A stretch of 39,453 bases of DNA from Prochlorococcus sp. AH-716-J09 (lineage in GTDB: Bacteria > Cyanobacteriota > Cyanobacteriia > PCC-6307 > Cyanobiaceae). Each line of letters opens with the position of its first letter. Position 1 is the stretch's first letter. The stretch covers positions 1 to 39,453 of the forward strand of contig JAOOLS010000005.1 of the NCBI GenBank assembly GCA_028408915.1, read 5' to 3'. Shown here in pieces: positions 1-39,453 of the stretch. The notes below the pieces were generated by a model. That model ran no database searches and was not told where the DNA came from. It saw only the letters and a list, made by a program, of their open reading frames with translations. A program made the position numbers and the translations under genes.

Positions 1-330
1 ACAGATGAGATAGTTAATGAATTTCTCATGAAAAACGAAAGCCAAATTAAGGAATTAAACTCTTTATTAAGACCTGAAGATATTGATTTATTAAATCAAG
101 TAGAAAAACTATCAACTTGTGAATCTAAATTAATAAATGAGATTAAAAATTTAAATTACTTAGAAAATAATGAAAATCATCACATTCTGAATCAAAAAAA
201 TATTGTGACATCTAATAGAGTTTCCTTTAACAAAATTTGTTCATTAATGATTAATTGGAGTAACAAATTTGTAGTTATTGCTTTACTAATAATTTCAGCC
301 ATAGCTTTAACAAAACAAGCGTGGGCGTAA
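1..330 (+). CDS. unknown protein with C-terminal membrane anchor, 5' end probably outside window
   Basis: The frame is open from base 1. An ATG at 28 could start a 100-residue protein, but no Shine-Dalgarno (SD) sequence precedes it and the codons before it read smoothly as a charged helix, so I treat the gene as cut by the window edge. The visible part is polar and helix-prone, rich in Asn, Glu, Lys and Leu. It ends in a hydrophobic helix (about the last 22 residues) that would anchor it in a membrane, with only a few residues after it. I do not recognise a family. It lies 35 bp upstream of the exonuclease gene on the same strand. Confidence 0.6.
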   Translation, partial: TDEIVNEFLMKNESQIKELNSLLRPEDIDLLNQVEKLSTCESKLINEIKNLNYLENNENHHILNQKNIVTSNRVSFNKICSLMINWSNKFVVIALLIISAIALTKQAWA

Positions 331-365
331 TTAGCTAAATTAACCTCATTGTAAGTGATGTAGTT

Positions 366-1352
366 TTGAGAACTAAACAAGAATATTTAATTCGATATAA
401 AGATGGAAATCTTTATTGTGAACTTGCAGATATTTGGATTGATCCAAGCAAGCCGGTAAAAAAGGCATTAATAACTCATGCTCATTTTGATCACTTTACA
501 TTTGGCTGTGAAGAATATATTTCTACAAAGGAAACTGCGATACTTCTTAAAGAAAGAGTTGGAGATAATATCAAAATTAAGACTTTTGAATATGGAGAAG
601 AATTTAAGATAAATGGCATCAATATTTCTTTTCATCCATCAGGACACATCCTTGGATCTAGTCAAATAAGGTTTATTTTTGCTGAAGAAAAATGGCTAAT
701 TTCAGGCGACTTTAAGCTTCAAAAAGATCAGACTTGCAAACAATATGAAATAGTAAAAACTGATTATTTAATAAGCGAATGTACTTTTGGTTTGCCAATA
801 TTTAAATGGGATGAATCAAATAAAATAGCAAATGATATTTCAAAATGGATAACTAATTCACCAGAAAAAACTTCTTTACTTTTCTGCTATTCACTTGGAA
901 AAGCTCAAAGATTGTTAAACGAAATAAGTCAAACAAATTTTAAAGGCAATATTTATTCCCATGGCAGTATTCACAAAATGAACAATAGTTATAGGAAACT
1001 TGGAATTGAAATTAAAGATACTATAAAAATTGAAAATAAAAAAAAGATAGATGAACTCAAAGGAAGCCTAATATTATTACCGCCATCTTTAAGCAAGGGT
1101 TCTTATTTAAAAAATTTCAAAAACATTCAAACAGCTTTCGCGAGTGGATGGATGTCAATAAGAGCTCTAAGAAAAAGATCAGGATATGATAAAGGTTTCG
1201 CAATCTCTGATCATGCGGATTGGGATGGGATTTTGGAAGTAGTAAAAAAGTCTGAAGCAAAAAATGTATTTTTTCATCATGGAGATAGTGAAGCCTTAAG
1301 TAAATATTTAGTTGAAAAGGAATCAATAAATGTCCTTTTATTTGGTAAATAA
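366..1352 (+). CDS. ligase-associated MBL-fold exonuclease
   Basis: Metallo-beta-lactamase fold nuclease of the beta-CASP/RNase J-like type, as found in ligase-associated DNA damage response cassettes. The metal-binding motif HAHFDH is at residues 38-43. Further conserved features are HPSGHILGS (about residue 89), SGDF (about residue 113) and HAD/HHGDS motifs near the C-terminus. The length, 328 residues, fits the family. The start is TTG; no in-frame ATG lies nearby upstream, because a stop closes that frame. It is followed after 2 bp by the ligase gene. By family knowledge it should trim DNA ends before ligation; the substrate is inferred from context. Confidence 0.85.
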   Translation: MRTKQEYLIRYKDGNLYCELADIWIDPSKPVKKALITHAHFDHFTFGCEEYISTKETAILLKERVGDNIKIKTFEYGEEFKINGINISFHPSGHILGSSQIRFIFAEEKWLISGDFKLQKDQTCKQYEIVKTDYLISECTFGLPIFKWDESNKIANDISKWITNSPEKTSLLFCYSLGKAQRLLNEISQTNFKGNIYSHGSIHKMNNSYRKLGIEIKDTIKIENKKKIDELKGSLILLPPSLSKGSYLKNFKNIQTAFASGWMSIRALRKRSGYDKGFAISDHADWDGILEVVKKSEAKNVFFHHGDSEALSKYLVEKESINVLLFGK

Positions 1353-1354
1353 AT

Positions 1355-2995
1355 ATGAGCTTAAAAAAGTTTTCAGAATTATTTGGCGATCTAGATTCAA
1401 TTAATAGTACAAATAATAAAATTGAAGTTTTAAAAAATTATTTTTTATCTAATGATCCAATAGATAATTCATGGGCAATATATTTACTAACTGGAAAAAG
1501 TAATAAGAGATTTATTAGTGGAAAATATTTAAAAAATCTTTTTTCTCAAATATATAAATATCCTCAATGGTTAATCGATACATGTTATTTAAAAGTTGGC
1601 GATTCTGCTGAGGTAATAACGTTATTACTTAAAAATAAAACTAATTCTAGAAAAAAGAAATTATCAAATATAAGTCTCAATGAATTACTAAGCGAAACAA
1701 TACCTGCATTATCAAAACTTAATGAGGGGGAGAAAAATTTAGAAATTAAAAATCTTTGGGAAACATTACCTGAAGATAACCATCTAATTTTTAATAAAAT
1801 TCTTACAGGATCTTTTAGAGTAGGAGTCTCTATCGGATTAATCACAAAATCAATATCAAAACTAATTAATATTGAGGAAGAGATTATTTCTCATAGGTTG
1901 ATGGGTGATTTTAAACCTTCAATGGATTCATATGAATTTTTAATTAACAAGAAAATCAATCTTCAAGAGTTAAATTCCAAACCATTTCCATTTCTTCTAG
2001 CAAATGCTATTGAAGATAAAATCTTCAAAAATTCAATAAATGATTTTCAATTTGAATGGAAATACGACGGTATAAGGATGCAATTAATTAAAAGATCAGG
2101 CAATGTTTCGTTATGGACAAGAGGGCAAGAATTAGTAAATGAATCTTTCCCAGAATTAGTAGAGAAAATGTCACATATAAAAGAGGATTTTGTTCTTGAT
2201 GGGGAATTATTAGTTTGGAATTTTAAAGAACAAATTGCCTTTGATTTTTCTTTACTTCAAAAAAGAATAAATAGAAAATCCCCTACAAGATCAATCCAAA
2301 TGAAATATCCAATTATTTTTATTGCTTATGATATTTTAGAGATTAATGGAAGAGATATAAGAGAAATTAAATTAGAAAATAGAAGAATTGAGTTAGAAAA
2401 ATGTTTTTCAAAATGGCAAAATAAAACTGAGAATAATATCTCTGATATTTTCAAAATATGTGATTTAATCTTTCCTAAAGATTGGACTGATGCTTTAACT
2501 TATAAAGAAAAATCTCGAGAAAATAATACTGAAGGATTAATAATTAAGAAAAAGAGTTCTATATACTCCTCTGGTAGAAAAAAAGGTATTTGGTGGAAAT
2601 ATAAAGTTGATCCTATGCAACTGGATGCTGTTCTTATTTACGCTAGGGGCGGTAGCGGTAGAAGAGCTGGTCTTTATACAGATTACAGTTTTGCATTATG
2701 GAAAGACCAAGAATTAATTAAATTTGCAAGTGCATATTCTGGTTTAACGAATATTGAGATTAAAGAGCTTGATAAATGGATAAGGAAAAATACAATAGAA
2801 AAATTTGGTCCTGTTCGATCTTTAAAACCAGAAATGGTATTCGAAATATCTTTTGAGAAAATACAAATTTCAAAACGTCATAAGTCAGGAATAGCAGTAC
2901 GATTTCCAAGAATAACAAAATGGAGAAAAGATAAAAAAATTAATGATGCAGATAGCCTAGAGAATGCTTATGAACTAATGAACAAAATATCATGA
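1355..2995 (+). CDS. ATP-dependent DNA ligase of the repair cassette
   Basis: Seals nicks in DNA through an enzyme-AMP intermediate made from ATP. About 200 N-terminal residues form the helical DNA-binding region. The adenylation domain follows, with the nucleotidyl-accepting lysine at K236 in motif KYDGIR, motif III DGELLVW, motif IV EGLIIKK and motif V WWKYK. A C-terminal OB-fold region follows to residue 546, a typical length for bacterial ligases that act with a helicase and an exonuclease. The ATG lies 2 bp after the exonuclease stop. The end overlaps the helicase start by four bases (ATGA), so translation is probably coupled. It is distinct from the replicative NAD+ ligase and from the mini NAD+-type gene at 23892. 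Confidence 0.93.
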   Translation: MSLKKFSELFGDLDSINSTNNKIEVLKNYFLSNDPIDNSWAIYLLTGKSNKRFISGKYLKNLFSQIYKYPQWLIDTCYLKVGDSAEVITLLLKNKTNSRKKKLSNISLNELLSETIPALSKLNEGEKNLEIKNLWETLPEDNHLIFNKILTGSFRVGVSIGLITKSISKLINIEEEIISHRLMGDFKPSMDSYEFLINKKINLQELNSKPFPFLLANAIEDKIFKNSINDFQFEWKYDGIRMQLIKRSGNVSLWTRGQELVNESFPELVEKMSHIKEDFVLDGELLVWNFKEQIAFDFSLLQKRINRKSPTRSIQMKYPIIFIAYDILEINGRDIREIKLENRRIELEKCFSKWQNKTENNISDIFKICDLIFPKDWTDALTYKEKSRENNTEGLIIKKKSSIYSSGRKKGIWWKYKVDPMQLDAVLIYARGGSGRRAGLYTDYSFALWKDQELIKFASAYSGLTNIEIKELDKWIRKNTIEKFGPVRSLKPEMVFEISFEKIQISKRHKSGIAVRFPRITKWRKDKKINDADSLENAYELMNKIS

Positions 2996-5478
2996 AGAAT
3001 ATAACGCAGAATAGTAAGCAAAAGTTTTTAATTTCCAAAATTAAAAAGTTTTTCTCCACAAATGGATGGGAGCCCTTACCCTATCAGATCGAATCTTGGG
3101 AAGCATTTTTAAATGGAGAGAGTGGAATAATACAAGTTCCAACTGGATGCGGCAAAACTTATGCTGCATTAATGGGACCTCTATCAAAGATGGAAGATCC
3201 CAAAAATAATAAAAGTGTGAATATATTATTAATAACCCCTTTAAAAGCATTAAGTAGAGATCTAAAAAATTCCATACAATTAGCAGCTTTGCATTTTAAT
3301 AAAGAAATCACTGTTGAAATTAGAAACGGGGATACAACACCATATGAAAAGAAAAAGCAACTAGCTAAACCACCTAATATTCTTATTACCACTCCAGAGT
3401 CTTTATCTCTTTTACTTTCTAATAAAGAATCCAATAATCTGTTCAAGGAGTTGTCATCAATAATTATTGATGAATGGCATGAATTGATGGGTAGTAAAAG
3501 AGGAAACCAGTGCGAGTTATCTTTAAGTTGGCTAAGAGGTAATGTAAAAAATTTACAAATTTGGGCAATGTCTGCAACTATTGGAAATATTGAAGAAGCA
3601 GCAAGAGCAATAGTTGGTATGAGCGCTATTAAACCCAAAATTATAAGTACAAATATTCAAAAAGAGATCGAAATTATAAGTGTTTTACCAGAGGAGGAAA
3701 CTACCTTTCCATGGAGTGGACATCTTGGGATTAGAAGTCATTCTTCACTATTAAAAATCCTAGATAAAAATAAAAGCACCTTATTATTCACCAATACGAG
3801 AAATCAATCTGAAAGATGGTATCAATGTCTTAAATTTTTTCTTCCAAAGATGGAAGACAAAATTGCACTTCATCACGGTTCCCTGGATAAAGAAGATAGA
3901 AAAAGAGTTGAAGAAGGGGTTAAAGACGGATTAATAAAATGGGTGGTCTGCACCAGCTCGTTAGATTTGGGAGTTGACTTCCAACCTGTAGATCAAATAG
4001 TTCAAATTGGTAGTGCAAAGAATTTAGCTAGACTTATCCAAAGAGCTGGAAGAAGTGCTCATAGACCTGGTGGAAAATCAAAAATAATTTTTATGCCTAC
4101 TAATTCTTTAGAGTTATTTGAGATTAGTGCAATGAGAAGAATAATAAAAAGTGGTATATCTGAGGAAATTAGACTTCCTGAATTATCTTATGATGTTCTT
4201 CTACAGCATCTAATAAGTTTGGCCTGCGGAAATGGCTTTGATCCGAAAATTGAGAAAGAAAGAATTAAAAATTGCTGGAGTTATAGAAACTTAAAAGATC
4301 AAGATTGGAATTGGTGTCTTGACTTTTTAGAGTATGGAGGAAAATGTCTTAAAGCATACCCAAAATATAAAAAGATAGTTAAAGAAGAATCACAAAATAA
4401 TAATGAAAACTTTAGATATTTTGTAAAAGACAAATCTTTAATAAGAATGCATAAGTTCAATATTGGGACAATTACGAGTGACAAATTTGTGAGTGTCAAA
4501 TATATGAAAGGTAAATCCTTAGGTAATTTAGAGGAGAATTTTGCTTCAAAATTAAATCCCGGAGATACATTTTACTTTGCCGGCAAAATGCTTCAATTTG
4601 TAAGGATAAGAGATATGATTTTATACGTAAAAAAATCAACAAAAAAAAGTTCTCTAATTCCTGCATGGGTTGGAGGTCAAATGGCAATTTCTGATCTACT
4701 TTGTGAGAGTTTGAGAAAAGAAATAGATATATGCAACGAACTAGGAAATTATGATTACTTAAATCCTGAACTCAATTCATTACGCCCAATATTGAAGAAA
4801 CAAAAAGTTCTTTCAAATATTCCAAAGAAAGATGAATTCCTTATAGAAATATATAAAACCAAGGATTTATCAAATCTTTTTGTTTTTACACTTGATGGCA
4901 AATTTGTAAATGAAGGAATTGCATTTTTATGGGCTTTGAGATTGGCAAAATTAAAACAATCTACATTTAGTATTACTGCTAATGATTTTGGATTTAGCTT
5001 AACTACTGCAGAAGATTATGATTTTTCCATAATAAAAAAAGAAGCTGATTACTTTTTGAATAACAAAAAATTAGAAGAAGATCTAGAAAATGCAATTAAT
5101 TTTTCAGAATTGACAAAACGTAGATTTAAAAATATTGCCCAAATAAGTGGACTAGTAAATCAAAATAATCCAACCAAAACAAAAACTTCTTCCCAACTTC
5201 AAATAAGTTCAAGTCTTTTCTACGATGTCTTTACTAAATATGAAGAAGACCATCTTTTGATAAAACAATCGCATCAAGAAGTTAAAGAATATCAATTAGA
5301 AAATAAAAGAATATCTAAATCATTAGAAAGATTAAAAAATTTAAAAATGCTACTAAACGAGATAAAAACTCCAACTCCTTTTGCATTCCCTTTATTAGTT
5401 GAAAGACTTAAAAATACTTTAAGCAATGAACCAATAGAAAAAAGAGTAGAAAAACTTATAAAAAAATATAGTGATTAA
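2992..5478 (+). CDS. ligase-associated DEXH helicase (Lhr-like)
   Basis: Superfamily 2 DNA helicase of 828 residues. Walker A VPTGCGKT lies at 49-56, the DEXH box is DEWH at 160-163 and motif III SAT is at about 194. The motif VI segment QRAGRSAHRPGG begins at residue 350. The long C-terminal region resembles the Lhr core winged-helix part. The last 100 residues are charged and probably coiled. It overlaps the ligase stop by ATGA and abuts the phosphoesterase start. In the known cassette this helicase is thought to remodel damaged DNA for the nuclease and ligase; that role is family knowledge, not visible here. Confidence 0.92.
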   Translation: MKNITQNSKQKFLISKIKKFFSTNGWEPLPYQIESWEAFLNGESGIIQVPTGCGKTYAALMGPLSKMEDPKNNKSVNILLITPLKALSRDLKNSIQLAALHFNKEITVEIRNGDTTPYEKKKQLAKPPNILITTPESLSLLLSNKESNNLFKELSSIIIDEWHELMGSKRGNQCELSLSWLRGNVKNLQIWAMSATIGNIEEAARAIVGMSAIKPKIISTNIQKEIEIISVLPEEETTFPWSGHLGIRSHSSLLKILDKNKSTLLFTNTRNQSERWYQCLKFFLPKMEDKIALHHGSLDKEDRKRVEEGVKDGLIKWVVCTSSLDLGVDFQPVDQIVQIGSAKNLARLIQRAGRSAHRPGGKSKIIFMPTNSLELFEISAMRRIIKSGISEEIRLPELSYDVLLQHLISLACGNGFDPKIEKERIKNCWSYRNLKDQDWNWCLDFLEYGGKCLKAYPKYKKIVKEESQNNNENFRYFVKDKSLIRMHKFNIGTITSDKFVSVKYMKGKSLGNLEENFASKLNPGDTFYFAGKMLQFVRIRDMILYVKKSTKKSSLIPAWVGGQMAISDLLCESLRKEIDICNELGNYDYLNPELNSLRPILKKQKVLSNIPKKDEFLIEIYKTKDLSNLFVFTLDGKFVNEGIAFLWALRLAKLKQSTFSITANDFGFSLTTAEDYDFSIIKKEADYFLNNKKLEEDLENAINFSELTKRRFKNIAQISGLVNQNNPTKTKTSSQLQISSSLFYDVFTKYEEDHLLIKQSHQEVKEYQLENKRISKSLERLKNLKMLLNEIKTPTPFAFPLLVERLKNTLSNEPIEKRVEKLIKKYSD

Positions 5479-6129
5479 ATGAAAAAAAGTTCTTTTAAAT
5501 TTAGTTGGGAAGATACATTATTAGAGATGCTTCCTTCAAGAGCTTTATTTCTACCGGAAACAAAAGAATTGTTAATATGCGATATTCATCTTGGGAAAGC
5601 TGAGTATTTTCAGCAGAATGGTATACCTCTTACTAATAATTCAGATAAAAACAATTTTGGAAGAATAAAAAAAATAGTAAAAAAATATAGTCCTGAAAAG
5701 TTAATAATATTGGGAGATTTATTCCACAGCAAATATTCAATAGATAAAACTCTTCAAAAAAAAGTTGAGGATCTTCCTGAACTACTAAAAACTAACGTTG
5801 AACTCGTCCTCGGAAATCATGATGTAGGTTGTGATATTAAAAATATAAAAATTGTTGATATTAGAAAAACTAAAAATATTACTTTTAGCCATGAACCAGT
5901 TAATTTAGAAAATAATAAAACATTGAATATTTGTGGACATTATCATCCAAAAATCCATTTAAAAAGCAATGGAGATAAATTATCTTTTAGGTGCTTTGCA
6001 ATGGATAAGACTAAAAATACTTTATTTTTACCTGCATTTGGAGACTTAACTGGAGGATATCCCTGCAAAAAGTCATTTAAAAAATGGGCAATAGTTTCTG
6101 AGGAAGAAATTATCGAAATAAAATCTTAA
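5479..6129 (+). CDS. pdeM: ligase-associated endonuclease/phosphoesterase PdeM
   Basis: Calcineurin-like metallophosphoesterase of 216 residues. Metal-binding motifs are present in order: CDIHLGK (D35, H37), LGDLFHS (D80), LGNHD (112-115), a mid-chain SHEP histidine and CGHYHPK near residue 155. The ATG follows the helicase stop with no gap, making this the fourth and last gene of the repair cassette. Its family is described as a ligase-associated DNA damage response endonuclease. The following 200 bp are AT-rich with no clear terminator hairpin. Confidence 0.9.
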   Translation: MKKSSFKFSWEDTLLEMLPSRALFLPETKELLICDIHLGKAEYFQQNGIPLTNNSDKNNFGRIKKIVKKYSPEKLIILGDLFHSKYSIDKTLQKKVEDLPELLKTNVELVLGNHDVGCDIKNIKIVDIRKTKNITFSHEPVNLENNKTLNICGHYHPKIHLKSNGDKLSFRCFAMDKTKNTLFLPAFGDLTGGYPCKKSFKKWAIVSEEEIIEIKS

Positions 6130-6335
6130 AAAAAATCCTATTGAAGTGACTTAAATTTTTCATTTAGATATGCCAATTTATACTTAAAAGTCTCGTTTAG
6201 TCTATTTATCAACTAATTTATGTCTATTAATCTATTTTTTAAAAGATAAAGTAGATAATAAAAATTTATACAACTAATGCCCCTTTCTTTAGCAGACAAT
6301 CCACGTTATAAAAAAAATAAACACATTTTATAGAA

Positions 6336-6638
6336 ATGAAAAAATTAATAGCCTTGATTTTATTTCCATTTCTTATGATCCCATTTGCGGCAAAAGCAAA
6401 TGATATTTTTTCCGTTGAGATAGAGGCGCTTACACTTGTAATGGAGCAATATAAGGATGATACTGAATCAAGCCTGGAATTAGACATAGAAGATAAAAAG
6501 CCAAGTTACATGGCTCTTAAACAAGACGAATGTAATGCCACTGTGGAGGTTACAAAAAAAACAGGATTAGAGGTTGTAGATACTGAATCTTTCGATGTAA
6601 ATGTCTGCCTGAAAGAAATCTATAAAGTAATCAACTAA
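6336..6638 (+). CDS. small secreted or periplasmic protein, unknown function
   Basis: A 100-residue protein with a textbook signal peptide: two lysines, a hydrophobic stretch and an AKA cleavage site at about residue 21. The mature part is acidic and carries two cysteines (one in DECNA, one in NVCLKE), which could form a disulphide outside the cytoplasm. It is flanked by AT-rich DNA and is not in an obvious operon. I do not recognise a family. Confidence 0.75.
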   Translation: MKKLIALILFPFLMIPFAAKANDIFSVEIEALTLVMEQYKDDTESSLELDIEDKKPSYMALKQDECNATVEVTKKTGLEVVDTESFDVNVCLKEIYKVIN

Positions 6639-6674
6639 ATAATCTGTTTATAAAAATATAATAAAAACAAGCAA

Positions 6675-6785
6675 ATTAAAGAGGTCTTTTACTTAAAGAA
6701 GGTAAGACCTCGAGACCTAACAGAAAACTTTGGAACGGGTTCTGCATACCTAATTGATAACTACAATGAAATTTTTGAGGTGTAA
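6675..6785 (+). CDS. possible 36-residue peptide without a standard start codon
   Basis: The frame is open after an in-frame stop just upstream and gives a composition that looks protein-like (contains RPRDLTENFGTG, then an acidic Tyr/Asn-rich end). No ATG, GTG or TTG is present; ATT at 6675 would be the start. It may be a remnant of a longer gene, a peptide with a rare start, or chance. The same DNA begins with a stem-loop (GAGGTCTT at 6681-6688 against AAGACCTC about 15 bases on), so an RNA role is also possible. Confidence 0.3.
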   Translation: MKEVFYLKKVRPRDLTENFGTGSAYLIDNYNEIFEV

Positions 6786-6821
6786 TTAAAAGTACAAAAC
6801 CTAAAATTATTTTTTAACTAA

Positions 6822-6968
6822 TTATTTCTTCTTTGATAATGTTTTTGATTCTTCTCTAGACATTAAAGCTTCGATTTGAGCAAGAACTTTTTGAAGTTCA
6901 TCCGTTTTTGTAAGAGATGCTTCTGCTACTTCTCTTAATTTTTCTAACTGTTCTTTAGTTTTATCCAT
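6822..6968 (-). CDS. 48-residue charged coiled-coil-like protein
   Basis: ATG on the minus strand followed by 48 codons. The product is almost wholly helix-forming, rich in Lys, Glu and Leu, with heptad-like spacing of Leu and Ile (EQLEKLREVAEASL early, LQKVLAQIEALM in the middle) and a lysine-rich tail. No membrane segment or signal peptide. A soluble coiled-coil protein is the natural reading. Function unknown. Confidence 0.65.
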   Translation of the reverse strand: MDKTKEQLEKLREVAEASLTKTDELQKVLAQIEALMSREESKTLSKKK

Positions 6969-7164
6969 GATAAATAAATTAGAAATTAACCACTTTTAAA
7001 AATGGTTTTAATACAGATTTTTCACTCCCACACAGATTCATATTCTCTCTTTTTTTTATAAAGTCAAATAAATTTCCCTTTATTAAGGTTTTATGAGGAC
7101 TTCCAATTAATTCCTTATTTATTATTGAAACCATAAGATTACCTGAAATAGAAATACTCTTAAA

Positions 7165-7254
7165 TTATGAAGTAAATACGGGCAATCCTATTGTTGCAGT
7201 TGTTATGAGAGCCCCTGCAAAAATCAAGAAAGGTAGAAAAGGGTAGTTTTTCAA
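7165..7254 (-). CDS. possible 29-residue membrane peptide
   Basis: A minus-strand reading frame downstream of pstB that ends in one clean hydrophobic helix (PFLPFLIFAGAL, then a Thr/Ile/Gly-rich stretch). TTG at 7254 is the only common start codon near the helix, but the frame stays open further upstream into the 3' end of pstB and no SD sequence is evident. It resembles the single-helix peptides common in this genome type but could be a fragment. Confidence 0.3.
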   Translation of the reverse strand: MKNYPFLPFLIFAGALITTATIGLPVFTS

Positions 7255-7361
7255 AGATAAACTTACTAATTCGAAATAACTATATAAGTATTTATACTGT
7301 TTGTCTACCCCTAAGCTTTCTTGAAAGTAAAAATATTTCTTTTAAAGGTAAAAATTTAACA

Positions 7362-8171
7362 TCAACCAAATTTACCAGATATGTATTCCTGAGTAGTTTT
7401 TTCTTTTGGAGAATTAAAAATTTTCTTAGTGGAATTAAATTCTGCAAGATAACCAACCTTTCCTCCATCACCATCTTCATATTCAATAGCATTAAAAAAT
7501 GCAGTCATATCACTAACTCTTAATGCCTGTTGCATATTATGAGTAACGATTATTATTGTGTAATTCTTCTTAAGTTCATGCATAGTCTCTTCTATTTTCA
7601 AAGTAGAAATTGGATCTAATGCTGAACAAGGCTCATCCATGAGAATTATTTCAGGTTCAATTGCGATGGTTCGAGCAATACATAATCTTTGTTGCTGTCC
7701 ACCTGATAAAGAGTAACCACTATCATTTAATTTATCCTTACATTCGTCCCATAAAGCTGCTTTTCTAAGTGAAATCTCCACTAATTTATCCATATTTCCA
7801 GTAAAACCATTAATTCTTGCTCCAAATGCAATATTTTCGTAGATAGATTTAGGGAAAGGATTAGGTTGTTGAAAGACCATTCCTATTCTTCTTCTAACTT
7901 CAACTGGATCTACTCTTTTATCGTAAATATTAGTTCCATCAAACAGGACAGTCCCTTTCAATGAACAATTAGGAATTAAATCGTTCATCCTATTTAATGA
8001 TCTAAGAACCGTTGATTTACCACAACCTGAAGGTCCAATAAGAGAGGTTATATTTCCTTTTTTAAAGTTACAAAAAACATTTCTTACAGCTTCAAAAGTT
8101 CCATAGCTAATAGAAACATTCTCTAGAGATAAAATGATATTCTTTGGTGTTTTTTTATTAGTTTTAATCAT
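7362..8171 (-). CDS. pstB: phosphate ABC transporter ATP-binding protein PstB
   Basis: ATPase of the high-affinity phosphate importer, 269 residues. Walker [10 protein letters not shown] at 46-54, signature LSGGQ at 155-159, Walker B ILMDEP ending at about 181 and an H-loop VTHNMQQA. The diagnostic PstB segment NDLIPN follows the Walker A region. It couples ATP hydrolysis to phosphate transport through PstC and PstA at the cytoplasmic membrane face. Last gene of the minus-strand pstS-C-A-B operon; its start directly abuts the pstA stop. Confidence 0.97.
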
Positions 8172-9065
8172 TTATACTCTCTTAGTTTTCTCTGTAAAAG
8201 CAGCCAATATCCTTGAAAATATATTTACTGATAGTATCGACAAAACAAGAATAAAGGAAGCTGCCCAGGCTAGTTTATTTTGTGCATCATAAGGTTCTAG
8301 AGCAAAGTTGTATATCAATACAGCCAGAGAACCCATCTCGTAAAACAAATCTCCAAAGCCTGTTATGTAGTAGTAAGAGAATAAAGCCGTAAATATCAAA
8401 GGTGCTGTTTCACCTGCAGCTCTTGCGATTCCAAGTACAACACCTGTAGCAATAGACCTAAAGGCGGAGGGCAAAGTAACTTTCAATATGGTTGTATACA
8501 TACTTGCTCCAACACCAAGAGACGCATATCTTAATTCGTTAGGGACTAACTTTAAACCTTCATCAGTCGTCTTTATCACAGTAGGCAACATCAATATTGA
8601 AAGCGCCATCCCTCCAGCTAAACCGCTGTACATACTCCCAAACAGGATCTTTGTAGAAACAATTAAGGCATAAATAAAGACACCCGCAATTATTGAGGGG
8701 ACTCCCGCCAGAACATTAACTCCGAATCTAATAAATCTTGAAAAAGCTCCGCCTTTAGAGTATTCAGCTAGATATATTCCACCACCAACACCTACTGGAA
8801 TGGCGATAATTGAAGCAATAGTAGTTATTATTAATGTTCCGATCAATGCAGGATTAATACCACCTGCATCTAAATCATCTCCTGGGGGATTTGGTTCTAA
8901 AGTAAGTAGTTCGGGTGTAATTTGGGATCCACCTTTGATGAGAATATAAGTTACCAGAAAAATCAAAGGGAGTATTGCGATCAATGCACAAATTACTGAT
9001 AAAGAAGTAAAGAATTTATCTCCTATATTTCTTGATAATCTTTTCTGGTAATAGAGTGAATTCAT
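8172..9065 (-). CDS. pstA: phosphate ABC transporter permease PstA
   Basis: Membrane subunit of the phosphate importer, 297 residues with about six transmembrane helices. The EAA-type cytoplasmic loop that contacts PstB is visible (ELRYASLGVGASMYTTILKV), followed by the conserved ARAAGETAPL segment typical of PstA. It sits 6 bp after pstC and abuts pstB, as expected for a stoichiometric complex made from one mRNA. Confidence 0.96.
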   Translation of the reverse strand: MNSLYYQKRLSRNIGDKFFTSLSVICALIAILPLIFLVTYILIKGGSQITPELLTLEPNPPGDDLDAGGINPALIGTLIITTIASIIAIPVGVGGGIYLAEYSKGGAFSRFIRFGVNVLAGVPSIIAGVFIYALIVSTKILFGSMYSGLAGGMALSILMLPTVIKTTDEGLKLVPNELRYASLGVGASMYTTILKVTLPSAFRSIATGVVLGIARAAGETAPLIFTALFSYYYITGFGDLFYEMGSLAVLIYNFALEPYDAQNKLAWAASFILVLSILSVNIFSRILAAFTEKTKRV

Positions 9066-9071
9066 AATTAT

Positions 9072-10019
9072 CTAATATTTGAGACTAAATTTCTTAACTA
9101 GCCACTGCGCAAAGATATTTACTACTAAAGAAAGGATCATGAGTACAAAAGCCGCATAAAACAGTGATGAGACCTGACTTCCATCAGCCTCACCAAACTG
9201 GTTTGCGAGCATGGAGGAAATGGTGTATCCAGGAGATAATAGAGACCAACTAAATGCATTTGAATTACCAATAATCATTGTCACAGCCATTGTTTCACCC
9301 ATTGCCCTACCTAAAGCCAATAGAACACCTGCCATAATTCCTGATAATGCTGCCGGCAAAATTACTGAAAATATTGTTTTCCATCTACTTGCTCCAATTC
9401 CATAAGCCGCATTTCTTAGCTTTTTAGGAACCTGATTAAGTGAATCCCTTGCAATAGAAGTCACTATTGGCAAAAGCATAACTACTAAAATCAATATTGC
9501 TAACAAAGAATTCCTGCCTGTAGGTTCTGTACTGAATAAAGGTATCCAACCAAAGAAATTATGTAAAAAGACAAAAAAGGTCCTAAAAAAAGGTTCCATT
9601 ACAAATATTGCCCAAAGTCCCAATACAACTGATGGAATAGCTGCTAACAATTCAACAAAAGAACCTATTATTTCTCTAAAAACTTTCGGTACAAAGTCCT
9701 CAGTAATAAATATTGCAGTTCCAACGCCCAAAGGGATAGTTATTAATAACGAAAGAAATGAAGTTACTAATGTGCCATATATTGCGGTAAAAGCTCCATA
9801 TTCATCTTTTACAGGATTCCATTCAGAGGTTACTAAAAACTTCAAGCCATACCTTGAAAAGGATTCAAATGACTGAAAAAAGACTACTAAAATAATTCCT
9901 AAAAGTATTATTGCTACGAAACTAGACAAGACTAGAGCAGTATTCTTAAAGATAATATCTATATTTTTTTCGATACCGAATCTTTTACGATTCTTGAAAA
10001 GAGTTAATTTCTCTTCCAT
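9072..10019 (-). CDS. pstC: phosphate ABC transporter permease PstC
   Basis: Second membrane subunit of the phosphate importer, 315 residues, about six helices. The N-terminal cytoplasmic stretch is followed by a helix, then a periplasmic loop (SEWNPVKDEYGAF) typical of PstC. The EAA loop reads KLRNAAYGIGASRWKTI and is followed by the ALGRAMGETMAV motif. It pairs with PstA to form the channel. It is separated from pstS by 105 bp that contain a stem-loop. Confidence 0.96.
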   Translation of the reverse strand: MEEKLTLFKNRKRFGIEKNIDIIFKNTALVLSSFVAIILLGIILVVFFQSFESFSRYGLKFLVTSEWNPVKDEYGAFTAIYGTLVTSFLSLLITIPLGVGTAIFITEDFVPKVFREIIGSFVELLAAIPSVVLGLWAIFVMEPFFRTFFVFLHNFFGWIPLFSTEPTGRNSLLAILILVVMLLPIVTSIARDSLNQVPKKLRNAAYGIGASRWKTIFSVILPAALSGIMAGVLLALGRAMGETMAVTMIIGNSNAFSWSLLSPGYTISSMLANQFGEADGSQVSSLFYAAFVLMILSLVVNIFAQWLVKKFSLKY

Positions 10020-10066
10020 TAAAAAAAGAATATCTCTATAAATCTACTACCAAATGTCGTAAAAGA

Positions 10067-10084
10067 CTTTAAGAGGACTTAAAG
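10067..10084 (-). promoter_or_regulatory. stem-loop between pstS and pstC
   Basis: Perfect 7-bp inverted repeat CTTTAAG / CTTAAAG with a 4-base loop, followed on the minus strand by a weak T-rich stretch. Its position after the binding-protein gene and before the permease genes is where ABC operons often carry a hairpin that protects the upstream message or partly stops transcription, giving more PstS than permease. The structure is seen; the role is inferred. Confidence 0.5.
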
Positions 10085-10124
10085 GTATATGAAAGTCATG
10101 ATAATTTGACATCTATTAAAAAAT

Positions 10125-11096
10125 TTAACTACCTATTCTTTCAACGGCAGCTCTTGATTTTAAAAGGATATTTCCTTTTAAGGGGATAAATCCAAGGGAT
10201 GAAGCCTTATCTTGATACTCATCACTTAACAATGTATTAAAGGCTTGTTTGATTGCTTTAGTATTTCTACTATTACCTTTTTCGTAAGCAAGTATCCATG
10301 TCAATGAAGCTATAGGGTACGCTCCTTTTGCTGTTGGATTAGGATTTTTACCTGCAAGATTTTCATCTAACGTAATACCATTAAGAGCCTTAGCTCCTGC
10401 TTCTGCAGATGGTTTTAGAAACTCCCCTGAAAGATTTTGAAGTGCAGCAGCCTTAACATTACCTTTAATATATGACTGATTTACATACCCAATTGCTCCT
10501 GGAGTGTTTTGAATTACACCTGCAACACCAGAATTACCCTTAGCACCAACACCTGCTGGCCACTTAACTGATTTACCAGTACCAAGATTCCAAGTTTTAG
10601 AAAAAGCCTCCATAGAATTTGTAAAAGCTTTAGTAGTTCCTGAACCATCAGAACGATGTGTCCAAGTTAACTTTCCTGATTTACAGCCTAATTCTTTCCA
10701 GTTTTTAACCATACCCATTGCAACTCGTACTGCTTGCTCTTGAGTAAGTTTCAAATCGCAATCATAGTTATAACCAAAGGCAATAGTTCCTCCAACCATA
10801 GGAATCTGTACTAAGCCTCTTGATACCTTTTCTATATCCTTAGCCTTCATAGGATCATCAGAAGCACCAAAATTTACTGTTTCATCTATAAAGGCTTTTC
10901 TGCCAGAACCAGAACCTACTGCTTGATAGTTAACTCTTGGTCCACCTGATTTGGCTAAGTCAAAAAACCACCTAGTATAAATTTTCGAGGGAAATGTAGC
11001 ACCTGCTCCGCTCAATCTTTTTGAAGCAATCGCTTCTTGAGAGAGAACTAATGAGATAGCAGAAGAAAAAACAAGGATTTTTTTTAAAATACCCAC
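10125..11096 (-). CDS. pstS: periplasmic phosphate-binding protein PstS
   Basis: Phosphate-capturing protein of 323 residues. It starts at GTG with a signal peptide ending near AIASKR (about residue 25). Phosphate-binding landmarks are GAGATFPSKIYTRWF, GSGSGRKAF, GASDDPM, RSDGSGTTKAF and NTPGAIGYVNQSY. First gene of the pstSCAB operon. The 166 bp upstream are AT-rich. I looked there for PhoB-type direct repeats of the CTTAACCT kind and found no convincing three-repeat box, though isolated TTTAATTA-like octamers occur. Regulation by phosphate is expected for the family, not demonstrated here. Confidence 0.96.
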   Translation of the reverse strand: MGILKKILVFSSAISLVLSQEAIASKRLSGAGATFPSKIYTRWFFDLAKSGGPRVNYQAVGSGSGRKAFIDETVNFGASDDPMKAKDIEKVSRGLVQIPMVGGTIAFGYNYDCDLKLTQEQAVRVAMGMVKNWKELGCKSGKLTWTHRSDGSGTTKAFTNSMEAFSKTWNLGTGKSVKWPAGVGAKGNSGVAGVIQNTPGAIGYVNQSYIKGNVKAAALQNLSGEFLKPSAEAGAKALNGITLDENLAGKNPNPTAKGAYPIASLTWILAYEKGNSRNTKAIKQAFNTLLSDEYQDKASSLGFIPLKGNILLKSRAAVERIGS

Positions 11097-11262
11097 TTTG
11101 TAATGAGAAATGAGTCTGTTTAATATAAATTACAACCATGAGGTAATTAAAAATTTAAAGATAAATAAATCAAATTATTTTGATATATAAAATTATTATG
11201 TATATATCGGCATTAAGAGCTCAGCTAGCAATTTAAATTTCAATTAAATATCAACTCTTTAT

Positions 11263-11631
11263 TTAGAATTTAATTTTTGTTTTTACTCTGTTTTTATTTT
11301 GAGATTTGAATTCAAAAATTCCAGTATCAGTAAATATTGTCAATTCATCTCCAGATGTTTCTTCAATTGAAATTCCTTCAGACTCTAAATTCTTAACATA
11401 TACATTACCAATAAGTTTCAGAGATTTATCATCCTTGTCAAAAGAAAGTTTGTCAGAATAAGCCTCAAAATTACCACTATTGCTTTTAATAACTACATTT
11501 CCAATAGCCTCTAAATCACCTTCTAAAGTATTTACTTGAGAATCAGATGTAATTGTGTAATTAATTAATTCCTCAGCAAAAGAATATTCAGCTAATAAAA
11601 ATAAAAACGATGCAAAAAATAAGCTTTTCAT
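11263..11631 (-). CDS. LptA/OstA-like periplasmic protein
   Basis: 122 residues with a signal peptide (hydrophobic first 17 residues, then a cleavage region before EELINYTITSD). The mature part has the repeating beta-strand pattern of the OstA/LptA domain: VNTLEGDLEAIGNVVIKS, YSDKLSFDKDDKSLKLIGNV, and a repeat of the same register after it. LptA proteins bridge lipopolysaccharide transport across the periplasm. This copy is short and no lpt partner genes lie nearby, so its exact role is open. Its ATG abuts the stop of the cytochrome gene, suggesting one transcript. Confidence 0.65.
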   Translation of the reverse strand: MKSLFFASFLFLLAEYSFAEELINYTITSDSQVNTLEGDLEAIGNVVIKSNSGNFEAYSDKLSFDKDDKSLKLIGNVYVKNLESEGISIEETSGDELTIFTDTGIFEFKSQNKNRVKTKIKF

Positions 11632-11985
11632 TTACTCCCAACCCTTTTCTGCATTTTGAATAATCCATTGTGCAAGAACCTTATCCTCTCCATCCTTCAA
11701 TTTATTTTTGTAACCCTTCATAAAACCAATTCCATCATTAGCAATTATTGTTATTGAATTTACATCTGCTATTCCCCTTTTTTCAAGGTCGGAAAGTTTT
11801 AATGATTTGGATCCTTTAAGAACGATTGATCCACCTCTTACATGGCAGCCTGCACAAACATTTCTAAAAATTGTTTCTCCATCTCTAATATCCGAAGCCA
11901 TAAGATATCTATTTTGCAAAGAGGTTTGAAGAATAATTATTAAAATTATTACAGGAATTACAAATAGAAATTTAAATATTTTCAT
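11632..11985 (-). CDS. c-type cytochrome, cytochrome c6 (c553) family
   Basis: Class I cytochrome c exported to the thylakoid lumen or periplasm. I start it at ATG 11985 because the signal sequence (Lys, then a long Ile/Leu/Val run) begins there; a GTG six codons upstream is possible. The haem motif CAGCH is at residues 44-48, and the likely distal Met ligand is in GIGFMKGYK. The C-terminal QWIIQNAEKGWE resembles the c6 end. About 117 residues. It carries electrons between membrane complexes; whether it serves photosystem I or another partner cannot be told. Confidence 0.85.
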   Translation of the reverse strand: MKIFKFLFVIPVIILIIILQTSLQNRYLMASDIRDGETIFRNVCAGCHVRGGSIVLKGSKSLKLSDLEKRGIADVNSITIIANDGIGFMKGYKNKLKDGEDKVLAQWIIQNAEKGWE

Positions 11986-12039
11986 TTGATTTATTCTACC
12001 CACAATAAATTTAGCAATTAATTCTGAATCTCGATCTAA

Positions 12040-13095
12040 CTACTTTAATAGTTCTACTGCTACGACAAGATTTCCTAATAATCCGTTCAAAATATTTAGC
12101 TGTTCTTTACTACCAAAGGCTATTAATACCTGACCTGGTTGAAGTATGAAATTACCTCCAGGATTAGTGAACAACTTTTCATTTTCTTTAATGGCTAATA
12201 TTTTTGCACCACTCTTTTTGCCTATTCCAAGTTCAGAAAGTGATCTTTTCTCCGCAGTTTCAAAAAGACTAATATCATTACTTAATTCAAATTCTTCAAT
12301 TTCACATTCACTTCCTGCTAAAAGATCTAGAAAATCAATGGCTATTGGTCTTAAAGCCATTGAGGCCATTGCTCTACCTGCAGCTATATAAGGGCTTACA
12401 ACTATACTTGCCCCGGCTAATCTCAACTTACTTGCGGCTTCTTCAGTTCCCGCTCTTGCTATTACTCTTATAGAACTTCTTATCCCCTTAGCACTTAAAA
12501 CCACATATAAATTTGCAGCGTCATTAGGCAAAGTAACAACCAAACTCTTACATTTTTCTAACCCTGCCAGTTTTAAAGTCTCATCAAGAGTCGCATCAGC
12601 ACAAAGCACTTCTAAATCATTTTCTTCAGCAATCTTTTTTCTATCTTCATCACTCTCAACAACAATAATTGGAATATTTTGCGTTTTTATTTGGTTAGAT
12701 ATTTCCTGACCAACCCTCCCATATCCGCACAAAATTACATGATTTTCCATTTTTCTAAGAAGTCTTTTAAAACGTAATTCGTTTACTCTTTGAAAATAGC
12801 CGGATTCGAATAATCTAACAGCTTTTTGAAAGGTAAATTGAATAAAGATCAATCCGCCTACGATTACTAAAACAGTTACGATCCTGCCTTCAGGACTTAA
12901 AGGTTGAACTTCTCCAAAACCAATAGTGGTTATTGTGATCAGAACCATCCATAAGCAATCACTCCATTCCCAGCCCTCTGTTATTCGATAGCCAATTGCA
13001 CCTAAAAAAAACAGAAAGAATAAAGAATAAATAAGACCAAACCAAGGCCTTAAATAGTCTTTGATAAAATAGAACTCAAATAATCTAAGCTTCAT
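12040..13095 (-). CDS. potassium channel with TrkA-type regulatory domains
   Basis: 351 residues. Two membrane helices flank a pore loop with the selectivity filter TTIGFGE (residues 56-62). An RCK/TrkA-N Rossmann domain starts at HVILCGYGRVGQEIS (about residue 118) and holds a TrkA-like dinucleotide site, and a TrkA-C domain follows from about residue 260. This is the architecture of MthK/Kch-type ligand-gated K+ channels, with Phe in place of Tyr in the filter. It is convergent with nothing close and probably monocistronic. Confidence 0.88.
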   Translation of the reverse strand: MKLRLFEFYFIKDYLRPWFGLIYSLFFLFFLGAIGYRITEGWEWSDCLWMVLITITTIGFGEVQPLSPEGRIVTVLVIVGGLIFIQFTFQKAVRLFESGYFQRVNELRFKRLLRKMENHVILCGYGRVGQEISNQIKTQNIPIIVVESDEDRKKIAEENDLEVLCADATLDETLKLAGLEKCKSLVVTLPNDAANLYVVLSAKGIRSSIRVIARAGTEEAASKLRLAGASIVVSPYIAAGRAMASMALRPIAIDFLDLLAGSECEIEEFELSNDISLFETAEKRSLSELGIGKKSGAKILAIKENEKLFTNPGGNFILQPGQVLIAFGSKEQLNILNGLLGNLVVAVELLK

Positions 13096-13172
13096 ATCCC
13101 TTATTATCGTAAACTATTCAAAAATTTCAAAAAAATTTTCTATTATGTTCCTAAAACTATTTATTTGATTAA

Positions 13173-13259
13173 GTGAAATACATATTAAGCAGGATAATAA
13201 TATTTATTTTCGTAGCTGTATGCATTAAACAAATGATGACTGTCTCAGGTCTTATTTAA
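13173..13259 (+). CDS. possible 28-residue single-helix membrane peptide
   Basis: A GTG start, then a basic residue pair and a hydrophobic helix (IIIFIFVAVCI), ending in a short polar tail. It lies alone on the plus strand in the gap between two minus-strand genes. No clear SD sequence. Similar small membrane peptides are frequent in this window, which supports it only weakly. Confidence 0.35.
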   Translation: MKYILSRIIIFIFVAVCIKQMMTVSGLI

Positions 13260-13278
13260 TGCTTGATTAAAAATTAAT

Positions 13279-13410
13279 TTATGGTTTAACTTGTACTGAT
13301 TCAATAAGAAAATCAGAAGCTGCTTTTAACCAATCAGCGACTGTAAGACGGAGGTCAGGTTGAGAATATACAAGCGCGACAATAATTCCAACTAAAATTA
13401 TCTTCACCAT
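13279..13410 (-). CDS. conserved-looking 43-residue membrane-associated peptide
   Basis: ATG on the minus strand. The N-terminal 15 residues are hydrophobic (VKIILVGIIVALVY); the rest is an amphipathic helix with Trp and acidic residues (DLRLTVADWLKAASDFLIE). Third-position use is less AT-biased than in neighbouring gaps and the composition is convincingly protein-like. Function unknown. I believe similar peptides occur in marine picocyanobacteria, but I cannot verify this here. Confidence 0.65.
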   Translation of the reverse strand: MVKIILVGIIVALVYSQPDLRLTVADWLKAASDFLIESVQVKP

Positions 13411-13487
13411 GGCAATTCAAATATTCTTATGAATTAAAGCACAACTATTTGGTAAAAAGAACCTTAAATTTATAAAAAATAGATTAA

Positions 13488-13880
13488 TTAAAATTTCTCT
13501 AATTGATTAAACAAGTATTCCACTCTTCTTAGATTCACACCTAAATCTGATTGCCCTAATCTTGCTGCAGATCTTATCTGAATAATTCCTTTAGATCTAT
13601 CTACATAACTTCTCACATCAAGCTTTAAAATTTCGAGGTCATCTGGAAATCTAAAAATTAAGCTTCTACAAACACCCCTCCAATAATTTCTACCACTTTC
13701 AATAACTTCTGTACGAGGTAAACCTTCTGCCAGAGAAACAAGTTGAATAAACTTTTGATCAACATTTATTAGTTTCTTTTCTACTAAGACACTATTTAAT
13801 GGATTAGTTATTGGAGCAAGACCTTGGATGGAGGAAACCATATTTTTTAAGAGAGATATAGAAGTTCTAACTGATTTCAT
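13488..13880 (-). CDS. DUF1499 family protein
   Basis: About 130 residues. I start it at ATG 13880 rather than the TTG two codons earlier. The diagnostic DUF1499 features are in the second half: EVIESGRNYWRGVCRS, then FRFPDDLEIL, then IQIRSAARLGQSDLGVN and RRVEYLF at the end. The family is widespread in bacteria and plastids and of unknown function. No signal peptide is evident. Confidence 0.8.
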   Translation of the reverse strand: MKSVRTSISLLKNMVSSIQGLAPITNPLNSVLVEKKLINVDQKFIQLVSLAEGLPRTEVIESGRNYWRGVCRSLIFRFPDDLEILKLDVRSYVDRSKGIIQIRSAARLGQSDLGVNLRRVEYLFNQLEKF

Positions 13881-13962
13881 ATACAAAGTGAGAGAAAAAA
13901 GTAAAGAATTTTCCCATAAATTTGATCTCTTTATAAAGATTCCTTATTTTGTGATCAAAATT

Positions 13963-14100
13963 CTAAAATTTGAGATTTTTTATTGTTTTTTTTGATAGAG
14001 ATGGTTGCCTGGATTGTTTTCTATTTAGTTTCCTAATCCATAAAAAAACTCCCACAAACAAAACAATTTCAACAATAATTCCAACCTTTATTAAACTCAT
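13963..14100 (-). CDS. 45-residue membrane peptide, unknown function
   Basis: ATG preceded by an AGGA ribosome site at good spacing on the minus strand. One transmembrane helix (VGIIVEIVLFVGVFLWI) is followed by a strongly basic cytoplasmic tail (RKLNRKQSRQ and further Lys). This topology, short N-terminus, helix and positive tail, suggests an in-to-out anchored accessory peptide. No family recognised. Confidence 0.6.
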   Translation of the reverse strand: MSLIKVGIIVEIVLFVGVFLWIRKLNRKQSRQPSLSKKTIKNLKF

Positions 14101-14196
14101 TTTTTATCCTCATTTTTCTTGTTGGTGCCCTCTATATATGGCACAAGGATATTTAATAACCATTTTTTAAATGAACTTAACGGTTTCATAATCTAT

Positions 14197-14580
14197 TTAC
14201 TTGCCTTTTTTCCACATACTCCTCCCTTTAATGAGATCCTCTATATTTGGCCAAGCTGCTATTAATTCTTTAAGTGCCTTTCTATTAGGAGTATAGAAAA
14301 CACATGACAATGCACTTATTACATAGAGTATGAACCACAACTTACTTTCTGAATAAGCTAAAAACAATGAGAAAAGAAAACTTCCAATAAAGAAAAAGAA
14401 AAATGTCCTATTTAGTATTTCTAATGGAGTTCTTTTAAGTCTGTAAAATTTAATCTTTTTACTATCTTCTTCATTATCTTTCTGGAATTTACTTTCGTAT
14501 GAATTAATTATTTCTTCTTCAAGAACTTTTTCGTACTCTAAATTATCAATTGGATCACTAATATCCTTTTTATTTATCAT
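14197..14580 (-). CDS. two-helix membrane protein, unknown function
   Basis: 127 residues. A charged N-terminal half (many Glu, Asp and Lys) is followed by two membrane helices (RTFFFFFIGSFLFSLFLAY and LWFILYVISALSCVFY) joined by a short loop. A C-terminal segment, KALKELIAAWPNIEDLIKGR, completes it. No recognised domain. It lies 96 bp downstream (in transcription) of nothing close; the region before it has no clear promoter. Confidence 0.65.
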   Translation of the reverse strand: MINKKDISDPIDNLEYEKVLEEEIINSYESKFQKDNEEDSKKIKFYRLKRTPLEILNRTFFFFFIGSFLFSLFLAYSESKLWFILYVISALSCVFYTPNRKALKELIAAWPNIEDLIKGRSMWKKGK

Positions 14581-14863
14581 TGGTATCTATACAGTACAAA
14601 TATGGTAACTAATTTAAGGTATTTTAAAAAGTATCAAATTTTATCTGTTAATTTGAGCTATACGAACAGATCATGGTTTTGAAAATACTTCAAGATTGTC
14701 TTATTTATAAAAGATAAATTAGTCAAAATATTCTTTTTAATTTTCCCAAATCTTTTGGTCATTTAAAACAATCACTTCTATAAGCTTGATAGCATTAATT
14801 AAATTAGGAGGCAATATCTAAATCTAGAGTTAAAATAGTTTAGAGATTTTATTAAAAATATAT

Positions 14864-15175
14864 ATGCAAAGGTATTTGATTTCCTACGAATTTACAGATG
14901 GCGAGGAGCAAGAAGAAGGTGCAGAAATGCTAATTAATTGGTACGAATCAGGTGGACCCCAAAACAGACCTGAAAACTATGAGGTTCATTCTTGGATTTT
15001 TATGGTTCAAAATGGGATTGGACATTCTGTCGTGAGTGCAGATTCTCTTGAGACAATTTGGAAGCAATGGCACCCCTGGAGAAGGTTAATGGATATAAAT
15101 ATACAGCCGTGTATGGATCTTGATGAGACAGTCGGTTTATTCAAAAAACAAAAAATGAATACACGGATAGTCTAA
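14864..15175 (+). CDS. DUF3303-like small protein
   Basis: 103 residues. It begins with the strand-helix pattern RYLISYEFTDGEEQEEGAEMLINWYESGGP and ends with a DINIQPCMDLDETVGLF segment. Both fit the DUF3303 ferredoxin-like fold seen in cyanobacteria and other bacteria. The middle GIGHSVVSADSLETIWKQW matches the central helix region. Function unknown. ATG chosen; the frame is closed just upstream. Confidence 0.6.
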   Translation: MQRYLISYEFTDGEEQEEGAEMLINWYESGGPQNRPENYEVHSWIFMVQNGIGHSVVSADSLETIWKQWHPWRRLMDINIQPCMDLDETVGLFKKQKMNTRIV

Positions 15176-15270
15176 AAGTATTTCTAACTCCTAAATATAA
15201 ATTTCTTTTTAGTAGCACCTAATACTACATACATATTTCACTGCGTTAAAAAGGATAAGATTAATTTTCC

Positions 15271-15465
15271 ATGATGAATGATTCTTATCACATTTACTTT
15301 AAAGGAGAAATTCTTTTCAAGAATTTGAGTAAAGATGAATTTGAATTTGTTTGGGGGAAACTTTATACATCCTACATAAATGCCCTAAATAAAGAGCTAA
15401 CCTACGAATTAATTAGCGAAAACAATATTATGGAGCCGGCCTTTAACCTTGAGCCATCTTACTAA
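15271..15465 (+). CDS. 64-residue unknown protein
   Basis: Soluble, acidic small protein beginning MMNDSYHIYFKGEILFKNLS, with an amphipathic helix rich in Tyr and Trp (FEFVWGKLYTSYINAL). ATG-ATG start; the second ATG could also be used. The alternating strand and helix pattern suggests a small alpha/beta fold. No family recognised. Confidence 0.6.
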   Translation: MMNDSYHIYFKGEILFKNLSKDEFEFVWGKLYTSYINALNKELTYELISENNIMEPAFNLEPSY

Positions 15466-15485
15466 ATCAAAAACTAAATCCTAGA

Positions 15486-15728
15486 TTATGAATAAAACAA
15501 GAAAAGCTGTCTTTCTTTTATTTTGAGGTACTCTTTCTCTTCTTTAGTTATATCTAAAGCAATTTTATTTGCCTCAGTTTCGACATTCGAACTATAAGTT
15601 TCAAAGTTCTCATCTTTTTTAAATAGGGCAACGATACCAATATCTGTTATGAACCAAATAAAGTGATCAGTTTCTCCAATTGGCTCTTCATTTAAAGAAT
15701 CAATAATCAAATCACAAGTTGAATCCAT
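15486..15728 (-). CDS. 80-residue unknown protein
   Basis: Minus-strand ATG, acidic soluble product with one cysteine, a hydrophobic strand pair (HFIWFITDIGIVALFKK) and a helical Lys/Glu-rich C-terminal half. It is convergent with the preceding plus-strand gene, 20 bp away. No family recognised. Confidence 0.6.
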   Translation of the reverse strand: MDSTCDLIIDSLNEEPIGETDHFIWFITDIGIVALFKKDENFETYSSNVETEANKIALDITKEEKEYLKIKERQLFLFYS

Positions 15729-15749
15729 TTAATTAATCTGAGAGGGGTT

Positions 15750-15986
15750 TTAATTGCCTCCATTGCAATACCTAACGGCCTCAGAATTGGTGCCACCATC
15801 ATCAATTATTTCTGCAACACATTTATTAAAAAGTTTAGATTCCTTTTTTACTGAACAGAATCCAAAAGCGATTGCAGCTAAAGCTATTGCCGATACGAAA
15901 CTAGAACCAAGTTGTATAAAACCATAGAAAAACATAAAGTTTTTCTTTCCAGAACATTTTTTTGAATCCTTTTTTTCTTCTGTCAT
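15750..15986 (-). CDS. 78-residue membrane protein with lumenal cysteines
   Basis: I start it at ATG 15986: the hydrophilic N-terminus TEEKKDSKKCSGKK looks natural, and the 27 codons upstream in frame look less coding-like. One or two hydrophobic stretches (FMFFYGFIQLGSSFVSAIALAAIAFGF) are followed by a polar tail with Cys in FNKCVAEI and RYCNGGN, which could pair in an oxidising compartment. Last gene of the minus-strand block before the DnaA-box gap. Confidence 0.55.
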   Translation of the reverse strand: MTEEKKDSKKCSGKKNFMFFYGFIQLGSSFVSAIALAAIAFGFCSVKKESKLFNKCVAEIIDDGGTNSEAVRYCNGGN

Positions 15987-16347
15987 TTTAGTTATTAACT
16001 TAATCAAATTTATAGGATTGATTTTAGTTTCGAGAAATATTTGCATAGAGAAAACCGAATTAAACAATTTTTAATCAGCTATGACAAAAATTAAAAATTT
16101 CAAGTTTAGATTGATTTTTCTTCACTTTAATTTTCAATTTGATACATGATGAAGAAAAAACTTTTTTAATTTTTTATCAACATAAGCTTCTGGTATAGAT
16201 ATTTTTTCTTTTTTAAAAAGTAATGATCCCACAGTTATAACAGGAGATTATGATAATTTTTAAACTATATTTTATTTTTTTTGATGAAGTATTAATACTT
16301 AAAAAATTTTCCAGAAAAGCTTGTTTTTGTAATGCTCCCGGAGAGTT

Positions 16348-16457
16348 ATCCACTTTTTAAGCGTTTTTCAACAGGGTTTTCCACAATATGTTGATTAAAT
16401 TTGGATTTCTATGTGCAAAATAAAATATTATCTTCTTTTAAGAAAAAACTATCCACA
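16348..16457. promoter_or_regulatory. cluster of five DnaA-box-like sites
   Basis: Within 110 bp: TTATCCACT (16348-16356), TTTTCAACA (16367-16375), TTTTCCACA (16379-16387), TTTTGCACA on the minus strand (16414-16422) and CTATCCACA (16449-16457). TTTTCCACA matches the cyanobacterial DnaA box form and the others differ from TTATCCACA or TTTTCCACA by one or two bases. The gap 16068-16518 contains no convincing gene. AT-rich DNA lies on the left side (about 16250-16315), and gene direction switches from mostly minus to mostly plus across it. It could be a replication origin, a DnaA-titrating locus or a DnaA-controlled promoter. Confidence 0.6.
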
Positions 16458-16518
16458 TTTTTATTTTGGGATCACTAGGATTTCAAATGTCTTTTGAATA
16501 ATTCTAAGTACAAACCCT

Positions 16519-16644
16519 ATGAATCTAAATGAGACAAAAAAAGATTTAAATCCCGAAATCAAAAAAGAGTTGGAAAAATCTAAGCTTAAAGTTCTTACTA
16601 ATGAAAATGATTTTTTAGTTAAAAACCTCAAAAAGGCTGGATAA
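16519..16644 (+). CDS. 41-residue charged peptide
   Basis: ATG, then a strongly charged Lys/Glu/Asn-rich product (LNETKKDLNPEIKKELEKS) ending NDFLVKNLKKAG. Likely helical and soluble. It lies just right of the DnaA-box cluster. The following 286 bp to the next gene are AT-rich and I see nothing in them. Confidence 0.5.
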   Translation: MNLNETKKDLNPEIKKELEKSKLKVLTNENDFLVKNLKKAG

Positions 16645-16930
16645 TCTACTAGAGTTTAAAGATATTTTTAAACAACAAATTTTCTAAACTTCCTTTCTAA
16701 GACAAAATAATATTTCTTGAATGATCACAAAAATGTTTAAGTTTATCAAATATAAAATTTCTATTAAATATACGAATTAATATTCCTGATATCAAACATA
16801 TAAAAAAAATTCTAGTTATATTATCAAGATCTCAGTTAGAGATCAGATTAGAAATATAAACGGGAAGATCAAAGTTTTAAATTTCTTAAACATCAGTATT
16901 TCCTGTAATAATTTTTAGTTTCTATAAAAT

Positions 16931-17182
16931 ATGAATATCCAAGAACTTAAAGTCAACTACAAAAAGCTTTTAAACAAAGCTGCCACAGCAAACGGCCGTA
17001 AAGAAACTGTTTCTTACTTAAATCGTGCTGCTAAAATTAAATCAAAAATCTATTCAAATACTAAAGTAAATTGCTTTAGATGTAATGGAGCAGGTTTTCT
17101 AAGAATTTCACTAGATGAGACTAAAACATGTCTATCTTGCTACGGGAAGGGTTTTTTAATTAAAGAAATTCAGAAGGTTTAA
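16931..17182 (+). CDS. small protein with DnaJ-like zinc-binding motifs
   Basis: 83 residues. A helical basic N-terminal half is followed by two CxxCxGxG-type repeats, CFRCNGAGF and CLSCYGKGF, about 20 residues apart. That is the pattern of a DnaJ cysteine-rich zinc centre, with Asn and Tyr at the fourth position. No J-domain is present. Such stand-alone zinc modules often serve in protein folding or assembly of photosynthetic complexes; that role here is inference. Confidence 0.7.
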   Translation: MNIQELKVNYKKLLNKAATANGRKETVSYLNRAAKIKSKIYSNTKVNCFRCNGAGFLRISLDETKTCLSCYGKGFLIKEIQKV

Positions 17183-17197
17183 AAAATTTGATTGTTC

Positions 17198-17353
17198 ATG
17201 AAAGATCTCATTCAAGTTCACAAAAAATTAATTAAAACAGTAAAAGAACAAATGGGATTTTCTGATTATGGGATGTATTGGTTAGCTTTCCTGGAAGGAG
17301 GTCTAACTATATGGCTGCTGGATAGAATATTTTTCCACTGGTTAAAGTTTTAA
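17198..17353 (+). CDS. 51-residue peptide with a weak membrane helix
   Basis: ATG, 51 codons. A basic amphipathic N-terminal helix (LIQVHKKLIKTVKEQMG) is followed by an aromatic, hydrophobic segment (YGMYWLAFLEGGLTIWLLD) and a short basic tail. The segment GMYWLAFLEGGL recalls the phrase WSFLFFLEGGI in the gene at 23090, suggesting related peptides. It starts 15 bp after the zinc-motif gene, so one transcript is possible. Confidence 0.6.
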   Translation: MKDLIQVHKKLIKTVKEQMGFSDYGMYWLAFLEGGLTIWLLDRIFFHWLKF

Positions 17354-17444
17354 TTTTTATTTAGGTCAAAAAAGTTTCAGCAGGTATTAAATAAATAAAT
17401 TTATCGAAACCATTTGAAAAGTTGTAGGATAGTAAAAAACCAAT

Positions 17445-17672
17445 ATGCAATTACTCGGTTTAATTCTTCTTCTAGCTAGTAGCTGGTATTTATGGAAATT
17501 AACATCAAACTTTCTTGATGAGCCAACAAAAAAAGAGTTGTCAAATAATTTTAATAATCTCAAAAATAAATTCTCTGAGGGAAAACAAAATTTCTCTAAA
17601 GCAAAAATGAGCGAAGCTTGGGAAAAATACAAAGAAGAAGGTGGTGCCTTATCTAATAAAGAAAAAAGCTAG
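17445..17672 (+). CDS. 75-residue membrane-anchored protein
   Basis: An N-terminal hydrophobic helix (LLGLILLLASSWYLWKL) acts as an uncleaved anchor or signal. It is followed by a long charged amphipathic helix rich in Asn, Lys and Glu (NNFNNLKNKFSEGKQNF). The stop TAG overlaps the next gene's GTG start, so the two are translationally coupled. Family not recognised. Confidence 0.65.
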   Translation: MQLLGLILLLASSWYLWKLTSNFLDEPTKKELSNNFNNLKNKFSEGKQNFSKAKMSEAWEKYKEEGGALSNKEKS

Positions 17673-17926
17673 TGGACTTTTTTATTATCACAAGTCTCAC
17701 TAAAGATATTTCTAGAATTGATCTAATTGGTATTTTGTTTGGTCATTTAATTTTTGGTGTTGCATTGACACAGCTTTTAGATTGGACGTGGTTAAAGAAC
17801 CTTATGAGTGAAGAAGATAAAAGAAGGATGCTTAAAAGTTATACGTGGAAAGACTTATTAGTAGATGGAGCAATTGTTACGGTGGTTCTAGGAATAATTT
17901 TTTTGATAATTAGCATTTTTCTATAA
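17672..17926 (+). CDS. 84-residue two-helix membrane protein
   Basis: Starts at GTG sharing bases with the upstream TAG stop. Two hydrophobic helices (IGILFGHLIFGVALTQLL and LLVDGAIVTVVLGIIFLII) flank a charged loop containing SEEDKRRMLKSYTWK. The next tiny gene starts immediately after its stop. Third of a run of tightly packed small plus-strand membrane genes. Function unknown. Confidence 0.65.
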   Translation: MDFFIITSLTKDISRIDLIGILFGHLIFGVALTQLLDWTWLKNLMSEEDKRRMLKSYTWKDLLVDGAIVTVVLGIIFLIISIFL

Positions 17927-18016
17927 ATGAACGTAACTTACATCCTTTTAGTTTTTTTAATGATATCAATTGTGATTTTCACTCAAATAATAAATTCTTC
18001 CGACAAATCAAAATAA
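17927..18016 (+). CDS. 29-residue single-helix membrane peptide
   Basis: ATG directly follows the upstream stop and the peptide's own stop directly precedes the next ATG, so four genes run without gaps. One helix (YILLVFLMISIVIFTQII) with a short polar tail (NSSDKSK). The size and topology resemble small photosystem or cytochrome subunits, but the sequence is none that I know. Confidence 0.55.
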   Translation: MNVTYILLVFLMISIVIFTQIINSSDKSK

Positions 18017-18118
18017 ATGACCGAAGTAACTAGCAACTCCTCAACTGGATGGTACTTAATCGCTTTGGTAAGCACTTTATCTTTTTTAGCCTTAATTTAC
18101 TTCGGCCAAAAAAGATAG
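18017..18118 (+). CDS. 33-residue single-helix membrane peptide
   Basis: ATG abuts the previous stop. A polar Ser/Thr-rich N-terminus is followed by one helix (WYLIALVSTLSFLALIYF) and a short basic end (GQKR), favouring an N-out, C-in topology. Last gene of the 17445-18118 run, followed 37 bp later by a strong terminator. Confidence 0.6.
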   Translation: MTEVTSNSSTGWYLIALVSTLSFLALIYFGQKR

Positions 18119-18154
18119 AGTCAATTTTAAAAGACTATTTAAATTAATAAAAAA

Positions 18155-18189
18155 AAAAGCTCTGCAAATTCATGAGATGCAGAGCTTTT
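18155..18189 (+). terminator. Rho-independent terminator, bidirectional
   Basis: A 12-bp perfect stem, AAAAGCTCTGCA against TGCAGAGCTTTT, with an 11-base loop. The A-run before and T-run after make it work in both directions. It would end the 17445-18118 transcript and also the minus-strand micro-gene at 18208-18330. Confidence 0.85.
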
Positions 18190-18207
18190 AATTATTAAAT
18201 AACTGAT

Positions 18208-18330
18208 TTATATAAATCTGTTGATTATAAAACCTTTTTTTTTAATCAAAGAAAAAGAGACCAATGAATGTGATGAAGATACTGAATTCACGGCCCCTTT
18301 GAAAACCGCATTTTTCGGTAGATACGACAA
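18208..18330 (-). CDS. 40-residue peptide with a near-perfect ribosome-binding site
   Basis: The minus strand carries AAAGGAGGTGATTC, an almost full match to the 16S rRNA 3' end, seven bases before a TTG start. The frame that follows encodes 40 residues: a polar start (SYLPKNAVFKGAV), a Ser-rich middle (NSVSSSHSLVSFSL) and a very basic, hydrophobic end (IKKKGFIINRFI). It ends just before the bidirectional terminator, so a compact transcription unit is complete. The opposite strand is also open here but lacks a good start. Function unknown; the end looks membrane-active. Confidence 0.55.
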   Translation of the reverse strand: MSYLPKNAVFKGAVNSVSSSHSLVSFSLIKKKGFIINRFI

Positions 18331-18462
18331 TGAATCACCTCCTTTACTAATATTTTCCTTAAGATAACTAAAAGAATTATACAAGGAAGGAAATTCGTTA
18401 AAAATTTAAAAGTTTTTTAACAAATTAAAGATATAAATCTCTTAAAAATAAAAATATAGATT

Positions 18463-19128
18463 TTACCAAGGCAAAACTTCTCCGTTAGCATGCCAAAACG
18501 TTCCCGAGTTATTTTTATTTAAAGAATCTATACGTTTTAAAAGGCCATTTGCTGATTCTTCAGGACTAATTCCATTTCTTGTAAAGCCAGTCATTCTTGT
18601 ACTCACTAACCCTGGATGCAAAATAGCTACATAAATATTTTCTCTTAATAAATCTATAGAAAGTGATTTTGCTGCCATGGACAAAGCGACTTTAGACATC
18701 CTGTAACCATAAGAACTTCCAGATGTATTATCTTCAATAGATCCCATTCTACTTGTGATAAAAGCAACTTTAGAAGATCTTTTTAAAAAATGTTTAAGTG
18801 ATTGAGTCATACATATTGGGCTCAATGCATTGACTTCAAATTGCCGCAAAATACTTTTTTTATCTAAGTTTTCGAAAGAATTAAATTCATAAATTCCTGC
18901 ATTATGAATTAAGCAATCTAAATTAACTCCAGATAGTTTTTTACACAAATTTGTTATTGACTCATCAGAAGAAATTTCTATATTCTCTTCAATTCTCACT
19001 CCTAAATCTCTAAGTTCTTTTGAAGCTTTCCTACACGTTGCAATTACATTATCCCCCCTCTTATGAATTTGCCTACATAGTTCTAATCCAATACCCCTAT
19101 TTGATCCAGTAATTAGAAAAGTCGACAT
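18463..19128 (-). CDS. short-chain dehydrogenase/reductase
   Basis: 221-residue Rossmann-fold SDR. Cofactor motif TGSNRGIG at 7-14, structural NAG at about 76-78, a catalytic Ser region at SR/SGSS (about 126-139) and the YxxxK pair at Y142/K146. After the cofactor strand the residues ATCRK suggest NADP preference. The substrate cannot be told. The length and LHPGLVSTRM segment match the C-factor/sniffer-like SDR group. It is monocistronic on the minus strand in the middle of small plus-strand genes. Confidence 0.88.
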   Translation of the reverse strand: MSTFLITGSNRGIGLELCRQIHKRGDNVIATCRKASKELRDLGVRIEENIEISSDESITNLCKKLSGVNLDCLIHNAGIYEFNSFENLDKKSILRQFEVNALSPICMTQSLKHFLKRSSKVAFITSRMGSIEDNTSGSSYGYRMSKVALSMAAKSLSIDLLRENIYVAILHPGLVSTRMTGFTRNGISPEESANGLLKRIDSLNKNNSGTFWHANGEVLPW

Positions 19129-19301
19129 CTCTAAACTAAAAATAAAAAATTAATCTAAATCCAAATATAAAAGAAAACGAACTAGAAAAAGAAAAAATTT
19201 ATAAAATTCCTTATTAGATTTTTTAAGGTTATGATAGGTTATGAAATTTAAAAGAATTTATAAAGGAAAGCAAATATATTTTTATCATCAAAATATAATT
19301 T

Positions 19302-19508
19302 ATGGAAATTTTCAATCAAGAATTTATACAAGAGATTATTAGGTTAACTTGGAGAAATCCTGCTTTTATGGCTATAGCTATTGCATTACTCTGGCTTATC
19401 CCACAATTATTTATAAGAAAAATAATGGCAAAAAAATATGAAAGAAGAAAAATAGAAATTCAGAAAAATAAAATTCAGAAGCTTTACCCAACCAATACAC
19501 CTAAATAA
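19302..19508 (+). CDS. 68-residue single-helix membrane protein
   Basis: A short amphipathic start (FNQEFIQEIIRLTW), one helix (AFMAIAIALLWLIPQLFI) and a long, very basic cytoplasmic tail (KKYERRKIEIQKNKIQK), indicating N-out, C-in orientation. Function unknown. Confidence 0.6.
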   Translation: MEIFNQEFIQEIIRLTWRNPAFMAIAIALLWLIPQLFIRKIMAKKYERRKIEIQKNKIQKLYPTNTPK

Positions 19509-19566
19509 GTTTTTATTTGTAGCATGAACTAATGAATCAAAAATACTTTTTGCAACTAAGTAAAAT

Positions 19567-19758
19567 ATGACCTACAAAATAATTAGAATTGATGGAAAAG
19601 ATGACGAATTAACAGCTCAAAGTTTTGATAAATATTCAGATGCATACGATTTGTTAGAGGATCTATATGGAGATTTATGTTGTTCAGATGCTGATTATGG
19701 AGACATAACCTACTACGATATTGTGGAAAATAATTTAAAAAATATTAATGGAGAATGA
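19567..19758 (+). CDS. 63-residue acidic protein with CC pair
   Basis: Soluble and very acidic, with a compact alpha/beta pattern: TYKIIRIDGKDDEL, FDKYSDAYDLLEDLYGD, then LCCSDADYGDITYYDIVE. The vicinal cysteines and Asp/Tyr-rich end could bind metal. It overlaps the next gene by 11 bp, so they are probably co-translated. No family recognised. Confidence 0.65.
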   Translation: MTYKIIRIDGKDDELTAQSFDKYSDAYDLLEDLYGDLCCSDADYGDITYYDIVENNLKNINGE

Positions 19759-19957
19759 AAAATGGGTTCCCTCCCAAGAAGAAAATTTAGGGGTAATAAC
19801 TAGTGTTTATGAATTCATAAAAGAAGAACTTTCAGAACTTCAAAAAAAAACTGGATGTCCCGATTCATTTATTTATGATTTTATTGGCAAAATTCAGAAT
19901 GAATGGCATCCTGCATCTTGCCACTCCATAGTTAGAAATAAAAAAAGGAAAAATTAG
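19748..19957 (+). CDS. 69-residue unknown soluble protein
   Basis: Begins inside the previous gene's last codons. Contains a Glu-rich helix (VYEFIKEELSELQKK), a CPDSFIYDFIG segment, a WHPASCHS motif with Cys and His that might bind metal, and a basic tail. No family recognised. Confidence 0.6.
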   Translation: MENEKWVPSQEENLGVITSVYEFIKEELSELQKKTGCPDSFIYDFIGKIQNEWHPASCHSIVRNKKRKN

Positions 19958-20026
19958 AAAAAATTAAATCTTAACTCAAATTTATAAAACTTATTTAATA
20001 TAATTTGAATTTAAAAATACTAAATC

Positions 20027-20113
20027 ATGATTATTAGAATAATAGGTATCGTACTTATTCTTGGTACGATTGCATATTATGGTTTAGTGTTAACTGGACA
20101 AAGCAACCTTTAG
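20027..20113 (+). CDS. 28-residue single-helix membrane peptide
   Basis: ATG followed by IIRIIGIVLILGTIAYYGLV and a short polar end (LTGQSNL). A single basic residue near the N-terminus favours N-in. It starts 69 bp after the previous gene and 24 bp before the next. Confidence 0.5.
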   Translation: MIIRIIGIVLILGTIAYYGLVLTGQSNL

Positions 20114-20137
20114 TTTTTTAACTTTTTAAAATTTCTC

Positions 20138-20350
20138 ATGAAATGGCCTCCTACTTTGTGTTGGACAGCACCAAAAACTATTAATGGTAATAGGCATTTT
20201 CAAGTTAAAGCTTATGGTGGAAAAAATGAAGATAGATGGGTTGATATTTTTCCTACCAAAAATAAAAAAGATATTAAAAGGATCTCATGGGCAAATCTAA
20301 AATCAGAATGGACTACTGGATGGTTAAGGCTCCCAAAAGACAAAGACTAA
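20138..20350 (+). CDS. Trp-rich small protein, possibly TIGR02450/DUF2389-like
   Basis: 70 residues with five tryptophans. The pattern W-T-A ... RHFQV ... ISWANLKSEWTTGWLRLP resembles the small Trp-rich family found in cyanobacteria and proteobacteria (TIGR02450), but I judge this only by eye. Soluble and basic. It is followed at once by a palindromic terminator. Confidence 0.6.
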   Translation: MKWPPTLCWTAPKTINGNRHFQVKAYGGKNEDRWVDIFPTKNKKDIKRISWANLKSEWTTGWLRLPKDKD

Positions 20351-20368
20351 TTTGTTTATGTAAACAAA
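20351..20368 (+). terminator. inverted repeat, likely terminator
   Basis: TTTGTTTA against TAAACAAA separated by two bases, right after the stop of the Trp-rich gene and followed by TATTATT. It is a weak, AT-only stem, so termination would be modest. Confidence 0.45.
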
Positions 20369-20448
20369 TATTATTAACCAGAAAAATGTAAAAAATAATA
20401 CCTAATACAAAAAAAATAACTTATAAGATTTTTAAAATGCTATTAAAT

Positions 20449-20622
20449 ATGAAGCCAGAACCGAAGAAAAAACTGCCTAATAAAAAAGTTATAAGTTCAG
20501 CAAAATTTGAGGCTAAAGAACAATTCACAAAATCTGCATTAGAAAATTTAAAAACAGAAAATGAAAGACTTGTTAATTCACTAAAAAAATCTGGGGAAAT
20601 TAAAGATTCAAAAAAAAAATAA
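20449..20622 (+). CDS. 57-residue highly basic charged protein
   Basis: I start at ATG 20449; another ATG four codons earlier (20437) is equally open. The product is nearly all Lys, Glu, Asn and Ser (EPKKKLPNKK, KFEAKEQFTKSALENLKTENERL), probably a coiled helix, with a Lys-rich end. It may bind nucleic acid; this is inference from charge only. Confidence 0.5.
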   Translation: MKPEPKKKLPNKKVISSAKFEAKEQFTKSALENLKTENERLVNSLKKSGEIKDSKKK

Positions 20623-20673
20623 ATTTACACAATTAAAATTTTTTTATTATCATATCATTTTAAGGATTGAGAA

Positions 20674-20793
20674 ATGATTGAAAAAACCTCTCTAGCAAAT
20701 TCTCATTTACCTCAACTTATAGGGTTCGTACTTATGTCAATTGGTTATACATTAGGCAATAAATTTTACCTTCCAGAAATTAAACAAAAGTAA
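20674..20793 (+). CDS. 39-residue peptide with one membrane helix
   Basis: ATG preceded by AAGGA. A polar start (IEKTSLANSHLPQ), a Gly-containing hydrophobic segment (LIGFVLMSIGYTLG) and a short mixed tail ending KQK. Function unknown. Confidence 0.55.
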   Translation: MIEKTSLANSHLPQLIGFVLMSIGYTLGNKFYLPEIKQK

Positions 20794-21149
20794 TAATTCC
20801 TAGTTATTAAAAATTAATTTAAATAAATAACATTTAAAATATATTTCAATAAAAAATTTCATGACTATATCTAACTTGGAGAAACAAGATTTTAAAGCTA
20901 ATTTTGTAATTAAATTAAAACTACTCTTTGGAAATAACTGACACATAAATGTAACATTAAAGTCCTTAAAAATGTGAAATCCAAAGAAAAAGTAAGAATT
21001 CATACTAATTTTTTTAAAATATGTTACATTAATTAATAATTGAAGATAAGGTTTTTCCTTTTTCAAAAAAGCAGAAATTAAGAAATGTTTGATGCATACA
21101 AACGTCATCTACTCTCTAGCTACTGATTGATCACATATGAAATTTAAAA
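20794..21149. other. gene-poor AT-rich gap
   Basis: I see no convincing gene. A plus-strand ATG at 20861 opens 26 codons (starts MTISNLEKQD) and the minus strand is open for about 100 Phe/Lys-rich codons; both lack ribosome sites and have low-complexity composition. The hli gene promoter is expected in the right-hand part, but no clear -35/-10 pair stands out. Confidence 0.4.
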
Positions 21150-21404
21150 ATGGATGCTCTTACTAGTTTTATAGTTGTTATCATCGCGATTACAATCCAA
21201 TTCTCTTTATATGCCATCAAAAGGTTACAAGAACCTCTAGAACCAAATTATTTGATAGATAAAAATTCGAAAAAAATTAAGAACTATATGGGTAAATTTT
21301 GGAAAAATGCCGAAATAACAAATGGGAGATTAGCTATGATTGGGTTTTTAGCTTTAATAATAAATTACGGTTTTTTTGGGTGGATAATTCCAGGGTTTAT
21401 TTAA
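21150..21404 (+). CDS. hli: high-light-inducible protein (Hli, CAB/ELIP superfamily)
   Basis: 84 residues. The C-terminal half has the chlorophyll-binding helix signature E-x-x-N-G-R-x-A-M-I-G (E55, N58, R60), followed by LIINYGFFGWIIPG. This is the one-helix protein that binds chlorophyll and protects photosystems under light stress. The N-terminal half is longer than in minimal Hlips and holds an extra hydrophobic segment (FIVVIIAITIQFSLYAI), so this copy may span the membrane twice. Hli genes are numerous in high-light Prochlorococcus. Confidence 0.88.
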   Translation: MDALTSFIVVIIAITIQFSLYAIKRLQEPLEPNYLIDKNSKKIKNYMGKFWKNAEITNGRLAMIGFLALIINYGFFGWIIPGFI

Positions 21405-21502
21405 GAGACTAATACATCTAAGATGCAAGAAGAAATAAGTTTTTCGTTCAAAATAAACTCTCCTTTTAAAAAAAAAATTTTTATTATAAGTAAAAAAGGT
21501 AT

Positions 21503-21737
21503 TTGAGTAATTCTGATTTTGATAAAAATGGAATCGACAGTAATGGAATCCACTGGCTTCAATATGCTGCTTTTGCTGTCTCTGGGTTTGCTATATTTAC
21601 AACCTGGGCATTTTTTTATGATGAAAGATTCCACATCTTTGTAATGAATATTTTTAGGGTTTTTAACTGCAGTGGGTTCAACTGTAATGGAGCATTTTAA
21701 AATTCTATGGCTAATCCAGATCAAAAAACAATATTAA
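21503..21737 (+). pseudogene. membrane peptide gene with an apparent +1 base shift
   Basis: As given, TTG 21503 opens 65 codons with one helix (HWLQYAAFAVSGFAIFTTWAFF) and then an odd Cys/Asn-rich end (FNCSGFNCNGAF). Removing one T from the T-run at 21651-21655 instead gives FLTAVGSTVMEHFK and runs to a stop at 21737, a natural second membrane helix. So either the gene is frameshifted, the sequence has a one-base error, or the frame is read both ways. The restored version would overlap the next gene by 31 bp. Confidence 0.5.
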
Positions 21738-21889
21738 TTGATAATGCTTATGAGGAAATAAAAAACATTTGTATAAATCTTCAAAAAGATACTGATGCTT
21801 CGAATTTGGAAGTTAAAAGTTTACTAAAACTAATTATGAATGATTGGGCAGAAAAGGAGGAGCAAAAAACTGGTTTTGGATTTAGGTAA
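21707..21889 (+). CDS. 60-residue unknown soluble protein
   Basis: ATG, then a helical acidic protein with DNAYEEIKNICINLQKD and LKLIMNDWAEKEEQK segments. It looks like a small two-helix fold. It may overlap the end of the upstream membrane gene if that gene's frame is restored. No family recognised. Confidence 0.6.
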   Translation: MANPDQKTILIDNAYEEIKNICINLQKDTDASNLEVKSLLKLIMNDWAEKEEQKTGFGFR

Positions 21890-21988
21890 AGTTAATCACC
21901 CTCTACAAATGATTTAAATGTGAACAGATTTTTTATTTTAAAAATTTAATAATTATAATTTCATATTTTTTTAGAAAGAAATTAAAAA

Positions 21989-22018
21989 GGAATGAATCTC
22001 AAAAAGAAGATTCATTCC
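21989..22018 (-). terminator. Rho-independent terminator on the minus strand
   Basis: An 11-bp perfect stem (GGAATGAATCT / AGATTCATTCC) with an 8-base loop. On the minus strand it is followed by TTTTT, so it serves the 16-residue micro-gene just upstream on that strand (22035-22085). Confidence 0.8.
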
Positions 22019-22034
22019 AGATTTAGCATTAGTT

Positions 22035-22085
22035 TTATCTAGATTTAAATTTATAATCTAACTCCTCTGGTGGACTGTCAATCAT
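22035..22085 (-). CDS. 16-residue micro-protein with strong ribosome site
   Basis: The minus strand reads AGGAGGGATCTA and then ATG. Sixteen codons follow, giving an acidic start (IDSPPEELD) and basic end (YKFKSR), then a stop and, 16 bp on, a clear terminator. Ribosome site, start, stop and terminator together make a complete, tiny transcription unit. It could also be a leader peptide of a small RNA. Function unknown. Confidence 0.5.
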   Translation of the reverse strand: MIDSPPEELDYKFKSR

Positions 22086-22167
22086 TAGATCCCTCCTATT
22101 CAACAAGTTAAACTTAAGTCTTACTAATAAAGAAAGTAAATCAGTAAAAATGCTGATTTATTATTTT

Positions 22168-22269
22168 CTAAAATGTTTGAATTAAAGTAGCCAATTCTGG
22201 TGCATCTAATAAAAGTGCAAAAAATGTAAGCACAACTAATAGAAATATCGAAAAGTAAAATTGAATCAT
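22168..22269 (-). CDS. 33-residue single-helix membrane peptide
   Basis: ATG, then an aromatic hydrophobic helix (FYFSIFLLVVLTFFALLL) and a short amphipathic end (DAPELATLIQTF). No clear ribosome site. It sits 82 bp upstream of the 16-residue micro-gene on the same strand and could share its transcript. Confidence 0.45.
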   Translation of the reverse strand: MIQFYFSIFLLVVLTFFALLLDAPELATLIQTF

Positions 22270-22370
22270 AATTCTCAAACTACTTAAAAAGATTTTTTTA
22301 AGTTGTATAAAATAATGCTTTGTTTACATAATTAAATATCTGTACCTAGAAAAGGTTAATTGGATAATAA

Positions 22371-22604
22371 TTAAGATCCTTCAGGAGAAAATATAGTCAT
22401 ATTTTTTTGCCAATATTCACAACCTTTAAGTAAATGATCACCCTGTGGTATACGTTTTTCGTATCTTGGACATATCAAGACAGTGGTAAAAGTTTCTGTA
22501 GTGCTGTAGCGAAAGTGATTGCAAGTAATACAAATCTTTGTACGTTTTCGTTTTAGAATAGATTCTTTTAGATATTCCCATTTTGAAGGATTTACCTTAA
22601 ACAT
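22371..22604 (-). CDS. small Cys-rich protein, possible zinc ribbon
   Basis: 77 residues. A basic N-terminal part (PSKWEYLKESILKRKRTK) is followed by CITCNHF, then LICPRYEKRIP and GCEYW. Four cysteines in a CxxC...C...C arrangement with a histidine suggest a zinc site. It follows the DUF1651 gene after 2 bp and is probably co-transcribed from the promoter at 22921-22949. Confidence 0.6.
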   Translation of the reverse strand: MFKVNPSKWEYLKESILKRKRTKICITCNHFRYSTTETFTTVLICPRYEKRIPQGDHLLKGCEYWQKNMTIFSPEGS

Positions 22605-22606
22605 GA

Positions 22607-22897
22607 TTAGTGGAATTTACTAGTAACAATTTGCCAACCTCCTGAAACTAATTCATCCCATGTTTCAGAAGCACACTCAATAGGATGTAGTCTTGAATTT
22701 TTAAGTTGGGCTGGTTCACCTAATTCATTTGCATAGAAAAGGTGAGTATAAACTTTTACATTATTAGATGGAGATTTCTTATAACTCTCAAAAAGAATTA
22801 ATAAACCACTTTTTTTGTTAAACAACCAGCCAGTTGGGGTGTCAATAAGGCTGCCACTATAAAAATTAGTCCGAACATTAGCTACTCCTGATGTCAT
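22607..22897 (-). CDS. DUF1651 family protein, copy A
   Basis: 96 residues. DUF1651 landmarks are GWLFNKKSGLLILFESYKKS, YANELGEPAQLKNSR and a C-terminal WDELVSGGWQ. The family is found in marine picocyanobacteria and has no known function. It is clearly paralogous to the protein at 25044-25343: both share the ANV-TNF start, GWL, LILF, KKSP, YAN-LGEP and W-x4-GW positions. Its promoter also matches that of the paralogue. The next gene, 2 bp on, encodes a Cys-rich protein. Confidence 0.75.
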   Translation of the reverse strand: MTSGVANVRTNFYSGSLIDTPTGWLFNKKSGLLILFESYKKSPSNNVKVYTHLFYANELGEPAQLKNSRLHPIECASETWDELVSGGWQIVTSKFH

Positions 22898-22920
22898 TAA
22901 GATAATACAGTTGTACTATT

Positions 22921-22949
22921 AATATAAATGTACTACTCCTGGACGTCAA
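22921..22949 (-). promoter_or_regulatory. sigma-70-type promoter of DUF1651 copy A
   Basis: On the minus strand: -35 TTGACG (22944-22949), 17-bp spacer, -10 TATATT (22921-22926). The start codon is only about 24 bp beyond the -10. Between them lies the imperfect dyad GTACAACTGTATTA, which also occurs in the paralogue's promoter and could be an operator over the transcription start. Confidence 0.65.
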
Positions 22950-23089
22950 GTATTCATTCAAAAATTTATTTAAATACGAAAATTACTTCCCAGAAATAAT
23001 CTGCCGTAAACTTCTTATTTGGTAATAGTGTATACAAGTAACACCTTGAAAAGGAAAATAACATTAAAGAGTAAATTCGGAAAAATGCA

Positions 23090-23326
23090 ATGTATCGAAA
23101 TCCCTTCTATTTAGGATGGAATAAAGGTTGGTCTTTTTTATTTTTTTTAGAGGGTGGCATTGCAAAAATTGAAGCAAAAGGTTTTGGTATATCTATTACA
23201 ACAAAAGTTGAGAAAGGAGAATCACCCCTAGAATCTGCGGATAGATTAGTCTCGAAAGAGCAGAGGATTAGAAAATCAAGATATTATTCTTGGGTTAAAT
23301 CTATTAATGAAAAAACAATAAATTAA
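23090..23326 (+). CDS. 78-residue basic protein, unknown function
   Basis: Begins with an aromatic stretch (NPFYLGWNKGWSFLFFLEGGI), then a beta-like part (GFGISITTKVEKGESP), then a basic helix (RLVSKEQRIRKSRYYSWVK). The FLEGG phrase also appears in the 51-residue peptide at 17198. No recognised family. Confidence 0.6.
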   Translation: MYRNPFYLGWNKGWSFLFFLEGGIAKIEAKGFGISITTKVEKGESPLESADRLVSKEQRIRKSRYYSWVKSINEKTIN

Positions 23327-23395
23327 GCAATCCTTCAATGACTAAAGTAATTTGTTGACAATCAATTTAAAATAGAAATTAATTATATATTTTTC

Positions 23396-23653
23396 GTGTC
23401 CAATAAATTTTATGAATGGTGGAAAAACCATAGAAAAGTTGTAACATATGGAGCTTTTATCCTCTTGTTTGGTTTTTATTTATCTCCTGTTGTCAAAGAA
23501 GCAAAATACAAAAACCTATGTATTAAGTACTCTACTAAAGGAGCTTTAACTAAATTTAATAAGGACGATATAGGAGAAACTTTACTAGAGGAAACAGGTT
23601 TGAACGTTGATGAATTAGCAAAGATTGAAGGTTATAAGAATTGCATTAATTAA
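23396..23653 (+). CDS. 85-residue membrane-anchored protein
   Basis: GTG start. A basic, Trp-rich N-terminus (NKFYEWWKNHRK) precedes one helix (VVTYGAFILLFGFYLSPVV), then a soluble tail with two cysteines (NLCIKY, YKNCIN) that would face the periplasm or lumen. A TTGACA at 23355-23360 may be the -35 element, with a loose TTATAT -10 downstream. Function unknown. Confidence 0.6.
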   Translation: MSNKFYEWWKNHRKVVTYGAFILLFGFYLSPVVKEAKYKNLCIKYSTKGALTKFNKDDIGETLLEETGLNVDELAKIEGYKNCIN

Positions 23654-23684
23654 AAAGTTCGCAAAAATTACGCTAAGTTTTTAA

Positions 23685-23891
23685 ATGATTAAAGGTATGT
23701 TTAAACTTATTTTATTAATATTATTATTTGGATTTATATCAATAAGTCCAAAAACAAGATATTTAGTTGGCATAACTCTTAAAGAAATTTCTTCATTTCT
23801 TTTATGGACTGTTAAATATGAGGATAGAGAAAAATGGATTATAGATAAACCAAGTTGGATACCTAGCCAAAAACTTAAGCCATCGTATTAA
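23685..23891 (+). CDS. 68-residue membrane-anchored protein upstream of the mini-ligase
   Basis: One N-terminal helix (MFKLILLILLFGFISIS), then a polar region with EDREKWIIDKPSWIPS. The stop is immediately followed by the ATG of the ligase-like gene, so the two are almost certainly one operon. That suggests, without proving it, that the DNA-end enzyme is expressed with membrane peptides. Family not recognised. Confidence 0.6.
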   Translation: MIKGMFKLILLILLFGFISISPKTRYLVGITLKEISSFLLWTVKYEDREKWIIDKPSWIPSQKLKPSY

Positions 23892-24641
23892 ATGAAGACT
23901 TATTTAGAAGAACGAATTGAATGGTATGACAATAATTATAGAAATGGTAATGCTTTAATTTCTGATAATCAGTTCGACCAACTTGAAAAAAATTTATTAA
24001 GAACAAACCCAAATTGTGATTACTTTAAAATGAAAAATAAATTAGTTTTACCCTCATTAGAAAAGGATTCAATAGAAAAATTTTTGAAAGGATTATTAGT
24101 AGATACCAGATTATTAATTGAACCAAAAATTGATGGTTGCGCTGTTGCTTTGCAATATAGGGATGGAACCTTGGAGAAAGCAATTTCAAGAAAAGGGGAA
24201 GATGTTACTAGTAAACTTATTAAAGTCCAAGACATTCCCAATAATCTCCCTTTACGAGGAGTTCTTCAAGTTAGAGGTGAATTATATGCACCCAACCAAA
24301 GTCCAAATATCTCCCAGAGAATCGCTTCTGGATTTCTAAGAGCTAAAGAAGGATTTTCTGAAAGTCTTAGCTTCTGCGCATTTCAAATACTTAATTCAAC
24401 ACTTAACCAATATGAGTCGAAAAAGAGTCTTTCGAAGCTTGGCTTCACGATCCCTCAGGATATATCATGCAACTTTACGAGCCAAGTTGAATTATTTAGA
24501 AAACAATGGCTAGAAGGGAAGCTGTTTAATAAATATCCAACAGATGGAATAGTAGTAAAAATAAATTCTAGAAAATTACAATTGATTAGAGAAAAATCAA
24601 ATTTAGATTATCCTTATTGGCAAGTGGCAATAAAACGTTAA
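23892..24641 (+). CDS. stand-alone adenylation domain of an NAD+-dependent DNA ligase
   Basis: 249 residues against about 650-700 for LigA. Residues 1-40 resemble domain Ia (WYDNNYR, ALISDNQFDQLE), which binds the nicotinamide part of NAD+. Motif I EPKIDG has its lysine at K79, GEDVTS is at 102-107, motif III is VRGELY (127-132), motif IV TDGIVVK (217-223) and motif V VAIK at the very end. The protein stops there: no OB fold, zinc finger, HhH or BRCT domain. It may make enzyme-AMP without sealing nicks, or work with a partner. The gene is packed between two membrane-peptide genes. Confidence 0.8.
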   Translation: MKTYLEERIEWYDNNYRNGNALISDNQFDQLEKNLLRTNPNCDYFKMKNKLVLPSLEKDSIEKFLKGLLVDTRLLIEPKIDGCAVALQYRDGTLEKAISRKGEDVTSKLIKVQDIPNNLPLRGVLQVRGELYAPNQSPNISQRIASGFLRAKEGFSESLSFCAFQILNSTLNQYESKKSLSKLGFTIPQDISCNFTSQVELFRKQWLEGKLFNKYPTDGIVVKINSRKLQLIREKSNLDYPYWQVAIKR

Positions 24642-24754
24642 TGGAATTAATACACCAGATTTTTCCTACTTGGCATATTTACTTGGATATGTTTTTGGTT
24701 GGCTTTGCAACTTACGGTTTTCTGAGAATTAAGAAAAAAATAAAAACTAAATAA
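24641..24754 (+). CDS. 37-residue membrane peptide coupled to the mini-ligase
   Basis: The ATG overlaps the ligase stop (TAATG), implying translational coupling. A hydrophobic segment (WHIYLDMFLVGFATYGFL) is followed by a strongly basic tail (RIKKKIKTK). It converges with the minus-strand gene 10 bp away. Function unknown. Confidence 0.55.
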   Translation: MELIHQIFPTWHIYLDMFLVGFATYGFLRIKKKIKTK

Positions 24755-24764
24755 AGTTTTTAAA

Positions 24765-24923
24765 TCATCCGTGGTCCTTAAGCATGGATTTAAGTTGCTC
24801 GGTATCTAATTGTTCAAGATAATTTCTCATTGCCAACCAAGATCTTCTGCTTTCTAACTTTCCACTTTGTTTAAATAAATTTGCGGAAACTTGATCTATC
24901 AATTCTTTATGAGTCATATTCAT
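24765..24923 (-). CDS. small soluble helical protein
   Basis: About 52 residues. I prefer the ATG at 24923 (or the one two codons on at 24917), which overlaps the end of the upstream gene; a more distant in-frame start reads through that gene. Contains MTHKELIDQVSANLF, ESRRSWLAMRNYLEQL and SMLKDHG: two amphipathic helices, possibly nucleic-acid or protein binding. Last gene of the DUF1651 copy B operon. Confidence 0.6.
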   Translation of the reverse strand: MNMTHKELIDQVSANLFKQSGKLESRRSWLAMRNYLEQLDTEQLKSMLKDHG

Positions 24924-25047
24924 ATTCTTCATCAAGTTCAATGACAACACCGTTAAAAAATTCTGCTAATAATTTTGATGGGTCTTGCATAGATATCTTT
25001 CTATCTACATTTGATAATTTCTTTTTGATTGGATTTAAGTTAGTCAT
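24907..25047 (-). CDS. 46-residue acidic-tailed protein
   Basis: ATG overlaps the DUF1651 stop by ATGA. A basic N-terminus (NPIKKKLSNVDRK) is followed by a helical middle (DPSKLLAEFFNGVV) and a very acidic end (ELDEEYEYDS). The charge split suggests partner binding. Its stop lies inside the next gene's start. Function unknown. Confidence 0.6.
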   Translation of the reverse strand: MTNLNPIKKKLSNVDRKISMQDPSKLLAEFFNGVVIELDEEYEYDS

Positions 25048-25343
25048 ACAGATTCAGGTAATTCAAGTTCTTCAAAAGTCCAACCTTCTAATTGAAGGTC
25101 ATGCCATTTATCCCAAGCATTGTCCAAATACATTTGAGTTGATGATTTAATTGCCATTGGCTCACCAAGATCATTTGCATAATATGTATGAGCAAAAATT
25201 CTCATACTTTTTCTTGGAGATTTTTTATTCCTTATAAATAAAATTAATCTGCTGCGATCTGGGCTAAGCAACCAACCACTTGGGGACTCATTATGATAAC
25301 CGTAAGAAAAATTAGTCCAAACATTAGCTCCTCCTAAAGTCAT
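25044..25343 (-). CDS. DUF1651 family protein, copy B
   Basis: 99 residues. Same plan as the copy at 22607: ANVWTNFSYGY, GWLLSPDRSRLILF, KKSPRKSM, YYANDLGEPMAIKSS and WHDLQLEGW. Identity is moderate, so the duplication is not recent. It heads a three-gene minus-strand operon with two overlapping small genes, whereas copy A is followed by a Cys-rich protein; the partners differ while the promoters agree. Function unknown. Confidence 0.75.
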   Translation of the reverse strand: MTLGGANVWTNFSYGYHNESPSGWLLSPDRSRLILFIRNKKSPRKSMRIFAHTYYANDLGEPMAIKSSTQMYLDNAWDKWHDLQLEGWTFEELELPESV

Positions 25344-25368
25344 TACTTAATAATACATATGTACTACT

Positions 25369-25398
25369 AATATAAATACATTAGAAATGGATCGTCAA
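25369..25398 (-). promoter_or_regulatory. sigma-70-type promoter of DUF1651 copy B
   Basis: On the minus strand: -35 TTGACG (25393-25398), 18-bp spacer and -10 TATATT (25369-25374), then the dyad GTACATATGTATTA before the start codon. The -35, the -10 and the GTACA-TGTATTA dyad all match the copy A promoter although the spacer sequence differs, pointing to selection for shared control. Confidence 0.65.
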
Positions 25399-25463
25399 GT
25401 ATTTTGGCAAGCAAATTATTTACACTCATCAAAAATAACTTCTATTAATCCCAGAAAATGTAA

Positions 25464-25737
25464 TTATTTCCCTCGTTTAATAATCGTTTCATAAGTCGAT
25501 ATCCACCAAAGTGCGAATGACTTTGTCGCACCTTCAATAAATTCTGGAGTTGCTAGTTTGCCATTTTTCTCAAGAACAATTTTGGGAATTGCTGAAATAA
25601 AAAAAAGATTATCCAAAATGGATTATTAATAAAATTGCTATGGAAGAAAATATATAAGGACAGCCAGATGCAAATAGTCTTAACACTAATCCTGTTAAGC
25701 CAATAACTAAACAAAAAGGAGATAAAATAATTACCAA
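25464..25737 (-). pseudogene. membrane protein gene split by a one-base shift
   Basis: Read on the minus strand, an upstream frame from TTG 25737 gives a membrane segment (LSPFCLVIGLTGLVL, then FASGCPYIFSSIAILLI) and stops at 25609. A second frame, one base off, continues from about 25622 to a stop at 25464 with a clearly protein-like end (ISAIPKIVLEKNGKLATPEF, then ATKSFALWWISTYE). Dropping one base between 25609 and 25625 joins them into a protein of about 90 residues. No ATG or ribosome site is visible at the 5' end, so it may be decayed. Confidence 0.5.
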
Positions 25738-25747
25738 AAATAATTAA

Positions 25748-25858
25748 ATGACAAAGACACACAGCAAGAGAGCTACATTAAGCAGCAAGCTGAGTGTCTT
25801 AGAAGAGAATTTCATTTTAAAAAGGTTTTTATACTCGTGCGTAGGAGTGCGGAGTTAA
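25748..25858 (+). other. hairpin and possible 36-residue peptide at the edge of a structured region
   Basis: A long stem is formed by AAGACAC-A-CAGC (25754-25765) and GCTG-A-GTGTCTT (25789-25800), 11 pairs with one A-A mismatch and a 23-base loop. The same DNA can be read as a 36-codon frame from ATG 25748 (starts MTKTHSKRATL), without a ribosome site. I think an RNA element more likely than a protein. It opens the GC-rich stretch that continues to about 26280. Confidence 0.4.
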
Positions 25859-25946
25859 CCTTGAAACCGCTAGGCTCAAGTCCTCAGGAAGGGACAAGTC
25901 CTTAGACCACTTATACCAAATTAACTTAATCAAGGGAAGGGGTGTT

Positions 25947-26051
25947 GTTACCAATACAGGAGAACCCTAAACCGTTACGTATACAGGGAAGACTGAACAG
26001 TTACGTATATAGAGGAGGCTGAAGTGTTACGTATACAGAGGGGTACCCCTT
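25947..26051. repeat. four 26-27 bp tandem repeats with palindromic core
   Basis: Units begin at 25947, 25974, 26000 and 26026. The last three share GTTACGTATA and the first is a diverged GTTACCAATA. Each continues with a purine-rich part (ACAGGGAAGACTGAA in the second, variants in the others). The core contains the overlapping palindromes TACGTA and GTATAC. Period is 27 then 26 and 26. The array ends in the palindrome AGGGGTACCCCT (26039-26050). GC content is far above the neighbouring DNA and no reading frame is credible. Confidence 0.8.
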
Positions 26052-26058
26052 AAGAGCC

Positions 26059-26105
26059 AAAAAAAGACCCCTCAAAAACTGTTGTTATAACAGGTTTTCG
26101 AGAGG
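26059..26105 (-). terminator. strong Rho-independent terminator for the purK-side transcript
   Basis: Minus strand: a GC-containing stem built from CCTCTCGAAAACCTGTT and AACAGTTTTTGAGG-type arms (one bulged base on one side), a five-base loop, and then TC followed by seven T. It would end transcription coming from purK and the candidate 6S RNA. Confidence 0.75.
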
Positions 26106-26280
26106 TATACCGGATCCCCGTCAGTTCTCTGCTGCATCGACCTGGAAATGCCAGAAGAGGATTCAAAGTGGGCTTTCGTTTCCGATTACAAGATCGGTTT
26201 ACTACCGCATCACGACAGTCTCCTCATGTCGAAAGAGAGTCAGATCAGAGCACATAAAGAAGAACTTAACCAAAGATCCA
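26095..26280 (-). ncRNA. ssrS: candidate 6S RNA downstream of purK (boundaries approximate)
   Basis: GC-rich non-coding DNA directly after purK, on its strand. It folds into a rod: outer stem from 26246-26253 with 26124-26131 (seven of eight pairs), then an unpaired bubble, then GTCG/CGAC (26228-26231 with 26138-26141) and TCCTC/GAGGA (26221-26225 with 26157-26161). Further in are TCGT/ACGA and the apical CCGAT-ATCGG hairpin. The rod with a central bubble is the 6S RNA plan (it mimics an open promoter and binds RNA polymerase). Cyanobacterial 6S genes are, as I recall, next to purK. A terminator follows. I did not recognise the primary sequence itself. Confidence 0.5.
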
Positions 26281-26304
26281 GTAATCTAACTCTAACTTAT
26301 TTTT

Positions 26305-27495
26305 TTATCCATTTGGAGATGGCCAAATGTCTCTTACCATAGTTAATAAAATTTGAGCTTCATCATATCTTTCTGAATGCGTTTTACCATTTAATAAAAA
26401 TGTGATATGAGCCATTTTTCGTCCAAGAATTTCGCGAGATTTGCCATAACAATGAATATTAGAACCCTCAATTTCAGATAACATTTTAATTCTGGTTTCC
26501 ATTGAGATTGGGAAATTCTTTTTTAACCCCAGTAGATTTATCATAATTGCACCTTCACAGTTCATTTTAATTTCAGGTGGTATTATCCCAGAAGAAATGC
26601 AAACATATTGATCAAACTGACTTGAAGTGCAAGCTTCAATAGAGAAATGAGCTGAGTTATGTGTTCTAGGAGCTATTTCATTAATTAAAAGACCATTATC
26701 TCCATAGAAGAATTCAATAGCTAAAACTCCAACGTAATTAAGTTCATTTACTATTGAAGAGAAAATATTTATTGCAAATAAGTTCAAATCATATTCATTT
26801 GATCCAGGTGCAAGAACCCAATCACAAACATGGTTTGATTGGAACGTCTCAACTATTGGAAAGAATCTTATCTTACCGGTCCTATCTCTCGAACCAACAA
26901 GAGCCAGTTCTTTTTCATACTCTATCCATTCTTCTATTAACCATTCATCAGAATTATTCTCGGTTAAAAAAGAATCTAAATCTTCTTTTGTCTTTATTTT
27001 TCTGTTCCCTTTGCCGTCATATCCACCTTTATTTGATTTTGCCATTAGAGGAAAAGTCCAATTATTGATTTCCTCATCCGAGAGATTTTTAAAATCTTCA
27101 ATACTTATCCATTTTGGACAGGGAATATTCATTCTATCTATTAATTTTTTTTGAGAAAACCTATCTACTAATGGCTTAATTGCATTAAGGCTTGGAACAA
27201 AAATATCTTCATTGCCAATTAAATTTAATTTATCAATTTTTATCCATTCATTTTCAAAAATTATTTTTTCACACTCATTAATTAATGATTTATTTCCTCT
27301 TATCTTTAAAGGATCAGCTTCTATGACATGATCTGCTTTTGAACCAGCAGGATCATCACAAGATTTTGTTTGCACACATACTTCTAAATCTCTTTTTTTT
27401 GCTGCCTCGGTTAACATCAATGCCAGTTGACCACCTCCAATTATTCCTAGGGAATAATTTTTCTTGATATCGTTTATATTTTTTTTAAAACTCAT
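26305..27495 (-). CDS. purK: 5-(carboxyamino)imidazole ribonucleotide synthase PurK
   Basis: ATP-grasp enzyme of purine synthesis that carboxylates AIR using ATP and bicarbonate; PurE acts next. N-terminal nucleotide-fold motif GIIGGGQLALMLTEAAKK, central ATP-grasp segments (FPLMAKSNKGGYDGKGN, EEWIEYEKELALVGSRD) and the conserved LINEIAPRTHNSAHFSIEAC near residue 270. 396 residues, a normal length. ATG start. It is divergent from aroB (125 bp apart) and followed on its strand by the structured RNA region. Confidence 0.95.
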   Translation of the reverse strand: MSFKKNINDIKKNYSLGIIGGGQLALMLTEAAKKRDLEVCVQTKSCDDPAGSKADHVIEADPLKIRGNKSLINECEKIIFENEWIKIDKLNLIGNEDIFVPSLNAIKPLVDRFSQKKLIDRMNIPCPKWISIEDFKNLSDEEINNWTFPLMAKSNKGGYDGKGNRKIKTKEDLDSFLTENNSDEWLIEEWIEYEKELALVGSRDRTGKIRFFPIVETFQSNHVCDWVLAPGSNEYDLNLFAINIFSSIVNELNYVGVLAIEFFYGDNGLLINEIAPRTHNSAHFSIEACTSSQFDQYVCISSGIIPPEIKMNCEGAIMINLLGLKKNFPISMETRIKMLSEIEGSNIHCYGKSREILGRKMAHITFLLNGKTHSERYDEAQILLTMVRDIWPSPNG

Positions 27496-27620
27496 AGCAT
27501 GATTTTATTACCATTTCTAATTCTTAACAACTGAATTTTTAAGGATCTAGAGCTTAGATTTTGCTAATATATAAAGTATTTAATACCAAATATTTATAAA
27601 TTTTAACTAGGTAATCAATT

Positions 27621-28712
27621 GTGAATAAGAGAAAAATATTAGTCCCATTAGGTGATAAGTCATACGAAGTAACTCTAGAAGCAGGGATACTGAATAATAT
27701 CAGCGAAGAACTCTTAAAAATTGGAATAACAAAGAAAAGAAAAATACTTGTGATTTCAAATGAAGAAATATCAAATTTGTATGGTGAGAAATTCTTAAAT
27801 AATTTAAAAGATAATAAATTTCAGGCCAAAATGTTCCTTATCAAGGCTGGAGAATCATATAAAAACTTAAAAACCTTAAGTGAAATATATGATGTAGCAT
27901 TTGAATTTGGCTTAGATAGAAATTCAATAATTATTGCCCTTGGAGGAGGAATTGTTGGAGATGTAAGTGGTTTTGCTGCTGCGACTTGGCTGAGAGGTAT
28001 CGAATATATTCAGATTCCAACAACATTATTATCAATGGTTGATTCATCTGTGGGAGGAAAAACAGGAGTAAATCATCCAAAAGGTAAGAATTTAATTGGA
28101 GCTTTCAATCAACCTAAAGCAGTTTTTATTGATCCAGAAACTTTAAAAAGTTTGCCCAAAAGAGAATTTAGTGCAGGCATGGCTGAAGTAATAAAATACG
28201 GTGTAATAAGAGATAAAGAACTTTTCAAATACTTAGAAATTGAAAAAAACAAAAATGAACTTATAAATCTCAAAAATGAATATTTAATTAAAATAATTAA
28301 TAGTTCAATTAAAACAAAGTCTAATGTTGTTTCTCAAGACGAACATGAAAATGGTGTAAGAGCAATATTGAATTATGGTCATTCTTTTGGTCACGTTATT
28401 GAAAATTTATGTGGATACGGCAAATTTCTGCATGGTGAGGCAATATCAATTGGTATGAATATTGCGGGGAAAATAGCAATTGAAAAAGGGTTATGGTCTA
28501 AAGAAGAATTAGAGAGACAGCGAATTCTCTTAGAGAGTTATGATCTTCCTACCGAGATCCCCAAAATAAATAAAGAAGACGTTCTAACAATACTTATGGG
28601 TGATAAAAAAGTTCGTGATGGCAAAATGAGATTTATACTACCGAAAGAAATTGGTGCTGTTGATATATATGATGACGTGGAAGATTCATTATTTTTAAAG
28701 TTTTTTTCTTAA
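27621..28712 (+). CDS. aroB: 3-dehydroquinate synthase AroB
   Basis: Second step of the shikimate pathway: converts DAHP to 3-dehydroquinate, with NAD+ and a divalent metal. NAD-binding [31 protein letters not shown] with the substrate-binding residues, and metal ligands in GHSFGHVIE and HGEAISIGM. 363 residues. GTG start, the first candidate in the frame. It overlaps the convergent methyltransferase gene by four bases. Confidence 0.96.
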
Positions 28713-29899
28713 CGCAAACAGGTTGAATTTATATTCATTTTCTTCTCATTAAACTTTTTAAAAACAAACCACTTAAAATCACCTAAACAAAAAGGATCTA
28801 CGAGTCTAAGTAATGCCTCTCTTCTTAAAAGAGCATTTGATAAATTCTCCTTAAATTCTTTCTGAATCCCATAAAGTCTCTCAGCCAATCCAAGCGCCAA
28901 TAAAGCCTCTCCTTGTTTTGTTATTCCAACAGTATCAAATCCAAGAGTCTTAGCATCATTAATTAAAGTTTCTATGCACACATGAGATGTTAGATCGCAA
29001 TTTCCAGGAGAATCTAGGACATTATTCTTAATTTTTTGATTTTCATATGAAACTATAGTCCCATCAGAATTCTTAGAGTTATAGTATTTTTTAGCTTCTT
29101 TAGCGTAATCAATTATCAATAAAATACCATTATTGATTTTCCCATAAATAGCTTCTAACCATTTTGAGTTATCTACATGCCATTCTGTCGTCCATCCTTC
29201 AAGAGCATCTTCAGGCGGAATAGTTATTCCCAACTCACTTTTAGCAAGTTCAAAACTTTTTTCCAATTCACGTGTAATTGGCATTTTATCAAAAAATAAT
29301 TTATGAGATTTTTTGTCTATAGAAACTGCTTGTCGAATTAGTTTTCCTTTTGAGAAGGTTATTCTTTCTACTGGCAAAGCATCCAAAACTTCATTTGCTA
29401 GAACTATTCCGTTTATATTATTTTCCTCTACTTCATCCAAACCTTTCCATAAAATATCAATACCTAAGTTCAAAAATTTCTCCAATTTATTTTTTTGTTT
29501 TTCTACCATCCCTTCATTAGGTTCAATAATTACAAAAGAAATACCTTCTAAAAAATTCTTGCTGTTTTCTAAAAAGTATTTAATTAATCCACTCATAAAG
29601 CTTCCATCTCCAGCTCCAAATTCAGTTACAGATAATGTCTCATTAGATAAAAAACTACTTTTGAACTGAATCAACCAATCTTCTATTTGTTTACCAACTA
29701 AAAAAGCAAAATCATCAGATAAAGATGGTGATGTGACAAAATCTCCTCGAACGCCTAACTCAGCTTTACCGCTGCCGTAATAACCATTAATAGGATCATT
29801 TAATGCAAAATTCATAAAGTCATAAAAACTTATAGTCCCACCCATTTTTATTATTTTTTTTACTAACCAATCTGGATTATTCGCGGGTAAGCTATTCAT
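28709..29899 (-). CDS. SAM-dependent methyltransferase, MidA/NDUFAF7 type (DUF185)
   Basis: 396 residues. N-terminal region includes [21 protein letters not shown] and [10 protein letters not shown], family marks. A SAM-binding site is at [11 protein letters not shown]. The acidic-end motif [17 protein letters not shown] follows, with [14 protein letters not shown] further on. In mitochondria the homologue methylates an arginine of a complex I subunit; in cyanobacteria the NDH-1 complex is a possible target (inference). The tail overlaps aroB by four bases, end to end. Confidence 0.85.
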
Positions 29900-29930
29900 C
29901 GGCGAAAATATAAAGAAACAAAACTTATTT

Positions 29931-30728
29931 ATGCCTTCAAAGATTAACTATTTATTAGGAATATTTCTATCTATATTAGTTTTAATTTCACATAAACCCG
30001 TTTTCGCTATAAATAATCCAAATCTCTTACCAGAAGAAAAAACACCAGTAATTGATTTAGCTAAAACATTAAGCCCTAATCAGAAAAAATCTTTAGAGGA
30101 AAAGCTCAACAATCTAGAAATTGAAAGTGGGTGGAAAATTAAATATTTATCTCAGTTTGAAAGTTCTCCTGGTAGTGCAATAAAGGACTATTGGGATTTA
30201 GATGAGACAAGTTTGTTGATAGTTGCGGATCCTAGAGGGGGAAATTTGCTGAACTTTAACGTAGGAGAGGCTTATTTTAATTTTATGCCAAGGTTATTTT
30301 GGGTTGAACTTCAAACAAGATTTGGCAACCAATACTATGTTAAAGATCATGGTGAGGATGGTGCAGTATTAGATGCAATTGATTCAGTAAAGATTTGCCT
30401 CGAAAGAGGAGGATGCCAAGTTGTCCCTGGCCTACCCAAAGAGCAATATATATGGACTTTATGTACATCGATTCTTGGAGGTTTAGTAGCAGGTTTCGCA
30501 TCTGCCCCAAGAAAAGAAGGTCAAGTCATATCAATTGGATTTTTAGCTCTTCTTTCTCCTTTATGGGGAATGTTATTTGGAATTTTTGGTTTGGCACCGA
30601 TAATATCCAGAACAAATGATTTATTACCTTTATTTAAAAATGGTTTAGCTTTTACAGCCGCAGGAATTGCGGGTTATATCTTATCTCAAACATTATTTTC
30701 AAGATATGAAAATCCCAAAAATACTTAA
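29931..30728 (+). CDS. TPM domain protein, Psb32/TLP18.3-like
   Basis: 265 residues. A signal peptide or anchor at the N-terminus (LLGIFLSILVLISH), then a TPM domain with VIDLAKTLSPNQKKSLEEKL, LLIVADPRGGNLLNFNVGE and a long helix. The C-terminal third has about three hydrophobic segments (LGGLVAGFASA, GFLALLSPLWGMLFGIFGL, LAFTAAGIAGYILSQ), so it is membrane bound with the domain outside. Psb32-type proteins help photosystem II repair in cyanobacteria and plants; that assignment here is inferred from the fold. ATG start, divergent from the methyltransferase gene. Confidence 0.75.
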   Translation: MPSKINYLLGIFLSILVLISHKPVFAINNPNLLPEEKTPVIDLAKTLSPNQKKSLEEKLNNLEIESGWKIKYLSQFESSPGSAIKDYWDLDETSLLIVADPRGGNLLNFNVGEAYFNFMPRLFWVELQTRFGNQYYVKDHGEDGAVLDAIDSVKICLERGGCQVVPGLPKEQYIWTLCTSILGGLVAGFASAPRKEGQVISIGFLALLSPLWGMLFGIFGLAPIISRTNDLLPLFKNGLAFTAAGIAGYILSQTLFSRYENPKNT

Positions 30729-30751
30729 AATATGATCAGAGATATTTAATC

Positions 30752-31585
30752 CTAAAAAAATTTTTCTTCTTCACGAATTACACCAGACTCTGAATACCAT
30801 CGATGAGAAACATGCCTTAATTCCTTTTTTTCAAACTCAATCCATGAAAAGTTAATTAGCAATTTTCCATCTTTATCAGTTTTATATCTTGGTACCACAG
30901 CAGTGTTGAAATATATCGTTCCTTTGCTATCAATTTTAAACATCTCTCTTAAACCAAGATTTCTTTTAAGCCGGTTGTGCATATGACCAAAAATTACAAG
31001 ATCAACTTTTCTTTTCTTTTGTATTTGAGAAATAGCAGCAGACAAATCTCTATCTCCCCAATCTAAAGGGGGTAATTTCCAGTCTTTCCCACAAATGCTT
31101 TTAGGTTCTGAACCTAAACCTGAGGGACCAGCATGAGACATAATTATTAGAGGTATTTCTTCAACAGTCTCTTCTGAACATTTGATAATTTTATTTATTG
31201 AATCTTGTTCGCTTATAGGTCCATAAACACCTTTCACTTCTTTTGAAAGATAATAGCCTCCGCCAGAACTACATGGTCTAGCAGACAATAAATTTATTTG
31301 ATTATTAAAAACTTTCAAATCCCATGCACAATATTTTTCACCAAGAACACGTATCTGCTTTGAGAGAGTTTCGCCTGTAGAATCTTTTCCTCTATCATGA
31401 TTTCCTAAAATCACAAAAGTAGGAATTTTGATCTCATTGATTTTTTTAATTATTTTGATACTTCCATCAGAAATATCACCAACAAATAAAACAATATTTG
31501 GTTTGATAATCGATAAAACTTTCAAGTCTAATTCAGACCATTGACCATGACAGTCACCAACAATAGCAATTTTTAAATTTGTCAG
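30752..31585 (-). CDS. metallophosphoesterase, TIGR04168-like, non-standard start
   Basis: Calcineurin-like fold. The first common start (TTG 31525) would remove the first metal motif, because IVGDCHGQW lies just upstream in frame. The frame is open to 31597 with no ATG, GTG or TTG there, so the real start is probably CTG 31585 or ATT 31588. Other motifs: FVGDISDG, LGNHDRGKD, IIMSHAGPSG and FGHMHNRL. The family is widespread in cyanobacteria and plants, with unknown substrate. Divergent from nadA, about 50 bp apart. Confidence 0.8.
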   Translation of the reverse strand: MTNLKIAIVGDCHGQWSELDLKVLSIIKPNIVLFVGDISDGSIKIIKKINEIKIPTFVILGNHDRGKDSTGETLSKQIRVLGEKYCAWDLKVFNNQINLLSARPCSSGGGYYLSKEVKGVYGPISEQDSINKIIKCSEETVEEIPLIIMSHAGPSGLGSEPKSICGKDWKLPPLDWGDRDLSAAISQIQKKRKVDLVIFGHMHNRLKRNLGLREMFKIDSKGTIYFNTAVVPRYKTDKDGKLLINFSWIEFEKKELRHVSHRWYSESGVIREEEKFF

Positions 31586-31606
31586 AATTTTTTCTGTTTA
31601 AAGGCA

Positions 31607-31612
31607 TATAAT
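31607..31612 (+). promoter_or_regulatory. perfect -10 element for nadA
   Basis: TATAAT lies 22 bp before the CTG at 31635 and 76 bp before TTG 31689. No good TTGACA stands at the usual distance. It supports the upstream CTG as the nadA start and marks the divergent nadA/phosphoesterase promoter region. Confidence 0.4.
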
Positions 31613-31634
31613 CTATTTAGAGATATTCTAAATC

Positions 31635-32603
31635 CTGACAAGTATAACTTCTACTGCAAAACAGAAATCAGTTCAAAACGAAGAGGATTTGATTTCTGAA
31701 ATAAAGGAGCGTTGCAAAAAAGCTAATGCAATTATTCTTGCGCACTATTATCAAGCACCAGAGATTCAGGAAATTGCAGATTTTATTGGAGATTCATTAG
31801 ATCTATCTAGGAAAGCTGCAAATAATGACGCAGATATAATAATTTTTTGCGGTGTGCACTTTATGGCCGAAACTGCAAAAATACTTAGCCCTAATAAAAC
31901 AGTCCTATTACCAGATATTGACGCAGGATGCTCATTAGCAGACGATTGTCCTTCAGATAAATTTCAAAAATTCAGGGAAGAAAATCCAGATCACTATGTC
32001 GTAAGTTATATAAATTGCACTGCAGAAGTAAAAGCTCAAAGTGATCTGATATGTACAAGCAGTAATGCAGTCTCATTAATTAAAAAGATACCTGAAGATA
32101 AAAAGATAATATTTGCGCCAGATCAGAACCTTGGGAGATGGGTACAGAAAAATTCAGGAAGAGATCTTAAATTATGGCCTGGCAGCTGCATTGTTCATGA
32201 ATCATTTAGTGAAGAAGCACTTCTAAAATTAAAATATCAAAATCCAGGATCAAAAGTAATTGCTCATCCTGAATGTAGTCAAAATTTACTAATTCTCTCA
32301 GACTTTATTGGATCAACAAGTAAGCTGCTTGATTTCGTAAGTAAAGATCCATCTAAAACTTACATGGTACTAACTGAACCTGGAATAATTCATCAAATGA
32401 AAAAGAAAGAACCTAATAAAATTTTTATTGAAGTCCCAGATGTAGAAGGTTGTAAATGTAACGAGTGTCCATATATGAAATTAAATACTTTAGAAAAAAT
32501 TCTTGATTGTTTGAAAAATAATTCCCCGTCTATCCAACTAGACCCAGAAATAATAAGAAGAGCCTATGTGCCAATAAAGAGAATGCTGGATATGAGTAAT
32601 TAA
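31635..32603 (+). CDS. nadA: quinolinate synthase NadA
   Basis: Makes quinolinate for NAD synthesis from iminoaspartate and dihydroxyacetone phosphate, using a [4Fe-4S] cluster. Motifs: ILAHYYQAPEIQEIADF, GVHFMAETAKIL, DAGCSLADDCP, YINCTAEVKAQSD, and ligand cysteines in CPYMKL and near GC/CSLA. The reading frame extends 18 codons upstream of TTG 31689 to a CTG at 31635, with TATAAT just before it, and the extra residues resemble other picocyanobacterial NadA starts. I therefore take the CTG start. TTG 31689 remains possible. It overlaps the convergent protease gene by four bases. Confidence 0.9.
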   Translation: MTSITSTAKQKSVQNEEDLISEIKERCKKANAIILAHYYQAPEIQEIADFIGDSLDLSRKAANNDADIIIFCGVHFMAETAKILSPNKTVLLPDIDAGCSLADDCPSDKFQKFREENPDHYVVSYINCTAEVKAQSDLICTSSNAVSLIKKIPEDKKIIFAPDQNLGRWVQKNSGRDLKLWPGSCIVHESFSEEALLKLKYQNPGSKVIAHPECSQNLLILSDFIGSTSKLLDFVSKDPSKTYMVLTEPGIIHQMKKKEPNKIFIEVPDVEGCKCNECPYMKLNTLEKILDCLKNNSPSIQLDPEIIRRAYVPIKRMLDMSN

Positions 32604-33934
32604 TTTAATGAAAATACTTTATCTTCTTTATTAATTTTTAGGAATGCATTAAGGTTTGTGGTATCGGGCTTAAATTCGCTTATCTGATTCTTTCTATTAA
32701 TTATATTTATTAGCTCTTTTTCACCAGCTCTATATTGTTTATCTTTTCTAGTTCCTATCTCTCTTTGAAGTATTGGGTTTATATTCATTCTTACTTCTAT
32801 GTCTGGAATAATTCCAGATTTGTTTATATCAGTGCCGTTCGGAGTTAAATACTTAGCGACTGTAACAGTTAGACCTGAACCATCAACTAAAGTTCTCATG
32901 GATTGAACTAAACCTTTACCAAATGTTTTCTTCCCAACTAATTTTCCTCTTTTGTTATCCTTTATTGCACCAGAAACTATTTCACTAGCACTAGCAGAAC
33001 CCTCATTAACTAAGACAACTAAAGGCTTTTTTGTTAGAGCTTGACCGTTTCCTTTTTTTGTTTCTTTTAAACCATCTTTACTTACTGTACTTACTATTAC
33101 TCCTTTGTTAATAAAGTGCCTTGAGATATCAATGCTTGATTCTAATAAACCTCCAGGATTACTTCTCAAGTCAAGAACATATCCTGCTACTTTTTTTGTT
33201 TCTAAATCCTTAATAGCATCTCTAGTTTCTTTGGATGCATTTGCATTAAATTGTTTAATTCTTACATAGCCAATTGATAAGCCATTTTTGGTTTGATTGA
33301 CTTTACTTGATACAGATTTTATTTCAATTTTTTCTCTTGATAAAGTCTTAAAAAAGGATTGAGAACCTCTAAGAATTTCAAGCTTTACTTTAGTACCTCT
33401 TTGTCCTCTTATTAATTTCACGGCATCCTCAATATTCATACCTTCAGTAGAAATATCATCTATGGATAAAATTTTATCTCTAGCTTTAATTCCAGCATCA
33501 AATGCAGGGGTGCCCTCTATGGGAGAAATAATTATTAAATCATCAGATTCTTTATCTTTAACTATTTGGATACCAACTCCAGTTAATTCGCCAGAGGTAT
33601 CAATTCTCATTTGATTAAATTCCTTAGGTTCTAAAAATCTTGTATAAGAATCATCTAAATTAGAAAGCATATCTCTAATCGCATCATATGCTTCATTGCT
33701 GTCTGAATATGTTTTCGATAAAACTTCTTTTCTTAGATTAATCCAATTGGACTTTTGAAATTTGCCGTTTGAATCAAGAAAATCTCTATATACAATTTGC
33801 CAAACATGATCAATTACTTCTTTATAACTATTATTTAAAACTGTTGCCTCTGCAAAATTATTTAAAAATAACCCAGAAAAGGAAGTCGCAAACAGAAATA
33901 TATATTTTTTTTTAAGCAATTTTCTTATCTTCAA
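32600..33934 (-). CDS. C-terminal processing protease (CtpA family)
   Basis: 444 residues, TTG start, signal peptide at the N-terminus (LFATSFSGLFLNN). A PDZ domain at about 115-195 (GVGIQIVKDKE, RDKILSIDD) is followed by the peptidase S41 core with catalytic S315 in NEGSASASE and K340 in TFGKG, 25 residues apart as in CtpA. In cyanobacteria CtpA matures the D1 protein of photosystem II and other paralogues have periplasmic targets; which paralogue this is cannot be decided. Confidence 0.92.
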   Translation of the reverse strand: MKIRKLLKKKYIFLFATSFSGLFLNNFAEATVLNNSYKEVIDHVWQIVYRDFLDSNGKFQKSNWINLRKEVLSKTYSDSNEAYDAIRDMLSNLDDSYTRFLEPKEFNQMRIDTSGELTGVGIQIVKDKESDDLIIISPIEGTPAFDAGIKARDKILSIDDISTEGMNIEDAVKLIRGQRGTKVKLEILRGSQSFFKTLSREKIEIKSVSSKVNQTKNGLSIGYVRIKQFNANASKETRDAIKDLETKKVAGYVLDLRSNPGGLLESSIDISRHFINKGVIVSTVSKDGLKETKKGNGQALTKKPLVVLVNEGSASASEIVSGAIKDNKRGKLVGKKTFGKGLVQSMRTLVDGSGLTVTVAKYLTPNGTDINKSGIIPDIEVRMNINPILQREIGTRKDKQYRAGEKELINIINRKNQISEFKPDTTNLNAFLKINKEDKVFSLN

Positions 33935-33995
33935 ATAATTCGATATTTTTTATTATAAAAAGATTTTATTTATAATTCAAAAATTTGACAAATCC

Positions 33996-35213
33996 TTAAG
34001 GATCAATCCACTTCCCATCATCCTTAATAAGTTGGATTAAAGCATTAACACCCTCATCTTCAGGTACTCTTTTTATCTCATCTTTTCTTCTATATAAGGC
34101 AATAGTGCCTTTACCTTTTCCAACATAACCATAATCAGCATCTGCCATTTCTCCTGGCCCATTAACAATACATCCCATTATTGCTATATCTAGACCCGTC
34201 AAATGTGAGGTAGCGTTCCTAACTTTATCTACAACTTCTTCTAGATTGAAAAGTGTTCTACCACAACTGGGGCAACTGATGTATTCAACCATTGTTTTTC
34301 TTAATCCTAAAGATTGCAAAATTGAATAGCACACTGGTATTTCCTTTTCTGGAGCTTCTGTTAAGGAAACCCTGATGGTATCTCCTAATCCCTCTGCTAA
34401 AAGTGTTCCAATTCCAGCAGTACTTTTAATCCTTCCATAATCACCATCACCAGCTTCGGTTACACCTAGATGTAAGGGATAGTTATATCCTTCTGAGTCA
34501 AGCCTATCTGCAATCATTCTGTAAGCTGCCATCATGACCGGAGCCCTAGAAGCTTTCATAGAAATAATTATGTTATGAAAATCAAGCTCATCACAAATTT
34601 TGACGAACTCCATCGCAGATTCTGTCATTCCTAATGGCGTATCTCCATAAGTAAAAAGCATCCTCTCAGATAGAGAACCATGATTAACTCCAATCCTTAG
34701 AGCTTTGTTTTCAGCCTTTAAAACTTCAACTAAAGGGGTAAATCTTTTAAGTATTGTTTGCTTAATAGTTTCAAATTCCTCATCTGTATATTCAGTTCTT
34801 GTAGGGTCTGATTTTTCAAAAACAAACAATCCAGGATTAATTCTTACTTTATCAACATGTTTTGCAACTTCCATTGCAATTTTCATACCATTATGGTGAA
34901 CATCAGCCACCAAGGGGGTATTGATATTATTTTCTAGTAATTTTGCCTTTATATCTCCTACTGCTTTGGCATGTGCTAAGGAAGGGACAGTTAACCTTAC
35001 TATTTCACAACCCACATCATGAAGTCTTTTGATAGCTAAGTAAGCATTATCGACATCCATAGTATCTTCATTTATCATCGATTGAACTCTTACTGGATAA
35101 TCACTTCCAATAGCTATATCACCCACCATTACTGTTCTAGTTATCCTTCTCTCAATATGAGTTGAATATCTTTTGGAGAGACTATTAACCTCTCTAGATT
35201 GAGTTAATGACAT
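33996..35213 (-). CDS. ispG: 4-hydroxy-3-methylbut-2-enyl diphosphate synthase IspG
   Basis: 405 residues, MEP pathway of isoprenoid synthesis; [4Fe-4S] enzyme. The N-terminal TIM barrel carries [10 protein letters not shown] and LVADVHHNG, and the C-terminal cluster domain carries [11 protein letters not shown] and [10 protein letters not shown] with the three cysteine ligands. ATG start. It feeds carotenoid, quinone and chlorophyll side-chain synthesis. Followed 35 bp upstream (in the genome) by the uracil-DNA glycosylase-like gene on the same strand. Confidence 0.97.
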
Positions 35214-35248
35214 TAAAATTCTTGATATTCAAAAAGGATTTCACTAAA

Positions 35249-35752
35249 TTATACGGCATATAGTTTACCACTTACATTCTCTAGGTCTTTCAAAGTTAGA
35301 TGGTAAGGTTTATTGATTTCTTTTGAAGGAAATCTCAACAAATAAGATGGATGAAAAATTACCATAATTTCTCTCCCATCTTTTTTAATCCATTGACCTC
35401 TTAAATTACTTATAGGATCTTTAACTTCTAAAATAGCTCTCATAGCAGTAGAACCAGTAAGTAATATAAACTTTGGATCGACTAACTTTATTTGCTGTAA
35501 TAACCAAGGTCTATGAATATTAATTTCTCTAGCGGTGGGTTTTCTATTATTTGGTGGACGACATTTAATTACATTACAAAAATAAACATCCTTTTTATAA
35601 TCAATTCCAGCTTGTATTAATAATTCGTTTAATAACTTACCAGATTTACCTACATAAGGTTTTCCTTCTAAATCTTCCTGGGCTCCAGGTGCCTCACCAA
35701 TTACTAACAAATCTGCAAATACACTTCCTCTCCCAATTACTAACCTTTTCAC
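35249..35752 (-). CDS. family-4-like uracil-DNA glycosylase lacking the N-terminal Fe-S cysteines
   Basis: 167 residues, GTG start. Motif A GEAPGAQED (19-27), GKPYVGKSGKLLN, NVIKCRPPNNR (60-70) and motif B HPSYLLR (134-140) are those of the Udg4/SPO1 polymerase-like family. Typical family-4 enzymes have a CxxC before the VIGRGS strand and a CRP further on; here the first pair is missing and the latter is HRP (H80), so the usual [4Fe-4S] centre cannot form. No upstream frame supplies the missing part. It may still remove uracil from DNA. Confidence 0.75.
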   Translation of the reverse strand: MKRLVIGRGSVFADLLVIGEAPGAQEDLEGKPYVGKSGKLLNELLIQAGIDYKKDVYFCNVIKCRPPNNRKPTAREINIHRPWLLQQIKLVDPKFILLTGSTAMRAILEVKDPISNLRGQWIKKDGREIMVIFHPSYLLRFPSKEINKPYHLTLKDLENVSGKLYAV

Positions 35753-35913
35753 CGAAAATAAAACTTTAAATATTTTTATCTTAAGAACTCAAAACATGAA
35801 AATAAAATAGATTAAGAAAATGAACTAAATTAAACCATAGTGTGATAGTTTTATTTATTCTTAATTTATGCATTTGTCATTATTAAAAGTCATATTTGAA
35901 AAGTCATAAGTCA

Positions 35914-37092
35914 ATGAGTCAAGTTAATTTATCTGATCGGGCACTTTCAATTGAGCCTTCTCTTACATTGCAGATAAGTGCTAAAGCAAATCAATTATCC
36001 GCAGAAGGAGTAGATATTTGCAATTTAAGTGCAGGTGAACCTGATTTTGATGCCCCAAAAGAAGTTATTGAGGCTACAAGTAAAGCTATATTTGATGGAT
36101 TTACAAAGTACGGGCCCGCGGCGGGGAATTTAGATCTCCGAAAAGCAATTGCAAATAAACTTCAAATTCAAAACGATTTAAATTATGAATTTAAAAATGT
36201 AATGGTCACAAATGGTGCTAAGCAAGCAATATATAATCTTTTCCAAGTATTGTTAAATACTGGAGACGAAGTTATTATTCCCTCTCCATATTGGTTAAGT
36301 TATCCCCAGATGGTTAGATTGGCTGGCGGTAAGCCAATTTTTACAAATTCTACTGCAGAAGATGGGTTCAAAATAAATATTAAAGATTTGAGGTCTAAAG
36401 TCTCTACAAAAACTAAATTTATAATTATTAATTCTCCCAATAACCCTACTGGAAGAGTTATGTCAAAGGAAGAATTATTACAAATTGCCGATTTAGCCAG
36501 AGAAAATCCAAATATCAATATTCTATCTGATGAGATTTACGAACTAATCCTTAAAAAAGAATTTGAACACTACAGTTTATCTTCATTAGCAAATGACTTA
36601 AAAGATAGGATTTTTATAATAAATGGCTTTGCTAAAGGATGGGCTATGACTGGCTGGAGGATAGGTTATTTAGTAGGTCCCAAAGATGTAATCAAAGCAT
36701 CCTCAGCATTACAAAGTCAAAGTACAAGTAATGTTTGCTCTTTCGTTCAAAAAGGTGCTTTAGAGGCTTTAAAAATTAATAATGATTTTTTTTCAATGAT
36801 AAATAGCCATTATGATCAAAGAAGAAGTCTTCTCTATGAGGGCCTTAAGAGTATAAATGGTATTTATATTAAAGAACCTAATGGAGCATTTTACGCATTT
36901 CCAAAATTACCTAACTCTTCAATTACTTCCGTTGATTTCTGCAACAAAGCTCTTCAAGATTATGGCTTAGTTGTTGTACCTGGAAAAGCTTTTGGGGCTG
37001 ACGAATGTATAAGAATTTCTTGTGCCGCTTCAGAGATTAAAATAAAAGATGGACTACAAAGGCTTGAAAAAGCAATTTCTGAATATTATTGA
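35914..37092 (+). CDS. aspartate-type aminotransferase (class I, PLP)
   Basis: About 392 residues. I choose ATG 35914 over the TTG six codons upstream. Motifs: NLSAGEPDFDAP, TKYGPAAGNLDLRKAIA, INSPNNPTGRVM, LSDEIYE, and the PLP lysine in NGFAKGWAMTGWRIG. The C-terminal RISCAAS binds the substrate carboxylate. Class I aspartate or aromatic aminotransferase, probably the main aspartate aminotransferase. It is separated from phnD by 12 bp, with AAAGGA before that gene, so it may be co-transcribed. Confidence 0.92.
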   Translation: MSQVNLSDRALSIEPSLTLQISAKANQLSAEGVDICNLSAGEPDFDAPKEVIEATSKAIFDGFTKYGPAAGNLDLRKAIANKLQIQNDLNYEFKNVMVTNGAKQAIYNLFQVLLNTGDEVIIPSPYWLSYPQMVRLAGGKPIFTNSTAEDGFKINIKDLRSKVSTKTKFIIINSPNNPTGRVMSKEELLQIADLARENPNINILSDEIYELILKKEFEHYSLSSLANDLKDRIFIINGFAKGWAMTGWRIGYLVGPKDVIKASSALQSQSTSNVCSFVQKGALEALKINNDFFSMINSHYDQRRSLLYEGLKSINGIYIKEPNGAFYAFPKLPNSSITSVDFCNKALQDYGLVVVPGKAFGADECIRISCAASEIKIKDGLQRLEKAISEYY

Positions 37093-37104
37093 TGAAAGGA
37101 AATT

Positions 37105-37998
37105 ATGATTAATTTAAAAAATTTCTTACTAAGTTCTTCTATATTATTTTCTATTTTTTCATCACCTTTATTGTCAAATCCCAAAGTTTTAAAAGTTGGA
37201 GCAATACCTGATCAAAACCAAGATATTTTGGACAAAAGATTTAATTTATTTTCAAAAGAATTGTCCAAACAACTTGATGTAGAAGTTAAATACATTCCTG
37301 TTATTAATTATGTTGCAGCAGTAACTGGATTTAGAACTAAAGATTTAGATTTGGTTTGGTTTGGAGGTTTATCAGGAGTTCAAGCAAGATTACAAACACC
37401 TAATTCAATTGTCATAGCTCAAAGAGATATCGATAAGGAATTTAAAAGTGTTTTTATAGTAAACAAAAATTTAGAACTTAACTCGATTTCAAACATTAAA
37501 GGACTTAAAAAACTACAGAATTTCAGATTTACTTTTGGCTCTGAAAACTCAACTTCTGGAAGATTAATGCCAGAATATTTTTTAAATCAAGCAGGGGTAG
37601 AAATTAAACATTTTAAAGGGAAAAAAGCAGGTTTTAGTGGGAGTCATGATGCCACTATAGCTTTAGTTAATAGTGGGGCATTTGATGCTGGAGCTTTAAA
37701 TAAACAGGTTTGGGAAAACAATCTTAAAAATAATCCCAAAAGAACAAGTAATTTAGAATTATTCTGGATCACACCAGAATATGTTGACTATCATTGGGTA
37801 GCTCAAGGTAATCTTGAAAATAGATTCGGTGAAGGGTTTACAAAAGAACTTAAATCAGTAATTCTAAATTTAGATATAAATCAAGAATCACATAAAAAGA
37901 TTTTAGATATGTTCAATGCAAAAAGATTTATAAATGCAGAAGCAAAACAGTATAAAAATATAGAGGAAATAGGAAGGAAATTAAATAAAATTAGATGA
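37105..37998 (+). CDS. phnD: phosphonate/phosphite-binding protein PhnD
   Basis: 297 residues with a signal peptide (FLLSSSILFSIFSSPLLS). Periplasmic-binding fold of the PhnD type: VGAIPDQNQD, FRTKDLDLVWFGGLSGVQAR, FGSENSTSGRLMPEYF and GSHDATIALVNSGAFDAGAL. Picocyanobacteria have two PhnD types, one reported to favour phosphite and one methylphosphonate; the ligand here cannot be read by eye. The stop overlaps the phnC ATG by four bases. Confidence 0.92.
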   Translation: MINLKNFLLSSSILFSIFSSPLLSNPKVLKVGAIPDQNQDILDKRFNLFSKELSKQLDVEVKYIPVINYVAAVTGFRTKDLDLVWFGGLSGVQARLQTPNSIVIAQRDIDKEFKSVFIVNKNLELNSISNIKGLKKLQNFRFTFGSENSTSGRLMPEYFLNQAGVEIKHFKGKKAGFSGSHDATIALVNSGAFDAGALNKQVWENNLKNNPKRTSNLELFWITPEYVDYHWVAQGNLENRFGEGFTKELKSVILNLDINQESHKKILDMFNAKRFINAEAKQYKNIEEIGRKLNKIR

Positions 37999-38735
37999 AT
38001 AATACTCTCTTAGAATTAAAAAATATATCTTATAAATACAAAAATAATCTGATTCTAAATAGAGTAAATTTAAAAATAAATTTAGGGGAGAAAATTGCAC
38101 TTTTAGGTAAAAGCGGTTCAGGAAAAACTACACTTATATCCGTTCTTAATGGCACTATAAAGCCAACTCATGGTGAGGTTAAATTATTCAATAAAAGTTT
38201 CGAGGAATTAGATAGAAAGCATAAAAGTAAGATAACAACTATTTGGCAAGATTTAAGATTAATAGAAGATCTCTCTGCAGAACAAAATGTTAATTGTGGA
38301 CTACTAGCAGAAAATAATTTTTATTTCGCTTTTAAAAATTTGCTAAATATAAGTTCTTTTAAGAAGGCGCATAAATATATGCAGTTATGTAGACTTCATA
38401 ACTCTGTTTACGACAAAAAAATCAGAAAACTATCTGGAGGACAAAAACAAAGGGTTGCTATAGCTAGATCATTAATTCAAGGATCAAATTTATTACTTGC
38501 AGATGAGCCTTTTAATAATTTAGATCCCAAATTAATAACAATAATTAAAAACCTGCTGCTAGAAAATGTAGATAAAAATAGTTCAAAAAAATCCCCAAAG
38601 ACCGCATTAGTTGCATTACATAGATTAGATTTATTGAAAGATTTCGATAAAGTTATTGGAATAAGGGATGGTAAAATTTTTTTTAATATCAAAAGAAATA
38701 ACTTAAAGAAGATTCATTTAGACAAAATATATTAA
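37995..38735 (+). CDS. phnC: phosphonate/phosphite ABC transporter ATPase PhnC
   Basis: 246 residues. Walker A GKSGSGKTT (38-46), Q-loop TIWQDLRL, signature LSGGQKQRVAIARSL, Walker B LLLADEPFNNLDP and H-loop ALHRLDLL. Overlaps phnD by ATGA. Powers uptake through PhnE. Nearest relatives by eye are PhnC and not MetN- or GlnQ-type ATPases, given the phnD and phnE neighbours. Confidence 0.92.
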   Translation: MNNTLLELKNISYKYKNNLILNRVNLKINLGEKIALLGKSGSGKTTLISVLNGTIKPTHGEVKLFNKSFEELDRKHKSKITTIWQDLRLIEDLSAEQNVNCGLLAENNFYFAFKNLLNISSFKKAHKYMQLCRLHNSVYDKKIRKLSGGQKQRVAIARSLIQGSNLLLADEPFNNLDPKLITIIKNLLLENVDKNSSKKSPKTALVALHRLDLLKDFDKVIGIRDGKIFFNIKRNNLKKIHLDKIY

Positions 38736-38739
38736 TTAG

Positions 38740-39453
38740 TTGAATAAATTAAAATTAAACCATATCTCATTAACTTTTCTTCCAATTTTGGTATGCATAC
38801 CCATAGGGTATCAATTAATAAAAAATATTCATTTTGGAGGATTTAAATTATTCCAAGAATTCTTAATTTCTGCATTTAATCCCAAAATCGATAATGAAAT
38901 TATTATTACAGTAATTAATCGATTAAATGAAACTATCTTAATTGGTTTTTTTAGTTGGTTAGTAAGTATTATTTTTGGAGCAATTTTTGGAATAATATCC
39001 TCAAATATTTTTTATAAAATCTTTAATATTCCAAATTTTTTCTACCGCATAATAAGGTTTTTTCTAACAATAATAAGATCTATTCATGAACTAGTTTGGG
39101 GAATAGTATTAATGCAAATATATGGAATAAATTTTTCAATAGGAATAATAGCTATATGTTTACCTTATATTGCTGTAAATTCAAAAGTTTTCGCTGAACA
39201 ATTAGAAACTATTGACTACAAAAGTTTTGAATCTATAAATCAAATAAATGCACCTAAATTTTCTTCTTTACTAACTTTAATATGGAATCCAATAATAAAT
39301 ACATTTAAAAACTTTGGTTTATATCGATTAGAGTGTTCCATAAGAAGTACGGTAATTTTAGGACTTTTTGGGATTGGAGGAATAGGTACCAGTATTTTTT
39401 TATCTTTCCAATCTTTGAATTTTAGAGAGTTATGGACTTATTTATGGTCCTTA
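38740..39453 (+). CDS. phnE: phosphonate/phosphite ABC transporter permease PhnE, 3' end outside window
   Basis: Starts at TTG 38740, directly after a stop codon in the same frame, 4 bp after phnC. 238 codons are visible and the frame is still open. About five hydrophobic segments. The last visible part has the PhnE-type EAA loop region (YRLECSIRSTVILGLFGIGGIG), placed as in PhnE. Forms the membrane channel for PhnD-delivered substrate. Confidence 0.85.
   Translation, partial: MNKLKLNHISLTFLPILVCIPIGYQLIKNIHFGGFKLFQEFLISAFNPKIDNEIIITVINRLNETILIGFFSWLVSIIFGAIFGIISSNIFYKIFNIPNFFYRIIRFFLTIIRSIHELVWGIVLMQIYGINFSIGIIAICLPYIAVNSKVFAEQLETIDYKSFESINQINAPKFSSLLTLIWNPIINTFKNFGLYRLECSIRSTVILGLFGIGGIGTSIFLSFQSLNFRELWTYLWSL

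Follow-up and report, generated by a model that had tools for sequence, protein, structure and literature searches.

Several described systems bear on the DNA analysed here. In Escherichia coli the activity of datA is modulated by transcription running through the locus (PMC10950094), and the intergenic DnaA sites of Bacillus subtilis, mentioned in PMC7198777, are an example of DnaA-regulated promoters outside oriC. The latter source also states that DnaA is non-essential for replication in several cyanobacteria, calls its role there an important question, and reports DnaA ChIP-qPCR in Synechococcus elongatus PCC 7942. The predicted oriC adjoins dnaN in most cyanobacteria, and the 9-mer TTTTCCACA is given as the cyanobacterial DnaA box consensus (PMC4674748). 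Repeats of 3'-GAT-5' beside DnaA boxes, the DnaA-trio, are described as a basal unwinding system (PMC8287927). The small RNA Yfr17 of Prochlorococcus MED4 was located by 5' RACE, with sizes of 76, 285 and 450 in the published table (PMC2518516). The main text of that paper mentions neither 'DnaA' nor 'oriC', and within the literature searched Yfr17 is named only there. The same literature, as judged from listings, holds no description of a cyanobacterial DnaA regulon or of boxes outside oriC like those reported below, and the name DUF2811 is absent from it.

The DNA analysed, called the window throughout, is a stretch of 39,453 nucleotides from Prochlorococcus sp. AH-716-J09 (contig JAOOLS010000005.1). 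It carries a cluster of DnaA-box-like sites within the Yfr17 gene, next to a divergent small open reading frame (ORF). From its sequence and conservation, this locus is probably a DnaA-binding regulatory array outside oriC that would switch the divergent transcription of Yfr17 and the small ORF. The genome designated G152 serves for comparison. It is inferred to be that of MED4, because its Yfr17 match at 664667-664930 falls exactly at the position tabulated in PMC2518516, and inspection of ORF translations gives the same neighbourhood of Yfr17 in G152 as in the window.

Organization of the locus

The preliminary description of this DNA reported five DnaA-box-like sites beginning at position 16348, in a gap without genes. 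All five sites are present, within 112 bp at 16346-16457, the true start being two bases earlier than claimed. The gap itself is occupied: it is filled by Yfr17, and a 41-codon ORF starts just beyond it on the other strand. The features of the window that are considered here are the following.

16346-16354, plus strand: TTATCCACT, DnaA-box-like 9-mer, array box 3, invariant in 22 of 22 Yfr17 loci
16365-16373, plus strand: TTTTCAACA, DnaA-box-like 9-mer, array box 2, invariant in 22 of 22 Yfr17 loci
16377-16385, plus strand: TTTTCCACA, array box 1, an exact match to the cyanobacterial DnaA box, invariant in 22 of 22 Yfr17 loci
16412-16420, minus strand: TTTTGCACA, outer DnaA-box-like 9-mer, inside a well conserved block, yet not invariant
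16449-16457, plus strand: CTATCCACA, outer DnaA-box-like 9-mer, variable, degenerate in L002 (G152), L003, L020 and L021
16230-16496, minus strand: Yfr17 small-RNA gene (Rfam RF02365), cmscan score 107 bits (gathering score 50), model positions 1-264 of 264
16501-16529, minus strand: promoter-like hexamers TTTAGA-17-TAGAAT from a consensus scan, a few bases ahead of the 5' end of Yfr17
16519-16644, plus strand: small ORF of 41 amino acids, type 1, divergent from Yfr17 and conserved beside it, 133 bp from the nearest array box
20437-20622, plus strand: small ORF of type 2, the second of its family (alignment A3), without upstream array, an internal control

The three core boxes, TTATCCACT, TTTTCAACA and TTTTCCACA, lie on one strand with start-to-start distances of 19 and 12 bp. 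All five boxes are inside Yfr17, the core boxes at about +112 to +151 of its RNA, and two weaker sites (16174-16182 and 16307-16315) extend the cluster. Upstream of dnaN the 9-mer TTTTCAACA occurs again, in the genome of the window as well as in G152. As for the hexamers before Yfr17, three such pairs were found in the region and 3.3 are expected in shuffles, so that they are noted for their position only and carry no significance.

The total number of TTWTCCACA-like sites in the window, with at most one mismatch, is ordinary (38 versus 33.0 expected). Their density at the locus is a different matter, and chance as the source of the cluster was rejected by it. When the window was shuffled 500 times with its dinucleotides kept, no shuffle reached five sites within 112 bp (largest 3) or seven within 290 bp (largest 5), and one reached three within 45 bp. 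The G+C content of the gap is 0.237, versus 0.300 for the window.

In G152 single boxes occur at chance level, with 44 matches to TTWTCCACA and 45 to the reversed pattern. When 20 stretches of 20 kb each were scored in this genome, one picked to contain Yfr17 and two at contig ends, the Yfr17 locus was the only place inside them with at least three sites per 112 bp. A three-site group seen at 417 kb of G152 was rejected, being by eye a coding tandem repeat. The region upstream of dnaN likewise has three sites, within about 70 bp, and falls outside this scoring since it spans the G152 contig ends.

Two further observations concern the RNA genes of the window. The sequence TATAACTGTGGGATCATTACTTTT at the 3' end of Yfr17 (16213-16240) is strongly conserved in the genus, and, taken with the GGGAGCAT or GGGATCA that follows the third box, has the look of a repeated GGGATCA element. 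A 6S RNA gene is present at 26103-26287 on the minus strand (94 bits).

Conservation of the core boxes

A search of 300 genomes gave a single copy of Yfr17 in 22 of the 24 listed genomes of the same genus and none in the 276 genomes of other genera, under stricter filters with which weak matches are lost. The 22 loci came from the RNA model and not from the boxes alone. In their alignment all 27 core-box columns are invariant, versus 106 of the 234 other ungapped columns (Fisher p 4e-9, the columns not being independent of one another). Runs of nine columns without any variation coincide with the three boxes and with one further AT-rich block (alignment columns 73-83). At box 1, TTTTCCACA, the invariance ends exactly at the edges of the 9-mer, and the flanking columns are not invariant. 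At every one of the 22 loci the core boxes are separated by spacers of 3 and 10 bp. Conservation of the 9-mers in relatives, named earlier as a check on the cluster, thus holds for the three core boxes and fails for the outer two, which vary.

The exact array, defined as the three 9-mers with spacers of 3 and 10, was found in at least 119 stretches of species genomes. All 80 titles among the matches listed are Prochlorococcus or Synechococcaceae. By a simple test on the 119 matches listed, a type-1 ORF adjoins the array in 85, a type-3 ORF in 6 and neither in 28, some of the last sitting too near the end of the locus for an ORF to be recognized.

A search of 50,697 phage records gave no match to Yfr17 DNA or to the small ORF. 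In IMG/VR one contig carries the exact array, and a looser two-box pattern matches 12, of which this one was inspected. In this contig, L373 (IMGVR_UViG_3300006350_001306), a block of about 573 bp at 233-805 contains Yfr17 in full (91.6 bits) together with the type-1 ORF, and is 93.5% identical to the Prochlorococcus locus L294. It adjoins T4-like cyanophage genes (late sigma factor, SbcD-like and SbcC-like). The other flank holds a MerR-like fragment without phage match, and for that reason an assembly chimera and a phage-borne copy are equally likely.

Small open reading frames beside the array

The type-1 small ORF, whose product of 41 amino acids has no Pfam match, lies some 140-170 bp downstream of the array. 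In other genomes, found by box patterns, the same core array stands beside a related small ORF. The paralogous arrays L072, L075-L078, L080 and L082 were found by a two-box pattern and L074 by a third-box pattern, and box invariance among them is circular because these loci were found by the boxes themselves. A protein-based search was run to lessen this circularity and is only partly independent.

The protein profile of the small ORF (alignment A3) was run on 28 genomes: 16 with Yfr17, two with a type-3 array only, five of the genus without Yfr17 and five of other genera. It matched 19 genomes, all in the genus (19 of 23), and none of the five from other genera. Upstream regions were examined for 30 of the 37 matches. 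The 19/12 array is present at 11 of 11 type-1 loci, with 3-6 sites per 112 bp, and the three type-3 loci, all with 4 sites, fall in the same range. By comparison, none of 16 type-2 loci has more than one site per 112 bp. The type-2 ORF of the window has no site in the 200 bp before its start, and a type-2 paralogue lies about 4 kb from the array in the window and in several other genomes. It is the type-2 contrast that forms the independent part of this test, since most of the genomes had been chosen for Yfr17 or a known array.

In genome G276 the type-1 ORF contains a stop while the array and Yfr17 persist, which means that the ORF cannot be the sole reason for the conservation. At the type-3 loci L074, L075, L077 and L078, compared by eye, the upstream side of the array is common and the sequence past the third box differs, as if the array marked a rearrangement border.

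DnaA boxes at DUF2811 genes

Homologues outside the genus were sought with the R1 model; at E 0.01 it gave matches for 46 of the 300 genomes. This candidate extension was rejected: the best match outside the genus (E 5.7e-5) is in coding sequence, as are five of the eight loci inspected (L107-L114). The remaining three weak matches lie upstream of DUF2811 genes, and a test of these genes was made on that account. We take the genus of G152 to be the high-light group and its class to be Cyanobacteriia. A protein profile places DUF2811 in 66 of 71 genomes of the family and in 22 of 59 genomes from the phylum, 21 of these in other families of the same class.

Exact TTWTCCACA boxes are greatly enriched before these genes. 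Within 500 bp before the DUF2811 domain they occur at 22 of 29 loci (0.15 expected), these being the 30 best-scoring family matches with one dropped as short. Of 12 further hand-picked loci, taken from the genome of the window, from additional members of the genus and from three other genera, 10 have a box (0.16 expected). The third set, 22 loci from other families of the class with the own locus left out, gave 18 (0.34 expected). The expected counts are means of 200 shuffles each. As a control, the 500 bp downstream of DUF2811 contain an exact box at none of the 29 loci.

The boxes are also ordered. In the 51 loci of the first and third sets, 60 exact boxes point towards the gene and 8 away, and of 53 pairs of same-strand neighbours (at most one mismatch, less than 50 bp apart) 43 lie 11, 21 or 22 bp from each other. 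At 12 loci compared by eye, different genes are found beyond the boxes, so the boxes appear to go with DUF2811. Boxes of the form TTTTCCACA, often in tandem, were seen upstream of DUF2811 in many cyanobacterial families (L189-L200, L159-L188, L231-L253). The distances and spacings of these arrays resemble those of the Yfr17 array and do not equal them, and the Yfr17 array, lying upstream of the small ORF, has the same orientation as most DUF2811 boxes. The similar tandem phasing of TTTTCCACA arrays at DUF2811 suggests one shared mode of DnaA control.

Proposed function of the array

Binding of DnaA to the array is inferred from the identity of TTTTCCACA with the cyanobacterial DnaA box and from the presence of TTTTCAACA at the probable oriC as well. 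DnaA monomers would bind the three core boxes side by side and, as the distances add up to about three helical turns (12 + 19 = 31 bp), would face nearly the same side of the DNA. The bound protein could then switch the transcription of the divergent unit by adjusting the expression of the small ORF and/or slowing the elongation of Yfr17, and the output would follow the level of DnaA over the cell cycle. Transcripts of dnaA in MED4 are reported to peak with S phase (PMC2663038), so a cell-cycle signal for such a switch exists. In all 10 genomes of the genus that were tested, the DnaA protein matches its model from position 1 to 435 (of 437). No DnaA-box cluster lies upstream of dnaA in 11 loci, and thus a simple autoregulatory loop is not seen. 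Other points that count against the proposed role are the conserved blocks outside the boxes, such as the AT-rich one, the 28 array loci beside which neither type of ORF was recognized, and the inexact likeness to the DUF2811 arrays.

The earlier suggestion of a DnaA-titrating or regulatory locus is favoured by the conservation of the core boxes, the binding itself being predicted. Between its two halves, control of the divergent unit by DnaA at the level of transcription is judged the most likely, with datA-like titration as the main rival. In the latter, the array would titrate or inactivate DnaA and limit re-initiation, and transcription of Yfr17 through it would modulate the binding. Such a role agrees with a conserved cluster of fixed spacing far from oriC, placed inside a region reported as transcribed (PMC2518516) and kept with Yfr17 in G276 despite the stop in the ORF; it also recalls the effect of read-through transcription on datA in E. 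coli (PMC10950094). However, only three of the boxes are strong, the ties of the arrays to two types of ORF and to DUF2811 genes look like gene control, and a Yfr17 locus is found in none of the 276 genomes of other genera. We regard titration or inactivation as rather unlikely to be the main role of the array.

Regulation of the divergent unit may, tentatively, be part of a wider arrangement. Cyanobacteria would possess a conserved DnaA circuit outside oriC, with DUF2811 and its helically phased TTTTCCACA boxes as the core. In one group of Prochlorococcus a further array would have been built into the Yfr17/small-ORF locus, Yfr17 being in essence the transcript through this array, and a small RNA and a small protein would in this way be coupled to the replication cycle. 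This is possible and is offered with less than even confidence.

The DUF2811 boxes across many cyanobacterial families and the genus-specific array at Yfr17 are concrete candidate DnaA targets for model strains. For Yfr17 the array offers a testable mode of control.

Structure of the Yfr17 RNA

It is important to consider whether the 9-mers could be conserved as RNA sequence of Yfr17, for target pairing or protein binding, and merely resemble DnaA boxes. Yfr17 is indeed a published RNA (PMC2518516), and a long invariant stretch could be a pairing region. The RNA of G152 folds somewhat better than shuffles (z -1.8). That of the window, however, folds no better than shuffles (z +0.44), and the covariation term of RNAalifold is close to zero (-0.04), 2 of 30 pairs being changed on both sides. 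The Rfam structure was compared over 74 pairs and 22 sequences with a mean column identity of 84%, which limits the power of the comparison. Its positions are paired in 64.6% of cells versus 64.5% in shuffles (173 of 500 reach the value), and slid versions of the structure pair 35-49%, below the true placement. Pairs changed on both sides number 12, slightly above the 9.2 of the shuffles (17 of 500 reach this count), which speaks somewhat for an RNA role.

The published structure of Yfr17 thus appears poorly kept while the DnaA-box 9-mers are invariant. This suggests that part of the Rfam model of Yfr17 reflects the conservation of DNA sites. Also at odds with conservation as RNA, the invariance at box 1 stops at the edges of the 9-mer, and type-3 ORFs also have two box variants beside them, spaced almost alike (3 or 4 bp), in surroundings that, by eye, are unlike Yfr17, these loci having first been found by their boxes. 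Conservation of the 9-mers for the sake of the RNA is considered improbable.

Position of the replication origin

The locus had also been proposed as a candidate replication origin, beside a strand switch and with dnaN absent from the window. The last point was borne out, as dnaN is located on another contig of the same genome (G000:C16); dnaA was not found in this draft genome, which is 59.78% complete. The strand switch is only mostly true, because the ORFs 14864-15175 and 15271-15465 on the left side run rightwards. Within the window the cumulative GC skew dips locally at 16-17 kb and reaches its lowest value at 35-36 kb.

The G152 genome has dnaN at 174 and Yfr17 at 664667. The GC skew, whose whole-genome minimum had been named as a check for an origin, tells little: at fourfold sites it has hardly any signal there (best fit 294.2 versus null 301.4), and for this reason the AT skew was used. 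Corrected for gene strand and fitted on 284 ORFs from the 20 stretches, it changes sign at 0 (dnaN) and at 860-900 kb. This fit leaves a residual of 352.2, compared with 408.1 when a change point is forced at 664.8 kb and 453.7 with none, and in none of 60 bootstraps did a change point fall within 60 kb of Yfr17 (about 664.7 kb).

The dnaN gene was found in 28 of 29 genomes. At least three perfect CTA units, forming the DnaA-trio, lie upstream of it in 25 of the 28, and the other three have one imperfect unit; the DnaA boxes upstream of dnaN across these genomes were judged by eye. The window's own genome has boxes and the CTACTACTACTA trio beside dnaN (G000:C16), and no trio was seen within 100 bp of any of the 22 Yfr17 loci. 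As a separate observation, the oriC of Prochlorococcus is probably upstream of dnaN, with boxes and the CTACTACTACTA trio (L001; L043/L024 in G152; L115-L142). Boxes and a trio upstream of dnaN were seen as well in the six genomes of other genera that were examined, one with an imperfect unit.

Although a box cluster in a gap of low G+C content, a local strand switch and a local skew dip are what an origin might present, composition changes elsewhere, boxes with trios at dnaN and the lack of a trio at the Yfr17 loci make the array very unlikely to be the chromosomal replication origin.

Comparison with known systems

The array can now be compared with the described systems in turn. The three-box core of DARS, the DnaA reactivation sequence, has boxes in opposing orientation; this candidate was rejected, as the three core boxes of the window all have one orientation. 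The cyanobacterial oriC upstream of dnaN has the same 9-mers, TTTTCCACA and TTTTCAACA, as the array. However, oriC has DnaA-trios beside tandem boxes and a change point in composition, and the Yfr17 locus has neither.

With Yfr17 (RF02365) the locus is identical, the model being matched over its full length, while in the loci compared the Rfam structure appears poorly kept and the 9-mers are invariant. With datA, which is also marked by an IHF site and by DnaA-ATP hydrolysis or titration, the array shares a cluster of DnaA boxes away from oriC, but it differs from the E. coli locus in consisting of three closely spaced boxes inside a small-RNA gene, with divergent small ORFs.

The DnaA-regulated promoters of B. 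subtilis resemble the array in their clustered boxes upstream of a gene, conserved together with that gene. The array is distinguished from them by its fixed tandem spacing of 19 and 12 bp and by its candidate targets, an uncharacterised ORF of 41 amino acids and a small RNA, with similar arrays at DUF2811.
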